NCBI GenBank assembly: GCA_020851235.1
Contig: JADZDD010000017.1
Span: forward strand, 1-64,000
Direction: 5' to 3'
Source of the DNA: Burkholderiales bacterium
Lineage (GTDB): Bacteria; Pseudomonadota; Gammaproteobacteria; Burkholderiales; Casimicrobiaceae
Length of the DNA: 64,000 nt
Shown: piece by piece, positions 1-64,000 of the stretch
Position numbering within the stretch: position 1 is the first letter of the stretch
Layout of the letters: each line of letters opens with the position of its first letter
The notes under the pieces: model-generated
Seen by the model: the letters and a program-made list of their open reading frames with translations, nothing else
Databases searched by the model: none
Told to the model about the DNA's origin: nothing
Position numbers and translations under genes: made by a program

Positions 1-136
1 CCTTCGCCTCCCCACCAAACTTCTTCGACAGAATCGTCGTGATCGCCGCCGTCAGCGTCGTCTTCCCATGATCCACGTGCCCAATCGTCCCCACGTTCAC
101 GTGCGGCTTCGTACGTTCGAATTTGCCCTTGGCCAT
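1..136 (-). CDS. tuf: Elongation factor Tu, 5' end only
   Basis: The minus strand reads [20 protein letters not shown], followed by the P-loop GHVDHGKTT, which is the N terminus of EF-Tu. EF-Tu is the GTPase that carries aminoacyl-tRNA to the ribosome. The gene starts at 136 and runs off the left edge, so only about 45 residues are visible. It follows tRNA-Tyr, tRNA-Gly and tRNA-Thr on the same strand. This is the tRNA-tufB arrangement known from many proteobacteria, so it is probably cotranscribed with the tRNAs and may be one of two tuf copies. The other copy would lie outside the window. Confidence 0.97.
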
Positions 137-256
137 GATGTGTGCGTCCTGTCCGTTCTGTACCGATTCACTCGCCAGGAATCATCTGGCATCGCCAGTG
201 GTTCCTGAGTCACTGATCCGGTCGAAGCGAGGCTTACCCTTTCGACCGCTTTCCGT

Positions 257-331
<75 letters not shown>

Positions 332-378
332 GCTTCGTGCCATCCTCGTGCGTGAGCGTGTGCTGCAACCTTGCGACC

Positions 379-452
379 TGGAGCGGGTGAAGGGAATCGA
401 ACCCTCGTCGTAAGCTTGGAAGGCTTCTGCTCTACCATTGAGCTACACCCGC
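379..452 (-). tRNA. tRNA-Gly (anticodon TCC)
   Basis: A 74-nt cloverleaf on the minus strand with acceptor stem GCGGGTG/CACCCGC, anticodon loop CTTCCAA, T-loop GGTTCGATTCC and encoded CCA. It is the middle member of the Tyr-Gly-Thr cluster that leads into tuf. Confidence 0.96.
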
Positions 453-463
453 GCGGCGCAAAA

Positions 464-548
<85 letters not shown>

Positions 549-575
549 CGCAGTTTTTGACCGCAGAAACGCGCG

Positions 576-605
576 ATTGTAATGCGTTTTTGCCGCCGCG
601 GTCAA
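576..605 (-). promoter_or_regulatory. Promoter of the tRNA-Tyr/Gly/Thr-tuf operon
   Basis: On the minus strand TTGACC (600-605) is separated by 18 bases from TACAAT (576-581), a good sigma-70 match. The bases just after the -10 are CGCGCG, a GC-rich discriminator of the kind found in stringently controlled stable-RNA promoters. Transcription would start around 569, about 20 bases before mature tRNA-Tyr. Confidence 0.8.
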
Positions 606-1012
606 TGCGCCGTGGTGCCGGGGCGCCACGCGGACTCGGGGCAAGATCTCCTGTCCAAACAAGGGCTTGCATCCCGATTCCGGGGGTCCTGCGGCACGCC
701 CCGGATCGCGTTCTGCTCGCGTCCCGGCGACCCGTCGCACGACGGCCCGCGCGACGGCCGGCAGGATGCAACGTCGCGACGCATGCACGTTCGCGTCCGC
801 GGCGGGATCGCCAAAATGGGTGATCCGCGCAGCGCACCGGGCCTTCGTTGCCGGTGACATAATCGCCCGACTCCGGCCTCCGGGAGCGAGGTGATGTCGG
901 ACGCGTCCTGCGATCGGATCGTTGTGCACCGTGCCGGCGCGCCTTGGCGTAAGCGGCGCGTCCACCCCGTGGCTGGTCGCACGCCGGCGAACCCCGCGCC
1001 CTCATCGCAGTC
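606..1012. other. Intergenic stretch without a supported gene
   Basis: This separates the tRNA promoter from the histidine kinase gene. Open frames cross it on both strands, but they are GC-rich shadows with no recognisable protein. It must hold the upstream part of the stable-RNA promoter and any promoter of the kinase. A CATAAT at 858-863 is the only -10-like element I noticed for the plus strand, and it has no convincing -35. Confidence 0.5.
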
Positions 1013-2815
1013 ATGCTGACGAGCGCGACGCTGATGCGGGAGGCCGCGGCCGGAGACCTGCTGGCGCGGCAGGTTGCCATCATGGTGCCGCTGACGAAGC
1101 GGAGCTTCATCGTCGTGGCGCTCGGGCTCGCGCTCATCGCATTGCTTTTCGTGCCGCTCGCCGGCTGGCCGCGTTTCCTGCTCTGGGCGGGTGCGATCCT
1201 GGCCGCGTTGACGCTGCGCACGGCCACGCTCGCGTACATCTTTCGCCGGCAGACGAGCGCCAATCCGCTGCGACAGGCCGAGCGCGCCATCATGCTGACG
1301 ACGGGCCTCCTGGGCCTGTGCGTGGCAAGCGGCGCCTTCGTCTACTACCCGGTCGCCGACTTCCCGACTCGCGCGCTCATCACGCTCATCCTTTGTGCGT
1401 GGCCGGCGGGCGGCCTCGGCGTGCTTGGGGTGCATCCCAGGAGTTTCCTCGTCTACCTCACGCTCTACTACGCCGTGCTGTGCTCCGCGTGGTGGATCTA
1501 CGAGCCGCACTTGCGCGCCGTGAGCGCGCTCATGGTCCTTTTCGCCACGACGATCGGCCTGCTGTCGCTGCAGATCGGCAGCCTGATCGCGCAGACGGTG
1601 ACGCTCGCCCACGAGAAGGACGTGCTTCTCAGCGACAAGGATGCGCTGCTCGTCGAAAAAGACGCGCTGATCGGCGAACTCGAAACCGCCCGCAGCCAGG
1701 CGCAGGAGGCAAGCCAGTACAAGTCGCGCTTCCTCGCCGCGGCGAGCCACGACCTGCGCCAGCCGGTCACGGCGTTGTCGCTGCTCGCCGGAACGCTCGG
1801 CGAATCGAACGTCGACCCCAAGGTGCGCACGCTCGCGCAGCAGATCGTGCGCGGCCTCACCGCACTGGAATCGCTCTTCACCGCGATCCTCGACCTGTCC
1901 AAGCTCGAGGCCGGGGCGGTGCAGATCACGCCGACGACCTTCGACCTCACCGAACTCTACGCCGAGCTGGAGAGCGAATTCAAGCCGCGGTTCGCGGCCA
2001 GGGGGATCGAATTCGACGTCGCGCCGCACTCGCTTTGGGTCGTCACCGATCGCGTGCATCTCGAGCGGATCCTGCGCAATCTCCTCGACAATGCGCTGAA
2101 GTACACCGCACGCGGACGTGTCGCCTTGACCACGGAGCGATGCGACAGCGGAATCGCGCTCGTCGTGACCGACACCGGTCCTGGCATCGCACCCGTGGAG
2201 CACGAGCGGATCTTCAGCGACTTCCATCAATTGGGTGTGCGCACGTCGCGTTCGCGCCATGCCGGCCTCGGGCTCGGGCTCGCCATCGTGCGCCGCCTCG
2301 CCCATGCGCTTGGCATCACGATCGGCGTGCGCTCCGACGTGGGCCAGGGCGCGGCGTTCTCGGTGGCGCTGCCACAGTCGATGCTCGCAGTCCGGCCGAC
2401 GCCGGCCGCGTCATGCGACGCGGCCCGGGCCGTGGATCTCGCCGGCAGCACGATCGCCATCATCGACAACGACGACGACGTTCGCAGCGCATTCGGTCTT
2501 GCCATCGACCAGTGGGGGGCGCACCCGATCGTCGCCCGCGACGGTGGCGAGGCGCTGGCACGCGTGGCGGCCACGGGGCGCACCCCGGACGTCGTGATCG
2601 CCGACTACCACCTCGCCAACGGCGAGCGTGGGACGGACGTGATCGCCGCCTTTCGCAAGGCGTATCGCAACGTGCCCGCACTGCTCATGACCGGTGACGG
2701 CGACGTCGAGCTGCTCGAAATGTACGGCCTCGAGGTCGTCAGGAAGCCAGTCCCGTACGCGGCGCTGCGCGCTCGCATCGCCGGCTTGCTCGCTGCGCGG
2801 CAGCGCCACGCTTAA
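1013..2815 (+). CDS. Membrane hybrid sensor histidine kinase with C-terminal receiver
   Basis: About 600 residues. The N-terminal 190 or so residues hold several hydrophobic helices (membrane sensor), followed by a coiled coil rich in KDxLL repeats. The HisKA box is SHDLRQP with phospho-His near residue 246, then come N box NLLDNALKY, G1 DTGPGIAP and G2 GLGLGLAIV. The last 115 residues are a receiver domain with an acidic cluster (DNDDD), phospho-Asp near 531 (ADYHLA), Thr in LMTGD and Lys in RKP. The signal is unknown. The start is uncertain: ATGs at 1013, 1034 and 1082 all lack a strong Shine-Dalgarno, and 1082 would begin just before the first membrane segment. The giant oxidoreductase fusion gene starts 15 bases downstream, so cotranscription is likely. 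The NarL-type regulator at 10553-11236 is a possible partner. Confidence 0.9.
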   Translation: MLTSATLMREAAAGDLLARQVAIMVPLTKRSFIVVALGLALIALLFVPLAGWPRFLLWAGAILAALTLRTATLAYIFRRQTSANPLRQAERAIMLTTGLLGLCVASGAFVYYPVADFPTRALITLILCAWPAGGLGVLGVHPRSFLVYLTLYYAVLCSAWWIYEPHLRAVSALMVLFATTIGLLSLQIGSLIAQTVTLAHEKDVLLSDKDALLVEKDALIGELETARSQAQEASQYKSRFLAAASHDLRQPVTALSLLAGTLGESNVDPKVRTLAQQIVRGLTALESLFTAILDLSKLEAGAVQITPTTFDLTELYAELESEFKPRFAARGIEFDVAPHSLWVVTDRVHLERILRNLLDNALKYTARGRVALTTERCDSGIALVVTDTGPGIAPVEHERIFSDFHQLGVRTSRSRHAGLGLGLAIVRRLAHALGITIGVRSDVGQGAAFSVALPQSMLAVRPTPAASCDAARAVDLAGSTIAIIDNDDDVRSAFGLAIDQWGAHPIVARDGGEALARVAATGRTPDVVIADYHLANGERGTDVIAAFRKAYRNVPALLMTGDGDVELLEMYGLEVVRKPVPYAALRARIAGLLAARQRHA

Positions 2816-2830
2816 GCGCCGGGCGATGCC

Positions 2831-5800
2831 ATGCGACGGATCGCGGAGCCGGTCGACCGGCTGATCGACTCCCCGGCACCGCTCGCGTTCGACGTCGTCG
2901 TCGTGGGGTCGGGGTACGGCGGCGCCGTGGCCGCGCGGCGCTGCGCCGAAGCGGGATTGGCGGTGGCGGTCCTCGAGCGGGGCAAGGAATACCTCCCGGG
3001 CGATTTCCCGCGGGATGCCGCGGCCGCTCCCGGCCACTTCCGCATCGATGCCGGAGGCGGCACCACGCTGGGCTACGACGATGCGCTCTTCGACGTGCAC
3101 GTCGGCGACGAGATGGTCGTCGTTGCCGGCAACGGCGTCGGCGGCGGCAGTCTCATCAACGCCGGCGTCGCGCTGGTTCCGGAGCGCAGCGTGTTTGCGC
3201 AGCCGTCGTGGCCAAAGGCGATCCGCGACGACATCGACGACCTCCTCGGTCGCTACGGGCCGGTGCGCAGCGAACTCGGCGCGAGAGCGTATCCGCACGG
3301 TGCTGGCGCAACGCTCCCGGACAAGACGCTCGCCTTCGAGGCGTTCGCACGCTGCGCGCACGGTGAAGCGCGCAGCGTGCCCATCACCGTCAACACGACC
3401 ACGAATCCCGTCAACGTGCCCGGGGGGGCGCTACAGCCGTGCATCGGCTGCGGGGACTGTGTCGCCGGCTGCAACTACGGCGCGAAGGCGACGCTCGGCA
3501 CGACCTACCTCGCCGCCGCGCACGAGGCCGGCGCGCGCATCTTCACGCAGGCCTGCGTGCTGCACGTCGCGCGCGCTTCGGATTCGGGACCTTGGCAGGT
3601 TGCCTTCACGCGTACGACGGACCAGCGCTCGTACCAGTGCGCACTCGCGCGCGAGAAGGCGGAAGGCGCGGGCGCGGACCCCACGGCGCAGGAGGCATCC
3701 GAACCCCTGCGTCGGTTGCGCGCATCCCTCACGTTCCGCATCACCGCCAACGTCGTCGTCCTCGCCGCCGGGGCGCTCGGGTCGACCGAGATCCTGCAGC
3801 GTTCGCACGCGGCAGGGCTCGGCGTGTCGAGGACGTTGGGCACCCGCTTCTCGGGTAACGGCGATTCGCTTTCCTTCGGCTACTGGCAGCGCGAAGCGGT
3901 GCACGCCATCGGCTGGGGTGATGCCGGCAACCAGGAAACGCCCGGGCCCTGCTTCGTCGGGCCGACCATCACGCGGGCGCTCCACGTCGGTGACGGCGCT
4001 GACGTCACGCGCCATTTCGTGGTCGAGGATGCGGCGATTCCCGGCCCTCTGGCCACCGTCTTTCACGAGCTCGTGACCAACGCGGCGGTCACGCAGCAAC
4101 TCGTGCGTGGATCGTTCAAGGGCACGGATGCGTTGGCGCGCACCGAGCAGGGCGCCCAGCACACGCAGACCTTCCTCACCATGGGTCACGACGGGTCACG
4201 CGGCGAACTGCGCTACACCGCGAACGGGCGAACACGCATCCACTGGCCGTCGCTCGATCGTGATGCGCCGTTTGCGCGCTACGACGCGACGATCGCGGCG
4301 GTGACAGCGCTGGGTGCCACGCCCGTGCCCAACCCGCTGTGGACTCCGGTCCCGCGTTCGCTCGAGTGGGCGCTGTCGGGTGCGCCACTGCGCGGGCGCA
4401 GCGTCACCGTGCACCCGCTGGGCGGCTGCCCGATGGGTGACGATGGCGCAACGGGCGTGGTCGACGCCACGGGGGGCGTCTTCATCGCTTCCGGGACCGC
4501 GCGCACGCATCCGGGGTTGTACGTGCTCGACGGCGCGATCATCCCGACCTCGCTCGGCACCAACCCCTTCCTCACCATCACCGTGCTCGCCGAACGTGCG
4601 ATGCCGGCGGTGATCGGCCATGCGCGCTCCTGCCGCGGCGCCGATCCCCCTCCGGGCCCGCGCGAGCACGCCTCGATCGTGGCGACGCTTCCGGTGCTAC
4701 CGGTGCGCCCGCGCCGCGCGACATCGTTTGCGTTCCACGAAGTGCTGCGCGGCGAACTCACTGGCATGCGCGACGGCCGGCCCTATCCGCTGGCGGCAAG
4801 GCTCGACGTGACGCTGCCGACCGAGGACGTCGACGCATTCCTCGCCGATCCGCAGCACCGCCTCGACCGGGCGCGGGCACGGCTGCAACTGAGTCCGATC
4901 GGGCCGCGGCCAGCGCTCCTGGCCACGTGGCGCTACGCGCAGGCCACGGGCCTTGTCACCATCCTCGAGCCCGTTCCGCGCGCGTGGCCCTTACGCCTCC
5001 TCGACACGCTGCAGGTGCTCGCGACGCTGGTCATCGAACGCCTGGCCGACGAGGTGCGCGAGAGGGTACGGCGCAAGCTCGCCGATCGCCTGCTCGCGTT
5101 GGCGCGTCGCTTGCGCGGCCAGGCCGCGAGCGACGACGCGAGCGCGGCCCGCCGTCGCCCGCCGCGCGCGCGCATGCCGGCAACCGTCCAGCTCATCGAA
5201 CTCGTGCTGCGCCTGGCCTGGCACGCCGCGGACCGCCGGCAGATCCGCTACGAGTTCGCATTTCAGCTCGACCCACCCGCCGACGCTGCGCCGATCCCGG
5301 ACGCGCCGCAACACCTCGTCCTTTCCGGGCGCAAGGACATCCGCTACGCGGCGGATTGGTCCGCACTTGCGAGCTACGCGATGCGCTGGCTCGCCGTGCT
5401 GCCGGCGCGTCTCGCCCGCGCCGTTGCAACGCTCATTCCGGCCGCTCGCGATCACGTGACCGAACCGCAGCGACCGCGCCTCGTCCGCCGCAACGTCTGG
5501 AGAACCTTGACCGAACTGCAGGTGCGGCTCGACCCACCGAAGGGTGAGGGTCGCCCGACGTTTGCCACGGGGACGCTCGCCGTCGCGGCGCTCGAGATGC
5601 GCGATGAGTGTCCGCCGCAGATCCACGGCGAGACGACGCACGGCCTCTTCGGCGTCGCCGGCTACGGCGCGCTCTTCGCGCGCTACTTGCTCAAGTGCCG
5701 CCTCGTCGAGTTCCGTCTGCCGAACTACCGGCCGATGCCGTCGTTCGCGTATCGGCGTGCCTGCGGCGAGGGTGCGGCGGCGCGCGTCCACTTCGCGCAG

Positions 5801-8800
5801 CGCCTGCCATTGCTGCGCGACGCAGCAGGGACGCCGGTGCTCGAACCCGAGTGCCATGCGCTCGACGTGCCGCGCCGGGCCAACCACGAGGCGCGCATCG
5901 AACTCGCGCTGTGGCGCTATCGCAACAAGGTCGAGTTTCGCGACACGGTCGACGGGATGCGGCAGACGCGCTCGATCCTCCTCGTCCACGCCTTCGGGCA
6001 GTCGGCGTTGTCCTTTGCCGAGCCCACGCAGGACGTCAACCTCGCCGAGTTCCTGCATCGCCGCGGCTGGGACGTGTGGCTGGTCGAGCACCGGATCAGC
6101 ATCGGGCTGCCCACGGCGTCGCAACAGTGCAGCATGGACGATATCGCGCGCTTCGACCTGCCGCTCGCGGTGCGCCGCTGCCTCGATGAGATCGCGCGCG
6201 AACACCCCGAGGCGAGCGGTCGCCCGCTGCAGATGTTCGCGTTGGCGCAGTGCGTGGGGGCAGCGGCGCTCGCGATGGCGATCCTGGACGGGGGGCTTGC
6301 CGCGGGTGGCACGCACGAGCCGGCGATCGCTCCTCCTGACCACGTCGGCTACGAGATCCGCCACCGCTCGCTCCTCGCCGGCGTCGTGCTCGCGCAATTC
6401 ACGCCCTACGTGATCGGCGCGGCCGCCACGCAGTTTCGCAGCTTCCTGCCGACGCTCCTGCGCGATACCACGCCTTTGACCAGCGTGCGCTTCGACGCCC
6501 CGGCGGATCCACCATGCGCCACGGATCGCGCCGGCAATGACGGCGCGCGACGCGATGCCTCGCTGCACGATCCGATCCTGACCCTGCTCGACCGCTTCCT
6601 CGCCACCTTTCCCCGGGACCCCGACGAGCGCTGCTGGAACGAGCATCAGGGACGGGCTGCCACGCAGGTTCACGCCTCGTGCCGGCGCATGAGCGCCATC
6701 GAGGCGCCGCTGTTCTCGCACCGGCAACTCTCCCACGCGACGCACGACCGGCTGCCGCTGCTCCTCGGCACCGCCAACCTGGGTGTGTTCCTGCAGGCGC
6801 GGCAGTGCGTGGAGCAGGAGCGCCTCGTCAACGCCGATGGGCTCAACGTCTACGTCACCGCCGCCAACATCCAGCGTCACCTCCACATGCCGGTCGCGTT
6901 CGCACACGGCCGGCGCAATGCGCTCTTCGCGGTGGGCTCGTCGCGCCGGTCGTATCTCATGCTCGGCAACGTCTTTCCCCGCGCGCACATGGACGAGCGC
7001 GTGCGCCTCGTCGTCTTCAACGACTACGGACACCTCGACTGGCTGATCGGCAAGCGCGCCGTCGCCGAGACGTACCCGCGCGTCGGTGACTTCCTCGATC
7101 ATGCCTGGAGCGCCAACGCGACGACGACGGTATGCAAGCCGCCTCGCGCGCGCCATCGCATCAGGGACGGGCCGCTGTTCGATCTCGCGGTGCCGGCGAT
7201 GGGGCCCATCGTCGGCCATGTGTCGCGGGAGGGGGACGACGTCTGCGTGAACGTCTGGCTGCGCGCGGACGAGAACCTCACCTCGCCTGCCCGCTACGCG
7301 CTCGTCGCGTATCGCCACGCCGGCGCATTGCACCTGACGCTCGCGCCGCTGCGCCACGAGTTCATTCCCCTCGCCGGGTGCGACGCGACCGCGCGTCGCG
7401 ATGCCGACGGCAACGACGGCGACGGAAGCTTCGTGCCGGTGTTCGACCGCCAGTACGCCATCGTCACCTTGCGTATCCCGCAGACCGCGATCGCGCACGA
7501 CCGCCCGTTGACACTCGAGGCCTTCACGGTCCATCCGCTGCCGGGCTGGAAGGCCCATGCGAGTGCCGACATCGAAGGCACCTCCCATGCGATGAGCGCG
7601 CTGATGCCGGAGTCGGCCGATCCGCACGGGGATCCCCTCGTCACGTGGCACCACCTGCTCATGGGCGCCGCTGCGGGGAGCACGCGCTCGCGCTTCGAAG
7701 TCGCGCGCGACCGCCTCGCGCGGCGCCTTGCCGGACGCCAAGCGCGCCGCCAGCGGACGGCACGAACGACGCTGTCGCGCACGCGGCTACGTCCGGTGGC
7801 GCTGGCCGATGCGACGTTGCGCATCGCGCGAGCGTCGTTCGAATCCGTGGCGACTGCGCCGAAGCAAATCGTGCTCGTGGCCACCTGCTGTCGCCACCCG
7901 GGATCGCTCGTCGAGCGTCATCGCGCCGACGCGACGTATCGCCGCATCCTCGCGGCCGACGTGCCATCGACGCCTTCGCCCGCTGCGCTCTTTCTCGTCG
8001 GCGACCAGATCTACGCCGACGCGACGGCGGGCCTTCTCGATCCCCGGATTCCGATCGAGAGGTTCGAGGAGCGCTACGCCGAGCGCCTGACGGCGCCCGC
8101 TGCGCGGCGGCTCATGGCGAGCCTGCCCACGTACATGGCCATCGACGACCACGAGATCTCCGACGACTGGGATCGCTCGCAGGCGATCCTCGATCCCGCG
8201 CTGGTCGACATGGCGATCGGGATGGCGCGCGTGCATCAATGGTCACATTCGTCGGAGGCAGGCCTCACCCCGGCAAGATCGCGGGCAAAGACCACCACGA
8301 TCGGCATGGTCCATACCTGCCGCGCCGGCGGCGAGATCCCGACGGTCATCCTCGATACACGATCGCTGCGCCGTGCGCGCGATGGCCCACGTTCGATCCT
8401 CTCGGCAAGGGCATGGGATGAACTCGGCGCCTGGCTCGATGCGCACCGGCGCGATCCCGCACCCAAGCTCATCGTCACCGGAAGTCCGCTCGCGCCCGGT
8501 CTTGCCTGCCACCTCGACGCGCAGGGCGAACTGGACCCTGCGTCGGGCATCCTTGCCGACACCTGGCAGGCCTTCGCGACCGAGCGAACCCGCCTCTTCG
8601 ATGCGATCCGCATGGCCGGGATGCGCCACGTCGTCCTCCTCTCGGGCGACTACCACTGCAGCGCGGTGGCAACGATCTGCCGCGGTCACGAGCGCATTGC
8701 GACGGCGGTCGTCACGCCGCCGTCGTACGCGCCCTTGCGCTACGCGAACACCGCGGCGAGCGCGCTTGCGCTCACCGAGACGAGCGGCGGCTACGCGATC

Positions 8801-8998
8801 CACCTTGCGCCCGCCCGTGACGACGACCAGGACGTTCCTTGCCGCATCGATGGCTCGGGCTACGCGCAGTTGCACTTCATCCGCACCGACGACGGCTGGC
8901 GCCTGCGAGTCGGATTCGACGTGTGCGCGGTCTGCGACGGCGCCGACATGGCGCAGGAAGGATCCTGGCGACGCGTCGTGACGGAGGTCGAGTTGTAG
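2831..8998 (+). CDS. Triple fusion: GMC oxidoreductase, alpha/beta hydrolase and PhoD-like phosphatase
   Basis: A 2055-residue protein. Residues 19-36 carry the FAD-binding VVVVGSGYGGAVAARR. Residues 204-214 carry a C-x2-C-x2-C-x3-C cluster, and residues to about 600 end in a GMC C-terminal HPLGGCPMGDD and NPFLTI, as in cholesterol-oxidase-like GMC enzymes. Residues 620-1040 are of unknown fold. An alpha/beta hydrolase core follows (about 1045-1430), with LLVHAFGQ and a nucleophile elbow ALAQCVG, where Cys1141 replaces the usual Ser; a His lies in DYGHLDW. Residues 1680-2050 resemble PhoD-type phosphatases: GDQIYAD, DDHEISDDW and SGDYHCS are metal ligands of that fold. No signal peptide is visible. 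I infer oxidation and hydrolysis of a lipid or sterol-like substrate; the neighbouring FadL-type porin supports this. The substrate is not known. The start at 2831 leaves a short leader before the FAD motif; an ATG is also present at 2825. Confidence 0.88.
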   Translation: MRRIAEPVDRLIDSPAPLAFDVVVVGSGYGGAVAARRCAEAGLAVAVLERGKEYLPGDFPRDAAAAPGHFRIDAGGGTTLGYDDALFDVHVGDEMVVVAGNGVGGGSLINAGVALVPERSVFAQPSWPKAIRDDIDDLLGRYGPVRSELGARAYPHGAGATLPDKTLAFEAFARCAHGEARSVPITVNTTTNPVNVPGGALQPCIGCGDCVAGCNYGAKATLGTTYLAAAHEAGARIFTQACVLHVARASDSGPWQVAFTRTTDQRSYQCALAREKAEGAGADPTAQEASEPLRRLRASLTFRITANVVVLAAGALGSTEILQRSHAAGLGVSRTLGTRFSGNGDSLSFGYWQREAVHAIGWGDAGNQETPGPCFVGPTITRALHVGDGADVTRHFVVEDAAIPGPLATVFHELVTNAAVTQQLVRGSFKGTDALARTEQGAQHTQTFLTMGHDGSRGELRYTANGRTRIHWPSLDRDAPFARYDATIAAVTALGATPVPNPLWTPVPRSLEWALSGAPLRGRSVTVHPLGGCPMGDDGATGVVDATGGVFIASGTARTHPGLYVLDGAIIPTSLGTNPFLTITVLAERAMPAVIGHARSCRGADPPPGPREHASIVATLPVLPVRPRRATSFAFHEVLRGELTGMRDGRPYPLAARLDVTLPTEDVDAFLADPQHRLDRARARLQLSPIGPRPALLATWRYAQATGLVTILEPVPRAWPLRLLDTLQVLATLVIERLADEVRERVRRKLADRLLALARRLRGQAASDDASAARRRPPRARMPATVQLIELVLRLAWHAADRRQIRYEFAFQLDPPADAAPIPDAPQHLVLSGRKDIRYAADWSALASYAMRWLAVLPARLARAVATLIPAARDHVTEPQRPRLVRRNVWRTLTELQVRLDPPKGEGRPTFATGTLAVAALEMRDECPPQIHGETTHGLFGVAGYGALFARYLLKCRLVEFRLPNYRPMPSFAYRRACGEGAAARVHFAQRLPLLRDAAGTPVLEPECHALDVPRRANHEARIELALWRYRNKVEFRDTVDGMRQTRSILLVHAFGQSALSFAEPTQDVNLAEFLHRRGWDVWLVEHRISIGLPTASQQCSMDDIARFDLPLAVRRCLDEIAREHPEASGRPLQMFALAQCVGAAALAMAILDGGLAAGGTHEPAIAPPDHVGYEIRHRSLLAGVVLAQFTPYVIGAAATQFRSFLPTLLRDTTPLTSVRFDAPADPPCATDRAGNDGARRDASLHDPILTLLDRFLATFPRDPDERCWNEHQGRAATQVHASCRRMSAIEAPLFSHRQLSHATHDRLPLLLGTANLGVFLQARQCVEQERLVNADGLNVYVTAANIQRHLHMPVAFAHGRRNALFAVGSSRRSYLMLGNVFPRAHMDERVRLVVFNDYGHLDWLIGKRAVAETYPRVGDFLDHAWSANATTTVCKPPRARHRIRDGPLFDLAVPAMGPIVGHVSREGDDVCVNVWLRADENLTSPARYALVAYRHAGALHLTLAPLRHEFIPLAGCDATARRDADGNDGDGSFVPVFDRQYAIVTLRIPQTAIAHDRPLTLEAFTVHPLPGWKAHASADIEGTSHAMSALMPESADPHGDPLVTWHHLLMGAAAGSTRSRFEVARDRLARRLAGRQARRQRTARTTLSRTRLRPVALADATLRIARASFESVATAPKQIVLVATCCRHPGSLVERHRADATYRRILAADVPSTPSPAALFLVGDQIYADATAGLLDPRIPIERFEERYAERLTAPAARRLMASLPTYMAIDDHEISDDWDRSQAILDPALVDMAIGMARVHQWSHSSEAGLTPARSRAKTTTIGMVHTCRAGGEIPTVILDTRSLRRARDGPRSILSARAWDELGAWLDAHRRDPAPKLIVTGSPLAPGLACHLDAQGELDPASGILADTWQAFATERTRLFDAIRMAGMRHVVLLSGDYHCSAVATICRGHERIATAVVTPPSYAPLRYANTAASALALTETSGGYAIHLAPARDDDQDVPCRIDGSGYAQLHFIRTDDGWRLRVGFDVCAVCDGADMAQEGSWRRVVTEVEL

Positions 8999-9134
8999 TT
9001 GCGGCGCCGCCACTCGCGCGCGTCGCCGCGGAGGCGACGGCGCGAGGTGGTGTGAAGAGGCGCTGCCACGGGCCCGGCGAGCCCCCGCGGCGGTGGCAGC
9101 GATGCTCGCGGCGACATCGAGGAGGGACATCGAC

Positions 9135-10544
9135 ATGGGTACGGCAACCAGCGGTGGAGGTCTCGCAACGCTCGTGGTCGGCCTCGCGGGGCTCGTGACG
9201 GCGCCGGTGCAGGCCGCCGGCTTCTCGGTCGCGGTGCAAACGGCGAGCGCGCTCGGCACCGCCAACGCCGGCGTGACCGCCGCCGCCGAGGATGCCGGGA
9301 CCGCCTGGTTCAATCCGGCGGGCATGGCGCGATTCCGGCGATCGGAGGTCGCGCAGGCGGTCCACTTCGACCTGCCGAGCCTCGAGTTCGACAACCACGC
9401 CTCGCAGCCCGCGCTGGGCCAGCGCCTGGGTGACGGCGGAGGTGACGCCGGAAACTTCGCGGTCATTCCGCCGCTGTACGCGATCGGGCATCTCGACGAG
9501 CGCGTCAACGTCGGACTCACGATCAACGCGCCCTTCGGCCAGAAGACCACGTACGACGGCGGCTGGATGGGCCGCTTCCAGGCGCTCGAAAACGAGGTCA
9601 AGACGATCAGCGTGAGCCCGGCGCTGTCGTATCGCGTCGACGAGCGATGGTGGCTCGGCGCCGGCTTGTCGGTGCAGTGGATGAAGGCGACGCTCACCAA
9701 CGACGTGAACTACTCCGCGATCGTCGCCGAGCGCGCGGTCGCCTCCGGACGCCTCACCCCGCAGCAGGTGGCAGCCCTCCTCGATCCCGCGCGTCCCGAC
9801 ACCATCGCCGGGCTCGCCGGCCAAGCCGAGGTCGAAGGCGACGACATCCGTGTCGGCTGGAACGTCGGCATGATCTACAACCACGACGATCAACTTCGTC
9901 TGGGGGCGCAGTTCCGATCGAAGATTCGCTATCGGCTCGAAGGCCACGCGAGCTTTGCGCCACCGAGCGCGACCAACCCCCTCGCCCGCGCCATCATCGC
10001 TGCGGCGTCGGCACCCGGGGCGCCGCTCGCCAATACCGACCTGTCCGCGAGCATCGAGTTGCCGCCGTCGGCGAGCGTGGGCGTGTGGTGGCAGGCGACC
10101 CCCGCGCTCGAAGCGCTGTTCGATGCGCAGTGGACCGGGTGGAGCACGTTCGACCAGGTTCATTTCATTCGCGGCGACGGCTCGACGCTGTCGACCGTCG
10201 ACTACGACTGGCGCGACACCTGGCGCTTCGCCGCCGGTGCGGTGTATCGCATCGATGACGCCTGGCGCATCCGTGGTGGCATGGCGTACGACCAGACGGT
10301 CATCCGCGACGACGCCACGCGCGGCGCACGGCTCCCCGACGCGGCCAAGGTCTGGTTCACCGTCGGGGCACGGTACGACTGGAAGCCGGGCGACACGTGG
10401 TTCGACGTCGCCGCAAGCTATGTCGACGCGCGCGACGCCAGCATCCACCAGAACAACGGCAGCACGGCGGCGTACGGCCTTCTCGACGGCAGCTACCAAA
10501 GCCGCGTCTTCATCGTCTCGCTGCAGGCGACGAAGCGATTCTGA
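9135..10544 (+). CDS. FadL/OmpP1/TodX-family outer-membrane transport protein
   Basis: A predicted 469-residue outer-membrane beta-barrel for uptake of hydrophobic compounds. The start at 9135 is set by GAGGAGGGA at 9119-9127. A signal peptide ends at VQAAG, and mature AGFSVAVQTASALGTANAG is the conserved N terminus of the family, followed by DAGTAWFNPAGM. Alternating amphipathic strands and a C-terminal Phe (ATKRF) fit barrel assembly. It lies 136 bases behind the GMC/hydrolase fusion on the same strand, so it may import the substrate of that enzyme. The specific ligand cannot be read from the sequence. Confidence 0.92.
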   Translation: MGTATSGGGLATLVVGLAGLVTAPVQAAGFSVAVQTASALGTANAGVTAAAEDAGTAWFNPAGMARFRRSEVAQAVHFDLPSLEFDNHASQPALGQRLGDGGGDAGNFAVIPPLYAIGHLDERVNVGLTINAPFGQKTTYDGGWMGRFQALENEVKTISVSPALSYRVDERWWLGAGLSVQWMKATLTNDVNYSAIVAERAVASGRLTPQQVAALLDPARPDTIAGLAGQAEVEGDDIRVGWNVGMIYNHDDQLRLGAQFRSKIRYRLEGHASFAPPSATNPLARAIIAAASAPGAPLANTDLSASIELPPSASVGVWWQATPALEALFDAQWTGWSTFDQVHFIRGDGSTLSTVDYDWRDTWRFAAGAVYRIDDAWRIRGGMAYDQTVIRDDATRGARLPDAAKVWFTVGARYDWKPGDTWFDVAASYVDARDASIHQNNGSTAAYGLLDGSYQSRVFIVSLQATKRF

Positions 10545-10552
10545 CGGCGCGT

Positions 10553-11236
10553 TCAGCGCGCGGCGCGGCGCAGGTCGACGCGTGCGAGCGTCTGGAACTT
10601 GATCACCGCTTCGGTGCGATTGCGCGCCGCCAACGCACCGAAGATCGCAGTGAGATGCGTCTTGACGGTATTGGGTGACAGGCCGAGTTCACGACAGATG
10701 AGCTTGTTGGGCAAGCCCTTGATGAGAAGGCCCAGGACATCGCGCTGCCGTGGCGTGAGCGCGGCAAGACCCGGAGCCTCGTGCAGGAGCGGCTTCGGTC
10801 GTGCCGGTTCGGTCGCGCCGACGTGGCGCGGGTCGGCGGGATCGCGGATCGCGTCGGCGGGGATGTAGGGCTCACCCACGAGCGCGAGTCGCAGCGCGTT
10901 GCGCAGGATCTCGTTCGACGAGGTCTTCGGTATGAAGCCCATCGCGCCCAGGCCCAGCGCCGCCAGCACGGTGGCGCGATCGTGCGTCGCGGAGAAGACG
11001 ACCACCGGCGCATCGTCGTGCCACTGGCGGAAGTACTCGAGCGCCTCGAGGCCTTCGTAACCCGGCAGCGACAGGTCGAGGAGCGTGAGGTCGTAGCGTG
11101 CCCCCGCCGCCACCGCCTCGTCGTACGCCTCGAGCGAGAGGTAGCCACGCACGACGTAGTCGCTTCCCAGCGACGCGACGGCCGCCGTTACCGCATCGAG
11201 CATGAGCGGGTGATCGTCGATCACGGCGAAGACCAC
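10553..11236 (-). CDS. NarL/FixJ-type response regulator
   Basis: A 227-residue transcription regulator. The receiver domain (1-120) has acidic residues D7 and D8, phospho-Asp D54 in TLLDLSLPG, Thr in FSATHD and Lys in FIPKTSS. A C-terminal LuxR-type helix-turn-helix follows (LTPRQRDVLGLL, GLSPNTVKTHL). The start is a GTG at 11236 with GGAGG five bases upstream; a TTG farther upstream gives 237 residues but lacks that signal. The gene converges on the FadL-type gene with eight bases between stops. Its likely partner is the hybrid kinase at 1013-2815, which would bracket the oxidoreductase/porin pair; this pairing is inference. Confidence 0.93.
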   Translation of the reverse strand: MVFAVIDDHPLMLDAVTAAVASLGSDYVVRGYLSLEAYDEAVAAGARYDLTLLDLSLPGYEGLEALEYFRQWHDDAPVVVFSATHDRATVLAALGLGAMGFIPKTSSNEILRNALRLALVGEPYIPADAIRDPADPRHVGATEPARPKPLLHEAPGLAALTPRQRDVLGLLIKGLPNKLICRELGLSPNTVKTHLTAIFGALAARNRTEAVIKFQTLARVDLRRAAR

Positions 11237-11469
11237 GGCAGCCTCCTCGTGGAGATGCGGCGGCAAGGATGCGCACTATCGCACGAAACCGTCTGTCGTG
11301 TACGACGATCGGGTGAGTTCGCGCACGGGAGCGAGGCGTCACGGGTGAGCGCTTCGGGTCGGCCGAGCCGGTGATGGCAACGCCGACGCGAACGCGCACA
11401 GTCGTGGCGTGCCGATCCGGCACGTGTGGCCAGGCCCACCACCGCCTGGCTCTAGCACCGGAGATGTCC

Positions 11470-11973
11470 ATGTCCGTCGCTCGCACGCTCATCACTGCCG
11501 CGCTCACCGCGTTCCTGTCATCCACGCCAGCCGCGGGCATGGCACCGCCGCGAGGCGACGCCGTCGCCGCACTGGTGGTGGAGCCCACCGCCCGGCCGCA
11601 CCCGCATGGTGCACGTCGCCCGCCTTCGAATGCCTTGCGCTTGCCGCGCGCGGTCGACGATCCCCTGGTGTACACCCGGGGCCACACCCTGGCGCCAGCA
11701 CTTCCGGCATCCGCCCCACGTCCCGTTGCCAGCGCATTCCGCGCCTGCGGGCCGTCCTTGAAGGACACGCTGCTGCTGGGCGTTGCTGCCCTCGCGCTGT
11801 GCGCTGCCGCGGTGGGCGGATCGGTCATCGAGCACGTGCACGCGCCAATCGTCGTCGCCGCCGCGCAGCGCTACGCGCAAACGCTGCGCTGGCCCGATCC
11901 GGCGACCACGTCGCCAAAGGCCGAAGTCAGCGCCGCGCGCGCGGCGACGCCCGCGGTGCACACGGCGCGGTGA
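11470..11973 (+). CDS. Unknown small protein with a C-terminal membrane segment
   Basis: About 167 residues, not recognised. GGAG at 11459-11462 lies seven bases before the ATG at 11470. The N terminus resembles a signal peptide (VARTLITAALTAFLSS), followed by a Pro/Ala/Arg-rich stretch of low complexity. The last 70 residues contain LKDTLLLGVAALALCAAAV, a membrane helix, and then AAAQRYAQTLRWPDP. That C-terminal part is clearly related to the next small gene at 12180 (same order: LKD/MKD, helix, V-x-A-A-A/E-AAQRYAQTLR). A TTG at 11758 could start a short protein matching the paralogue exactly, so the long upstream part is uncertain. Confidence 0.5.
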   Translation: MSVARTLITAALTAFLSSTPAAGMAPPRGDAVAALVVEPTARPHPHGARRPPSNALRLPRAVDDPLVYTRGHTLAPALPASAPRPVASAFRACGPSLKDTLLLGVAALALCAAAVGGSVIEHVHAPIVVAAAQRYAQTLRWPDPATTSPKAEVSAARAATPAVHTAR

Positions 11974-12179
11974 GCGGGCCGCCCGACCGCGGTCCGGCCG
12001 AAGTTCGCATCCGCTCACCGCTTCGGGTGAGCGGGTGAGGTGAGCACCCAAGCCAGCGGCCCCACCATCCGGGTGACGCATCGGGGTGAAGCCGCGACAC
12101 GCGAAATCGCGTGCAATGGCATCGCGCAGCACGGTTCGCATCACGGTCACACGACCATCACCCAAGCGGAGGTTCGCAA

Positions 12180-12400
12180 TGAAAGACAATCTGGTATTCG
12201 GTGTCCTCATGGCAGCGTTGTTCCTCGGGATCGTCGGCAGTTCGCTCGTCCATGGCGTGCGCTTCCCGGTGGTCGCGGAAGCCGCGCAGCGCTACGCGCA
12301 GACGCTGCGGCAGGTCGAACCGGCCAAGCGGCAGTCCGATCACATCGTCGCAGCGGCCAGCGTCGGCGGACCCGGGCACTCCAGTCCATCGGCGCCATGA
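12180..12400 (+). CDS. Small single-pass membrane protein, paralogue of the preceding gene
   Basis: A 73-residue protein: MKDNLVFG, a hydrophobic helix (VLMAALFLGIVGSSLVHG), then EAAQRYAQTLRQVEPAK and a polar tail. GGAGG at 12168-12172 lies seven bases before the ATG. The AQRYAQTLR segment and the layout match the C terminus of the upstream gene, which points to a local duplication. Function unknown. It precedes the aminotransferase gene by 85 bases. Confidence 0.65.
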
Positions 12401-12485
12401 TCGCGAGTCGGCACGCGGCCCAAGCGCACACGTCGACGCGTCGGCGGCGTACCATGGAGGCTTCGATCCATGCCCGAGGCCCCCC

Positions 12486-13853
12486 ATGGGACACGCCGAC
12501 CAAACCCTGCACGTGGAAGCTCTCAGCCGCGCCACGAATCCCCCCAAGGCGACCGACGTCTCGCTCGCCGAGTACTGGATGCCGTTCACGCCGAACCGCG
12601 ACTTCAAGCGCGATCCGAAGATGGTCGTGCGCGCGGAGGGCATGTACTACTGGAGCGATCAGGGAGAGCGGATCATCGACGGCGCATCCGGCCTGTTTTG
12701 CGCCGCTGCGGGGCATGGCCGGCGCGAGATCGCCGATGCGGTGAGTGCGCAGGTCCGCAATCTCGACTACGTCGCGCCGTTCACGCGGGGCCACCCGAAG
12801 CAGTTCGAGCTCGCCACACGACTCGCCGCGATCACGCCCGGTGATCTCGATCGCATCTTCTTCACGAACTCGGGGTCCGAGGCGGTCGATTCCGCGATGA
12901 AGATCGCGCTCGCCTACCACCAGGCGCACGGTGAGCCGGCCCGCACGATGTTCGTGTCCCGCGAGCGCGCCTACCACGGCGTCAACTTCGGCGGCGTGGC
13001 GCTGTCCGGTCTCGTGAACAATCGCCGCCGCTTCGGCCCCGGACTCGCCGGCGTTGCGCACATGCGCCACACGAACCTGCCGCAGCACAACAAGACACGC
13101 GGCGAACCCGCCGACGGCGCCGAGCTCGCCGACGATCTCGCGCGCATCGTCAACCTGTACGGTGCCGAGAACATCGCGGCGTGCATCGTCGAGCCGATCG
13201 CGGGCTCGACCGGCTGCCTCGTGCCGCCGAAGGGGTATCTCGCGCGTCTGCGCAAGATCTGCGATCAGCACGGCATCCTGCTCATCTTCGACGAGGTGAT
13301 CACGGGCTTCGGGCGCACGGGCGAAGCCTTTGCCGCGCACAGCTTCGGGGTGACCCCCGACATGATGACGATGGCGAAGGCGCTCACCAACGGGGCGCAG
13401 CCGATGGGCGCCGTCGCGGTCGCGACACGGATCCACGATGCGATCATGGATGCCGCCCCGGAGGGTGCGATCGAGTTCTTTCACGGCTACACCTACTCGG
13501 GACATCCCGTGGCGTGCGCAGCCGCGCTCGCGACCCTCGACATCTATCGCGACGAGCAGCTGTTCGAGCGCGCGCGGTCGCTCGCCCCGTATTTCCAGGA
13601 CGCGATCTTCTCGCTCGCCTCGCACCCGACGGTCGCCGACGTGCGTGGCTACGGCATGCTGGCCGGCATCGATCTGCACGCCCAAGGCAGCCCGGGCGCA
13701 CGCGGCCACGCCTTCCAGAAGCAGCTCTTCGCCAACGGCATGCACCTCAAGGCGACGGGTGACTGCGTGATCGTGGCGCCGCCGCTCGTCGCCGAGAAGT
13801 CGCACATCGACGCGATGACCGACATCCTGCGCCGGACGCTGTCGCAGGTCTGA
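12486..13853 (+). CDS. Class III omega-amino acid:pyruvate aminotransferase
   Basis: A 455-residue PLP enzyme. It opens with SLAEYWMPFTPNRDFK, characteristic of beta-alanine/omega-amino acid:pyruvate transaminases. The phosphate-binding segment is NSGSEAVDSAMK, the PLP-ring Asp lies in IFDEVITGFGRTG and the Schiff-base Lys in TMAKALTNG. The expected reaction moves the amino group of beta-alanine or a similar omega-amino acid to pyruvate, giving malonate semialdehyde and alanine. The exact donor is not determinable; taurine, GABA or aromatic amines are alternatives within the family. The start at 12486 has GAGG upstream. A SulP transporter follows on the same strand. Confidence 0.92.
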   Translation: MGHADQTLHVEALSRATNPPKATDVSLAEYWMPFTPNRDFKRDPKMVVRAEGMYYWSDQGERIIDGASGLFCAAAGHGRREIADAVSAQVRNLDYVAPFTRGHPKQFELATRLAAITPGDLDRIFFTNSGSEAVDSAMKIALAYHQAHGEPARTMFVSRERAYHGVNFGGVALSGLVNNRRRFGPGLAGVAHMRHTNLPQHNKTRGEPADGAELADDLARIVNLYGAENIAACIVEPIAGSTGCLVPPKGYLARLRKICDQHGILLIFDEVITGFGRTGEAFAAHSFGVTPDMMTMAKALTNGAQPMGAVAVATRIHDAIMDAAPEGAIEFFHGYTYSGHPVACAAALATLDIYRDEQLFERARSLAPYFQDAIFSLASHPTVADVRGYGMLAGIDLHAQGSPGARGHAFQKQLFANGMHLKATGDCVIVAPPLVAEKSHIDAMTDILRRTLSQV

Positions 13854-13918
13854 GCGTCGTCCCGGGCTTGCCGTCGAACCCCGCGCCGCGCCCGCGGCGC
13901 GGGCAGGCGGGTGAGCTT

Positions 13919-15715
13919 GTGACCGAAACCTCCGTGCCGCCCGCACTCGCCCGACTCTTTCCCTTCCTCGCGTGGCGCGGCCACGTCGATCGCACCACGC
14001 TGCGCGCGGATGCGATTGCCGGCGCCATCGGCGCCATGGTCGTGCTCCCGCAAGGCGTCGCCTACGCATCGCTGGCCGGGCTGCCGCCGCAATTCGGCCT
14101 GTACTGCGCGATCGTTCCCGCGATCGTCGCTGCACTGTGGGGCTCGTCGTGGCATCTCGTCTCGGGCCCGACGAACGCGCTCTCGCTCGTCGTGCTCGCT
14201 ACGGTGGCGCCGCTCGCGCTGCCGGGAAGTCCCGACTACATCGGCCTCGTCCTGACCCTCACCCTGCTCGTCGGTGTCATCCAGCTCGGCATGGGCCTGG
14301 CCCGGCTCGGCGCCCTCGTCAACTTCATTTCGCACACAGTGATCGTCGGCTTCACGGCGGGAGCGGCGATCCTCATCGTCGCCGCGCAACTGCCGCGCTT
14401 CTTCGGCGTCGCCGCGGCAGGCAATGCGCACTTCTTCACCATGCTGCACGGGTTCGCGCGCGGCCTGTCCGGCTTCGACGCCGCCGTCACCGCCACGGGA
14501 GTCGTCACGCTCGCGGCCGCACTCGTGTCGCGACGTCTCGTCCCGCAGCTTCCGTACATGATGGTCGCCATGGTGGCGGGGAGCGTGTTTGCCTACGTGC
14601 TCACGCGGCTCGGGCTTGGCGCGCCGCCGACCGTGGGCGCCCTGCCCTCCGGAATTCCCGAGGTCTCGCTGCCGTCGTTCGATCCCGAGACCTGGGCGAC
14701 GCTTGCGCCGGCGGCACTGGCCCTCACGGTGCTCGGGCTCACCGAAGCGGTGTCGATCGCGCGCGCCATCGCGCAGAAGTCACGGCAGCGCATCGACGGC
14801 AACCAGGAGTTCATCGGGCAGGGCCTGTCCAACATCGCCGGCGCCTTCTTCTCGGCGTATCCGTCGTCGGGGTCGTTCAACCGCTCGGGCGTCAACTATG
14901 AGGCCGGAGCGCGAACGCCTCTTGCCGCCGTCGCCGCAGCGCTCTTCCTCGTGGCGATCCTCTTCGCGGTAGCACCCCTTGCGGCGTATCTCCCGCATGC
15001 GGTGATGGCAGCGCTCCTCTTCGTCGTCGCCTGGGGTCTCATCGACTTCGAGGAAATGCGCCGCATCGCACGCACCAGTCGCGGCGACCTCGTCGTCCTC
15101 GTGGTGACGTTCGTGGCAACGCTCACCATCGCGCTCGAGGTCGCGATCTTCGTCGGCATGCTGGCGTCGCTCTTCTTCTACCTCAACCGCACCACACATC
15201 CGTCGCTGACGCCCGTCGTCCCCGATGCGAGCACGGCGCAGCGCCGCTTCGTCCCCGATCCCGACCCGGCGCATCGCTGTCCCCAACTGGACATCCTGCG
15301 CATCGACGGCTCGCTCTTCTTCGGCGCGGTCGAGCACGTGCGTGACGAGATCGAGGCGGCGCGCCGCGCGCGCCCGACGGCGACGCACCTGCTCCTCGTC
15401 GGCAGTGGAGTCAATTTCATCGACGTCGCCGGCTGCGAGTGCCTCGCGCAGGCCGCGCGCTACGTGCGCGAGACGGGCGCGACCCTCCACCTGTGCAATC
15501 TCAAGCCCGCGGTGCATGCGGCGCTCGAGCGCGGTGGCTTCCTCGAGGAGATCGGCGCGGCCAACGTCCACCCGACGAAGGGCGACGCCATCGCCACGCT
15601 CTATCCCACCTTCGACGTCGCCACCTGCCGCGACTGCGTCGCGCGGATCTTCACCGAGTGCCAGGTGACGCTGCCCGACGGGCAGCCCCGCGCCGCGAAC
15701 ACCGTCGCCGGCTGA
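13919..15715 (+). CDS. SulP-family anion transporter with STAS domain
   Basis: About 598 residues, with 10-12 hydrophobic segments. It begins with the family signature (DAIAGAIGAMVVLPQGVAYA, GLPPQFGLY), has a central NQEFIGQGLSN motif and ends in a cytoplasmic STAS domain (about 480-575: LDILRIDGSLFFG, HLLLVGSGVNFIDVAGCE). SulP proteins move sulfate, bicarbonate or dicarboxylates by proton or sodium symport or by exchange; the substrate here is unknown. The GTG at 13919 is preferred, as a GGTGAG lies just upstream. An in-frame TTG at 13868 would add 17 residues of low-complexity Arg/Pro sequence. Confidence 0.92.
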   Translation: MTETSVPPALARLFPFLAWRGHVDRTTLRADAIAGAIGAMVVLPQGVAYASLAGLPPQFGLYCAIVPAIVAALWGSSWHLVSGPTNALSLVVLATVAPLALPGSPDYIGLVLTLTLLVGVIQLGMGLARLGALVNFISHTVIVGFTAGAAILIVAAQLPRFFGVAAAGNAHFFTMLHGFARGLSGFDAAVTATGVVTLAAALVSRRLVPQLPYMMVAMVAGSVFAYVLTRLGLGAPPTVGALPSGIPEVSLPSFDPETWATLAPAALALTVLGLTEAVSIARAIAQKSRQRIDGNQEFIGQGLSNIAGAFFSAYPSSGSFNRSGVNYEAGARTPLAAVAAALFLVAILFAVAPLAAYLPHAVMAALLFVVAWGLIDFEEMRRIARTSRGDLVVLVVTFVATLTIALEVAIFVGMLASLFFYLNRTTHPSLTPVVPDASTAQRRFVPDPDPAHRCPQLDILRIDGSLFFGAVEHVRDEIEAARRARPTATHLLLVGSGVNFIDVAGCECLAQAARYVRETGATLHLCNLKPAVHAALERGGFLEEIGAANVHPTKGDAIATLYPTFDVATCRDCVARIFTECQVTLPDGQPRAANTVAG

Positions 15716-15783
15716 GCGCTGCGAACGTCCGGGGCCTCGTGCGCCGGGCCGGCGCGACCACGACGCCCCTCCTCGCGACGACC

Positions 15784-18030
15784 TCAGCGTGGCCGCACGC
15801 AATCCATGAAGTAGCGACGCTTGCCGCCGTCGTCGGTCTCGACGAGCCCGTGGATGTCGGTGTCGAAGCCAGGAAACTCGTCGTTGAAGGTGCGCGCGAA
15901 CTTGAGGTACTCGACGATCGGCCGGTTGAAGCGCTCGCCCGGGATGAGCAGCGGAATCCCCGGCGGGTACGGCGTGAGGAGCACGCTCGTCACCCGCCCC
16001 TCGAGATGGTCGATCTCGACGCGGTCGATCTCGCGATGCGCCATGCAGGCGAACGCGTCCGACGGCTTCATCGCCGGCTGCATGTCGGAGCGATACATCT
16101 CGGTGGTGACGCGCGCCACGTCGTTGGCCCGGTACATCTCGTGGATCTGCTGCGAGAGGTCGCGCAAACCGACGCGCTCGTACTGCGCATGCTGCGCGCA
16201 GAACTCCGGCAGGATGCGCCACAGCGGCTGGTTCTTGTCGTAGTCGTCCTTGAACTGCTGCAAGGCGGTAAGGAGCGTGTTCCAGCGACCCTTCGTGATC
16301 CCGATCGTGAACATGATGAAGAACGAGTAGAGCCCCGTCTTCTCGACGATCACACCGTGCTCGGCCAGGTACTTCGTCACGATCGACGCCGGGATCCCGG
16401 TCTTCGCGAACTTGCCCGACACGCCCAGCCCCGGCGTGATGATCGTCGCCTTGATCGGGTCGAGGATGTTGAAGCCGGCGGCGAGATTGCCGAAGCCGTG
16501 CCAGCGCTCGTTCGCCCGCAGGATCCAGTCGTCACGCTCGATGCCGGCGGGGGCGAGGCGATCCGGGCCCCACACCTTGAACCACCAGTCCTTGCCCCAT
16601 TCGTGCTCGACCTTGCGCATCGCGCGCCGGAAATCGAGCGCCTCGATGATCGACTCCTCGACGAGCGCGGTACCGCCCGGCGGCTCCATCATCGCGGCCG
16701 ACACGTCGCACGACGCGATGATCGCGTACTGCGGCGACGTCGACGTGTGCATGAGGAAGGCCTCGTTGAACATCGGCAGGTCGAGCTTTCGCGTCTGGCT
16801 GTTCTGCACGATGATCTGCGACGCCTGCGAGATGCCGGCGAGGAGCTTGTGCGTGGAGTGCGTCGCGAAGACGAGCGCGTCCTTGTTGCGCGGCCGGTCG
16901 CGGCCGATCGCATGCATGTCGCGGTAGAAGTCGTGGAAGGCGGCGTGCGGCAGCCACGCCTCGTCGAAGTGCAGCGTCTCGACGTAGTCGCCGAGGGTCG
17001 CCTTGATCATCTCGACGTTGTAGGCGATGCCGTCGTACGTGCTCTGCGTGAGCGTCAGGATGCGCGGCTTCGCGCCGTTGTGCTTGCGGGCGAAGGGGTT
17101 CGCGGCGATGCGCTTCGCGATGTTCTGCGGCCGGAATTCGTCCAGCGGAATCGGGCCGATGATCCCGAAGTGGTTGCGCGTCGGCGGCAGGAACACGGGA
17201 ATCGCCCCCGTCATCGTGATCGCGTGCAGGACCGAGACGTGGCAGTTGCGGTCGACGACGACGACGTCGCCCGGAGCGACGTTGCCGTGCCACACGATCT
17301 TGTTCGATGTCGACGTGCCGTTGGTCACGAAAAAGCAGTGGTCGGCGTTGAAGATGCGCGCGGCGTTGCGCTCGGCGGCCGCCACCGGCCCGGTGTGATC
17401 GAGGAGCTGGCCCAGCTCATCGACGGCGTTGCACACGTCGGCGCGGAGCATGTTCTCGCCGAAGAACTGGTGGAACATCTGCCCGACCGGGCTCTTGAGG
17501 AACGCGACACCGCCCGAGTGCCCCGGGCAGTGCCACGAGTACGACCCGTCCTGCGCGTAGTGGACGAGGGCGCGGAAGAAGGGAGGCGCGAGCGAATCGA
17601 GGTAGGCCTTGGCCTCGCGGATGATGTGGCGCGCGACGAACTCCGGCGTGTCCTCGAACATGTGGATGAAGCCGTGCAACTCGCGCAGGATGTCGTTGGG
17701 GATGTGCTGCGAGGTGCGCGTCTCGCCGTACAGGTAGATCGGGATCTCGGCGTTCTTGAAGCGGATCTCGCGGATGAACTCGCGCAGGCCCTCGATGGCC
17801 GGGCTCGCCTGCTGGCTCGCGGTGATCTCCTCGTCGTCGATCGACAGGATGAACGCCGACGCGCGCGACTGCTGCTGCGCGAACTGCGACAGGCCGCCGA
17901 AGCTCGTGACGCCGACGACCTCCATGCCCTCCTGCTCGATCGCCTGCGCGAGCGCCCGGATCCCGAGGCCGGACGTGTTCTCGGAACGGTAATCCTCGTC
18001 GATGATGACGATCGGGAAGCGAAACTTCAT
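15784..18030 (-). CDS. Arginine/lysine/ornithine decarboxylase, fold type I PLP enzyme
   Basis: A 748-residue enzyme of the biodegradative/inducible decarboxylase family (AdiA/CadA/SpeC-like). It starts with a receiver-like wing domain (MKFRFPIVIIDEDYRSEN). The PLP core contains CPGHSGGVAFLKSP, FVTNGTSTSNKIVWHG, HFDEAWLPHAAFH and the Schiff-base Lys in THSTHKLLAG, followed by the C-terminal domain. It removes CO2 from a basic amino acid, yielding a polyamine or diamine, and may serve acid resistance or polyamine supply; the substrate cannot be decided by eye. The ATG at 18030 with upstream AAAGG gives the usual family length; farther upstream the frame is junk. It converges on the SulP gene. 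Confidence 0.93.
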   Translation of the reverse strand: MKFRFPIVIIDEDYRSENTSGLGIRALAQAIEQEGMEVVGVTSFGGLSQFAQQQSRASAFILSIDDEEITASQQASPAIEGLREFIREIRFKNAEIPIYLYGETRTSQHIPNDILRELHGFIHMFEDTPEFVARHIIREAKAYLDSLAPPFFRALVHYAQDGSYSWHCPGHSGGVAFLKSPVGQMFHQFFGENMLRADVCNAVDELGQLLDHTGPVAAAERNAARIFNADHCFFVTNGTSTSNKIVWHGNVAPGDVVVVDRNCHVSVLHAITMTGAIPVFLPPTRNHFGIIGPIPLDEFRPQNIAKRIAANPFARKHNGAKPRILTLTQSTYDGIAYNVEMIKATLGDYVETLHFDEAWLPHAAFHDFYRDMHAIGRDRPRNKDALVFATHSTHKLLAGISQASQIIVQNSQTRKLDLPMFNEAFLMHTSTSPQYAIIASCDVSAAMMEPPGGTALVEESIIEALDFRRAMRKVEHEWGKDWWFKVWGPDRLAPAGIERDDWILRANERWHGFGNLAAGFNILDPIKATIITPGLGVSGKFAKTGIPASIVTKYLAEHGVIVEKTGLYSFFIMFTIGITKGRWNTLLTALQQFKDDYDKNQPLWRILPEFCAQHAQYERVGLRDLSQQIHEMYRANDVARVTTEMYRSDMQPAMKPSDAFACMAHREIDRVEIDHLEGRVTSVLLTPYPPGIPLLIPGERFNRPIVEYLKFARTFNDEFPGFDTDIHGLVETDDGGKRRYFMDCVRPR

Positions 18031-18380
18031 CGGGGGTGCCTTTCGCGAAAGCGCAGCAACAAAGGAAACCGGGGCGCCCGGATTCCCGGCAGCGCCCCGC
18101 AGCCGCATTCTAGCGACTATGCGGCGCCATGTGCGCAGTGCGCGCGCGACTCGCGCGTGCCGCGGCGTTCGTGCCGTCCCTCGCCGCGGCGGGTGCCAAG
18201 AGGCGACAAAACGGCGCCGCCGCGCGGCGAACATGCGTCTATACTGTGCCCGGACCCGCCCCGCCGACGGTCAAGCACATGAAGCCACCCCGCGCCCGAC
18301 ACCGGGCGCGCATGGACGTGGCCAGCCCCGGCCGCAGCGCCTGGTGACGGGTGTTCGAGTCTCGACAATCGGAGGAGGAG
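18031..18380. other. Divergent intergenic region between decarboxylase and TRAP operon
   Basis: No gene is supported here. On the minus strand TAGAAT (18107-18112) is a -10 candidate for the decarboxylase. On the plus strand TATACT (18240-18245) is a -10 candidate for dctP. Neither has a convincing -35. GGAGGAGGAG at 18371-18380 is the dctP ribosome-binding site. Confidence 0.4.
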
Positions 18381-19379
18381 ATGATGAGATCGACGAGGTA
18401 TTGGACCGTGGCGGCCCTGGCGGGTGCCTTTGCCGTGTCCGCAGCGGCGGCGCCGGTGGTGCTCAAGGCATCGCACCAGTTTCCGGGCGGCAAGGGCGAT
18501 GCGCGCGACGAGATGGTGCAGATCATCGCCCGCGAAGCGAAGGCCGCCGGGGTCGACCTCGAAGTCCAGGTCTACCCGGGCGCGTCGCTGTTCAAGCCGA
18601 ACGAGCAATGGAACGCGCTCGTCAAGGGCCAGCTCGACATCTCGTCGTTCCCGCTCGACTACGCGAGCGGCAAGGTCCGCGCCTTCGGCGCGACGCTCAT
18701 GCCCGGCCTCGTGCGCAACCACGAGCGCGCGGCACGACTCAACGACTCGAAGTTCATGCAGGAGATCAGGGCGCTCATCGAGAAGAACGGCGTGATCGTC
18801 CTGTCCGACGCCTGGCTCGCGGGCGCCGTCGCCTCCAAGAAGAACTGCATCCGCACCCCCGCGGACATCAAGGGGCAGAAGCTGCGCTCGGCGGGACCCA
18901 CGTTTGCCGCCATGTGGCAGTCGGCCGGAGCGTCGATCGTGTCGATCCCGAGCAACGAGGTCTACAACGCACTGCAGACCGGGGTGATCGAGGCCACCGA
19001 CACGAGCACCGGCAGCTTCGTGTCGTTTCGCATCTACGAACAGGTGAAGTGCGTGACCGCCCCGGGCGAGAACGCACTGTGGTTCATGTACGAGCCGGTG
19101 CTCATGTCGAAGATGAGCTTCGACCGGCTCGACAAGAAGCAGCAGGACGTCCTCCGCAAGGCGGGAAAGAAGGCGCAGGAGTACTTTGCGAAGGAAGCCA
19201 AGGGCATCGACGCGCAGATGGTCAAGACGTTCAAGGACCACAACGTCGAGGTGGTCACGATGACCCCGGCCGAGTTCGACGCCTGGATCGACATCGCCAG
19301 GAAGAGCTCGTACGCCGAGTTCGCCAAGGAAGTCCCCGGCGGCCAGCAGCTCATCGACGCGGCGCTCGCCGTGAAGTAG
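18381..19379 (+). CDS. dctP: TRAP transporter periplasmic solute-binding protein (DctP family)
   Basis: About 332 residues with a signal peptide ending near AAAAPVVLKA. Family features include FPGGKGDARDEMVQIIA, VYPGASLF, NEQWNALVKGQLDISS and, in the centre, GQKLRSAGPTFAAMWQSAGA. It captures an organic acid in the periplasm and delivers it to the DctQM membrane pair. The ligand-contact Arg of DctP proteins is plausibly the one in KLRSAG. The very strong GGAGGAGGAG directly before two tandem ATGs (18381 and 18384) allows either start. The dctQ and dctM genes follow at once. The ligand is unknown. Confidence 0.93.
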   Translation: MMRSTRYWTVAALAGAFAVSAAAAPVVLKASHQFPGGKGDARDEMVQIIAREAKAAGVDLEVQVYPGASLFKPNEQWNALVKGQLDISSFPLDYASGKVRAFGATLMPGLVRNHERAARLNDSKFMQEIRALIEKNGVIVLSDAWLAGAVASKKNCIRTPADIKGQKLRSAGPTFAAMWQSAGASIVSIPSNEVYNALQTGVIEATDTSTGSFVSFRIYEQVKCVTAPGENALWFMYEPVLMSKMSFDRLDKKQQDVLRKAGKKAQEYFAKEAKGIDAQMVKTFKDHNVEVVTMTPAEFDAWIDIARKSSYAEFAKEVPGGQQLIDAALAVK

Positions 19380-19443
19380 CCCGGTCATGCGGGGGGCGGC
19401 GGCACCGCCGCCCCCCGCGTGCCCGACCGAGGGAGGAAGGCGC

Positions 19444-19977
19444 GTGCGCCACGACTCGCTGCGACTTTTCGTGCACACCGTGCACTTCGTGTCACGCGTG
19501 TGCGGCGCGCTCGCCGCCGGACTGATCGGGCTCGCGGTCATCGTCGTCTGCCAAATGGTGTTCGTGCGTTACGCGCTCAATGCCAACACCATCTGGCAGA
19601 CCGACTTCGTCACCTACAGCATGATCGCCGCGACGTTCATCGGCAGCCCGTACGTCATGCTCGTGCGCGGGCACGTCAACGTCGACATCCTGCCGCACTA
19701 CCTGCGCGCGCGCGGCCGCTACGCGCTCGCGGTCTTCGGACTCGTCCTCTCGCTCGCCTTCGCGGCCATCGTCACCGTGCTGACGTTCCACCTCTGGAAG
19801 GAGGCCTGGGAGCAGAACTGGGTGTCGGACACCATGTGGCGCTCGCGCCTGTGGATCCCCTACCTGTCGATGCCCATCGGCCTGGGGCTGCTCGCGCTGC
19901 AGTGCGCAGCCGACCTCGTGCGCCTCGTCACGCGCGTCGACGCACCGTTCGGCATCACCGTGGAGCGAACATCGTGA
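19444..19977 (+). CDS. dctQ: TRAP transporter small permease (DctQ family)
   Basis: A 177-residue membrane protein with four hydrophobic helices and the family's conserved segment VFVRYALNANTIWQTDF, followed by GSPYVMLVRGHVNVDIL. DctQ bridges the large permease and the binding protein. The GTG at 19444 is preceded by GGGAGGAAGG. Its stop overlaps the start of dctM (GTGA at 19974-19977). Confidence 0.92.
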   Translation: MRHDSLRLFVHTVHFVSRVCGALAAGLIGLAVIVVCQMVFVRYALNANTIWQTDFVTYSMIAATFIGSPYVMLVRGHVNVDILPHYLRARGRYALAVFGLVLSLAFAAIVTVLTFHLWKEAWEQNWVSDTMWRSRLWIPYLSMPIGLGLLALQCAADLVRLVTRVDAPFGITVERTS

Positions 19978-21290
19978 ATCCCGCGACGCAAGGCGCCATC
20001 GTCCTCGTCGTGACGCTCGCGGTGCTGCTGGCGGGCGCCCCCGTCGCCTTTGGCCTGGGCATGGTCTCGATCGCGTTCCTCATCGTCTTCCAGGGATTCG
20101 ATTCGCTGCGGGTCGTCGCCGAGACGCTCTTCGCCGGCCTGCACGACTTCACGCTGGTGTCGATCCCGATGTTCGTGATGATGGGTGCGGCCATCGGTTC
20201 GTCTCCTGCCGGCAAGGACCTCTACGAGGCACTCGATCGCTGGCTCTACCGGCTCCCGGGAGGGCTCGTCATCTCGAACCTGGGCGCCTGCGCGCTCTTC
20301 GCCGCACTCACCGGCTCGTCGCCCGCGTGCTGTGCCGCGATCGGCAAGATGGGGATCCCCGAGATGCGCAAGCGCGGGTACCCCGACGACATCGCGACCG
20401 GATCGATCTGCGCGGGCGGCACGCTCGGCATCCTCATTCCGCCGTCGATCACGTTCATCCTCTACGGCATCGCCACCGAGACGTCGATCGGGCGCCTGTT
20501 CCTGGCCGGCGTCGTCCCCGGGATCATGCTGACGGGGCTCTTCGTGCTGTGGACGATCGTCCTCATCTGGAAGCGCGGCTTCCGCTCGCACGCCATCGAT
20601 TTTCGCTACAACTGGAAGGAGAAGTTCGAGGCGCTGCCGAAGATCACGCCGTTCCTGCTCATCATCCTCGGCGTCATGTACGTCCTGTACGGCGGCGTCG
20701 CGACCCCGTCGGAGGCCGCGGGCGTCGGCGCCGCGCTGTGCGTCGTCATGGCCGTGGTGATCTACCGCATGTGGAAGCCCGGGCAGTGGTGGGTGATGCT
20801 GCGCGACACGACCCGCGAGTCGGTGATGATCCTCATGATCATCGCCGCCGCCGTCCTCTTCGGCTACATGCTGACGTCGCTGTACATCACGCAGACGCTC
20901 GCGCAGGCGATCGCCGACGCGCACGTCAACCGCTGGGTGCTGATGGGGATGATCAACCTGTTCCTGCTCGTGTGCGGCTTCTTCATTCCGCCGGCAGCGA
21001 TCATCCTCATGACGGCGCCGATCCTCTACCCGATCATCAAGACCGCCGGCTTCGATCCGGTGTGGTTCGGCGTGGTCCTCACCATCAACATGGAGATCGG
21101 CCTCATCCACCCGCCGGTCGGGCTGAACATCTACATCGTGAGCTCGATCGCGCCCGATGTGCCGGTCACGCGCATCATGTGGGGGACGATCCCCTACGTG
21201 CTGTGCATGATCCTGCAGATCGTGATTCTCTGCTTCATCCCCGAACTCGCCACGTGGCTTCCCGACACGCTGATGGGTCCCGTGCGCTGA
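19974..21290 (+). CDS. dctM: TRAP transporter large permease (DctM family)
   Basis: A 438-residue permease with about 12 membrane segments. Family features include FVMMGAAIGSS near the N terminus, GGTLGILIPPSITFILYG in the middle and GLIHPPVGLNIYI near the C terminus. It carries the sodium-driven transport path. The GTG start overlaps the dctQ stop by four bases, with GGAG eight bases upstream, so the two are translationally coupled. It is the last gene of the operon and converges on dcd. Confidence 0.95.
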   Translation: MNPATQGAIVLVVTLAVLLAGAPVAFGLGMVSIAFLIVFQGFDSLRVVAETLFAGLHDFTLVSIPMFVMMGAAIGSSPAGKDLYEALDRWLYRLPGGLVISNLGACALFAALTGSSPACCAAIGKMGIPEMRKRGYPDDIATGSICAGGTLGILIPPSITFILYGIATETSIGRLFLAGVVPGIMLTGLFVLWTIVLIWKRGFRSHAIDFRYNWKEKFEALPKITPFLLIILGVMYVLYGGVATPSEAAGVGAALCVVMAVVIYRMWKPGQWWVMLRDTTRESVMILMIIAAAVLFGYMLTSLYITQTLAQAIADAHVNRWVLMGMINLFLLVCGFFIPPAAIILMTAPILYPIIKTAGFDPVWFGVVLTINMEIGLIHPPVGLNIYIVSSIAPDVPVTRIMWGTIPYVLCMILQIVILCFIPELATWLPDTLMGPVR

Positions 21291-21351
21291 GGCGGCGTGG
21301 CAGCGACACCGTCGTCGGGCGCGTGCCCTGACCGACGCCGCGCGGCGCGGG

Positions 21352-21918
21352 CTAGATCTTCGGCAGCGTCACGCCGGCCTGGCCCTGGTACTTGCCGCCG
21401 CGGTCCTTGTACGACGTCTCGCAGACCTCGTCGGACTCGAAGAAGATCACCTGCGCGACGCCTTCGTTGGCGTAGATCTTCGCGGGGAGCGGCGTGGTGT
21501 TGGAGAACTCGAGCGTGACGTAGCCCTCCCACTCGGGCTCGAACGGCGTCACGTTGACGATGATGCCGCAGCGCGCGTAGGTGCTCTTCCCCAGGCAGAT
21601 CGTCAGCACGTTGCGGGGAATGCGAAAGTATTCGACGGTGCGCGCCAGCGCGAACGAGTTCGGCGGGATGATGCACACGTCGCCCTCGAAGTCGACGAAC
21701 GATTTCGCATCGAACGCCTTGGGGTCGACGATCGTCGAATTGATGTTGGTGAAGATCTTGAATTCGCGCGAGCAGCGGATGTCGTAGCCGTAGCTCGACG
21801 TGCCGTAGGACACGATGCGCCGGCCATCGACTTCGCGCACCTGTCCCGCCTCGAAAGGATCGATCATGCCGGTCGCCTGCGCCATCCGGCGGATCCATCG
21901 GTCCGACTTGATGCTCAT
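21352..21918 (-). CDS. dcd: dCTP deaminase
   Basis: A 188-residue protein matching dCTP deaminase over its whole length ([60 protein letters not shown]). It converts dCTP to dUTP and ammonia, feeding the Dut-dependent route to thymidylate; dut is also in this window at 46167. The catalytic Glu is expected in [13 protein letters not shown]. It is downstream of the Phd/PIN pair on the same strand with a 24-base gap, so it may be read from the same transcript. Confidence 0.97.
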
Positions 21919-21942
21919 CGTCGCTGATCCCGGTTTGCACCG

Positions 21943-22368
21943 CTACGGTGCGTTGACGGTGAAGCCCTCGCGACGCGCCGCCAGGGCGAGCCGCGCGTCA
22001 TAGGTGACGAACTGCGGCTGAAAGGTCGGCACACCACGCAACTGGATTGCGGCAGCGAGTTGCAACGCATCGGCGGCACGCAGCGGATGCACGCGAACGA
22101 GACGACGCGCTTCGGCACGGACCGCCTGAGTCGCCTCGATCATGACCCCGCATTCGACGATGGCGTCAAGGCGTGCGAACGCGACGTCAAGGTCGGCCTC
22201 GTCAAGGCGCTTTTCCCGTACCAGGCGCGTGAGCGCCGACGCGCACTCGACCGGTGTCGCCCACCAAAGTGCAAATTCGCGATCCTCCTCGAACAGCGCA
22301 GCGGTCATCGCAGTGCGCATCTCCTCGACGAGGAGCGGGACGATCGCGGACGCATCCCAGAAGCGCAC
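21943..22368 (-). CDS. PIN-domain toxin, VapC-like ribonuclease
   Basis: A 141-residue PIN-fold protein. The acidic active-site residues are visible in order: Asp in MRFWDASAIVPLL, Glu in TPVECASAL, Asp in RAADALQLAA and Asp in VTYDARLAL. VapC-type toxins cleave tRNA or rRNA. The partner antitoxin gene lies 55 bases upstream on the same strand (22424-22720). The target RNA is unknown. Confidence 0.88.
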   Translation of the reverse strand: MRFWDASAIVPLLVEEMRTAMTAALFEEDREFALWWATPVECASALTRLVREKRLDEADLDVAFARLDAIVECGVMIEATQAVRAEARRLVRVHPLRAADALQLAAAIQLRGVPTFQPQFVTYDARLALAARREGFTVNAP

Positions 22369-22423
22369 CTGCCCCTCTCATTTCACTTTCGCGCGACGGG
22401 CGGGCGCCCTCGCCGCAGCGTCG

Positions 22424-22720
22424 CTACCAGCCTTCCTCGCGCTCGGCAAGTACCGCGGCGACCGCACTCCCCTTGACCTTCGGCATCGACGGGAGCCCGC
22501 GCAAGATGCTTCCGGTGGGCGTGCGGGCCGGCCGCCGCAGCACCCCCGCGCGCTCGAGTTCGCCCCAGCGCTCGTCGCCACCGGCGAGGGTGGCCGCGAC
22601 AGGCTCGATACGCGCGATCGGCGTCTCGCGATCCAGGATCATTACCGTTTCGCCGCGCCGCACGCGTTGCAAGAACTCGGACAGACGATGCTTGACCTCG
22701 GAAAGGGTCGCGGTCTTCAT
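22424..22720 (-). CDS. Phd/YefM-family antitoxin
   Basis: A 98-residue protein. Its N terminus is the Phd/YefM fold (MKTATLSEVKHRLSEFLQRV, GETVMILDRETPIARIEP), which binds DNA as a dimer; the C-terminal tail would neutralise the PIN toxin encoded just downstream. It lies at the upstream end of a phd-PIN-dcd run. No Shine-Dalgarno precedes the ATG and a TATAAT lies only six bases away, so the mRNA may be leaderless. Confidence 0.88.
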   Translation of the reverse strand: MKTATLSEVKHRLSEFLQRVRRGETVMILDRETPIARIEPVAATLAGGDERWGELERAGVLRRPARTPTGSILRGLPSMPKVKGSAVAAVLAEREEGW

Positions 22721-22726
22721 TGGGCC

Positions 22727-22732
22727 ATTATA
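22727..22732 (-). promoter_or_regulatory. Candidate -10 element of the Phd/PIN module
   Basis: A perfect TATAAT on the minus strand, six bases before the antitoxin ATG. Initiation about seven bases downstream would fall on or next to the A of the start codon. No good -35 is visible. Confidence 0.5.
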
Positions 22733-22819
22733 GCGATGTGAGTCCGGCCGACGAGCGCAGTTGGCCCCCGGGACGCGCGACCGACTGTAGCAACGTGTCC
22801 CGATGGCGCCCGTCCCGCA

Positions 22820-23902
22820 TCACGTGTTCTGGACGACGATGCTGGGAATGCGCGACGAGAAATCCGCGGCCTTTTCGGCGACCGACAGCGCGACCTTGCG
22901 CGCGATGTCGCGGTACAGCTCGGCGGCCTTGCTCGACGGATCCGAAACGACGGTGGGCTGCCCGGAATCGGCCTGCTCGCGAATGCGAATGTCGAGCGGC
23001 AGGCTCCCCAGGAACGGGACCTGGTAGTCGGCGCAAAGCTTCGCCGCGCCGCCGGTGCCGAAGATGTGCTCGGCGTGACCACAGTTGCTGCACACGTGGA
23101 TGCTCATGTTCTCGACCACGCCGACGATCGGAACGCCGACCTTCTCGAACATCTTGAGACCCTTGCGCGCGTCGATGAGCGCGATGTCCTGCGGCGTGGT
23201 CACGATCACCGCGCCGGTGACCGGGACCTTCTGCGCGAGCGTGAGCTGGATGTCGCCGGTCCCCGGCGGCATGTCGACGATGAGGTAGTCGACCTCGTGC
23301 CAACGCGTGTCCTTCAGGAGCTGCTCGAGCGCCTGCGTGACCATCGGGCCGCGCCAGACCATCGGCGTGTCCTGTTCGATCATGTAGCCGATCGACATCG
23401 ACTGCACGCCGTGCGCGACCATCGGCTCCAGGCTCTTGCCGTCGGTCGATTCCGGTCGGCCGGAGATGCCGAGCATGATCGGTTGCGACGGACCGTAGAT
23501 GTCGGCGTCGAGGATGCCGACCGTCGCCCCTTCCTGCGCGAGGGCGAGCGCGAGGTTCACCGCGGTCGTCGACTTGCCGACACCGCCCTTGCCGCTCGCG
23601 ACCGCGATGATGTTCTTCACGCCGGGGATGAGCTTGACGCCGCGCTGCACCGCGTGCGAGACGATGCGTGTGGCGATGTCGACCTTGACGCGACCGACCC
23701 CCGGAACCTGCCGCACGGCATCGGTGACCGCCGTGCGCAGCGCCTCGTGCTGGCTGCGCGCCGGATACCCCAGCGCGAGATCGACGCTCACGTCGGCACC
23801 GTTCACGACGACCTTGCGTACGGCTTTGGTGCTCGCGAGATCGCGGCCGGTGACCGGATCGATGACGGTGGCGAGAACCTGCTGGATGTCGGCTTCGGTC
23901 AT
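22820..23902 (-). CDS. mrp: Mrp/ApbC-family iron-sulfur carrier ATPase
   Basis: A 360-residue P-loop protein. The N-terminal 90 residues are the MIP18/DUF59-like domain (LATVIDPVTGRDL). The deviant Walker A motif GKGGVGKST lies near residues 104-112, followed by DADIYGPSQP and MPPGTGD. A C-x2-C (VCSNCGH) in the C-terminal half binds the transferred cluster. It helps assemble and deliver Fe-S clusters. The ATG at 23902 begins MTEADIQQVL, as expected; the frame upstream is not conserved-looking. It is divergent from metG, an arrangement also seen in enterobacteria. Confidence 0.95.
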   Translation of the reverse strand: MTEADIQQVLATVIDPVTGRDLASTKAVRKVVVNGADVSVDLALGYPARSQHEALRTAVTDAVRQVPGVGRVKVDIATRIVSHAVQRGVKLIPGVKNIIAVASGKGGVGKSTTAVNLALALAQEGATVGILDADIYGPSQPIMLGISGRPESTDGKSLEPMVAHGVQSMSIGYMIEQDTPMVWRGPMVTQALEQLLKDTRWHEVDYLIVDMPPGTGDIQLTLAQKVPVTGAVIVTTPQDIALIDARKGLKMFEKVGVPIVGVVENMSIHVCSNCGHAEHIFGTGGAAKLCADYQVPFLGSLPLDIRIREQADSGQPTVVSDPSSKAAELYRDIARKVALSVAEKAADFSSRIPSIVVQNT

Positions 23903-24028
23903 GGCAGTCTGGGAATGAGCTGAAAGTGCGCGCACGGATCGTGCACTGCCGTCATTCTAGCGCGGCAGGCAGCGACCCCGGCCGAGCCGGCGCGTCTTCT
24001 TGCTAGAATCGATATCCCTCATTGCCGC
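23903..24028. promoter_or_regulatory. Divergent mrp/metG promoter region
   Basis: This 126-base gap holds a TAGAAT in each direction: 24004-24009 on the plus strand for metG and 23954-23959 on the minus strand for mrp. Each lies 20-60 bases from its start codon. The -35 elements are weak. These are candidates only. Confidence 0.45.
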
Positions 24029-26185
24029 ATGCCCATTTTGATGGCGTCGCCTGCCGCACCGCGCAAGCTCTTCGTCACCACGGCACTGCCGTACGCGAAC
24101 GGTCCGTTCCACGTCGGTCACATCATGGAGTACATCCAGGCCGACATCTGGGTGCGCTTCCAGCGGATGCAAGGACACGAGGTCCACTTCGTGTGCGCCG
24201 ACGACACGCACGGCGCGCCGATCATGCTCAAGGCCGCCGAGGAAGGCATCACGCCGGAGGCGCTGATCGCGCGCGTGAACGAGTCGCACCGCGCCGACTG
24301 GGTGCGCTACGCGATCAGCTTCGACACCACGCACACGACGCACTCGCCGGAGAACACCGAACTCGCGCAGTCGATCTATCGCCGGTTGCGCGACCACACG
24401 CCGTCGCTCATCGGCCGGCGGACGATCGAGCAGTTCTACGACCCCGTCCAGGGGATGTTCCTTGCCGATCGCTACATCAAGGGGACCTGCCCCAAGTGCG
24501 GCGCAAAGGACCAGTACGGCGACGCTTGCGAGGTCTGCGGCTCGACCTACGCGCCGACCGACCTCATCGCACCCTACTCGGCGATCACCGGCGCCAAGCC
24601 CGAGCTGCGCGCCTCCGAGCACTTTTTCTTTCGCCTCTCCGAGCCGCTCGTCGTCGCCTTCCTCGAGCGGTGGACGCGCGAGACGCCGCTGCAACCGGAA
24701 GTGTTCAACAAGATCCGCGAATGGCTGGGCGAAGACGGCGCCGGCAAGGATCTCGCCGACTGGGACATCTCGCGTGACGCGCCGTACTTCGGAATTGAAA
24801 TCCCCGACGCGCCGGGCAAGTATTTCTACGTCTGGCTCGACGCCCCGATCGGCTACCTCGCCGCGCTGAAGAAGCACTTCGACAGCGGCGCCGCGCGCCG
24901 CACGTACCCGACGGAGACGCGCAGCTTCGACGAATTCGTCGCCGACCCCGAGGTCGAGCAATACCATTTCATCGGCAAGGACATCGTCTATTTCCACACG
25001 CTGTTCTGGCCCGCGATGCTGCGCTTCTCCGAGCGCAAGACGCCGACCAACGTCTTCGTCCACGGCTTCATCACCTTCTCGGGCGAGAAGATGTCGAAGT
25101 CGCGCGGCACCGGCATCAGCCCGCAGCGCTACCTCGAACTCGGCATGAATCCCGAGTGGCTGCGCTACTACCTCGCGGCCAAGCTCAACGATCGCGTCGA
25201 GGATCTCGACTTCAATCCCGACGACTTCGTCGCCCGCGTCAACAGCGACCTCGTCGGCAAGTACGTCAACATCGCCAGCCGCGCCGCGTCGTTCCTCACC
25301 CGGTACTTCGACGGCGCACTCGCGCCACCGGGGCCGCGACCCGCGTGGTGGCTGACGAGTGCCGATGCCGCGGCACGCGAGATCCGCACGTGGCTCAACG
25401 ATCGGCAGTACAGCCGCGCCGTGCGCCGGATCATGGAACTCGCCGACCTCATCAATCGCCACTTCGACGAGCACGAGCCGTGGCGGCTCGCCAAGGATCC
25501 GGCGAACCGTGATGCGTTGCATCGCGTGGTGAGCGATTGCATGGCAGGCTTCAAGCTCCTGTCGGTCCTGCTCGCCCCGATCATCCCGACCACCGCCCGC
25601 GCCGCCGCAGCGTTCCTCGGCGAGGATCGCGATTTCACGTGGGCCGACCTCGACGTCGCGCCCACGCGCATCGGCGAGTATCGCCACCTCGTCAAGCGCA
25701 TCGACCCGAAGGACATCGATGCGCTGCTCGCACCGGCCCCGGCGAGCACGGGCACGGAGCGCGGCGCGCCCGCGGTGGCGGCACCGGAGGCCACCCTCCC
25801 GACCGCGCCAAGCGACGCGGGCACCGCGGACGCGCCTGCGGCCGCCGCCGCGACCGCCGCGATCTCGATCGACGATTTCACCAAGGTGGATCTGCGGATC
25901 GCCCGCATCGTCGCTGCCGAGCACGTCGAAGGCGCCGCGAAGCTCCTGAAGCTCACCCTCGACGTCGGCGAGGCGCGCCCGCGCACGGTCTTCGCCGGCA
26001 TCAAGGCCGCGTACGATCCCGCCACCCTCGTCGGGCGGCTCACGCCCATGGTCGCCAATCTCGCGCCACGCAAGATGAAGTTCGGCGTCTCCGAAGGCAT
26101 GATCCTCGCGGCCTCGGGCGACGGCCCCGGCATCTTCCTCCTCGCACCGGATGCGGGCGCCGCACCCGGCATGCGCGTGAAGTGA
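24029..26185 (+). CDS. metG: Methionyl-tRNA synthetase
   Basis: A 718-residue class I aminoacyl-tRNA synthetase. The HIGH-type motif is [10 protein letters not shown] near residues 22-31, a zinc knuckle CPKCGAK...CEVCG follows near residues 155-175, and KMSKS is near residue 354. The C-terminal 110 residues are the EMAP/tRNA-binding domain ([14 protein letters not shown]), joined by an Ala/Pro linker; it serves dimerisation and tRNA binding. It charges tRNA-Met with methionine. ATGs at 24029 and 24041 are both possible starts. Confidence 0.98.
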
Positions 26186-26210
26186 CCCCAGGCCAACGGG
26201 CGCACGGGCG

Positions 26211-28031
26211 ATGAGCGAAGGCACCCTACGAAGGCTGCGGTCGCTTGTGACGGCGCTGCAGTTTCGCCCCAAGCTCGTCGACTGCTTCCGCGAAGGCTAC
26301 ACGCGCGACGACCTGCGCGCCGATCTCCTGGCCGGCGTCACCGTCGGTGTGGTCGCGCTGCCGCTGGCCATGGCATTTGCCATCGCCTCCGGCGTCTCGC
26401 CGCAATCCGGCATCTTCACCGCGATCATCGCCGGCTTCCTCATCTCGCTCCTGGGCGGCTCGCGCGTGCAGATCGGCGGGCCGACCGGCGCGTACATCGT
26501 CATCGTCTACGGCATCGTCGCCCAGTACGGCATCGCCAACCTCGCGATCTGCACCGTGGCCGCCGGCGTGCTGCTCTTCGCCATGGGCGCGCTGCGGCTC
26601 GGCAGCCTCATCCGCTTCATCCCGGTGGCGATCGTGATCGGCTTCACCAACGGCATCGCGATCCTCATCCTCCTGTCGCAGGTCAAGGACTTCCTCGGTC
26701 TCGATCTCACGCTCCCCGAGGAATTCTTCACCCGGGTGCAGGCGCTCGCCACCAACGTGCCCAAGGCCGATCCGGTGACCGTGCTGCTCGCCGTCGCGTG
26801 CCTCATCGCACTGCTCTTCTGGCCGAAGGAGATCACCACGAGCGGCCGGGTGCTCGAAGCCGAGTCCGAGCACGCCGCGCTCGTGACCGAAGGCGGGCGC
26901 GACAAGTCGCTGCCGGAGCGGGCCCTCCACGACACGCTGCGCCGCGTGCAGCGCGTCCTCACCCACCTGCCGGGCCCGATCATGGTGCTGGTGATCGCCT
27001 CGCTCGTGGTCGGCGTCTTCCACCTCGACGTGCAGACGATCGGCACGCGCTTCGGCGGCATCCCGCAGGAGTTGCCCGCATTCGCCTGGCCCGAGATCTC
27101 GCTGCCGACACTGCGTAATCTCCTCGCCCCGACGATCACGATCGCGCTCCTGGGCGCGATCGAATCGCTGCTCTCGGCACGCGTTGCCGACGCCATGATC
27201 GACGATCGCCACGACCCCAACCAGGAGTTGATGGGCCAGGGCGTCGCCAACGTCGTCGCGCCGCTCTTCGGCGGCATCCCCGCCACCGGCGCCATCGCGC
27301 GCACCGCAACCAGCGTGCGCACCGGCGCGCGCTCGCCGATCGCCGGCATCGTGCACGCGCTGACGCTGCTCGTCATCATTCTCGCCGCGGCACCGCTCGC
27401 CAAGTACATTCCGCTCGCCGCACTGTCCGCCGTGCTCGTGGTGGTGTCGCTCAACATGGGCGACTGGCACGCCTTCCGCGACCTGCGCAAGTATTCGATC
27501 GCGTATCGCACGGTGCTCCTCGCGACGTTTGCCGTGACCGTGGTGTTCGACCTCTCGCTCGCGGTGCAGATCGGCCTCGTCCTCGCGAGCCTCTTCTTCA
27601 TCTATCGCATCTCGGAGCTGACGCGCGTCGAGCCGATCACGCTCGATGGTGCGCCGCCGGGGGTGGCGGCGTACAAGGTCTTCGGCTCGCTCTTTTTCGG
27701 CTCGATCGGCAAGCTCGAACCCCTGCTCGATCCGGTGCTGTCGCCGGCGCAGATCATGATCCTCGAGATGCACCAGGTCATCAGCATCGACAACACCGGC
27801 CTCGAGACGTTGCAGGCGCTCCAGCGAACGCTCGCCAAGCGTGGCGGCCAGCTCATCCTGTGCGGCCTCAACCGTCACCCGTCCGAGCAGGTGGCCCGCT
27901 CGGGATTCCGCGAGGAGCTCGGCGTGGACAACATCGTCCCGCACCTTGCCTCCGCGCTCTTCCGCGCGCACAAGCTCGCGCCCCAGAACACGGCGCCGGA
28001 CTTCTTCGAGACACCCGATCCGACGCTGTAA
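26211..28031 (+). CDS. SulP-family anion transporter with STAS domain (second copy)
   Basis: A 606-residue membrane protein distinct from the SulP at 13919. The N-terminal signature is DLLAGVTVGVVALPLAMAFA, followed by SGVSPQSGIFTAIIAGF and GPTGAYIVIV. A central ESLLSARVADAMIDDRHDPN and NQELMGQGVANVV are typical of the bicarbonate/dicarboxylate-type branch. The C-terminal STAS domain runs from about 480 to 590. A hydrophilic insert around residues 215-240 is cytoplasmic. It starts 26 bases after metG. The substrate is unknown. Confidence 0.92.
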   Translation: MSEGTLRRLRSLVTALQFRPKLVDCFREGYTRDDLRADLLAGVTVGVVALPLAMAFAIASGVSPQSGIFTAIIAGFLISLLGGSRVQIGGPTGAYIVIVYGIVAQYGIANLAICTVAAGVLLFAMGALRLGSLIRFIPVAIVIGFTNGIAILILLSQVKDFLGLDLTLPEEFFTRVQALATNVPKADPVTVLLAVACLIALLFWPKEITTSGRVLEAESEHAALVTEGGRDKSLPERALHDTLRRVQRVLTHLPGPIMVLVIASLVVGVFHLDVQTIGTRFGGIPQELPAFAWPEISLPTLRNLLAPTITIALLGAIESLLSARVADAMIDDRHDPNQELMGQGVANVVAPLFGGIPATGAIARTATSVRTGARSPIAGIVHALTLLVIILAAAPLAKYIPLAALSAVLVVVSLNMGDWHAFRDLRKYSIAYRTVLLATFAVTVVFDLSLAVQIGLVLASLFFIYRISELTRVEPITLDGAPPGVAAYKVFGSLFFGSIGKLEPLLDPVLSPAQIMILEMHQVISIDNTGLETLQALQRTLAKRGGQLILCGLNRHPSEQVARSGFREELGVDNIVPHLASALFRAHKLAPQNTAPDFFETPDPTL

Positions 28032-28173
28032 CGCACGCGGCGGCGCGACCGCCGCGCCCGCCGCGACCGCGGCCGCACGCGTCGGCGCGCACCCCGCGCA
28101 GCGCCCCCCGCATCGTGCGGCGCGCAAGGCACCGTGGTACCGTGGCCACCTCGGCGTTCACTGGCTCACGACG

Positions 28174-28782
28174 ATGCCCGGCCCGACCCGCGAGTTCTGG
28201 CAGACCCGATTCGAAGCGGGGCACACGCCCTGGGATCACGGGGGCGCCAGCCCGCAGTTGATGCGTTGGCTCGAAAGCGGCGCGCTCGCGCCGTGCCGCA
28301 TCGTCGTTCCCGGCTGTGGTTCGGGCCACGAGGTGGCAGCCCTCGCCGCCGCCGGCTTCGACGTCACCGCGCTCGATTACGCGCCGGCCGCCGTGCAACG
28401 CACGCGCGAGCGACTCGCGCAGGCGAAACTTGCGGCCACCGTGGTCGAAGCCGACGTCCTGTCCTGGTCACCGACCTCACCCGTCGATGCGATCTACGAG
28501 CAGACGTGCCTGTGCGCGCTGTATCCGGACCACTGGATCGGCTATGCCCACAGGCTGCACGACTGGCTGCGTCCCGGTGGACGGCTCCACGCGCTCTTCA
28601 TGCAATACGCGCGTCCCGGCGCCGCCGAGGGGCTGATCGAGGGTCCGCCGTATCACTGCGATATCAACGCGATGCGCGCGCTCTTCGACGCCTCGCGCTG
28701 GCAGTGGCCCGCACCGCCCTACGAGCGGGTGGCGCATCCGAACGCGTTCATCGAACTCGCGGTGATCCTCACGCGCCACTGA
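28174..28782 (+). CDS. TPMT-family SAM-dependent methyltransferase
   Basis: A 202-residue methyltransferase of the thiopurine S-methyltransferase type. The opening REFWQTRFEAGHTPWDHG and the SAM motif IVVPGCGSGHEVAALAAAGFDVTALD are typical, as is the downstream YEQTCLCALYPD. Family members methylate thiols, selenium/tellurium compounds or halides; the substrate here is unknown. The ATG at 28174 fits the family N terminus but lacks a clear ribosome-binding site. It converges on uvrA. Confidence 0.88.
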   Translation: MPGPTREFWQTRFEAGHTPWDHGGASPQLMRWLESGALAPCRIVVPGCGSGHEVAALAAAGFDVTALDYAPAAVQRTRERLAQAKLAATVVEADVLSWSPTSPVDAIYEQTCLCALYPDHWIGYAHRLHDWLRPGGRLHALFMQYARPGAAEGLIEGPPYHCDINAMRALFDASRWQWPAPPYERVAHPNAFIELAVILTRH

Positions 28783-28822
28783 CCGCGCGATGTCGCGGCA
28801 AACGCCGCGCCCGACCGCACCG

Positions 28823-31753
<2,931 letters not shown>

Positions 31754-31936
31754 GCGAGGGAAGTTTCGGGTCGAGGGTCGACCGTTGGGCCTAAGGTGCG
31801 AGCGGCGAACCTGCTAGTATATTGCGATTCGAGTGCATGCCTCCACTGGCTCGAACCCCCCGATGGTCGGTCTGCATGCAGGTCCCGATCCCGTTTTTCG
31901 CCCACGCATCCGTCGATGCACGTTGACGAGCTTCCG

Positions 31937-33166
31937 ATGCAAGCTGCCGCTGCGCGATCCGCCCAACGTCCGGGAATGACTCCCGGCGAACGGCGCGCGA
32001 CCGCGAGTCTCGCCAGCGTCTACAGCCTGCGCCTGTTCGGAATGTTCGTCATCCTGCCGGTCTTTGCGCTGTACGCCGAGCGCTTGCCCGGAGGCGAGAG
32101 CCACACGCTCGTCGGCATTGCGCTCGGCATTTACGGCCTCACGCAGGCGATCCTGCAGATTCCCTTCGGTTGGGCCTCCGACAGATGGGGGCGCAAGGAG
32201 GTCATTTACAGTGGGCTCGTCATCCTCGCCATCGGTAGCGCTGTCGCCGCGGTCGCGCGCGACATCCAATGGGTCATCATCGGCCGGGCGTTGCAGGGCG
32301 CCGGCGCGATTTCGGCGGCCGCCGTCGCACTCGTGGCCGATCTCACCCGCGACGCCGTGCGCACGACGGCGATGGCGGTCATCGGCATCAGCATCGGCGC
32401 CACGTTCGCGCTTTCGCTCGTCGTCGGCCCCATGCTCGACGGCGTGGTCGGCGTACCGGGCATCTTCGCGCTCACCGGGATCCTCGCGCTGGTGGCCATC
32501 GTCGTCGTGCGCTTCGGCGTCCCCGATCCCGACCACACGACCGGTCCCGCCAGCGTGCCGGGACAGCTCGTGCCGGCGCTGCTGGACCGCCAGCTCCTGC
32601 GCCTGTCGTACGGAACCTTCACGCTGCACGCGGTGCTGATGGCGCTGTTCACGCAGGTTCCGTTCGCGTTGCGCGACAGCGGCCTCGCCGACAACCATCA
32701 CTGGTGGCTCTACCTGCCGGTGCTCGTGATCGCAGTGGCGGCCATCCTGCCGTTCCTGCGGCGCACCGATCGGCCGGGCCAGGCGAAGCCCGCGATGGTC
32801 GCCGCGATCGCGGTGCTCTTCGCCGGCACCGCCGGCATCGCCTGGTCGCTGCATTCGGTGTCCGGACTCGCCATTGCGCTGACGGTATTCTTCGCCGGGT
32901 TCAATCTCCTCGAAGCGCTGCTGCCGTCGTTGGTGTCGAAGTACGCGGCCGTCGAAGGGCGTGGTGCGGCGATCGGTGTCAACTCGAGCGCCCAGTTTCT
33001 GGGAGCATTCGTCGGTGCGGCCGCCGCGGGGTGGCTCGCCGAGCACGTGAGCAACGTCTCGGTATTCGTCTTTTGCCTGGTCCTCGTGGCCTTCTGGTTC
33101 GTCGTGGCCTTGACCATGGCGCACCCGGATGGCTACGTCTCGAACTACACGATGGGAGAAACGTGA
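31937..33166 (+). CDS. Major facilitator superfamily transporter
   Basis: About 409 residues with 12 membrane segments. The MFS signature between helices 2 and 3 is [12 protein letters not shown], and helix 5 has the GPMLDG motif of drug/proton antiporters. It resembles YajR-like efflux transporters, minus their long C-terminal cytoplasmic domain. Possible starts are 31916, 31937 and 31976; ACGAG upstream favours 31937. A TAGTAT at 31815-31820 is a possible -10. It ends one base before the ssb start codon, so the pair is an operon. The substrate is unknown. Confidence 0.9.
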
Positions 33167-33167
33167 A

Positions 33168-33641
33168 ATGGCCTCCGTCAACAAGGTGATCCTGCTCGGC
33201 AATCTCGGTCGCGATCCGGAAACGCGCTACACCGCCAACGGTGACGCCGTCACCAATCTCAACATCGCCACGAGCGAGCAATGGAAGGACAAGAGCGGCG
33301 AGAAACAGGAGCGCACCGAGTGGCATCGCGTCGTGCTCTTCGGGCGCCAGGCCGAGATCGCGAGCGAGTACCTCAAGAAGGGTCGTTCCGTGTACATCGA
33401 AGGGCGCCTGCAGACGCGCAAGTACACGGACAAGGACGGCGTCGAGAAATACTCCACCGAGATCGTCGCCGATCGCATGCAGCTGATCGGCAGCGCGCGT
33501 GACGCCGGTGGCGGCGGCGACACCGAGTTCGGCGCGCCACCGGCGGGCGGCGCAGGTGCGCGCCGCGAAGGCGGCGCCAAGCCCGCGAGCGGGGGTGGAA
33601 AGAAGGGGCCGGACGACTTCGACGACGACATCCCGTTCTGA
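33168..33641 (+). CDS. ssb: Single-stranded DNA-binding protein
   Basis: A 157-residue SSB. The OB fold covers residues 1-110 ([39 protein letters not shown]). A Gly-rich linker follows, then the acidic tip DDFDDDIPF that recruits SSB partners such as RecO, PriA and exonuclease I. The start has GGAGA eight bases upstream, inside the 3' end of the MFS gene. Confidence 0.98.
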
Positions 33642-33722
33642 TCGCGGGCCGGCGCTCGCGCGCTGCACGCCGCGACCCTGCACGCCGCGCCCGCGTGCCG
33701 CGATCCCGCGCAGCAGCCCTCG

Positions 33723-34841
33723 CTACGCGGCGACCTCGACGCGCCGCGGCGCCTGCGCCGTGCGCAGGATGACGCCACCGCCCAGGCACACCTCGCCGTC
33801 GTAGACGACGAGGTACTGGCCGGGGGTCGGCGCCCACTGTGGCGCGGTGAAGCGGGCGACGAGACCCGCGTCGGCCGCCACGAGTTCGCAGCTCGCATCG
33901 GCCATCCGATAGCGCGTCTTCGCTGCAGCGGTCAGCGGCAAGGGTGGCGCCACGCCGGCGATCCAGTGCACATCGTCGACCGTCACTTCGTCCGCGTAAA
34001 GGCGCGGGTGATCGTGACCCTGGACCACGATGAGCGCGTTACGCGCCGCATCCTTGCCGGCGACGAACCACGGCGCCGCGCGGCCCTCGCGCGTGCCGCC
34101 GATGCCAAGCCCCTGGCGCTGCCCCAACGTGTAATAGGCAAGCCCCACGTGCTCGCCGACGCGTACCCCCTCGAGCGTCACGATGGGCCCGGGGCTACGC
34201 GGCAGGTAGCGCGCGAGGAAGTCGCGAAACGGGCGCTCCCCGATGAAGCAGATTCCGGTCGAGTCCTTCTTCGCGTGCGTGGGGATGCCTAGGCGCAGGG
34301 CGAGCGCGCGAACCTCGCGCTTGGTGAAGTCACCCAACGGAAACAGCGCCGGCGCCAGTTGACGCTGCGACAGCCGGTGCAGGAAATAGCTCTGGTCCTT
34401 CGTCGCGTCGACCGCCTTCAGGAGTTCGACGCGCGACGGCTCGCGCGGCGCCTTGCGCACCCGCGCGTAGTGGCCGGTGGCGATGTGATCCGCGCCCAGC
34501 CCGAGCGCGTGATCGAGGAACGCCTCGAACTTGATCTCGCTGTTGCACAGGACGTCGGGATTAGGCGTGCGACCCGCCTCATACTCGCGCAGGAAATGCG
34601 CGAACACGCGCTCGCGATACGCGGCGGCAAAGTTCACCGCGACGAGTTCGATGCCGATCACGTCGCACACCGCAGCCGCGTCGACCAGGTCGGCGCGTGA
34701 CGTGCAGTACTCGTCGGTGTCGTCGTCCTCCCAGTTCTTCATGAAGACGCCGACGACCTCGAACCCCTGCGCCTTCAGGAGCCACGCGGCCACGGCCGAA
34801 TCGACGCCGCCGGACATGCCCACCACGACGCGCTTGCCCAT
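33723..34841 (-). CDS. mnmA: tRNA-specific 2-thiouridylase MnmA
   Basis: A 372-residue enzyme that thiolates U34 of the tRNAs for Lys, Glu and Gln. The PP-loop is [14 protein letters not shown]. The two catalytic cysteines lie in [12 protein letters not shown] and [12 protein letters not shown]. The family start [12 protein letters not shown] is intact. A NUDIX gene lies 59 bases upstream on the same strand, the same pairing as nudJ-mnmA of E. coli. Confidence 0.97.
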
Positions 34842-34900
34842 GCCCTATCCCCTGCTGCCGTACCGATGCGATCGGCTGCCGCTGCGCAACACGCCAACGT

Positions 34901-35365
34901 TCACGCGCGGCCGGCGTCGATCACGAGATCGAGCGGAAGGCGTTGCCCGGCGCGGTAGTCGTCGATGCAGCGCAGGACGAGCGGCGTGCGATGCTCGCGA
35001 CGCCGGGCCACGAGTTCGTCGTAGGTGAGCCACAGCGCCCGCACGATGCCGGTATCGAGCGCGCGCGCCGGATCGTAGCGTCGCGCCTCGGCCACGAAGG
35101 CGAAGCGCAGGTAGGTTGCGCCGTTGTCGGGTGCATCCCAGCGATAGATGCCGACGAGCGCGGTCGGAACCACGGCCCAGCCCGTTTCCTCGAGCGTCTC
35201 GCGCGCGGCGGCCGCGGGCAGCGTTTCCTGGCGCTCGAGGTGTCCCGCCGGCTGGTTCAGGCGACGCCCGGCCGACGTCTCCTCCTCGACCAGCAGGAAA
35301 CGTCCGCCACGCTCGACGATCGAGGCGACGGTCACCGCCGGATGCACGCAATCGGGCTCGCTCAC
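34901..35365 (-). CDS. NUDIX hydrolase, NudJ-like
   Basis: A 154-residue protein with a complete NUDIX box (G-x5-E-x7-R-E-x2-E-E-x-G: GHLERQE...RETLEETGW). It starts with a GTG at 35365 (MSEPDCVHPAVTVAS). Its place directly upstream of mnmA suggests the NudJ (thiamin pyrophosphate/HMP-PP phosphatase) subfamily; this is based on context and general resemblance. A terminator hairpin of the upstream gene lies immediately in front of this start, so it needs its own promoter or read-through. Confidence 0.9.
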   Translation of the reverse strand: MSEPDCVHPAVTVASIVERGGRFLLVEEETSAGRRLNQPAGHLERQETLPAAAARETLEETGWAVVPTALVGIYRWDAPDNGATYLRFAFVAEARRYDPARALDTGIVRALWLTYDELVARRREHRTPLVLRCIDDYRAGQRLPLDLVIDAGRA

Positions 35366-35381
35366 GCCGGCATCATCCCAG

Positions 35382-35420
35382 AAAAAAAACGAGGCAGGAC
35401 GCGCAACGCGCCCTGCCTCG
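35382..35420 (-). terminator. Rho-independent terminator
   Basis: On the minus strand a 14-bp stem with one mismatch (35407-35420 with 35390-35403, loop TTG) is followed by eight T residues (35389-35382). It lies 21 bases behind the stop of the 133-residue exported protein gene. Confidence 0.92.
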
Positions 35421-35441
35421 GTTCGAACGATCGTCCGGCGC

Positions 35442-35843
35442 TTACTTCGTTGCCTTTTGCTGCAGATCCTTCGACAGGTCCTTCTGGCCTTCCTTGGTCT
35501 TGAGCGGCGCATTCGCCTTCGCCATGCCCTTCGATGCTGCAGTGTTGGCCTTTTGCTGCGCAGCGGTGGCCGCGGTGCCCGAGTCGTTGTTCGGGTTGTT
35601 GCCGGTCTTCATGGCGTCCTTGGCGAACTTCTCCTTCTCGGCCTTGCTCATCTTGGCCGTTTCCTTCGAAACCGCCGTGTTGGCCTTTTGCTCGGCCGCG
35701 GTGGCCGCGCCCGATGCGGAGCTGCCCGAGCCGGCTTGCGTCGTGGCGCTGACGTCGGCCTGCTTTTGCTTGGTGGCGGGCGATTGCGCCGCCGAGACGG
35801 TCGCGAACGCGCCGACGATAAGTGCAACGAGAAGCTTGTTCAT
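35442..35843 (-). CDS. Small exported Ala/Lys-rich protein with an internal repeat
   Basis: A 133-residue protein of unknown function. It has a signal peptide (MNKLLVALIVGAFATVSAAQ) with AAGGA seven bases before the ATG. The mature part is almost all Ala, Lys, Thr, Ser, Gln and Gly, and carries a 15-residue repeat at 46-60 (AATAAEQKANTAVSK) and 91-105 (AATAAQQKANTAASK). It is predicted to be periplasmic and helical or disordered. A strong terminator follows, which fits a highly expressed single gene. I do not recognise a family. Confidence 0.8.
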   Translation of the reverse strand: MNKLLVALIVGAFATVSAAQSPATKQKQADVSATTQAGSGSSASGAATAAEQKANTAVSKETAKMSKAEKEKFAKDAMKTGNNPNNDSGTAATAAQQKANTAASKGMAKANAPLKTKEGQKDLSKDLQQKATK

Positions 35844-35886
35844 GTGCGTTTCCTTCAGGGTGTGATGTGGCTGGTTGGGGAGCGGG

Positions 35887-36099
35887 TTACTTCGCGGGCG
35901 CTGCTACGGGCGCGGTTTTCGTGCCCGTGTGCTTCTTCGCCTTCTTCTTCTTGGTCTTTTTTGCCTCGGCTTTGGCCGGTGCCGCTGCGGAGGCCGCAGC
36001 GGCGGGTGAGGCGGTCGATGCAGCGCCGGGTGCGGCGGTCTGCGCAAGTGGCGCAAGACTGAAGGTCGCCGCAACCAATACCGCGATCCATTGCTTCAT
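35887..36099 (-). CDS. Small exported Lys-rich protein, acid-shock-like composition
   Basis: A 70-residue protein with a signal peptide (MKQWIAVLVAATFSLAPLAQ). An Ala-rich stretch follows, then a basic cluster (KKTKKKKAKKHTGTK) and an Ala/Pro tail. Composition resembles Asr/acid-shock or PsiF-like small periplasmic proteins, but there is no clear homology that I can see. It lies 43 bases upstream of the other small exported protein on the same strand, with similar bias; the two may be coexpressed. Confidence 0.7.
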   Translation of the reverse strand: MKQWIAVLVAATFSLAPLAQTAAPGAASTASPAAAASAAAPAKAEAKKTKKKKAKKHTGTKTAPVAAPAK

Positions 36100-36418
36100 G
36101 AGGTTCGATCCCGAGTGACGATGAGAAAGACATGGCCCCGCGCATGAATTCTCCGCTTCTCCGGAGAACGACATTCGCGGGTTCTGTCTAGGCCCATAAC
36201 GGACGCTCGATCGCGCCGGTTGACAGCACCGGCCACCGGCGGCCGCAACGACGCGGTCGCGAACCCACCATGACTCCGTAAGTTTATCCGATCAATCAAG
36301 GACCTGCCAAAGCGTGCGCGCGCGCCGCTCGGCCCGGACGGCGCGCCTGATGCGAAAACGCGACAAGGCCCCGACCCGACGGGCCGTGCGAACCGTATGG
36401 TGGCGGCGCCCGCCCGCT
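36100..36418. other. Intergenic region between small exported protein and hda
   Basis: No gene is supported. It contains a perfect 12-bp palindrome TTCTCCGGAGAA at 36157-36168, about 58 bases upstream of the 70-residue protein start, which could be an operator. The first TTCTCC of a direct repeat (36149-36154) sits next to it. No clear -10/-35 pair is visible for the minus strand. Confidence 0.4.
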
Positions 36419-37111
36419 TCAGCTCGCCGCGTCGCCGCCGGGCGAGGCGTGCAGCCACGTCCGCGCCAGGGCGAGGGTGACCGGTCGCTGCGCAGCGAGC
36501 GACCGGCGATCGAGCGCATCGAGCGTCGCCAGCAACGACGGCATGTCGCGTCGGCCGTGGACGAGCAGGTAGGCGATGACGTCGGGGTCGAGGCGCATCC
36601 CCCGCGCCTCGGCGTAGGCGGCGAGTGCGGCGGGCTTCTCCTCGTCGCGCAACGGCACGATCTCGTAGACGAGTCCCGAGCCCAGCCGCGAGCGCACGTC
36701 GGCGCGCAACTCGATGCGCGCCGGCGGCAGCGACGCGGCGGCGACGAGCGTGCCGCCGGTATCGGCCAGGCGATTGAAGAGCGTGAAGAGCGTTCCCTGC
36801 GTGAGCGCGTCGGCGGTGGCGATCGCATCGACGGCGACGATCGCCGCAACGTCCGGGGGCTCGCCCGGCGCCGCCGCGGGTGTCGGGCAATAGGCTGCGG
36901 CCCGCCCCGCTGCGCGCGCTGCCTCCACCGTCGCTTGCAGGAGATGCGAGCAACCGGCACCGACCGCGCCCCAGACGAACACCACCGCCGGGGTCTCCTG
37001 CCCCGCGGCGAGCCGGCGCAGGGCGGCCACCGCCTCCGCATTGCGGCCAACGGCAAAGTTCGTGAACGTCGGCGGCGCGGCCGGGGCGAGTTCGAAGGTC
37101 AACTGCTCCAT
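36419..37111 (-). CDS. hda: DnaA regulatory inactivator Hda
   Basis: A 230-residue AAA+ protein related to DnaA domain III. It begins with the sliding-clamp-binding peptide MEQLTFEL and a short nucleotide-binding loop WGAVGAGCSHLLQA. With the DNA-loaded beta clamp, Hda stimulates ATP hydrolysis by DnaA and so limits re-initiation. The canonical Walker A Lys is replaced (AGCSHLL; E. coli Hda has AGRSHLL), as is common in Hda. The Walker B region reads AIVAVDAIATAD, without the usual DD/DE pair. The upstream AI-2E gene ends three bases before its start. Confidence 0.92.
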   Translation of the reverse strand: MEQLTFELAPAAPPTFTNFAVGRNAEAVAALRRLAAGQETPAVVFVWGAVGAGCSHLLQATVEAARAAGRAAAYCPTPAAAPGEPPDVAAIVAVDAIATADALTQGTLFTLFNRLADTGGTLVAAASLPPARIELRADVRSRLGSGLVYEIVPLRDEEKPAALAAYAEARGMRLDPDVIAYLLVHGRRDMPSLLATLDALDRRSLAAQRPVTLALARTWLHASPGGDAAS

Positions 37112-37114
37112 CGC

Positions 37115-38269
37115 TCAATGCTCGTCGCCGTAGACGGGCGAGGTGACGTAGGCGCCGCGCAGGTGGCGCAAGCCGACGAGGAGCGCCGCGGACGCCGGCA
37201 GCGCGAGCAGCACCCCGGCAAAGCCGAAGAGCTGTCCGAAGGCGAGCAGCGCGAAGATCACGGCAAGGGGGTGAAGGCCGATGCGATCGCCGACGAGGTA
37301 CGGGACGAGGACGTAGTTCTCGACCAGCTGGCCGACGCCGTAGACCGCGAGCACCGCCACGAATCCCGGCCAGCCGGTCCATTGCAGGAGGGCAGCAAGA
37401 ACGCCGAGTGCCAGGCCCAGCCCGAAGCCCACGTAAGGGATGAAGACGAGCAGACCGGTGAGCACGCCGATGGCGATCCCGCGTTCCAGGCCCACGACGG
37501 TGAGCGCGATCGCATAGTAGAGCGCGAGCACCCCCATCACCATGAGTTGCCCGCGCAGGAACTCGGCCAGCACCTCGTCGATGTCGGTGACGATGGTGCG
37601 GGTCTTGGCGAGCCAGCGCCGCGGCACCAGCGCGAAAAGACGCTCGCCGATCATCTCCCAGTCGCGCAGCAGATAGAACATCACGACCGGGATGAGCGCG
37701 AGGTTGACGAGGATCGACACGACGATCAGGCCGCCAGTCTTGAGTCCCGAGAGGAGCTGCAGCGACAGGTCGCGCGCCTCGTTCATGTTCTCGGCGACGA
37801 GCGCACGCACCGAGGCGAGGTCGAAGGCGAGTTGCACGCCCAGCTGCGCCTCGAGCCAGGGCGAGATGCGCGCCACCGCCTGGCCCGCGAGATCGGGCAC
37901 CCGCCGCGCCACCAGCGCGATCTCGGATTGCACGAGCGGAATGAGCACGAGGAAGAGCGCGCACAGGGCAAGGCCGAAGAGCAGCACGACGACGACCGTC
38001 GAGAGCGCGCGCGAGATGCCGCGGCCGGCCGCCCAGTGCACGAGCGGCTTGCCGAGATAGGCGAGGATCGCGCCGATGAGAAACGGCGTCAGCACCGGCC
38101 CCAGGTAGCGCAGGCCCAGCACGACGACGATGGCCGCACCGGCGATCCACAGGTAATTGCGTAGCGTCAGCGCGCGTCGTGTCGCTGCCGGCGATTCGGC
38201 AATCGGCGCGACGACCACGGTGACGTCGGGCGTGGATTCGGGCGGAAGCGGAACGTGGGAATGCGTCAT
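37115..38269 (-). CDS. AI-2E family (PerM-like) transporter
   Basis: A 384-residue membrane protein with about eight helices. Family hallmarks are [21 protein letters not shown] at the N terminus, [20 protein letters not shown] in the centre and [18 protein letters not shown] near the C terminus. Members export or exchange small molecules; the substrate is unknown. It is divergent from purM and in an operon with hda, a neighbourhood conserved in proteobacteria. Confidence 0.92.
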
Positions 38270-38375
38270 TTCCGGTAGAATTTCGGGACAGCGCGCAACG
38301 CGTCGCCTGGCGCGTCGATGGCGGATTGTAAAAGGTTCGTCGGGCGTGCGTTGGTCGATCCGCGAGGCCGCCCGC

Positions 38376-39428
38376 ATGTCCACCCGCTCCTCCTCCGCAA
38401 CGCCGTCCCTCTCCTACCGCGATGCCGGTGTCGACATCGACGCCGGCGATGCCCTCGTCGAGCGGATCAAGCCGTTTGCGCGCCGCACGCTGCGCCCGGA
38501 AGTGCTCGCCGGCATCGGCGGCTTCGGCGGCCTCATCGAGATCGGCAAGCGCTTTCGCGAGCCCGTGCTCGTCGCCAGCACCGACGGGGTCGGCACCAAG
38601 CTCATGCTCGCGCAACGGGCCGGTCGCCATGACACGATCGGCATCGATCTTGTGGCGATGAGCGTCAACGACATCCTGGTCCAGGGTGCGGAGCCGCTCT
38701 TCTTCCTCGACTACTACGCGTGCGGCAAGCTCGATGTCGACGTGGCGGCCACCGTGGTCCAGGGTATCGCCGCCGGCTGCGAGGAGGCGGGCTGCGCGCT
38801 CATCGGCGGCGAGACCGCGGAGATGCCCGGCATGTACCCCGAAGGCGAATACGACCTCGCCGGATTCGCGGTGGGCGTCGTCGAGAAATCGCGGGTGATC
38901 GACGGCCGCGACATCGCCGCCGGTGACGTGCTCCTGGGCCTCGCCTCGTCCGGCCCGCATTCGAACGGCTATTCGCTCGTCCGCCGCATCCTCGCCGCAA
39001 GCGGCGCGCCGCTGACCACGCCGTTTGGCAGCGACAGCCTGGGTGCTGCGCTCCTCGCGCCGACGCGCATCTACGTGAAGCCGATGCTCGCCACGCTCGC
39101 CGTCGTGCTGGTGAAGGGCATGGCGCACATCACCGGCGGCGGCCTCGTCGAGAACGTGCCGCGCATGCTGCCCGCCGGCACGCAGGCGCGCCTCGTGCGC
39201 GCGACGTGGCCGCGTCCGCCGATCTTCGACTGGCTGCAAGAGCACGGCAACGTCACCGACGCCGAGATGCATCGGGTCTTCAACTGCGGCATCGGCCTCG
39301 TGGTGGCAGTCGCCGCCGCCGATGCCGACCGCGCGATCGCGACGCTCGCGACGCACGGCGAAACCGCGCGGCGGATCGGCGAGGTCGTCGCCCTCCCGCC
39401 CGACGCGCCGCGCGCCGTCGTCGTGTAG
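38376..39428 (+). CDS. purM: Phosphoribosylformylglycinamidine cyclo-ligase
   Basis: A 350-residue enzyme that closes FGAM to AIR in purine synthesis. Signatures: [62 protein letters not shown] and [16 protein letters not shown]. The ATG at 38376 has GAGG upstream; an in-frame region farther upstream overlaps the divergent AI-2E gene and is not coding. A TAGAAT at 38276-38281 is the -10 candidate. purN follows 59 bases later. Confidence 0.97.
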
Positions 39429-39487
39429 TCGACGCGGCAGCACGCCAGCCGGGCGCGCGATCGCCCGGCACGAATCCTCACCCGACC

Positions 39488-40141
39488 ATGGCCTCACGCA
39501 TCACCGTCCTCGTCTCGGGGCGCGGCTCGAACCTCGCGGCGCTCCTCGGCGCGCAGGCGCGCGACGCACTGGGCGGCGGGCGCATCGTGCGTGTCGTCGC
39601 CAACCGGCCGCAGGCGGGAGGCCTTGGCATCGCCGCCGGATCCGGCGTGCCCACGCGCGTGGTCGACCACCACGACTTCGCGCAGCGCGACGACTTCGAC
39701 GTCGCGCTCGCCGACGCGGTCGCGGCCGACGCACCCGACCTCGTCGTGCTCGCGGGCTTCATGCGCGTGCTGGGGCCGGGTTTCATCGAGCGCTTCGCGG
39801 GGCGCATGTTGAACATCCACCCATCGCTGCTGCCCGCCTTTCCGGGTCTGCACACGCACCGGCGTGCGCTCGCCGAAGGCGTGCGGGTGCACGGCTGCAC
39901 GGTCCACTTCGTGACCGCCGACGTCGACGTCGGCCCGATCGTTGCACAGGCCGCGGTGCCGGTGCACGACGACGACGACGAGACGAGCCTCGCCGCCCGC
40001 GTGCTCGCTGCCGAGCACGTGCTGCTGCCCCACGCGGTGGCATGGTATTGCCTGGGCCGCCTTGCGATCGTGGGCAAGCGGGTCCATCTGACGGGCGATC
40101 GCCTGCCTCGCGATGCCGCCCTCTTTTGTCCCGATGCCTGA
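39488..40141 (+). CDS. purN: Phosphoribosylglycinamide formyltransferase
   Basis: A 217-residue GAR transformylase using 10-formyl-THF. Motifs: LVSGRGSNLAALL, VLAGFMRVLGPGFIERF and the active-site strand NIHPSLLPAFPGLHTH with catalytic Asn and His; the Asp is in DVDVGPIVAQ. It follows purM, as in most bacteria. Its 3' end overlaps the ATG of the DUF3108 gene by eight bases. Confidence 0.96.
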   Translation: MASRITVLVSGRGSNLAALLGAQARDALGGGRIVRVVANRPQAGGLGIAAGSGVPTRVVDHHDFAQRDDFDVALADAVAADAPDLVVLAGFMRVLGPGFIERFAGRMLNIHPSLLPAFPGLHTHRRALAEGVRVHGCTVHFVTADVDVGPIVAQAAVPVHDDDDETSLAARVLAAEHVLLPHAVAWYCLGRLAIVGKRVHLTGDRLPRDAALFCPDA

Positions 40142-41384
40142 CGATGTCCGGGTGCGCGCCCAGCCACCCTCGCCGCCGCCCGGAGCACCCCAGCACGCGT
40201 CAGCAAGCCTGCTGAGCGCGCCGCCGCGTGCACGCCGCCGCGCGCGCTGGCTCCTGGCAGGCGCGCTCGTCGCCTCGGTCGTCTTGCACGTGGCGGTGGC
40301 GTTGTGGCCGGTCACCCTCGCCACCGACGAGCTCGCCGTCCCGCTCAAGGCGACGCTCACCGAGTTGCCACCGCCGCCCGTTCCCGCACCCGTGGCCACC
40401 GCGCCCGTGCCGGCACCGAAGCCGAAACCTGCGCGTCGGCGCACCGTCGCGTCGAGCGCACCGGCACCCGTCGCGCTGCCCCCGGCCGACCCCGCGCCCG
40501 CGCCACCGGCCCCGGCCGAAGCGGCGCCACCCGCGGCCGACGCCGCGCCGGAAACGCCGGCACCGGTCGCCGACGCACCCGCGGCCGAACCGGCAGCACC
40601 CGCGATCGCGCCGGCCAAGACGCTGCCGCCGCGCGTGGACCTCGTCTACAAGGTCTTCTGGGGCACGCAAGGCTTCGAGATCGGCGATGCGGTCTATCGT
40701 TTCGAGCACCGCGACCAGCGCTACCGGATCGTGACACTGGGTGCGGCGCGCGGGCTCGCCGCGCTGGTCCTGCGCGGCCAGGGCAAGCTCGAGAGCACCG
40801 GCACCATCACCCCGCAGGGGCTCAAGCCCGATCTCCTGCGCGTGGAGCGCGGTGGACCCGACCGCGTCGAGTTTGCCGCCTTCGATCGTCGCGCCGGCAT
40901 CATCACGCTGCGCGACGGCATCGAACCGCTCATCGAGCCCACCTTCGATCCGCTCTCGCTCATGTGGCAGTACTACTTCACGCCGCCGACGAGCGACTCC
41001 GTCACCGTCGCCGTGGCCACCCCGCGGCGCCTCATGAACTACACGATGACGCGCGAAGGCACCGACGAGATCACCTGGCCGCACGGCACGCTCGTCGCCG
41101 AACGCTGGCACCGGCGCAGTCTCGACGGCAAGACCGACGCCTACGTCTGGCTCGCCGCGTCGTTGCGCCACATCCCCGTCAAGATGCGGCTCGCGCACAC
41201 CGAACGCGGCACGATCGAGGTCCTGCTCGATTCGATCCGGGTCGACGAGGATCCTGCCGCCGTCGGCCGCGACGAGCTGGCACTGCCGTCGCTCATCGAG
41301 GCGCCGCAGGCGCAAGCGCAGGCTCCGGTCGACCCTTTGGCGCAGCCGCGTCCCGGCGAGACCTTTCCCACGATGACGCCATGA
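40134..41384 (+). CDS. DUF3108-domain protein with TonB-like Pro/Ala linker
   Basis: A 416-residue protein. It has one N-terminal membrane helix (WLLAGALVASVVLHVAVALWP), a 130-residue Pro/Ala-rich linker like that of TonB, and a C-terminal DUF3108 domain (about 165-385: VDLVYKVFWGTQGFEIGDAVYRFE, DPLSLMWQYYF, HIPVKMRLAH). DUF3108 is probably a periplasmic lipid- or polymer-binding beta fold; no reaction is established. It overlaps purN at its start and the RsmB-like gene at its stop (ATGA), so the three are coupled. An alternative ATG lies at 40113. Confidence 0.85.
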   Translation: MPDDVRVRAQPPSPPPGAPQHASASLLSAPPRARRRARWLLAGALVASVVLHVAVALWPVTLATDELAVPLKATLTELPPPPVPAPVATAPVPAPKPKPARRRTVASSAPAPVALPPADPAPAPPAPAEAAPPAADAAPETPAPVADAPAAEPAAPAIAPAKTLPPRVDLVYKVFWGTQGFEIGDAVYRFEHRDQRYRIVTLGAARGLAALVLRGQGKLESTGTITPQGLKPDLLRVERGGPDRVEFAAFDRRAGIITLRDGIEPLIEPTFDPLSLMWQYYFTPPTSDSVTVAVATPRRLMNYTMTREGTDEITWPHGTLVAERWHRRSLDGKTDAYVWLAASLRHIPVKMRLAHTERGTIEVLLDSIRVDEDPAAVGRDELALPSLIEAPQAQAQAPVDPLAQPRPGETFPTMTP

Positions 41385-42637
41385 CCGTCCGCGCGAGCGA
41401 GATCGCGGCGCTGGCCGCGGCCATCGGCGAGGTGCGCCGCTTTGCCGCGCCCGCCGACAGCGGCCTCACCGCGTTCTTTCGCGCGCACCGCGCGTTGGGT
41501 GCGCGCGATCGCGCGTTCATCGCCGACGGCGCCTTCGCCTATCTGCGCCGCAAGCGCTCGCTGGAAGCGCTCGCCGAAAGCGACGATCCCAAGCGCCTCG
41601 CGCTGGCCGTCGTCCTGCGCGAGATGGGGCGCTCACTGCGTGACCTCGCCCCCGCGCTCGATGCCGCCGACGATATCTGGGCGCGGGCGTTCAAGTCGCG
41701 CCTGCAACGGGTGCTGCCGCCGGCGGTCGCGCACGACGTGCCGGATTGGCTCTGGGATCGGCTGGGTGCCGCATACGGCGACGCCACGCGCGCCGCACTC
41801 ACCCGCGCCTGGCAAGACCCGGCGCCCTTCGACCTGCGCGTCAACGTCATGAAGACGACGCGCGAGGCCGCGCTCGCCGCGCTCACCGCCGAGGGCCTCG
41901 CCGCCACCGCCACCCCGTACTCGCCACTCGGCATCCGCGTCGCCGGTCGGCCGTCGCTTGCGCACCACCCCTGGCTTGCCGACGGCCGGCTCGAAGTGCA
42001 AGACGAAGGCAGCCAGCTCGTGGGCTACGCCGTCGCCCCGCGACGCAGCGACATGGTCGTCGATTTCTGCGCCGGCGCCGGCGGCAAGACGCTGCTCCTG
42101 GGTTCGCTCATGCGCGGGCAGGGCCGCGTGTACGCCTTCGACGTCGCCGCCGAGCGCCTGGCCAAGCTCACGCCGCGGCTTGCCCGCTCGGGCCTGTCCA
42201 ACGTGCATCCGCAAGTGCTCGCGCACGAGCGCGACACGAAGGTCAAGCGGCTCGCCGGCAAGATCGACCGCGTTCTCGTCGACGCGCCGTGCACCGGCTT
42301 CGGCACGCTGCGGCGCAATCCCGACTTGAAGTGGCGCCAACCCGAGCGTGCGGTTGGCGAACTCGCCGCCAAGCAGGCGGCGATCCTCGCCGCAGCGGCA
42401 ACGCTCGTCAAACCGGGCGGGCGTCTCGTCTACGCGACGTGCAGCGTGCTTCCCGACGAGAACGAGGCGATCGTCGCGGCATTCCTGGCCGCGAACCCAT
42501 CGTTCGCGCCGACCGACGTCGCGGCCGACCTCGCCCGTGCGAACATTGCGCTCGACACCGGCGCGACCCTTAAGCTCATGCCGCACGTGCACGGCTGCGA
42601 TGGCTTCTTCGCCGCCGCACTGGTGCGCGAGGCCTGA
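41381..42637 (+). CDS. RsmB/NOP-family RNA (cytosine-5) methyltransferase
   Basis: A 418-residue protein. A NusB-like N-terminal region (HRALGARDRAFIADGAFAYLRR) precedes the methyltransferase domain. The SAM motif is VVDFCAGAGGKTLLLGS. The two catalytic cysteines lie in DAPCTGFGTLRRNPD and YATCSVLPDENE. Such enzymes make m5C in rRNA; whether this is RsmB itself (C967 of 16S rRNA) or a paralogue is not certain. It starts within the DUF3108 stop codon (ATGA). Confidence 0.92.
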   Translation: MTVRASEIAALAAAIGEVRRFAAPADSGLTAFFRAHRALGARDRAFIADGAFAYLRRKRSLEALAESDDPKRLALAVVLREMGRSLRDLAPALDAADDIWARAFKSRLQRVLPPAVAHDVPDWLWDRLGAAYGDATRAALTRAWQDPAPFDLRVNVMKTTREAALAALTAEGLAATATPYSPLGIRVAGRPSLAHHPWLADGRLEVQDEGSQLVGYAVAPRRSDMVVDFCAGAGGKTLLLGSLMRGQGRVYAFDVAAERLAKLTPRLARSGLSNVHPQVLAHERDTKVKRLAGKIDRVLVDAPCTGFGTLRRNPDLKWRQPERAVGELAAKQAAILAAAATLVKPGGRLVYATCSVLPDENEAIVAAFLAANPSFAPTDVAADLARANIALDTGATLKLMPHVHGCDGFFAAALVREA

Positions 42638-42672
42638 TCGTCGGCGCGCACCCCGACACTTTCTTCGGTCCC

Positions 42673-44037
42673 ATGCTCGCTCCCATCGACTTCTCCCGCC
42701 TCGAGAATGCCCTTGCCAACCCGCGCTACGGGTGGGAGCTCGCGCTCGTTCTCGTGTGCCTCGCCGTGGCCTGGGTCATCGACCGGGCGCTCGAGAAACG
42801 GGCGCGCGAGCGGCTGCGCGCGCGCGAGGACCGGCGCGGCAAATTGCACCCGCGCCTGTCCGGCGGCGTGGGGCGCATCGCCTTCTCGCTCGTCGCTCTT
42901 GCGCTGCTCGCGCTCGTGCGTCCCGTGTTCCACGCCGTCACCGGGGGCAAGCCATTCTTCCTCGACATCGCGATCCCGCTCCTGATCGCCCTCGCCGTGA
43001 TCCGCGTGCTCGTGTACGTCATGCGGCGCTTCTTCGCGCAGGCGACCTGGCTCAAGACGTCGGAACGGGCGATCGCGCTGGCGATCTGGCTGCTCGTGAT
43101 CCTCTATTTCGTCGGCCTGCTCCCGCTCATGGCGACCGAGCTCGACGAGATGCAGATCCCGATCGGCAAGGGCGGCGTGTCGCTGCTCACGATCTTCAAG
43201 GGCGCGGCAGCGGTGCTGGTGACGCTCGTCATCGCGTTGTGGCTGTCCGGCCTCATCGAGCAGCGCCTGTCGAACGCCACCACGCTCGACAACAACGTGC
43301 GCGCGATTCTCGGGCGCGTGGTGCGCGCGGTGCTGCTCACCGTCGGCGTGCTGATCGCGCTCGAGACGATCGGCTTCGACTTGACGCTGCTCACCGTCTT
43401 CGGCGGTGCACTCGGCGTCGGCGTCGGATTGGGCCTGCAGAAATTTGCCGCCAACTACATCGCCGGCTTCACCATCCTCCTCGACAAGTCGATCCGCCTG
43501 GACGACATGATCACCGTCGATGGCCGCCAGGGACGCGTGGCGAAGGTCACCTCGCGCTACGTGGTCCTGCGCAGTCTCGACGGCATCGAAGCGCTCGTCC
43601 CCAACGAGACGCTCATCAGCACCACCGTGCTCAACCACTCGCACGCCGTGCACAACGTGCGCCTTGCGTCGAACCTGCGCATCGCCTACGACGCCGACGT
43701 CGAACGCGCACTCGCCTTGATGGTCGAGGCCACGCACGGCGAGCCCCGCGTGCTCGGCGGTGGCGACGCCCCCGCTGCCTTCGTCAATGGACTGTCGGAG
43801 AACGGCGTCGACCTCGAGCTCGTGCTGTGGATCTCGGGCGGACCCGTCGGCAGCCAGGCGATCCGCAGCGCAGTCCACCGGCGCATCCTCGCGAGCTTTG
43901 CGCGCGAGGGGATCGCGATCGCACCGCAGCGGCGCGACGTCCGGTACACCGCGGCCGGGGACGCGTCTGGCGCACTCGCGGCTACACCCGCGCCGGCCGC
44001 CGGCCGCGCCGATCCCCCGTCGTCGCCGGCAAGTTGA
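42673..44037 (+). CDS. MscS-family mechanosensitive channel
   Basis: A 454-residue membrane protein with about five helices, larger than E. coli MscS (286). The pore helix and beta domain are clear: FGGALGVGVGLGLQKFAANYIAG, then LDKSIRLDDMITVDG, SRYVVLRSLDGIEALVPN and an alpha-beta C-terminal domain. It should open under membrane tension to release solutes on osmotic downshock. The last 30 residues are Ala/Pro-rich. It follows the RsmB-like gene by 35 bases. Confidence 0.92.
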   Translation: MLAPIDFSRLENALANPRYGWELALVLVCLAVAWVIDRALEKRARERLRAREDRRGKLHPRLSGGVGRIAFSLVALALLALVRPVFHAVTGGKPFFLDIAIPLLIALAVIRVLVYVMRRFFAQATWLKTSERAIALAIWLLVILYFVGLLPLMATELDEMQIPIGKGGVSLLTIFKGAAAVLVTLVIALWLSGLIEQRLSNATTLDNNVRAILGRVVRAVLLTVGVLIALETIGFDLTLLTVFGGALGVGVGLGLQKFAANYIAGFTILLDKSIRLDDMITVDGRQGRVAKVTSRYVVLRSLDGIEALVPNETLISTTVLNHSHAVHNVRLASNLRIAYDADVERALALMVEATHGEPRVLGGGDAPAAFVNGLSENGVDLELVLWISGGPVGSQAIRSAVHRRILASFAREGIAIAPQRRDVRYTAAGDASGALAATPAPAAGRADPPSSPAS

Positions 44038-44150
44038 CACGCCCGCGGCAGCCGCCGATCCGGATCGCCGGTTCGCAATCGTGCGACTAGGGTAGAATCC
44101 GGGCCCGATGGCCGGGGCCGCGTTGGCTCGGCTGCACCGCAAGGTTTTCA

Positions 44151-45347
44151 ATGACTTACGATCTTCTCGCCTTCGCCGCGCATGGCCTGTTGGACCTGCC
44201 GTGGTGGGGCTATCTCGTGATCACCCTGGTCCTGACGCACATCACGATCGCGGCGGTCACGATCTTCCTGCATCGCGCGCAGGCGCATCGCGCCCTCGAC
44301 CTGCATCCGATCGCCAGCCACTTCTTCCGCTTCTGGCTGTGGCTCACCACCGGGATGGTGACCCGGGAATGGGTGGCGATCCATCGCAAGCACCACGCCA
44401 AGGTGGAGACCGTCGACGACCCGCACAGCCCGCAAACGCGTGGCATCAAGACCGTGCTGCTGCGAGGCACCGAGTTGTATCGCGCCGAATCGAAGAACCA
44501 GGAAACGCTCGCGCGCTACGGTCACGGCGTGCCCGACGACTGGGTCGAGCGTCACGTCTACTCGCGCCACACCTCGCTCGGGATCAGTCTCATGCTGGCG
44601 ATCGACCTCGTGCTCTTCGGGCCGATCGGGCTCACGATCTGGGCGGTGCAGATGCTGTGGATCCCGATCACCGCTGCCGGGATCATCAACGGCATCGGCC
44701 ACTACTGGGGGTACCGCAATTTCGCCTGCGCCGATACGTCGACCAACATCGTGCCGTGGGGAATCGTGATCGGCGGCGAGGAGCTGCACAACAACCACCA
44801 CGCCTACGGCACGTCGGCCAAGCTGTCGTCGCAGTGGTACGAGTTCGACATCGGCTGGCTCTACATCCGCACGCTGGCTGCGGTCGGCCTCGCCAAGGTC
44901 CGCAAGGTCGCGCCCAAAGTGAAATTCGCCGGGGCGAAGCCGGTGCCCGACCTCGGCACGCTGCACGCGGTCCTGACGCATCGCTACCACGTCGCGACGA
45001 GCTACGCGCGCACGCTCAAGACCGCGTGCGCCACCGAACTCGCGCACCTCAAGTCGCGCGCGGAAAGCCTCGACCTGCCGAGCCCGCGACGGATGAAGCG
45101 CTTCCTGCTCGCTGATCCGGCCTCGCTCACCGACGCCGATCGCGTGCACCTCACCACCGCACTTGCCAGGAGCAAGCCCATCGCCACCATCTACTCGATG
45201 CGGCAGGAACTTGCGGCGCTATGGGAGCGCTCGACCGAATCGTCGGAGCAACTGCTCGCGCGCCTGCAGGACTGGTGTCACCGCGCCGAGGCGTCGGGCA
45301 TTGCGCCGCTCGCCGCGTTCTCGCATCAGCTGCGCCGGTACGCGTAG
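44151..45347 (+). CDS. Membrane fatty-acid desaturase (DesA-type) with a C-terminal extension
   Basis: A 398-residue di-iron desaturase. The three histidine boxes are HRAQAHRAL, HRKHHAK and HNNHHAYG, with four membrane helices between. It introduces a double bond into acyl chains of membrane lipids using oxygen and an electron donor. The desaturase core ends near residue 250. The last 140 residues form a helical extension (PRRMKRFLLADPASLTDADRV, then WERSTESSEQLLARLQDWC and ending LRRYA) that resembles the C-terminal end of ISL3-type transposases; I recall similar tails in other proteobacterial DesA proteins. TAGAAT at 44093-44098 is a promoter candidate. Confidence 0.92.
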   Translation: MTYDLLAFAAHGLLDLPWWGYLVITLVLTHITIAAVTIFLHRAQAHRALDLHPIASHFFRFWLWLTTGMVTREWVAIHRKHHAKVETVDDPHSPQTRGIKTVLLRGTELYRAESKNQETLARYGHGVPDDWVERHVYSRHTSLGISLMLAIDLVLFGPIGLTIWAVQMLWIPITAAGIINGIGHYWGYRNFACADTSTNIVPWGIVIGGEELHNNHHAYGTSAKLSSQWYEFDIGWLYIRTLAAVGLAKVRKVAPKVKFAGAKPVPDLGTLHAVLTHRYHVATSYARTLKTACATELAHLKSRAESLDLPSPRRMKRFLLADPASLTDADRVHLTTALARSKPIATIYSMRQELAALWERSTESSEQLLARLQDWCHRAEASGIAPLAAFSHQLRRYA

Positions 45348-45413
45348 ACGGCGGCGCGAGGCCTGCAGCTGGAAGCGGCGACGTCGTCGCCGCGGGCAGG
45401 CCGAAACAGTACG

Positions 45414-45434
45414 GCGGCGGAAGCGTTCCGCCGC
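45414..45434 (-). terminator. Possible terminator hairpin behind rpmG
   Basis: A perfect 9-bp stem (45414-45422 with 45426-45434) and a three-base loop lie 15 bases downstream of the rpmG stop. On the minus strand only a short mixed tract (CGTACTGTTTC) follows, so termination would be weak. It could also act for the convergent desaturase gene. Confidence 0.4.
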
Positions 45435-45448
45435 GCAGACGGCGACCG

Positions 45449-45604
45449 TTACTTGAGCTTCGTTTCCTTGTAGATCACGTGCTTGCGGGCGACGGGATCG
45501 AACTTCTTGATTTCCATCTTCTCCGGCGTGTTCTTCTTGTTCTTGTCGGTCGTGTAGAAGTGGCCGGTGCCGGCGGTCGATTCGAGCTTGATCTTTTCGC
45601 GCAT
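45449..45604 (-). CDS. rpmG: 50S ribosomal protein L33
   Basis: A 51-residue protein ([19 protein letters not shown], ending [10 protein letters not shown]) that matches L33 of the cysteine-free, zinc-independent type. It is part of the large ribosomal subunit near the E site. It follows rpmB by 12 bases, the standard rpmBG operon. Confidence 0.97.
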
Positions 45605-45616
45605 GTCCGTGCTCCC

Positions 45617-45853
45617 TTAGATCGCCTCGCCGCGTGCCCGCAGGTCGGCGAGCACCGAGTCGATGCCGTTCTTGTCGATCGTGCGCAGAGCGTGCGTGGT
45701 CAGCCGCAGGCTCACCCAGCGGTTCTCGCTCTCCACCCAGAAGCGACGACGCTGCAGGTTGGGGAGGAAGCGCCGCTTGGTCTTGTTGTTGGCGTGTGAA
45801 ACATGATGGCCCACCATCGGGGCCTTTCCGGTCACTTGACAGACTCGAGCCAT
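45617..45853 (-). CDS. rpmB: 50S ribosomal protein L28
   Basis: A 78-residue protein ([38 protein letters not shown]) matching L28 over its length. It is the first gene of rpmBG. The family start is unambiguous, with GGAGCGAG upstream. Confidence 0.98.
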
Positions 45854-46166
45854 CGCTCGCTCCTTCGATTAGGGTGTAGCGCCCGGCGGTGGCGCCGATC
45901 ATCGACGCGACCGTGGCACCCGGGACGAGTCCGCGGCGCACACTGCAAGCCGCGGAAAAGCCCATGATTTTCGCACGATTCCGGTCGGTGAGGCAAGCCG
46001 AGGGTGAAGGTCGCAGGTGCGCCGCCGAACCCCGGTCCACTGCCGCGCGCCCGTACCCCTGGCGCCACAGCCGCGTCATCGGACCCGGCGCGGCCCTGGA
46101 CGGGCGAGCTGCCGTATAGTCGCCGCTGCCCCCGCCTGCACCTTGCCCACCGACTGGCCCGCTGCC
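45854..46166. other. Divergent intergenic region between rpmB and dut
   Basis: No gene is supported. TATAGT at 46115-46120 is a -10 candidate for dut, about 47 bases before the start. No convincing -35 or rpmB promoter was found by eye. Confidence 0.4.
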
Positions 46167-46616
46167 ATGCCCCCGATCATCGACCTGCGCATCCTCGACG
46201 AGCGCATCCGCCCGCACCTCCCCGCTTACGCCACCCCCGGCTCCGCCGGGATGGACCTGCGCGCGTGCATCGACGCACCGCTCGTGATCGCCCCCGGCGA
46301 CACGGCGCTCGTTGCGACCGGCATCGCGATCCACATCGCCGACGCGGGCCTCGCGGCGCTCATCCTTCCGCGCTCGGGGCTCGGGCACAAGCACGGCATC
46401 GTGCTCGGCAATCTCGTCGGCCTCATCGACTCCGACTACCAGGGCCCACTCATGGTGAGTTGCTGGAATCGAGGCAACGCGGCGTTCACGCTCAATCCCC
46501 TGGAGCGGCTCGCGCAGCTCGTGATCGTGCCGGTCGTGCAGGCGGGATTTCGCGTCGTGGAGGCGTTTGGCGAGAGCGAACGCGGGAGCGGCGGATTCGG
46601 CAGCACGGGACGTTGA
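46167..46616 (+). CDS. dut: dUTP diphosphatase
   Basis: A 149-residue trimeric dUTPase with all five motifs: [48 protein letters not shown] and the C-terminal P-loop-like [11 protein letters not shown]. It hydrolyses dUTP to dUMP and diphosphate, keeping uracil out of DNA. In E. coli dut follows coaBC; here it sits between rpmB and a glycosyltransferase gene, about 5 kb from coaBC. Confidence 0.97.
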
Positions 46617-46676
46617 GCACAGCGGACCCCGTCCGCGCTGCTGCGCACAGGTCGAGTGGGGTCCGGCGATCGCCTG

Positions 46677-48500
46677 CTACGCGCCGCGTGCGGCAACGTC
46701 GAGCAGGAAGCGTTCGAGCGCGCGGACCGGAGCGAGGTCACGAAAGAGCACGTGCTTGCGCTGGGCGACACGGGCGGACGTTTGCATCCGATACGTCGCA
46801 TCGCGCGCGAGTCGCACCGCGAGGTCGACGTATTGCTCCGCCGAGGTGGCAACGAGTTCGTCCATGCCCATCACGCGCAGCACACCGCTCGCAAGTCGCC
46901 CGCGCATGAATCGCCCCTCCCACGCGACGACCGGCAGATCGCACTCGATCGCCTGCATCGCCGTGTTGAAGCCGGAGAAGCCGACGGTGTCGAGCAATGC
47001 GTCGCAGTCGCGCAGGATCGCAAAGAAGCGAGAGCGCGACTGGCGCGGCAGAAAGTGCAGGTTGCGGGCCGCGTCGAGCCCGGTATTCGAAAACGCGAGC
47101 GCCAGGCGCTCGTGGATCCGCTCGGACAAGGCCGGCGCCTGATCGACGAAGAAGAGGAGTTGCACGTCACGCGCGCGGCGTGCGATCTCCACCAGCAGGT
47201 GGTCGTGCTGCGGCATGTACTTGTACGGCGTGCCCGGACACACGAGCCGTGGCGCGAGCGCATCCACGCCAAGCGATGCCCAGTCGACACCGGTGAAATC
47301 CGGAACGAGGTCGTCGTAGTAGCACCCGATCCCGGGAAGACGCACCAGCCTCTCGCGATAGTGAGCTTGCGCGCCCGGTGGCTCGAACGCGTCCGCCGAG
47401 AGGAAGTAGTCGATCGTGGGATACCCGGAGGTTTCCGGATGCCCCCACGCCACGACTTGCACCGGCGCGAGGCGCAGTGCGGCCAGGCGCGCGCTCGTCG
47501 CGTCCATTCCGATCTCCGGATAGAGGATGACGTCGGGGTCGAGGGTTGCGAGCGCGGCGATCCAAGCGTCGAGGCCAGCAAGTCCCATGGTGAAGCTCGC
47601 TGCCTGCGCACGGGCAATCCCGGTTTCGGCATCGTTCGTCGTTCGCGTGTACAGGTAGTGGATCTCGATGCGGGAGCGGTCGAGGTGCGCGCACCAGCCG
47701 CGCAGGAGCGCGGTCCACACGGACTGGTCGTGCAAGAAGCCGCTGACGACGGCGAGGCGAACCGGACGCCCGGGGCTGCGTCGCGCTGCCGGCGGTGGCG
47801 CGTGCGCCGGGTGCGATGCGGCGAGCAAGCGCGCGCAAAGGTCGCCGTAGTCGCTCAAGAGCGCCCGATTGTCCTCTTCCATGAAGGCAAGGTAGAACGG
47901 GTGCCGCTCACCCACGGCCTCGGCGGCGAGGGGCGCGCGCGACGCATCGAACCACGCGTCGAGTGCGCGCAGGTCGGCCTCGAACTCGAGGCGAAACGTC
48001 GCCGGATCCTCGCCCGGCCCGTACGCCTGTGGCAATGCGGCGACGGCACGGAGCCAGCGCGCCTTCGCATGCTGCGGCTCGAGCGCCAGCACCTGCAACA
48101 GCGCGGCGCGTGCCTCCTCGCGCAACCCCTGCGCGTAATAGATCTCGCCTGCCGTGAAATGGACACCGGGATCTTGCGGGAAGCGCGCCTGCGCCTGCTG
48201 CAGGCGCTCGATCGCCTGCATTGATCGACCAAGCCGGGCTTCGATGTTGGCTGCGTTGAGATAGGCGGCAACGAACGAAGGATCGAGGTCGATGGCCCGA
48301 TCGAAACATGCCAACGACTCCGCTCCCTTTCCGGCCTGGCCGAGGGCGGCGGCAAGGTTGCCGTGCGCCGCCGCCGAGTCGCGGCGGCACTCGACCACAC
48401 GCGCAAATTCTGCTGCAGCGTCGCTGAACCGCCCTTGGCTAAAAAAGGCGAACCCGCGGCGCTCGTGCTCGCTTGCGGGATCCGACGCGGACGACTCCAT
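46677..48500 (-). CDS. TPR protein with GT41 (SPINDLY/O-GlcNAc transferase-like) domain
   Basis: A 607-residue protein. The N-terminal 160 residues hold about four TPR repeats (AAAHGNLAAALGQAGKGAES, PSFVAAYLNAANIEARLG). The C-terminal half has GT41 features: LAVVSGFLHDQSVW, VVAWGHPETSGYPTIDYFLS with EPPGAQAHYRERLVRLPG, and DTVGFSGFNTAMQAIECDLPVV. GT41 and HMW1C-like enzymes transfer sugars to protein Ser/Thr or Asn in the cytoplasm. The acceptor is unknown. The ATG at 48500 lies nine bases behind a duplicated radC stop codon, so the gene was probably once directly downstream of radC. Confidence 0.88.
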   Translation of the reverse strand: MESSASDPASEHERRGFAFFSQGRFSDAAAEFARVVECRRDSAAAHGNLAAALGQAGKGAESLACFDRAIDLDPSFVAAYLNAANIEARLGRSMQAIERLQQAQARFPQDPGVHFTAGEIYYAQGLREEARAALLQVLALEPQHAKARWLRAVAALPQAYGPGEDPATFRLEFEADLRALDAWFDASRAPLAAEAVGERHPFYLAFMEEDNRALLSDYGDLCARLLAASHPAHAPPPAARRSPGRPVRLAVVSGFLHDQSVWTALLRGWCAHLDRSRIEIHYLYTRTTNDAETGIARAQAASFTMGLAGLDAWIAALATLDPDVILYPEIGMDATSARLAALRLAPVQVVAWGHPETSGYPTIDYFLSADAFEPPGAQAHYRERLVRLPGIGCYYDDLVPDFTGVDWASLGVDALAPRLVCPGTPYKYMPQHDHLLVEIARRARDVQLLFFVDQAPALSERIHERLALAFSNTGLDAARNLHFLPRQSRSRFFAILRDCDALLDTVGFSGFNTAMQAIECDLPVVAWEGRFMRGRLASGVLRVMGMDELVATSAEQYVDLAVRLARDATYRMQTSARVAQRKHVLFRDLAPVRALERFLLDVAARGA

Positions 48501-48509
48501 GGCACGCAC

Positions 48510-48556
48510 TCAAAGCAAGCCTCGTTCCGCAAAGGATACGACGCGCTGGCCCGCAT
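48510..48556 (-). pseudogene. radC: Displaced 3' end of radC
   Basis: The minus strand encodes [14 protein letters not shown] and a TGA, identical to the last 14 residues of intact radC. The first 35 bases match radC exactly; the last codons (TTG CTT) differ only synonymously from those of intact radC (CTG TTG). There is no radC sequence upstream of this fragment. It marks the distal border of the inserted TA cassette. Confidence 0.88.
48520..48554 (-). repeat. 35-bp direct repeat, distal copy (putative att site)
   Basis: Identical over 35 bases to 49332-49366. Sequence on either side differs, except that the radC reading continues synonymously for three codons downstream. It is a candidate attachment-site core at the radC 3' end. 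Confidence 0.92.
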
Positions 48557-48632
48557 GGCGCGCGCCCTCAGGTGTTGAAAAGCAACTCACGCGATCGGCG
48601 CGGCGCAGTGTGGAATCTTCGTTGGTGCGGAC

Positions 48633-48995
48633 TCAAAGCGGCAGCACACGAACGCGTGTCCTCTCTGGTCCGACGACCACGAGTGCGCCGGACTCGAGCT
48701 CCGGCGTCAGTTGTCGCAATGTCTCAATTACATACTTGCCGAGCGACCTAATATGAACGGCGCCCGGGCGAACTTGGACGACGCTCGGCTTGTGTCCCTT
48801 CGTAACGGCAAGGATGGCGCCAAAGTCGAGGTCGAGTGTGAGCAATACATAGTCATGCTCCGCCGCATACGCCATGATGACGGCATCTTCCGCGTCGAGC
48901 CGTCCAACTGTCGACCAATGCGTTGCCTCAAGACCGCCGTCAGCCAATATCGCCACCCACTTGGTGGACAAATTGACGTCTACCAGAACCTTCAC
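48633..48995 (-). CDS. DUF5615 PIN-like toxin
   Basis: A 120-residue protein of the DUF5615 (Mut7-C/PIN-like) type: MKVLVDVNLSTKWVAILADG at the N terminus, a conserved Asp in RLDAEDAVIMAYA, and LTLDLDFGAILAV with two acidic residues, which fits a PIN-like nuclease. The GTG start overlaps the antitoxin stop (GTGA), so translation is coupled. Pairing with DUF433 is the usual arrangement for this family. The RNA target is unknown. Confidence 0.87.
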   Translation of the reverse strand: MKVLVDVNLSTKWVAILADGGLEATHWSTVGRLDAEDAVIMAYAAEHDYVLLTLDLDFGAILAVTKGHKPSVVQVRPGAVHIRSLGKYVIETLRQLTPELESGALVVVGPERTRVRVLPL

Positions 48996-49222
48996 GAATT
49001 GCCGAGAACCACTTCGCGTTCTTCCGCGCGCCATGCGGCGTAGCGTAGCGCTTGGATAATGTCCTCTCGATCCAGGTACGGAAAGTCGGTCAACAACTCT
49101 TCAATCGTCTGGCCAGCAGCGATCTGGCCGACGATCATCCCGACCGTCACCCGCATGCCACGAATGCATGGCTTGCCGCCCATAACGGCCGGGTTCTGCG
49201 TGATTCGATCGAACAGGTCCAT
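48992..49222 (-). CDS. DUF433 antitoxin
   Basis: A 76-residue DUF433 protein: MDLFDRITQNPAVMGGKPCI, then RGMRVTVGMIVGQIAAGQTIEELL and FPYLDREDIIQALRYAAW. These small helix-turn-helix-like proteins act as antitoxins for DUF5615 partners. The start at 49222 gives the typical family N terminus; an upstream ATG at 49255 would add 11 residues. It overlaps the toxin gene by four bases. Confidence 0.87.
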   Translation of the reverse strand: MDLFDRITQNPAVMGGKPCIRGMRVTVGMIVGQIAAGQTIEELLTDFPYLDREDIIQALRYAAWRAEEREVVLGNS

Positions 49223-49273
49223 AAGCCGGTTGCCGCGGTTGGCTTGAACATTCAACCTGATGGGTACCTGACC

Positions 49274-49286
49274 TCATGATACATGA
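49274..49286. promoter_or_regulatory. Candidate operator in front of the DUF433 gene
   Basis: TCATG-ATA-CATGA is a perfect inverted repeat of two five-base arms, about 52 bases before the antitoxin start. It is placed as expected for autoregulation by the antitoxin complex. Confidence 0.4.
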
Positions 49287-49321
49287 ACGTCCACGCGCGA
49301 TGACCGCGAGACCCTTCGCGG

Positions 49322-50014
49322 TCACAACAGCCCTCGTTCCGCAAAGGATACGACGCGCTGGCCCGCCACCACGAAGTGATCGAGCGTGCGGATGTCGACG
49401 AGCGCGAGCGCGCTCTTGAGTGACGACGTCAGGAGCTCGTCGGCGCGCGAAGGCTCGGCGACGCCACTCGGATGGTTGTGCGCGAAGATGACCGCCGCAG
49501 CGTTCTCGGCGAGCGCCGCCTTCACCACCTCGCGCGGATAGACCGACGTCTGCGCGAGCGTGCCGCGAAAGAGCTCGCGCGCGGCGAGAAGCCGGTTCTG
49601 GCTGTCGAGGAAGAGCGCGAGGAACGCCTCGTGCGGGAGCGTGGACAGCGACAGGCGCAAGTAGTCGCGCACGGCTTCGGGTGAGGTGAGCACGTCGCGT
49701 TGCGCCGCCTCCTCGAGCAGGGCGCGCCGTACGAGTTCGAGCGTGGCCACGAGCCGCGCGGCGCGCACGGGGCCGAACCCGCGCAGGTGCCGTAATTCGG
49801 CAGCTCCTGACGCGAGGAGCCCGGCGGTGCTGCCTGCCCGCGCCAGTGCGCGGCGGGCAAGTTCGAGCGCCGAGCACCCCGAAAAGCCCGTTCCCAGCAT
49901 CACCGCCAGAAGCTCGGCGTCGGTGAGGGCGCCCGGTCCGCGCGCGAGGAGCCGTTCGCGCGGGCGCTCGGCGTCGGTGGTGACGGGGTCAGAGGAGTTC
50001 CAGGTCGGCGTCAT
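49322..50014 (-). CDS. radC: RadC/JAB-domain protein
   Basis: A 230-residue RadC family protein. The N terminus holds helix-hairpin-helix elements ([29 protein letters not shown]); the C terminus has the JAMM metalloprotease-like site [15 protein letters not shown]. The true role of RadC is unsettled; it is often linked to DNA repair or to mobile elements. The start at 50014 begins [14 protein letters not shown]. The last 12 codons lie in the 35-bp repeat, so its present 3' end may be element-borne. TA modules lie on both sides. Confidence 0.92.
49332..49366 (-). repeat. 35-bp direct repeat, proximal copy inside radC
   Basis: Identical to 48520-48554 and coding for the radC C terminus ([12 protein letters not shown]). 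It forms the other border of the TA cassette. Confidence 0.92.
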
Positions 50015-50237
50015 GAGCGCTCGTGACGAGTGTGTTGTGTCGGATGGCCAAGGTAGACGCGGCACAGCCGCCTTTCCATCGGCCACAAAGACGACCCGGC
50101 CTCGATCTCGAGCGTCGCGAGCCCGTCCGGCCCGGGAGGCCTGCCCCGTTCGGTCAGTGGCGCTCGCGCCTGCGACGATCGACGTCCGTGGATGCGAGCC
50201 GACGTCCGGCCCCGGAGGAACGCTTGGGTGACGCGCC

Positions 50238-50275
50238 TTGCCGGCTCTACTCAAATGAGCTATATATTGTGCTCA
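50238..50275 (+). promoter_or_regulatory. Promoter and operator of the RES-Xre module
   Basis: TTGCCG (50238-50243), a 17-base spacer and TATATA (50261-50266) form a sigma-70 promoter. An inverted repeat TGAGC-N10-GCTCA (50256-50275) covers the -10 element, as expected of an operator bound by the antitoxin. The AT-rich centre stands out in GC-rich surroundings. Confidence 0.65.
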
Positions 50276-50288
50276 AAGGAGCAATGCC

Positions 50289-50819
50289 ATGTCGACTCGC
50301 ACCGACACCGCAACGCGCCGACGCACACCACGAGCCAAGGGGGCAACCGGCAAGACCGGGCGCACCGTCACTTGGCCAGTGAAGGCTTCGGCCGACTGGT
50401 TCGTCCGGGTGTTCTCCATGCCTGCCACCGAGCGGGTGCAGGTCGCCAAGCGCGGCGTGCCGGCAGTGTCCATCGCCGATCTCGCCAAGGCGACCGGCGA
50501 GCCCAAGGAACATGTGATGGCGTTGCTCGGCCTTTCGCGCGCCACGGTCGACCGGAAGGCTCGGGCCAACCAGGCGTTGTCCGTGGTGGAGAGCGAACGC
50601 GTGATGGGGTTCGCCAAGCTGGTCGGCCAGGTGCAGGCGATGGTGAACGAGTCGGGAGACCCCGCCGGGTTCGACGCCGCCAGGTGGGTTGCCGGATGGC
50701 TGGAGCGGCCCCTGCCCGCGCTCGGCGGACAGCCGCCAGGTGAGTACATGGACACCGCCGAAGGTCAGCAGATCGTGTCCGGGCTGCTTGAACGAGCGCG
50801 CAGCGGCACCTTCGCATGA
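50289..50819 (+). CDS. Xre/MbcA/ParS-family antitoxin
   Basis: A 176-residue antitoxin. A basic N-terminal tail of about 30 residues precedes the Xre-like DNA-binding part (SIADLAKATGEPKEHVMALLGLSRATVDRKA). The C-terminal toxin-binding domain (DUF2384) reads WLERPLPALGGQPPGEYM, then GQQIVSGLLERARSGTFA. GGAG lies seven bases before the ATG. Its stop overlaps the toxin start (ATGA). Confidence 0.92.
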   Translation: MSTRTDTATRRRTPRAKGATGKTGRTVTWPVKASADWFVRVFSMPATERVQVAKRGVPAVSIADLAKATGEPKEHVMALLGLSRATVDRKARANQALSVVESERVMGFAKLVGQVQAMVNESGDPAGFDAARWVAGWLERPLPALGGQPPGEYMDTAEGQQIVSGLLERARSGTFA

Positions 50820-51313
50820 GCGTCGTATGGCGCATCGGGACGGACACGCCCACGTATCGCGCCGATGATCTCAGCGGCGCGGGTGCGCAGCGCACGGGGG
50901 GGCGCTGGAACCGGAAGGGAACCCCGATGCTCTATGCGGCGTCGAGCCGCGCGTTGGCCTGTCTCGAGACGATCGTGCACTTCAACGCAGGCGATCTACC
51001 GCTCAACCGATACCTCGTCGAGTTGGCGATCCCCGATGAGCTTGTCGCGGCGGCGGTTCGGTTCGATCCACACGCCCATGTTGGCTGGGACGCCATTCCT
51101 GAAGGAATGGTGAGCGTGGCCGCGGGCGAAGCCTGGGTGCGAAGCGGCACCTCGGCGGTGATGGTCGTACCCTCGGTGATCGTGCCGGAGGAGATGAACT
51201 TTCTCATCAGCCCCGAACACGCGGACGCCCAGCGGATCACGGCCCGCAAGGTGCGCAAGTGGATTTACGACGCGCGGCTACGCGCAGTCGGGTCACCACG
51301 GCGCAAGAGGTGA
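50816..51313 (+). CDS. RES-domain toxin
   Basis: A 165-residue RES protein. The Arg-Glu-Ser residues that name the family lie in GGRWNRKGTPMLYA, CLETIVH and VPSVIVP. RES toxins studied elsewhere degrade NAD+ and arrest growth, and are held in check by the Xre/ParS partner, encoded here directly upstream with an ATGA overlap. The pair sits between radC and coaBC. Confidence 0.93.
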   Translation: MSVVWRIGTDTPTYRADDLSGAGAQRTGGRWNRKGTPMLYAASSRALACLETIVHFNAGDLPLNRYLVELAIPDELVAAAVRFDPHAHVGWDAIPEGMVSVAAGEAWVRSGTSAVMVVPSVIVPEEMNFLISPEHADAQRITARKVRKWIYDARLRAVGSPRRKR

Positions 51314-51446
51314 GCCGACGCGTTTCCCCGTCGCACGCTGGCGGTCCGCGCCGGGCGGGCGCACGCGTTGCCAACGAATGCGGAAGACAACGCCGGGCGG
51401 TACACTCGGTCAACACACGATCGAAACGACCGTACAGGCTTCGCGC

Positions 51447-52652
51447 ATGACCACTGCCGATCCCCGCTCCGCCATCCGTCCCAGCCGCATCGTACTCGGG
51501 ATCACCGGCGGGATTGCCGCCTACAAGGCCGCCGAACTCACGCGGCTCTTCGTGAAGGCGGGCGTCACCGTCGACGCCGTGATGACCGAGGCGGCCACCC
51601 ATTTCGTGACGCCAACGACGTTTCAGGCGCTCTCCGGCCGACCGGTCGTGACCGACTTGTGGCACGCGGGAACGAGCAACGCCATGGGGCACATCGACCT
51701 CTCGCGCGGCGCCGACGCGATCGTCGTCGCCCCGGCCAGTGCCGATTTCCTCGCCCGGATCGCCCACGGCCACGCCGACGACCTTCTCTCCACGCTGTGC
51801 CTCGCCCGGGAATGCCTCTTGCTGGTGGCTCCTGCCATGAACCGGCAGATGTGGTCCAACGCCGCCACCCAGCGCAACGTCGCGCGACTGCGTGCGGACG
51901 GCGTGGCGATCCTCGGCCCCGACGTGGGCGAGATGGCGTGCATGGAGCATGGCGAGGGACGGATGCTCGAAGCAGCCGACCTCTTTGCCGCGGTCGTCGC
52001 CGCCTGCCAGCCCAAGGTCCTCGCCGGCAAGCGCGTCCTCGTGACCGCCGGCCCGACCTTCGAGGCCATCGATCCCGTGCGCGGCATCACCAACTCGAGT
52101 TCGGGCAAGATGGGCTTCGCCCTCGCGCAGGCCGCAGCCGACGCCGGCGCCGACGTGCTGCTGGTGGCCGGGCGCACGCCGCTGGCCACGCCCTGGGGCG
52201 TTACCCGGCTCGACGTGACGAGCGCAGCGCAGATGGCCGAGGCCGTGCTCGCGCGGGTGGCCGAGTGTGACGTCTTCATCGCCGTGGCCGCGGTGGCCGA
52301 CTACACCCCCGCCACCGTGCACGAGCAGAAGGTCAAGAAGTCGAACGACGCGCTGTCGATCACGTTGAAGCCGACCGTGGACATCCTCGCCACCGTCGCG
52401 ACGCTCCCCCGTCCGCCGTACTGCGTGGGCTTTGCGGCCGAGAGCCAGGACGTCGAGCGGCTGGGCGAGGAAAAGCGGCGTCGGAAAAAGGTGCCGCTGC
52501 TGATCGCCAATCGCGCGCAGGACGCGCTCGGCAGCGACGAGAACGCGGTGACACTCCTCGACGATACCGGTGCGCAGCGCCTGCCCCGCATGGGCAAGGT
52601 TGCGCTGGCGCGCGTCATCGTCGGCGAGATCGGACGCAGGCTTGCGCAGTGA
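51447..52652 (+). CDS. coaBC: Bifunctional phosphopantothenoylcysteine decarboxylase/phosphopantothenate-cysteine ligase
   Basis: A 401-residue coenzyme A enzyme. The CoaC part (1-190) shows ITGGIAAYKAAELTR, the active-site His in GHIDLSRGAD, PAMNRQMW and the catalytic Cys in EMACMEHGEGRM. The CoaB part (191-401) has VTAGPTFEAIDPVRGITNSS, SSGKMGFALA and the KVKK loop. The start at 51447 has AGG eight bases upstream. Its stop overlaps the start of a TPR-methyltransferase gene (GTGA). Confidence 0.97.
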   Translation: MTTADPRSAIRPSRIVLGITGGIAAYKAAELTRLFVKAGVTVDAVMTEAATHFVTPTTFQALSGRPVVTDLWHAGTSNAMGHIDLSRGADAIVVAPASADFLARIAHGHADDLLSTLCLARECLLLVAPAMNRQMWSNAATQRNVARLRADGVAILGPDVGEMACMEHGEGRMLEAADLFAAVVAACQPKVLAGKRVLVTAGPTFEAIDPVRGITNSSSGKMGFALAQAAADAGADVLLVAGRTPLATPWGVTRLDVTSAAQMAEAVLARVAECDVFIAVAAVADYTPATVHEQKVKKSNDALSITLKPTVDILATVATLPRPPYCVGFAAESQDVERLGEEKRRRKKVPLLIANRAQDALGSDENAVTLLDDTGAQRLPRMGKVALARVIVGEIGRRLAQ

Positions 52653-53740
52653 CGGACCTCGTCCACAGCGACGCGAGCGTCGAGGAACTCTGCCGCACCG
52701 GCAAGGAGTTTCTCGACCAGCGCCGCTTCGCCGAAGCGGAATGGCAGTTCACCCAGGCGCGTGACCGCGAGCCCGACAATCCCGAGGTGTACTACTGCAT
52801 TGGACTCTTTTTCGCCGATCTTGCGAAGCCTGCTGAGGCGCTTGTGGCCTTCGATCGGGCGATCGATCTCCACAGCGCGCACGCCAGGGCTCACAACAAC
52901 CGGGGGACCGTGCTGCAGCAACTCGGAAGGATCGAGGAGGCCGAGGCTGCCTTCCGCCGTGCGCTCGAACTCGCGCCGGACGACGCTCCGCCCTACATCA
53001 ATCTCGCCAACGTGGTGGACCACCAGTTCCGCACTGCGGAAGCGCTCGCGATCTACGACCTCGCGCTAAAGCGTGGCGTGGCACCGGACCTAATCGGGCA
53101 GTATCGAGCCTCGCTGCTGGGGAAGTCGACCACGCGCCCCCCAGATGCCTGGGTCAGGTCGACATACGACAATTTCGCCCCGACGTTCGACCAGAATCTG
53201 AGCCAATTGAAGTACGCCGTTCCGGCCGCCATCGCGCAGTTGCTGGATGGCAAGGTAGAGGCAGGTCAGCACGTTCTCGATCTAGGCTGCGGCACCGGAT
53301 GGATGGGCATGGCGCTCGCCGGCAAGGGACTCGAGTTCACTGGCGTGGATCTCTCCGAGCGCATGATCGCGCAGGCGCGGGAGAGGGGTTACAGGGATTT
53401 GCACGTTGCGGAGATCCACGCGTACCTCGCGGGCTGCCCTGCCGCATCGGTCGACCTCGTCACCGCCGCGGACGTCTTCATCCTCGTGGGCAAGCTAAAC
53501 GACCTCTTCGAGCAGGTGGTCCGCGTGCTGAAGCCGCATGGATTGTTCGCGTTCTCGATTGAGGAGACGAGTGCCGCGGACTACAGCCTGCAGAGCACTC
53601 GCCGCTACGCGCACTCCCGCGCCTACCTGCGAACGCTCACCGCATTTCGCTTCGCCCCGGTCGACGAATGGCCGGGGGTGATCCGACTGGAGCAAGGCAA
53701 GCCGGTGCACGGCCGCGTGTACCTGCTTCGGAAGGCGTAG
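52649..53740 (+). CDS. TPR protein with SAM-dependent methyltransferase domain
   Basis: A 363-residue protein. Residues 10-150 are three to four TPR repeats (PEVYYCIGLFFADLAKPAEA, ARAHNNRGTVLQQLGRIEEA). Residues 195-330 are a class I methyltransferase (VLDLGCGTGWMGMALAGKG, GVDLSERMIAQAR). The GTG start overlaps coaBC by four bases, so it is translationally coupled to a housekeeping gene. Its TPR-plus-catalytic layout matches the cluster that converges on it; it may belong to the same modification pathway, which is inference. The substrate is unknown. Confidence 0.9.
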   Translation: MTDLVHSDASVEELCRTGKEFLDQRRFAEAEWQFTQARDREPDNPEVYYCIGLFFADLAKPAEALVAFDRAIDLHSAHARAHNNRGTVLQQLGRIEEAEAAFRRALELAPDDAPPYINLANVVDHQFRTAEALAIYDLALKRGVAPDLIGQYRASLLGKSTTRPPDAWVRSTYDNFAPTFDQNLSQLKYAVPAAIAQLLDGKVEAGQHVLDLGCGTGWMGMALAGKGLEFTGVDLSERMIAQARERGYRDLHVAEIHAYLAGCPAASVDLVTAADVFILVGKLNDLFEQVVRVLKPHGLFAFSIEETSAADYSLQSTRRYAHSRAYLRTLTAFRFAPVDEWPGVIRLEQGKPVHGRVYLLRKA

Positions 53741-53845
53741 GCGGGCTTCGACCGCGGCTCCAGGATCGACGCCAACCGCACGCGGGCGCGGGAGTGGAGC
53801 GACGGCGGCGACGGTTCGAGATGCGGCCAGTCGCAACGATCGCCG

Positions 53846-54619
53846 TCAGGCGGCGCTCCCCTGCGGGAGAAAGGTCGCCCACTTCGGACGCCCGCGCCAG
53901 AACACGTGAAGTCCCTCGTTGAAACTCGCGAACGCGAGCTTCTCGCGTTCGGCCAGGTGATGAAGGCTGTCGCGCGTGAAGAGGCTGATGTGCCCGTTGC
54001 GCGGCGATGCGTACCACCAATCGAGGCGGCGATGCGGCGCTATGCTGCCGTCGCTCACCAGCGTCGAGAACACGATCGTCGCGTCGTCGTTCAGCAACGA
54101 TGCCAATGTCCCCGCGAGCCGGCGTACGTCGGGCACGTGCTCGAAGACCTCGAAGGCCGTGATCAGGTCGAAGCGACCCAGATCGACAGGATCGCGATCG
54201 AGATCCACGAAAGGATCGTACGACGTCGAGTTCCATCCCGTGTCGCGCAGCACGTCACTGAGTAACCCGTGGCCGCCGCCATAGTCCAGGTGGCGGATGC
54301 TCCTGCCGGCGTCGCCGAGGAGCCGGATCAGATACTCGGCATTGCCGGTGGGACGTGCAGAGCGGTAATCGGGATCGACGTCGACATACCTGTCGTTGTA
54401 GACCCGCTCCGCGAACTCCTCGAGCGTCCAGCCGCACATCTGCGGAGCGAAGCAGAAGCCGCACCGCCCGCAGCGCGCGTAGTAAATCGCAGTCCCTGAC
54501 AGGGGAAGGTAGATGCCCTCGCCTTCCCTGCATGATTTGTTGAAGTCGACGACATCGTGGAGCGTCGCTTCCTCTCCGCATACGCCACACTCGTATCGCG
54601 TTTGCTGTCTATCGCGCAT
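53846..54619 (-). CDS. Zinc-ribbon SAM-dependent methyltransferase
   Basis: A 257-residue protein. The N terminus has two Cys pairs (CGVCGE near residue 11 and CGRCGFCF near residue 50), a putative zinc site. The methyltransferase fold has a variant SAM loop LDYGGGHGLLSDVL and LITAFEVFEHVPD. Such proteins often methylate sugars or sugar-linked lipids in surface glycan loci. It is the last gene of the minus-strand glycan array, 60 bases after the FkbM gene. Confidence 0.85.
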   Translation of the reverse strand: MRDRQQTRYECGVCGEEATLHDVVDFNKSCREGEGIYLPLSGTAIYYARCGRCGFCFAPQMCGWTLEEFAERVYNDRYVDVDPDYRSARPTGNAEYLIRLLGDAGRSIRHLDYGGGHGLLSDVLRDTGWNSTSYDPFVDLDRDPVDLGRFDLITAFEVFEHVPDVRRLAGTLASLLNDDATIVFSTLVSDGSIAPHRRLDWWYASPRNGHISLFTRDSLHHLAEREKLAFASFNEGLHVFWRGRPKWATFLPQGSAA

Positions 54620-54679
54620 CAGCTTGCAGTCCTGTTGCGCGGCGCGGGAAGCGAATGCCAGGACTTCCGCAACATCGTC

Positions 54680-55507
54680 TCAGCGCAGCGCATCGAATGT
54701 TTCGTCGACGGAGGAGACCCGTCGAAGTCCTTCGACGGCCATCTTCAGCTCTCGCGGAACGCACAGCACATTGATCGACACCAAGTCCGGCGGAAAGTCG
54801 TTCACGGGATTGCCTGCGAAGTTCCCGGGATTGAAGAACCTCGCGAAGTGCCAGTATGCGTCGTAGTCGAGGCGCTCGATCAGCGAAAGCAGATCGCGCG
54901 ATCGCTCCTTCCGGTCGTTCTCCAGGTACATCAGCGGCCGATAGCGGTCGATGGTCCGCAGCCCGCCCTGGAGGACCTCTGTTTCCATTCCTTCGACGTC
55001 GACCTTGATGAAATGACAGTGCGCGAGATCCAGCGCATCGATGGTCGCCAAGGGGACCACATCCCCCACCGGTCCCGACCCGATGCTCAGGCCGCCGAAG
55101 TTATGCGTTTCGGTAGGCGGGAGATAAGGAACCGTGATCGATCCGGTTTGCGCACCGACTCCAGCCTGATAGGCGAATACGTTGCTGAGCTGGTTGAGCG
55201 CGAGATTCGCGCAAAGCGCCTGGAATACGAGACGCTGCGGCTCGAAAGCGTAGACCTGGCCCGTTGGGCCGACGATCCTGGCGATGTCGACCGTGTGCGC
55301 GCCGATATTCGCGCCGGCCTCGATCACGATAGCTCCCGGCCGCAACAGCTGCTCGAACAACAGCGATTCGGAGAGCGAGAACTCACCGTAGCGCGCCAGC
55401 GCGCCCCCTACGTACACGTCGTGCTTGTTGTAGAGGCGGGGGCCACCCCTGCAAAGCGCCAGCTCGTTGAAGCCATTCGGTATGAAGCTGCACTTCTCGA
55501 TACCCAC
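54680..55507 (-). CDS. FkbM-family methyltransferase
   Basis: A 275-residue protein with intact FkbM motifs: VIEAGANIGAHTVDIARIVG, VYAFEPQ and FIKVDVEGMETEVLQGG. FkbM enzymes O-methylate hydroxyls, often on sugars. The GTG start has GGGAG five bases upstream. It follows the TPR-glycosyltransferase fusion by 14 bases and is probably cotranscribed. It is the only FkbM domain in the array with a complete KVDVEGME motif. Confidence 0.92.
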   Translation of the reverse strand: MGIEKCSFIPNGFNELALCRGGPRLYNKHDVYVGGALARYGEFSLSESLLFEQLLRPGAIVIEAGANIGAHTVDIARIVGPTGQVYAFEPQRLVFQALCANLALNQLSNVFAYQAGVGAQTGSITVPYLPPTETHNFGGLSIGSGPVGDVVPLATIDALDLAHCHFIKVDVEGMETEVLQGGLRTIDRYRPLMYLENDRKERSRDLLSLIERLDYDAYWHFARFFNPGNFAGNPVNDFPPDLVSINVLCVPRELKMAVEGLRRVSSVDETFDALR

Positions 55508-55521
55508 TATGACTCCCTCCG

Positions 55522-57972
55522 CTAATGGTTGAATCCGGCGTCTCGAAGCTCGGCGAAGCCGGCGGACGCGACGGTATCCACCTCGTCGCTCTCCTCGGGC
55601 AAGGCGAGCAGGCAGGCCACGTCCGTGTCGGCGAGCGCCGTCAGCTTCCAGACGCGATAGGCGCGGTCCTTGATCCAGCGCCCGACCTCGGACGCGGTCG
55701 ACTCGCCCAAGACCTCGACGACGATCCTGGGTCTACGCCCCCATAGGCTTTGCTCCGCACCTGCGAGTATCGACAGCGTATCCTCGTCCACGCCGACCTT
55801 CAGGACATCGAGTCGGCTCAGTCCAAGGCGATCGACGCAATCGTCGTGGCCCGGGCCCGCGAGCCTCCTGTCGATGACCGAGACGTTTGCGATCTCGTTC
55901 GCGTGCAGGCTCTCCCCGAGCAGGCGCGCCATCCCCGGTCGCGATTCGAAGGCGATCACATGTCCTGAAGCGGCAGCCGCGAGACGCGCCAAAGGAATCG
56001 TATGGTGCCCCGGCGCCGCATTGACCTCGACGACCACCGCGCCGTGGAGCCCGAAGCTAGCCAGCACGTCGATCACGATCGGCAGGTACTCTCCCGACCG
56101 TTGCAGCGATCGCTCCACGACACCCCGGTCCGGAACATACTGGAGCAAGGTGTCGCGTCTGTGCAGGACCACGCCGCGCGAGCGCAGGTCGTCTCCTCCA
56201 GCGTGATCCTTTACCGGAACGACGCGTGGCTCGAACGATCGCTCACCCGCCTGGCTCGGTCGGTCGAATCGTGCCAGCGCGTCGCCCACGCGCTTCAGCA
56301 CGGGAGCCCAGTCTCCCGCGTCGTCCTGCCGGAAGAGCCGCATGGTCGGATACCACGGAGAGTCCTCCCGATCGTGCAGCCACCGCCAGTCTGCCGGCTT
56401 GGCGAGCAGCACCCACACGGGTCTGCCGAGCGCGCCCGCAAGGTGCGCCACCGAGGTGTCCACCGTGATCAGGAGATCGAGGTTCTCGAGAACGGCAACG
56501 GTGTCGTCGTAGCTCGACAGACGCGGTGCGAGATCGGCGATTCCGCGACACGCGAGGAGCTCGGTCTCCGTCGGCGTCCTGATCTCCTTCTGGAGCGACA
56601 GGAACGTGGCAGACTTTCCTTCGACCATGGACGCGAAGCTCGCCAGGGGTATGGACCGCTCCGCATCGGCGACATGCCTCGTGCTGCCCGCCCACACGAG
56701 GCCGACTCGCGGGCGCGGCATGTCGCGAAAATATCGCGACCATTCCTCGAGGTGCGCAACGGACGTCCGTACGTAGGGAATGGGCAGCGGAATCGTGGCG
56801 AGATCGGTGCCGAACACTCGCGGCAGGCTCATCAGGTTGACGTAGCAGTCGACGCTCGCGAGCGGGACGTCCGCCCCGACCACACCGTCCACGCCGAGGT
56901 ACCGGTTCGCGAGCTCGATGTTGCCCATGATCACGCGCGCACCGAGCGCCTTCAGTGACGGCGCGTAGCGCATGAACTGGATCGTGTCGCCGAAGCCCTG
57001 CTCCACGCGCAGGAGAATGGTCTTGCCTGTAAGCGACTCGCCTTCCCATGCCACCAAGTCGCCGCGCATCCTCGTTTCGCGCAACGGGGGGATGAACCAG
57101 CGGTACTCGTGCTGTGCCCAGCCTTGGGCGAAGCGTCCCGTCGCGAGCAGTTGCTGGCCCAGGGCGCGGTGCACTTCCGGCGTCGGACCATCGTCAAGCC
57201 CCGCAAGAAGTGTCTCAAGGGCCGCCTCGTGCAGGCCCAGCAGGTCTTGCAGGATGGCGAGATCCACGTGGCCGCGATGGGGGAGCTTCGAACGATCCGA
57301 GGCCATCGCCCGGCTCACGAGCTCGATGGCCTCCACATACTCCTTGCGCGACTTCCGCAGGAGCGCACGCGCGAAGAGCGCGACCGCATTCTCGGGGTCG
57401 AGTCGCAGGACCTCGAGTATCGCCTCCCCCGCACGTCGCGAGTCGCCAACGCTCGCGTAAGCGAGGCAGCGGACGAGCATGACATCCACGTCGCCGGGCG
57501 CGCCTTCCAGCACGTCGTCGCAACAGGCGATGCACTCCTCGTGGCGGCCCTGCTCGCGCAGTGCGAGACACAGGCCCCGTCGCGCGCCCGCATGGTCGTC
57601 GGCGGCGCGCGCGAGGATGGAGGCGGCGAGCGCGGTATTCCCTGTTGCCATGAGGAGGCTTCCCAGACAATCGAGCTGCACCTCGGGCAGTGGGCCATTC
57701 GCAGTGATGTCAGCCAAAACCGCGCGCGCCTCGTGAACCCGGCCCCAGTCGAGCAGCACCGCGGCAAGCTGCAGCTTCGCGTCCGCGTCGCCCGGACTTC
57801 CAGCCAGCCATTCCTGGACGCAAGCAATCGCCTCTGCCAGGCGCCCTTGCTCCCGCAGCGTCCTGACCTCGGACGCGCGACTGGCGCGACGGGCGCCCGC
57901 ATCGGGCACGACCGGCGAGTCATCGCCGGGATGGCCGCGCTGGCCGATCAGCGCGCGCAGGGTCGATAACAT
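55522..57972 (-). CDS. TPR, GT-B glycosyltransferase and degenerate FkbM-like fusion
   Basis: An 816-residue protein. Residues 30-290 are TPR repeats. Residues 310-560 resemble GT9/heptosyltransferase folds: LRVEQGFGDTIQFMRYAPSL, VGLVWAGSTRH, LITVDTSVAHLAGALG and DREDSPWYPTMRLFRQ. Residues 600-800 resemble FkbM, but the SAM loop is altered (VVEVNAAPGHHTI) and the acidic signature reads KVGVDEDTLSILAGA instead of KVDVEGM, so methyl transfer is doubtful. Probably a cytoplasmic protein- or lipid-linked sugar transferase; donor and acceptor unknown. Its start overlaps the end of the 2OG oxygenase gene by 25 bases. Confidence 0.88.
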   Translation of the reverse strand: MLSTLRALIGQRGHPGDDSPVVPDAGARRASRASEVRTLREQGRLAEAIACVQEWLAGSPGDADAKLQLAAVLLDWGRVHEARAVLADITANGPLPEVQLDCLGSLLMATGNTALAASILARAADDHAGARRGLCLALREQGRHEECIACCDDVLEGAPGDVDVMLVRCLAYASVGDSRRAGEAILEVLRLDPENAVALFARALLRKSRKEYVEAIELVSRAMASDRSKLPHRGHVDLAILQDLLGLHEAALETLLAGLDDGPTPEVHRALGQQLLATGRFAQGWAQHEYRWFIPPLRETRMRGDLVAWEGESLTGKTILLRVEQGFGDTIQFMRYAPSLKALGARVIMGNIELANRYLGVDGVVGADVPLASVDCYVNLMSLPRVFGTDLATIPLPIPYVRTSVAHLEEWSRYFRDMPRPRVGLVWAGSTRHVADAERSIPLASFASMVEGKSATFLSLQKEIRTPTETELLACRGIADLAPRLSSYDDTVAVLENLDLLITVDTSVAHLAGALGRPVWVLLAKPADWRWLHDREDSPWYPTMRLFRQDDAGDWAPVLKRVGDALARFDRPSQAGERSFEPRVVPVKDHAGGDDLRSRGVVLHRRDTLLQYVPDRGVVERSLQRSGEYLPIVIDVLASFGLHGAVVVEVNAAPGHHTIPLARLAAAASGHVIAFESRPGMARLLGESLHANEIANVSVIDRRLAGPGHDDCVDRLGLSRLDVLKVGVDEDTLSILAGAEQSLWGRRPRIVVEVLGESTASEVGRWIKDRAYRVWKLTALADTDVACLLALPEESDEVDTVASAGFAELRDAGFNH

Positions 57973-58646
57973 GCGGGCGACGGTGCGTGGGTCGTGCGCG
58001 GGCGGCGGAACCGTGCCGGACCGCGGCGGACACTGTCCTTGGAAGTCGCCACGCCGCTACTGAATGGAGCACCGTGCGCCCCGCCGACCAGCGAATAGCG
58101 AACGCCGGACGTCGCGGGCAGGACTTCGTGCAATGCGTGCAAGGGAAGGAATGTTACGGAGCCCTTCTTCCTGCTGAAGGGCAGGGACTTCTGGATCGTT
58201 TCGTACAGCAGCACATCTCCCCCCTCATACGATTCGGGCTGCGAGAGCTGGATCGTGAAAGAGAGCTTGCGGATCGTTCCCATGTCGGTCGCCTGCAAAT
58301 CCATGTGCGACGAGTAGTAGTCCGGCTCGTCCTTCCGCGCGGAATGCTTCGTGAACTGCAGGCCCTCGAAGCCGATGAGATCGTAGCGGAACCAATCCGC
58401 GTTGACGTCGTTCAGGCATGCACGGAGCCGATTGAATACGCATCGAACCTCTCCTTGCGGACCGAACGCGCCGATACCCGATCGCCGGATCGCCTTCGCG
58501 ACCTGGTGCTGCTCGAGCCGGCCGGCAGCGACCTCGAGGCCGAGCTCTCCGATGCGCACGATGTCGTCGCATTCGGCTTCGCTGAAGAGGTCCCCCACGA
58601 TCGTGGGTTGACCGATGAGGTTGGATCGGAAGTGGAAGAGATACAT
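57948..58646 (-). CDS. 2-oxoglutarate/Fe(II)-dependent oxygenase
   Basis: A 232-residue double-stranded beta-helix oxygenase of the prolyl-hydroxylase-like (PKHD) type. The iron ligands are H-x-D in YSSHMDLQ and a distal His in FLPLHALHEVLP; the 2OG-binding Arg lies in SGVRYSLVGG. It is expected to hydroxylate a peptide or sugar. The start at 58646 has AGGGC upstream; an alternative at 58664 overlaps the preceding stop (ATGA). The C-terminal 40 residues are low-complexity and may reflect an extension past the fold. It sits between two TPR-glycosyltransferase genes. Confidence 0.87.
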   Translation of the reverse strand: MYLFHFRSNLIGQPTIVGDLFSEAECDDIVRIGELGLEVAAGRLEQHQVAKAIRRSGIGAFGPQGEVRCVFNRLRACLNDVNADWFRYDLIGFEGLQFTKHSARKDEPDYYSSHMDLQATDMGTIRKLSFTIQLSQPESYEGGDVLLYETIQKSLPFSRKKGSVTFLPLHALHEVLPATSGVRYSLVGGAHGAPFSSGVATSKDSVRRGPARFRRPRTTHAPSPACYRPCAR

Positions 58647-58660
58647 GAGTGCCCTACGCG

Positions 58661-60175
58661 TCATGCCGCGCCGGCGCCGCCGGCGATCGGCTCGCAAGAG
58701 GCCGACCCGCGCAGGTGCTCGAGCAGGTTCGCCCTCACGGATGCGAGAACGGTCCGCCAATCACCCGACGCCGTCTGCCGGAATTGCCTCATGCTCGCGT
58801 ACCACACGGAACGATCTCCGGTTTCGCCCCAGCGCCATTCGCTTCCATGCCGGTTCAACAGCCAGACCGGCTTGCCGAGCGCCCCGGCAAGATGGGCCAC
58901 GGCGGTGTCCACCGATACAACGAGGTCCAGGGCAGCGACAAGGCCTGCGGTCGATGCAAAATCGTCGCACTCGCCCATCCAGTCGTGCACGCCGCGCAGC
59001 ACACCCGGGAGGGGTGTTACCGCATCGCGCTTCTGCAGGCTGACGAAGCGAACACCAGGGACGTCGAGAAGCACCGCCATGTCCTCGGGCAGCACGCTGC
59101 GGCGCAGGTCGTCCCGCAGGTTCGGGCTGCCTGCCCAGACCAAACCTACTTTCAGCTCGCTCGCGCTTGCAATCCGCGCGGCCCAATGTGCCCGGTCGCG
59201 ATCGGGGACCGCGAGGTAGCCGTGTGCGCCAGGCACGGTCGTCGCGGTCGTGCCAAGACAGAACGGCAGGCTCAGGAGCGGGCAATGGAGCTCGCAATTC
59301 CCCGCTGCGACGTCCGCGATATCGACGACATCGACGCCACCCTGCTCCGCCACCAGGCGATGCAGAGCGGGATGGCACGCCACCGTCACGCGTTGCGCGC
59401 CCGAAGCCCGCAGCATCGGCAGGTAGCGAAGCATCATGATCGAATCGCCGATGCCCTGCTCGGCCCACAACAGGAGGTGCCGTCCGCACAGATCTTCGCC
59501 GCCCCAGCGACGACCGGCGCCTGTGGCGAGCACGCCCGGGAGTCCGTCGGCGTACGCTTGCGGATAGACGTCGAAGCGGGATTCGAACAACTCGAATCCC
59601 GGCTCGTACTCGTTGCGAAGCAGGTGGCAGGTCGCGAGGTTGTAGCGAGTGCCCGGCGTGTCGCGTCCCTTCTCGCGCGCGGTCGCAAAGTGCACGAGCG
59701 CCGAACCCACGTCACCCCGCGCCCGACCGACGAGTCCCAAGATCTCGTGCGCCCCACCCGCCGCCCCCTCGTCGCCCAGGCATCGATTGCACTCACTCTC
59801 GGCCGCGTCCGGGTCGCCTTGCGCCAGCAGTATCGTCGCCAGCGTCAGCAAGACGCTCGTCGAGTGTGGATCCCGCGCCAGCGCGCGTCGGCAGACGCTC
59901 TCCGCCGCGGAGAGCTCGCCCGTCTGGCACAGTGCGTAGCTCCAGAGAACGAAGGCCTCGGAGGATCCGCCGTCGATCGACACGGCGATCTCGGCCCGCC
60001 TTGCCGCTTCCGGGAAGTCGAGCTGGCGTACGGCCGCCGCCGCAGCGTCGATCCAGATCCGGGCGTCGTGTTCCGCAGGCTCCATCGCTCCTGCGCGGGT
60101 AGCGGGCGTCCGGGCGAACTCACGGGATCCGGAAACGGGGAGCTGGCGTGCCAGCCAAGCGCGAAGAGACGCCAC
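58661..60175 (-). CDS. TPR and GT-B (GT9-like) glycosyltransferase
   Basis: A 504-residue protein. Residues 40-200 are TPR repeats (SSEAFVLWSYALCQTGELSA, STSVLLTLATILLAQGD). The C-terminal part matches the neighbouring fusions: LLWAEQGIGDSIMMLRYLPM, VGLVWAGSPN, LVVSVDTAVAHLAGALGKP and SVWYASMRQFRQ, but there is no FkbM-like part. A GTG at 60175 gives this length; an ATG at 60085 (MEPAEHDARI) is an alternative. It lies 16 bases after the 103-residue unknown gene. Confidence 0.88.
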   Translation of the reverse strand: MASLRAWLARQLPVSGSREFARTPATRAGAMEPAEHDARIWIDAAAAAVRQLDFPEAARRAEIAVSIDGGSSEAFVLWSYALCQTGELSAAESVCRRALARDPHSTSVLLTLATILLAQGDPDAAESECNRCLGDEGAAGGAHEILGLVGRARGDVGSALVHFATAREKGRDTPGTRYNLATCHLLRNEYEPGFELFESRFDVYPQAYADGLPGVLATGAGRRWGGEDLCGRHLLLWAEQGIGDSIMMLRYLPMLRASGAQRVTVACHPALHRLVAEQGGVDVVDIADVAAGNCELHCPLLSLPFCLGTTATTVPGAHGYLAVPDRDRAHWAARIASASELKVGLVWAGSPNLRDDLRRSVLPEDMAVLLDVPGVRFVSLQKRDAVTPLPGVLRGVHDWMGECDDFASTAGLVAALDLVVSVDTAVAHLAGALGKPVWLLNRHGSEWRWGETGDRSVWYASMRQFRQTASGDWRTVLASVRANLLEHLRGSASCEPIAGGAGAA

Positions 60176-60191
60176 GGAAGGGGTGCCGCGA

Positions 60192-60503
60192 CTACTTGAG
60201 TGCGAGCCGCGTCACCACCGACTTCGTGACGCGCTCGACGAAGGGCTTGCTGTAGCCCATCTCCGACAGCTTCCACCGGAACGTGTTGGCGAGCTTGGCC
60301 TTACGGTAGATGCCGAGCTTGTGCTGCGAATGAAAGCGCACAGCGCGAGCCGCGAGACCCTCGACGATGATGTTGAGCTGGTTCTTGGCGCCGGGATCGG
60401 TTCGTGACTCGCCGGCAGGAGGGAAGCGGCGTCCCAGGTCCTCCGCCAGCGTGGTCGCGAACTCCTCGAGCTCGCGCGTATCCAGAAGTCCGAACAACGC
60501 CAT
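60192..60503 (-). CDS. Unknown 103-residue helical protein in the glycan array
   Basis: MALFGLLDTRELEEFATTLA opens a basic, helix-rich protein with no signal peptide or membrane segment. I do not recognise it. Its ATG overlaps the stop of the upstream TPR-GT-FkbM gene by one base (TGATG), and the next glycosyltransferase gene starts 16 bases after its stop. This coupling argues for a role with these enzymes, perhaps as an accessory or regulatory subunit. Confidence 0.75.
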   Translation of the reverse strand: MALFGLLDTRELEEFATTLAEDLGRRFPPAGESRTDPGAKNQLNIIVEGLAARAVRFHSQHKLGIYRKAKLANTFRWKLSEMGYSKPFVERVTKSVVTRLALK

Positions 60504-62980
60504 CAACGTATCTCCTCTAGTCGATCCACCGCGCCCGCCTCTGCTTCCTCGGGAATGCAAAGGATAGATGAAACGACCTGCCGCCCGTGGGCGATCGGAT
60601 TCCCCTTGAAATTATTCGTGCGAAATACCGGAGAATCCAGTCTCCAGATGCGATACGAGTACTCACGCACGATTCGAACCACGTCGGCGAGCGCTGCGCC
60701 ATGCTCATCGCCCACGAGGACCTTGGGCCTCGACGTCCACAGGGTCTGATCGCAACCGGCGAGGATGGCGCCGGGGTCTCCGACGCGCAACACGAGGAGG
60801 TCGAGTCGCGGCAGCCGCAACTGGTCGATGCTGTGGAGTGGGCCGTCGTTGGGGTCGTCATTCGGAAGCAGGCGGCCCCGCGGCAACGAGACACGATCGG
60901 CCACGCCGTTGGCCTCCAGGTTCTGCCTCAGGATCCGGCTCACCCCGTGCCGGCCTTCGTACAGCAGCAGGGCGGCCTCGGGCGCGAGCATCCTCGACAG
61001 CCGAATCGCATGCGCCCCGAAGCCGCTTCCGACCTCCACGATCCACGCATCCATCGGGATGTGATCGAGGATGACGTCGAGCCGGTGCCCGAGGTACTCC
61101 CCGAAGGTCTGCAGCGCGCGCGCCTCCTGGTCGAGGCCGGGGATGACCTGCAGAATGCCCGCATCGGTCTCCTCGAACTCCGGAATGCTCGAAGGCGCCG
61201 GTTGCGCTGGCACCGTGCGGCTCGCCGGCGCGATCCTCGGTGACGGCACGAGTCCCGAAGGATCGCCGGAAGCGATGCAAAGCATGTCCCGCACGCGATC
61301 GACGACCTCGGCCCAATCCCCGGCGCGCTTCTGCCGCACCAGGCGCATCGTGGGGTACCAAGGGCTGTCCTCACGATCTTCGAGCCACCTGAAATCCGCC
61401 ACGGAAGGCAGCAGCAGCCAGACCGGCTTGCCGAGCGCGCCCGCCAGGTGCGCGAGTGCGGTATCTACGGAGATCAGCAGATCGAGCTGCTCGATTGCGG
61501 CCGCGGCGTCGCAAAGATCGGTGAGCTCTGGGCCCAGGAGCTCCAGCATGCGGCGATCGGGAACGTGCGGTGCATCGGCCTTGCGCAAGTCCTTTTGCAG
61601 CGAGAAGAAGCGCACCTGCGGCAGGCCCCACAGCGGTGCCAGGCAGGCGAGCGGGATGGATCGATCGTGATCGCGCAGGTGCCTGGGATTGCCTGCCCAT
61701 ACGAGGCCGACACGCAGGCCGGCGCCGGCGATGCGAGTCCGCCACTGCTTCGACAACGCCGCGTCCACCGCGAGGTAGGGGACGGACGCCGGGATGCCAT
61801 CGAGACCGGTGTCGAAAACACGCGGCAGGCTCATCATGTTGATGAAGTAGTCGAACTCGATCGGCAGGCGAATCTTCTCCTGTACCTCGTCGACGTCGGT
61901 GAACCCGGCCGCGAGCCTTCCCATCCCCGCATGCGCGTGCAGGAGCACGCGCGCGCCCTGCGCCTTCAGCAGCGAGGCATAGCGGGCGAACTGAACGACA
62001 TCGCCTATGCCTTGCTCCGAACGCAGCATGATGGTCTTCCCCACCAAGGGCTGGCCGTGCCAGAGCGGGCAATCGTAGCGCACCCGTGTGGCCAGCATCG
62101 GCGCCCGGTACCACCGGGATTCATATTGCGACCAGCCTTCACGAAGCCGACCGACGGTCAGCAGCGCGATGGCGTACGAGGCGCTCAGGAATGCGTTCGG
62201 CGTTGTCGTCAGCACCTCCTCGCACAACGCGAGCGCCTTTGCCTGCTGGCCCGTCTCGACTAGCGCCACGGCAAGGTGGCCCGCGGTCATGCTGCCGTCC
62301 CCGGTCGCGAGCCCCAGCGCTCGCGCGTGCGCGAAAGTCGTGAACGCCTCGTCGTCGCGCCCGAGCATCTTCTGCAAGCGCGCAAGCAGGCACCAGGCTT
62401 CCTCGCTCGCCGGGAAGTGATCGATCGCCTGCCGGGCAGCCGCCTCGGCGGCGGCGCCGTTGCCGAGCGCCAACTCCACATGACCCAGGGCGAGCCAAGC
62501 ATCGGGATAGCCGGGCGCGAGGGCGAGCAGCCGGAGGAAGCCGTCCTTCGCCTCCGCCAGGGCTTTCAGGGAGAACTGCGCCGACGACGCGCCGAACAGC
62601 GCATCGGTACTCGATGGGGATCGCGCGAGCACGCGGGCAAAGCAATCGAGCGCGGCCTGCGCGCGACCCAGCGCGTGAAAACACCAGCCGGCATCGACGA
62701 GAACATGATCGTCGACGTCGGGGAATTGGGTCAGGCGCGCGAAGAGGGCGGCAGCTTCGCTGAAGCGTCGCCACGCCACGAGAATGAGGGCGTCGGCATG
62801 GGTCCGGGCATCGGCATCGTCGGATGCGAGCTTCAGACCGCCCGTCAGTGCGTCATCGCGGAGTTCGCCGCGCAAACGCTCGCGCAGCGCGCCGAGCCTC
62901 GATTCCGTCGCGCGTGCCGGTTCCTCATGCGCCGTGCCGGCTTGGGTGTGTTTCCGGCCGAGGATTCGCCCCAGTCCCAT
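60503..62980 (-). CDS. TPR, GT-B glycosyltransferase and FkbM-like fusion
   Basis: About 825 residues, with the same layout as the 816-residue protein. TPR repeats fill the first 260 residues. The transferase part has LRSEQGIGDVVQFARYASLL, VGLVWAGNPRH, LISVDTALAHLAGALG and DREDSPWYPTMRLVRQ. The C-terminal part has a good SAM loop (IVEVGSGFGAHAIRL), but the KVDVEGME position reads LRVGDPGAILAG. The two fusions likely arose by duplication. Two starts are possible: 62980 (MGLGRILGRKH), or 63067, which would sit right behind the pilin hairpin. Neither has a good ribosome-binding site. Confidence 0.88.
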   Translation of the reverse strand: MGLGRILGRKHTQAGTAHEEPARATESRLGALRERLRGELRDDALTGGLKLASDDADARTHADALILVAWRRFSEAAALFARLTQFPDVDDHVLVDAGWCFHALGRAQAALDCFARVLARSPSSTDALFGASSAQFSLKALAEAKDGFLRLLALAPGYPDAWLALGHVELALGNGAAAEAAARQAIDHFPASEEAWCLLARLQKMLGRDDEAFTTFAHARALGLATGDGSMTAGHLAVALVETGQQAKALALCEEVLTTTPNAFLSASYAIALLTVGRLREGWSQYESRWYRAPMLATRVRYDCPLWHGQPLVGKTIMLRSEQGIGDVVQFARYASLLKAQGARVLLHAHAGMGRLAAGFTDVDEVQEKIRLPIEFDYFINMMSLPRVFDTGLDGIPASVPYLAVDAALSKQWRTRIAGAGLRVGLVWAGNPRHLRDHDRSIPLACLAPLWGLPQVRFFSLQKDLRKADAPHVPDRRMLELLGPELTDLCDAAAAIEQLDLLISVDTALAHLAGALGKPVWLLLPSVADFRWLEDREDSPWYPTMRLVRQKRAGDWAEVVDRVRDMLCIASGDPSGLVPSPRIAPASRTVPAQPAPSSIPEFEETDAGILQVIPGLDQEARALQTFGEYLGHRLDVILDHIPMDAWIVEVGSGFGAHAIRLSRMLAPEAALLLYEGRHGVSRILRQNLEANGVADRVSLPRGRLLPNDDPNDGPLHSIDQLRLPRLDLLVLRVGDPGAILAGCDQTLWTSRPKVLVGDEHGAALADVVRIVREYSYRIWRLDSPVFRTNNFKGNPIAHGRQVVSSILCIPEEAEAGAVDRLEEIR

Positions 62981-63070
62981 GCTGCAATTGTTGAGGGCTC
63001 CTGGTTCAGTCGCGGCGTTGACACCCGCCCGGCGCCCCAACGAGACCGCTTCGCCGCGAAGAGCCATAAC

Positions 63071-63100
63071 AAAGGGCCGACGGTCGGCCGCCGGCCCTTT
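63071..63100 (-). terminator. Hairpin behind the pilin gene
   Basis: AAAGGGCCG (minus strand, 63100-63092) pairs perfectly with CGGCCCTTT (63079-63071), 19 bases after the pilin stop. The downstream tract TTTGTT is poor in T, so read-through into the glycan genes is plausible and would give high pilin and low enzyme expression from one promoter. Confidence 0.6.
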
Positions 63101-63118
63101 GCTGTCGGGCGATGTCGC

Positions 63119-63532
63119 TTAGCGGAAGGACGACGGTACGAACCGCGCAGCACAGCTCGTCGAGCCGGTCCATGTCGGAATCGAGTTCGACGTCATACCC
63201 GACGGAGTCATGGTCAGCGTGCAGTTTGCTGGAGTCGCGCCGGTATTCTGCGAGGTTGCCGTGATCACGCCTGCGGCCACGGTAAGCGTAGACATGAACT
63301 GCGTGGTGAGCGTCTGGCAGCCAGCATTTGCTGTATCGGGCAGCGTCCCCTTGGTCGAATAGTACTCAGAAACCGACGTCTTGCACGCCGCGATGGCCGC
63401 GACCGGCTCGGACATCTTCGACCGCACCACATAGTCCTGATACGCAGGCAACGCGATGGCTGCCAGGATGCCGACGATGGCCACCACGATCATCAGTTCG
63501 ATGAGCGTGAAGCCTTGTTGAATGCGCTTCAT
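63119..63532 (-). CDS. pilA: Type IV major pilin (PilA/PilE-like)
   Basis: A 137-residue prepilin. The short basic leader MKRIQQG precedes the cleavage site G^[20 protein letters not shown], with the conserved Glu5. This is the class IVa signature. The mature protein has an alpha spine, then [10 protein letters not shown], and a C-terminal disulfide region (NCTLTM, TSCAARF). AGGAG lies eight bases before the ATG. The pilin forms type IV pilus fibres for adhesion and twitching. A sigma-54 promoter lies upstream. The Ser/Thr-rich globular part could be a glycan acceptor. Confidence 0.95.
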
Positions 63533-63596
63533 ATCGTGTCTCCTAGATTTGATTGACCACTCGTACAACGGCACCCAGCGATGCTGGACGTTGTTG

Positions 63597-63612
63597 AGCA
63601 ACGGCTGTGCCA
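63597..63612 (-). promoter_or_regulatory. Sigma-54 promoter of the pilin gene
   Basis: On the minus strand TGGCAC-N5-TTGCT is a perfect -24/-12 element (63607-63612 and 63597-63601). Initiation near 63585 would give a leader of about 50 bases before the pilin ATG. Sigma-54 promoters driven by PilR are known for pilA in Pseudomonas and others. Confidence 0.88.
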
Positions 63613-63806
63613 GCGTTGCCAGCAGGGTGACCGCCTGTCGCCAACCCACGCAAGCCATTGATACGACGATGAAATTACGGAAAACCGCGCCGACGAACGG
63701 CGTCTCGTCGCAGGCGGCACGCCGGGGCTCGCGTGCGCGCCGACGGCGACCGTGCTTCACGGGTAAGGCCAGGTGACGCTACGCGGCACCCCGTGGCCGC
63801 TGCGGG

Positions 63807-64000
63807 TCAGGGGTGCGCGGCGAGTTCGAGCCGCACGCCCGCCACCTCGAAGGTGTCGCCGGGATGCAGGGGCGAGCCTTCGGGTGCCACCGCGGCGCCG
63901 TTGATGCGCAGCGGATCCTTGCCTTCGAGCGGGATCAGGAGATAGCCCCCGGCGTCGAGCCGGCGCACGACGGCCACCTGCACGCCGACACGACCGACGG
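63807..64000 (-). CDS. FHA-like domain protein, C-terminal end only
   Basis: The minus-strand frame entering from the right edge ends with DPLRINGAAVAPEG, then LHPGDTFEVAGVRLELAAHP and a stop at 63807. The pattern N-G-x-x-V, L-x-x-GD, E-V-A-G resembles the end of an FHA domain, a phosphothreonine-binding module. Only 64 residues are visible, so the protein's role is unknown. Confidence 0.7.
   Translation of the reverse strand, partial: VGRVGVQVAVVRRLDAGGYLLIPLEGKDPLRINGAAVAPEGSPLHPGDTFEVAGVRLELAAHP

Follow-up and report, generated by a model that had tools for sequence, protein, structure and literature searches.

How small chromosomal toxin-antitoxin (TA) modules travel without transposases is poorly understood. 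The locus described here raises this question at a single place: in a Burkholderiales bacterium of the family Casimicrobiaceae (assembly GCA_020851235.1), a TA module lies between the gene radC and a second copy of the radC 3' end. If the module arrived with both scars and a replacement gene end, as we propose below, the crossover is placed within a few dozen bases and the question becomes testable at one locus. The stretch analysed, referred to as the window, consists of the first 64,000 nucleotides of contig JADZDD010000017.1, and all coordinates are those of the window.

Two copies of the radC 3' end

The features at the end of radC are listed here; G008 is the genome with the nearest RadC and G003 a further relative.

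49322..50014, minus strand: intact radC, with UPF0758 N-terminal (UPF0758_N) and RadC JAB domains according to Pfam; product 80% identical to RadC of G008
49332..49366, minus strand: first copy of a 35-bp repeat, an att-like core inside intact radC (repeat search)
49322..49331, minus strand: last 10 bp of intact radC, probably from incoming DNA (6/10 identical to the displaced end, 6/10 to the G008 end)
48520..48554, minus strand: second copy of the 35-bp repeat, displaced radC 3' end (repeat search)
48510..48519, minus strand: final 10 bp of the displaced radC end, probably native (9/10 identical to the G008 end)
46677..48509, minus strand: TPR/GT41 glycosyltransferase-like gene directly after the displaced end (Pfam; ortholog beside dut in G003)

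The bases at 49332-49366 recur without a mismatch (35/35) at 48520-48554, 812 bp apart from start to start, as a preliminary description of this DNA had noticed. Both copies continue in frame to the residues G-L-L and a stop codon, and the synonymous last codons that were reported for them are indeed present: the intact gene reads GGG CTG TTG TGA and the displaced end GGC TTG CTT TGA. Outside the 35-bp core the homology is confined to the last 10 bp (49322-49331 versus 48510-48519), 6 of which are identical. The four differences are silent and all fall into these last 10 of 45 bp. For four changes placed at random the probability of such a distribution is C(10,4)/C(45,4) = 0.0014; identity thus gives way to difference at a real boundary. 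The stop codon of the displaced end (TGA, 48510-48512) directly abuts the GTG start codon (48507-48509) of the GT41/TPR gene.

The repeat had an ungapped match score of 35; 15 shuffled versions of the downstream DNA gave no score above 12. The search for direct repeats (at least 20 nt, 16-nt exact seed, within 5 kb) yielded five families in the whole window: three longer stretches at 71-81% identity, one of 20 nt at 95%, and the radC-end repeat, the sole family with a 35-bp exact run. A third, dispersed copy, which the preliminary description had considered, did not turn up: with up to three mismatches allowed, the draft genome to which the window belongs (3.93 Mb, 41 contigs, 98.84% complete) contains only these two. 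The repeat at the radC locus is a real insertion scar.

The cassette between the repeats

The stretch between the two copies, from here on called the cassette, comprises 777 bp (48555-49331). Its parts are:

48992..49255, minus strand: DUF433 gene, probable antitoxin (Pfam PF04255, 4e-24; PDB 2ga1 by sequence, 1.2e-4)
48633..48995, minus strand: DUF5615 gene, probable toxin (Pfam PF18480, 5.2e-21, scored on a longer frame from 49034)
49256..49300, minus strand: leader 5' of the DUF433 gene (sequence)
48555..48632, no strand: far end of the cassette, from the DUF5615 stop to the displaced radC end (sequence)
49301..49324, no strand: hairpin with a perfect 9-bp stem, overlapping the stop codon of intact radC (hairpin search)

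With a GC content of 0.587 versus 0.681 for the window, the cassette lies below each of 1,265 windows of equal length (step 50 bp). The insert had been described as less GC-rich, and it has in fact the lowest GC content of the window; a foreign composition is thereby supported. That it carries only DUF433 and DUF5615 as genes and no integrase was confirmed with Pfam, in which eight other overlapping ORFs match no family and no recombinase family was found among the cassette ORFs. A transposase family was equally absent from these ORFs in Pfam, and none of the 15 inverted-repeat pairs found links the two ends of the cassette as terminal inverted repeats would. Both results speak against a module borne by a transposon or IS. 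The hairpin at 49301-49324, which the search for terminator-like sites did not pick up, could be a terminator without a T-run, a protein site or part of an element end.

The DUF5615 gene is likely to start with a GTG that overlaps the stop codon of the DUF433 gene as GTGA (48992-48995), which gives 120 codons. From this start the protein aligns with its homologs from the first residue (33-58% identity). D6, D37, D55 and D57 are invariant in 13 DUF5615 sequences, and four invariant aspartates would be expected for the site of a metal-dependent nuclease. The AlphaFold2 model of the protein is confident, with a pLDDT of 89.8. A Foldseek search with this model gave no PDB match at E <= 0.001; no PIN protein was named among the 50 matches listed, and three of the first seven were unnamed chains of pre-ribosome entries. 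DUF5615 may be a PIN-like family; the basis of this putative relationship is a name in a plasmid record together with family knowledge. Neither the DUF433 nor the DUF5615 protein had a match in NCBIfam.

The pair has both families, the gene order and the overlap of stop and start in common with DUF433/DUF5615 (COG2442/COG4634) type II TA modules, and its sequence suggests a TA function. In PMC5649159, COG2442 is described as a PIN-associated antitoxin, and a hypothesis is cited there according to which COG4634 modulates conjugative plasmid transfer. In the literature searched, DUF433 and DUF5615 were not found named together; both COG numbers do co-occur in one paper.

Unlike the module in the window, those at 17 other DUF5615 loci (16 with a DUF433 match, the exception being L108) showed no bounding duplicated gene ends within 700 bp on each side where available, L102 having almost no downstream sequence. 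On the strength of these 17 loci, we rejected bounding duplicated gene ends as a general feature of DUF433/DUF5615 pairs. The strongest flank repeat among them, at L105 (72 bp, about 70%), scored 18 as against 13 in shuffles, and the others scored at most 12. At a second DUF433 gene of the window genome (L074) the same scan gave no flank-repeat match. The similar stretches at L105 (genome G087) are located at -628 and +626 of the pair and probably belong to neighbouring paralogous genes.

The locus in relatives and the native radC end

RadC matches were found in 48 of the 61 genomes searched. In G008, the nearest relative having radC, the order is desaturase, rpmB, dut, radC, coaBC, with only about 80 bp between radC and coaBC; from dut to coaBC there is neither a GT41 gene nor a DUF pair nor an Xre/RES pair. 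The cassette is therefore absent from radC of G008; a DUF433/DUF5615-like pair is present on another contig of that genome. The body of radC in the window appears to have been inherited vertically, given identities of 80-83% to the G008 counterparts for RadC, CoaBC, dut and desaturase alike.

By rpmB (97%) and desaturase (88%) G003 is a closer relative, in whose draft radC and coaBC were not found. It has a GT41 ortholog (78% identical) next to dut, and GT41 is thus old at this locus. In G003 a ParE-like toxin frame (PF05016, 24.0 bits against a cut-off of 23) stops 23 bp upstream of the GT41 start, followed by the contig end; this frame end (L072, 9813-9948) sits where the window has the displaced radC end. 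Between rpmB and dut the same contig of G003 carries a small accessory gene of the Uma2 family (PF05685; L072, 6661-7227). Among 22 genomes of the genus to which the window genome belongs, CoaBC was not found in 13 (E <= 1e-50) and RadC not in 10 (E <= 0.001), nine of them common to both; these are probably draft gaps, as several contigs break near coaBC. In G007 (L031, 4063-5716) two pieces of radC with a hydrolase-like gene between them lie downstream of broken frames that, judged by eye, resemble a P4-type integrase.

An empty junction, with radC directly before GT41 and no cassette, had been named in the preliminary description as the arrangement to look for; it was not found in 63 other genomes of the family, with five candidates scored in each.

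It had been left to a comparison of the 3' ends which of the two resembles inherited radC. The G008 end, ATTGCTTTGA, agrees with the displaced end at 9/10 positions and with the intact end at 6/10; the displaced, probably native form is CTTGCTTTGA and the intact-type form GCTGTTGTGA. In a set of 237 loci, some of them without radC, the pattern GCNGARCGNGGNTTGCTTTGA was confined to those of the window genome and of G008, and the same holds for the pattern with TTGCTTTGA. Apart from loci of the window genome, the pattern with GGGCTGTTGTGA was seen in just one Thauera locus (L176). The better match of the G008 end to the displaced end, together with the direct contact between the displaced stop and the first codon of GT41, makes it probable that the displaced copy is native and formerly led into GT41 with no gap; the last 10 bp of intact radC accordingly look incoming. 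However, this evidence spans about 10 bp of the displaced end, and three further radC ends are as good a match to it as that of G008, so that 4 of 108 distinct ends, the gene of the window being one of the 108, reach 9/10. Altogether 40 of these ends are closer to the displaced end, 41 (own gene included) to the intact end, and 27 tie.

Search for a recombinase, a partner and a second case

In the 1.5-kb flanks, where available, of eight integrase matches in the window genome no clear core-like sequence was found; the highest core-like score, 11, exceeded the five shuffles made for that entry by no more than 2-3. On the evidence of these eight flanks a resident integrase was rejected as the driver. 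A recombinase with the same att core, as envisaged in the preliminary description, was thus not found near these eight matches, and there is no third copy of the core. A phmmer scan with four integrase-like frames chosen by motif returned one ORF outside the integrase loci of the window genome (L135, about 3 kb downstream of radC); the scan was crude and too insensitive to exclude other integrases.

There were no phage matches at all and no plasmid matches over the repeats. A radC-end pattern was found on 35 viral contigs, the intact-end pattern on none, and one of the contigs, L206, holds only the last 36 codons. This orphan radC 3' end (IMG/VR 3300042006_000321, 2139-2246) is placed between two gene groups of a mobile element and looks like the remains of the element's own radC with cargo inserted into it. 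The L206 end does not match that of the cassette. Orphan radC ends on mobile elements were considered as an explanation and rejected.

The radC ends of 29 relatives, searched over at most 1,500 bp downstream, did not show the same duplication (the second-highest score was 13, versus 11-12 in shuffles). Neither did 79 out of 80 named loci, where the search covered as much as 2,500 bp if available; the remaining locus, L182, has 82 bp. The two sets overlap in at least L112 and L147. The radC end as a common duplicated site found no support. Relatives with both radC ends but no TA module, which according to the preliminary description would refute integration, did not turn up: the 29 relatives and 79 named loci have one radC end each, in a comparison whose nearest RadC is only 80% identical.

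Origin of the scar

By analogy, the geometry of the locus is that of a gene-3'-end integrant of the e14/icd type. The best single explanation, only partly supported, is that we see the remnant of a site-specific integration at the 3' end of radC, by which a TA-bearing piece of about 0.8 kb was inserted with a recombinase that acted in trans or has been lost; to us the case for it is evenly poised. Low-GC DNA of this size with DUF433/DUF5615 would have integrated at the end of radC, bringing along a core that matched radC of this species and a different radC end. A crossover in the 35-bp core or at its edge would have left one core copy at each end of the insert (attL-like and attR-like). The incoming radC end would have restored the reading frame with synonymous last codons, and the native last codons, which formerly ran into GT41, would have been displaced 812 bp downstream as non-coding scrap. 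The recombinase would have been supplied in trans or lost since, and the TA module would then have been retained through its own addictive effect.

The preliminary description had come to the same reading of integration at a gene 3' end, and it holds in part: the foreign composition, the duplicated end and the likeness of the displaced end to that of G008 speak for it, but a recombinase, an att partner, an empty junction and a second case were not found. A restored G-L-L-stop frame would hardly be expected of a random junction. We only infer the involvement of a recombinase, and with it the term site-specific, because neither an empty junction nor a core partner, a phage match or a plasmid match over the repeats was found. 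A scar much like this one would also result if foreign DNA were inserted in a RecA-dependent or illegitimate manner.

The same outcome without a site-specific enzyme could have come from a fragment of a relative that already had a TA module after radC, on its chromosome or on a mobile element. One end would have entered by homology of radC and the other illegitimately inside the recipient radC end, whose last 45 bp were left behind; homology-facilitated illegitimate recombination and exchange as at a minimal mobile element are the labels for such a route, which we regard as possible, though rather unlikely. It would agree with the absence of a recombinase and of a second att case, with the MazE/PIN modules that follow radC in the relatives G025 and G006, and with the ParE-like end that G003 has on the corresponding side of GT41, a pattern fitting an exchange spot. 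Moreover, mobile elements often carry a radC of their own, as is reported in PMC12595487, PMC3864950, PMC3401170 and PMC2789088, and such elements could be donors of foreign radC-TA DNA. Yet the core is identical at 35/35, where G008 differs at 5/35, and the next 10 bp differ at 4; as radC from another species should differ in the core too, an ordinary foreign donor is disfavoured. Nor was a donor with a DUF433/DUF5615 module after radC found.

The polarity could also be the reverse, with the intact end native and the displaced end having arrived together with GT41 from elsewhere. The absence of GT41 from the G008 locus and the equal frequency of both end forms would fit, but the closer relative G003 already has GT41 beside dut, the GC content of GT41 is ordinary (0.68) and the G008 end matches the displaced one, which makes this course improbable. 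For a recent local copy of the radC end, made by template switching, an identical core would be expected. However, the TA module would have had to come separately, which requires two events, and four synonymous differences in 10 bp with none in 35 do not fit a later drift of the last codons (the placement probability given above); we consider such a duplication very unlikely. The chance of a dispersed repeat or an assembly artefact appears negligible: the genome is a draft of 41 contigs and the repeat is known from the assembly alone, but there are only two copies and none elsewhere with up to three mismatches, the locus lies inside a 193-kb contig, and the two copies have different ends.

Comparison with known systems

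The element e14 of Escherichia coli is a prophage with recombination genes of its own. According to PMC6379469, its insertion in icd separates a 163-bp 3' region, which is left as a duplicated pseudo-icd, and the element provides the 3' terminal codon. Integration inside the 3' end of a gene, a terminal codon supplied by the element and an original end that persists as duplicated scrap thus appear to be common to both cases, whereas 163 bp of icd are displaced there as opposed to 45 bp of radC here, with a 777-bp cassette and no recombinase. A parallel for radC itself is known from Mesorhizobium, an alphaproteobacterium. There, radC is described as an att gene of ICEs and IMEs (PMC8627217). 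The likeness is at the level of the gene, and the IMEs described there differ from the cassette in that they have at least 5.8 kb and mobility genes.

Remnant SCC elements sit at the 3' end of rlmH/orfX in staphylococci. Like the cassette they are short cargo at a gene 3' end and may be without a recombinase; serine recombinases, known att sequences and tandem copies are features of SCC that set it apart. In the minimal mobile elements of Neisseria, alternative small gene cassettes occupy one place between conserved genes. The different TA modules beside radC in the present family may resemble such alternative cassettes, yet a duplicated gene end is not what exchange through flanking homology would leave.

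Gene-3'-end integration is thus an already known kind of event, and the present cassette, with no more than one TA module and a replacement gene end, represents a variant of it. Judged from titles and abstract openings, no TA cassette with a duplicated host gene end was recognised in the literature searched. The locus adds an example of radC as a landing place, with a TA module alone as the cargo, and its footprint hints at how solitary TA pairs could move between genomes.

TA modules beside radC elsewhere

A second TA module is found on the other side of radC:

50289..51313, plus strand: Xre/MbcA/ParS antitoxin and RES toxin genes between radC and coaBC (Pfam)

In the window, radC is hence flanked by TA modules on both sides, DUF433/DUF5615 downstream and Xre/RES upstream. 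Within the family, a TA module was found beside radC in 4 of 18 loci, namely those of the window genome, of G025 (MazE/PIN downstream), of G006 (MazE/PIN downstream, in the opposite orientation) and of G018 (PIN upstream). The set of 18 leaves out the short accessory-type radC loci L033, L036 and L037. For the relatives 28 of 70 gap ORFs were searched with Pfam, in addition to the ORFs of the window and one frame of G006, with distance limits that differ between the sets; the count is a lead and not a test. The sides and orientations of the modules differ among these four genomes and G003, where the module end lies beside GT41. No direct repeats of at least 16 nt (14-nt seed) were found around the modules of G025, G006 and G018.

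For TA modules within the family, radC may serve as a local landing place, and among the landings found here that of the window alone still has a legible scar. For a wider range of radC loci a TA hotspot at the flanks was unsupported: 54 small flank ORFs at 38 named loci, one of which (L112) belongs to the family, yielded no TA family. These ORFs gave one HVO_A0114 match and 17 control ORFs gave none. A far-reaching generalisation would be that solitary chromosomal TA modules move as minimal integrants, consisting of a TA operon, a 3'-end core and a replacement end, which a recombinase acting in trans inserts at radC and other conserved genes; where related species have TA modules of other families next to radC, these would then be older landings whose scraps have decayed. 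We think it doubtful that this holds.

Two PIN loci of the window genome, L235 and L236, contain repeats, none of them around the PIN gene. At L235 (contig C40 of the window genome, 2414-3259) a 74-nt direct repeat of 76% identity, with the copies 772 bp apart, lies downstream of the PIN gene.
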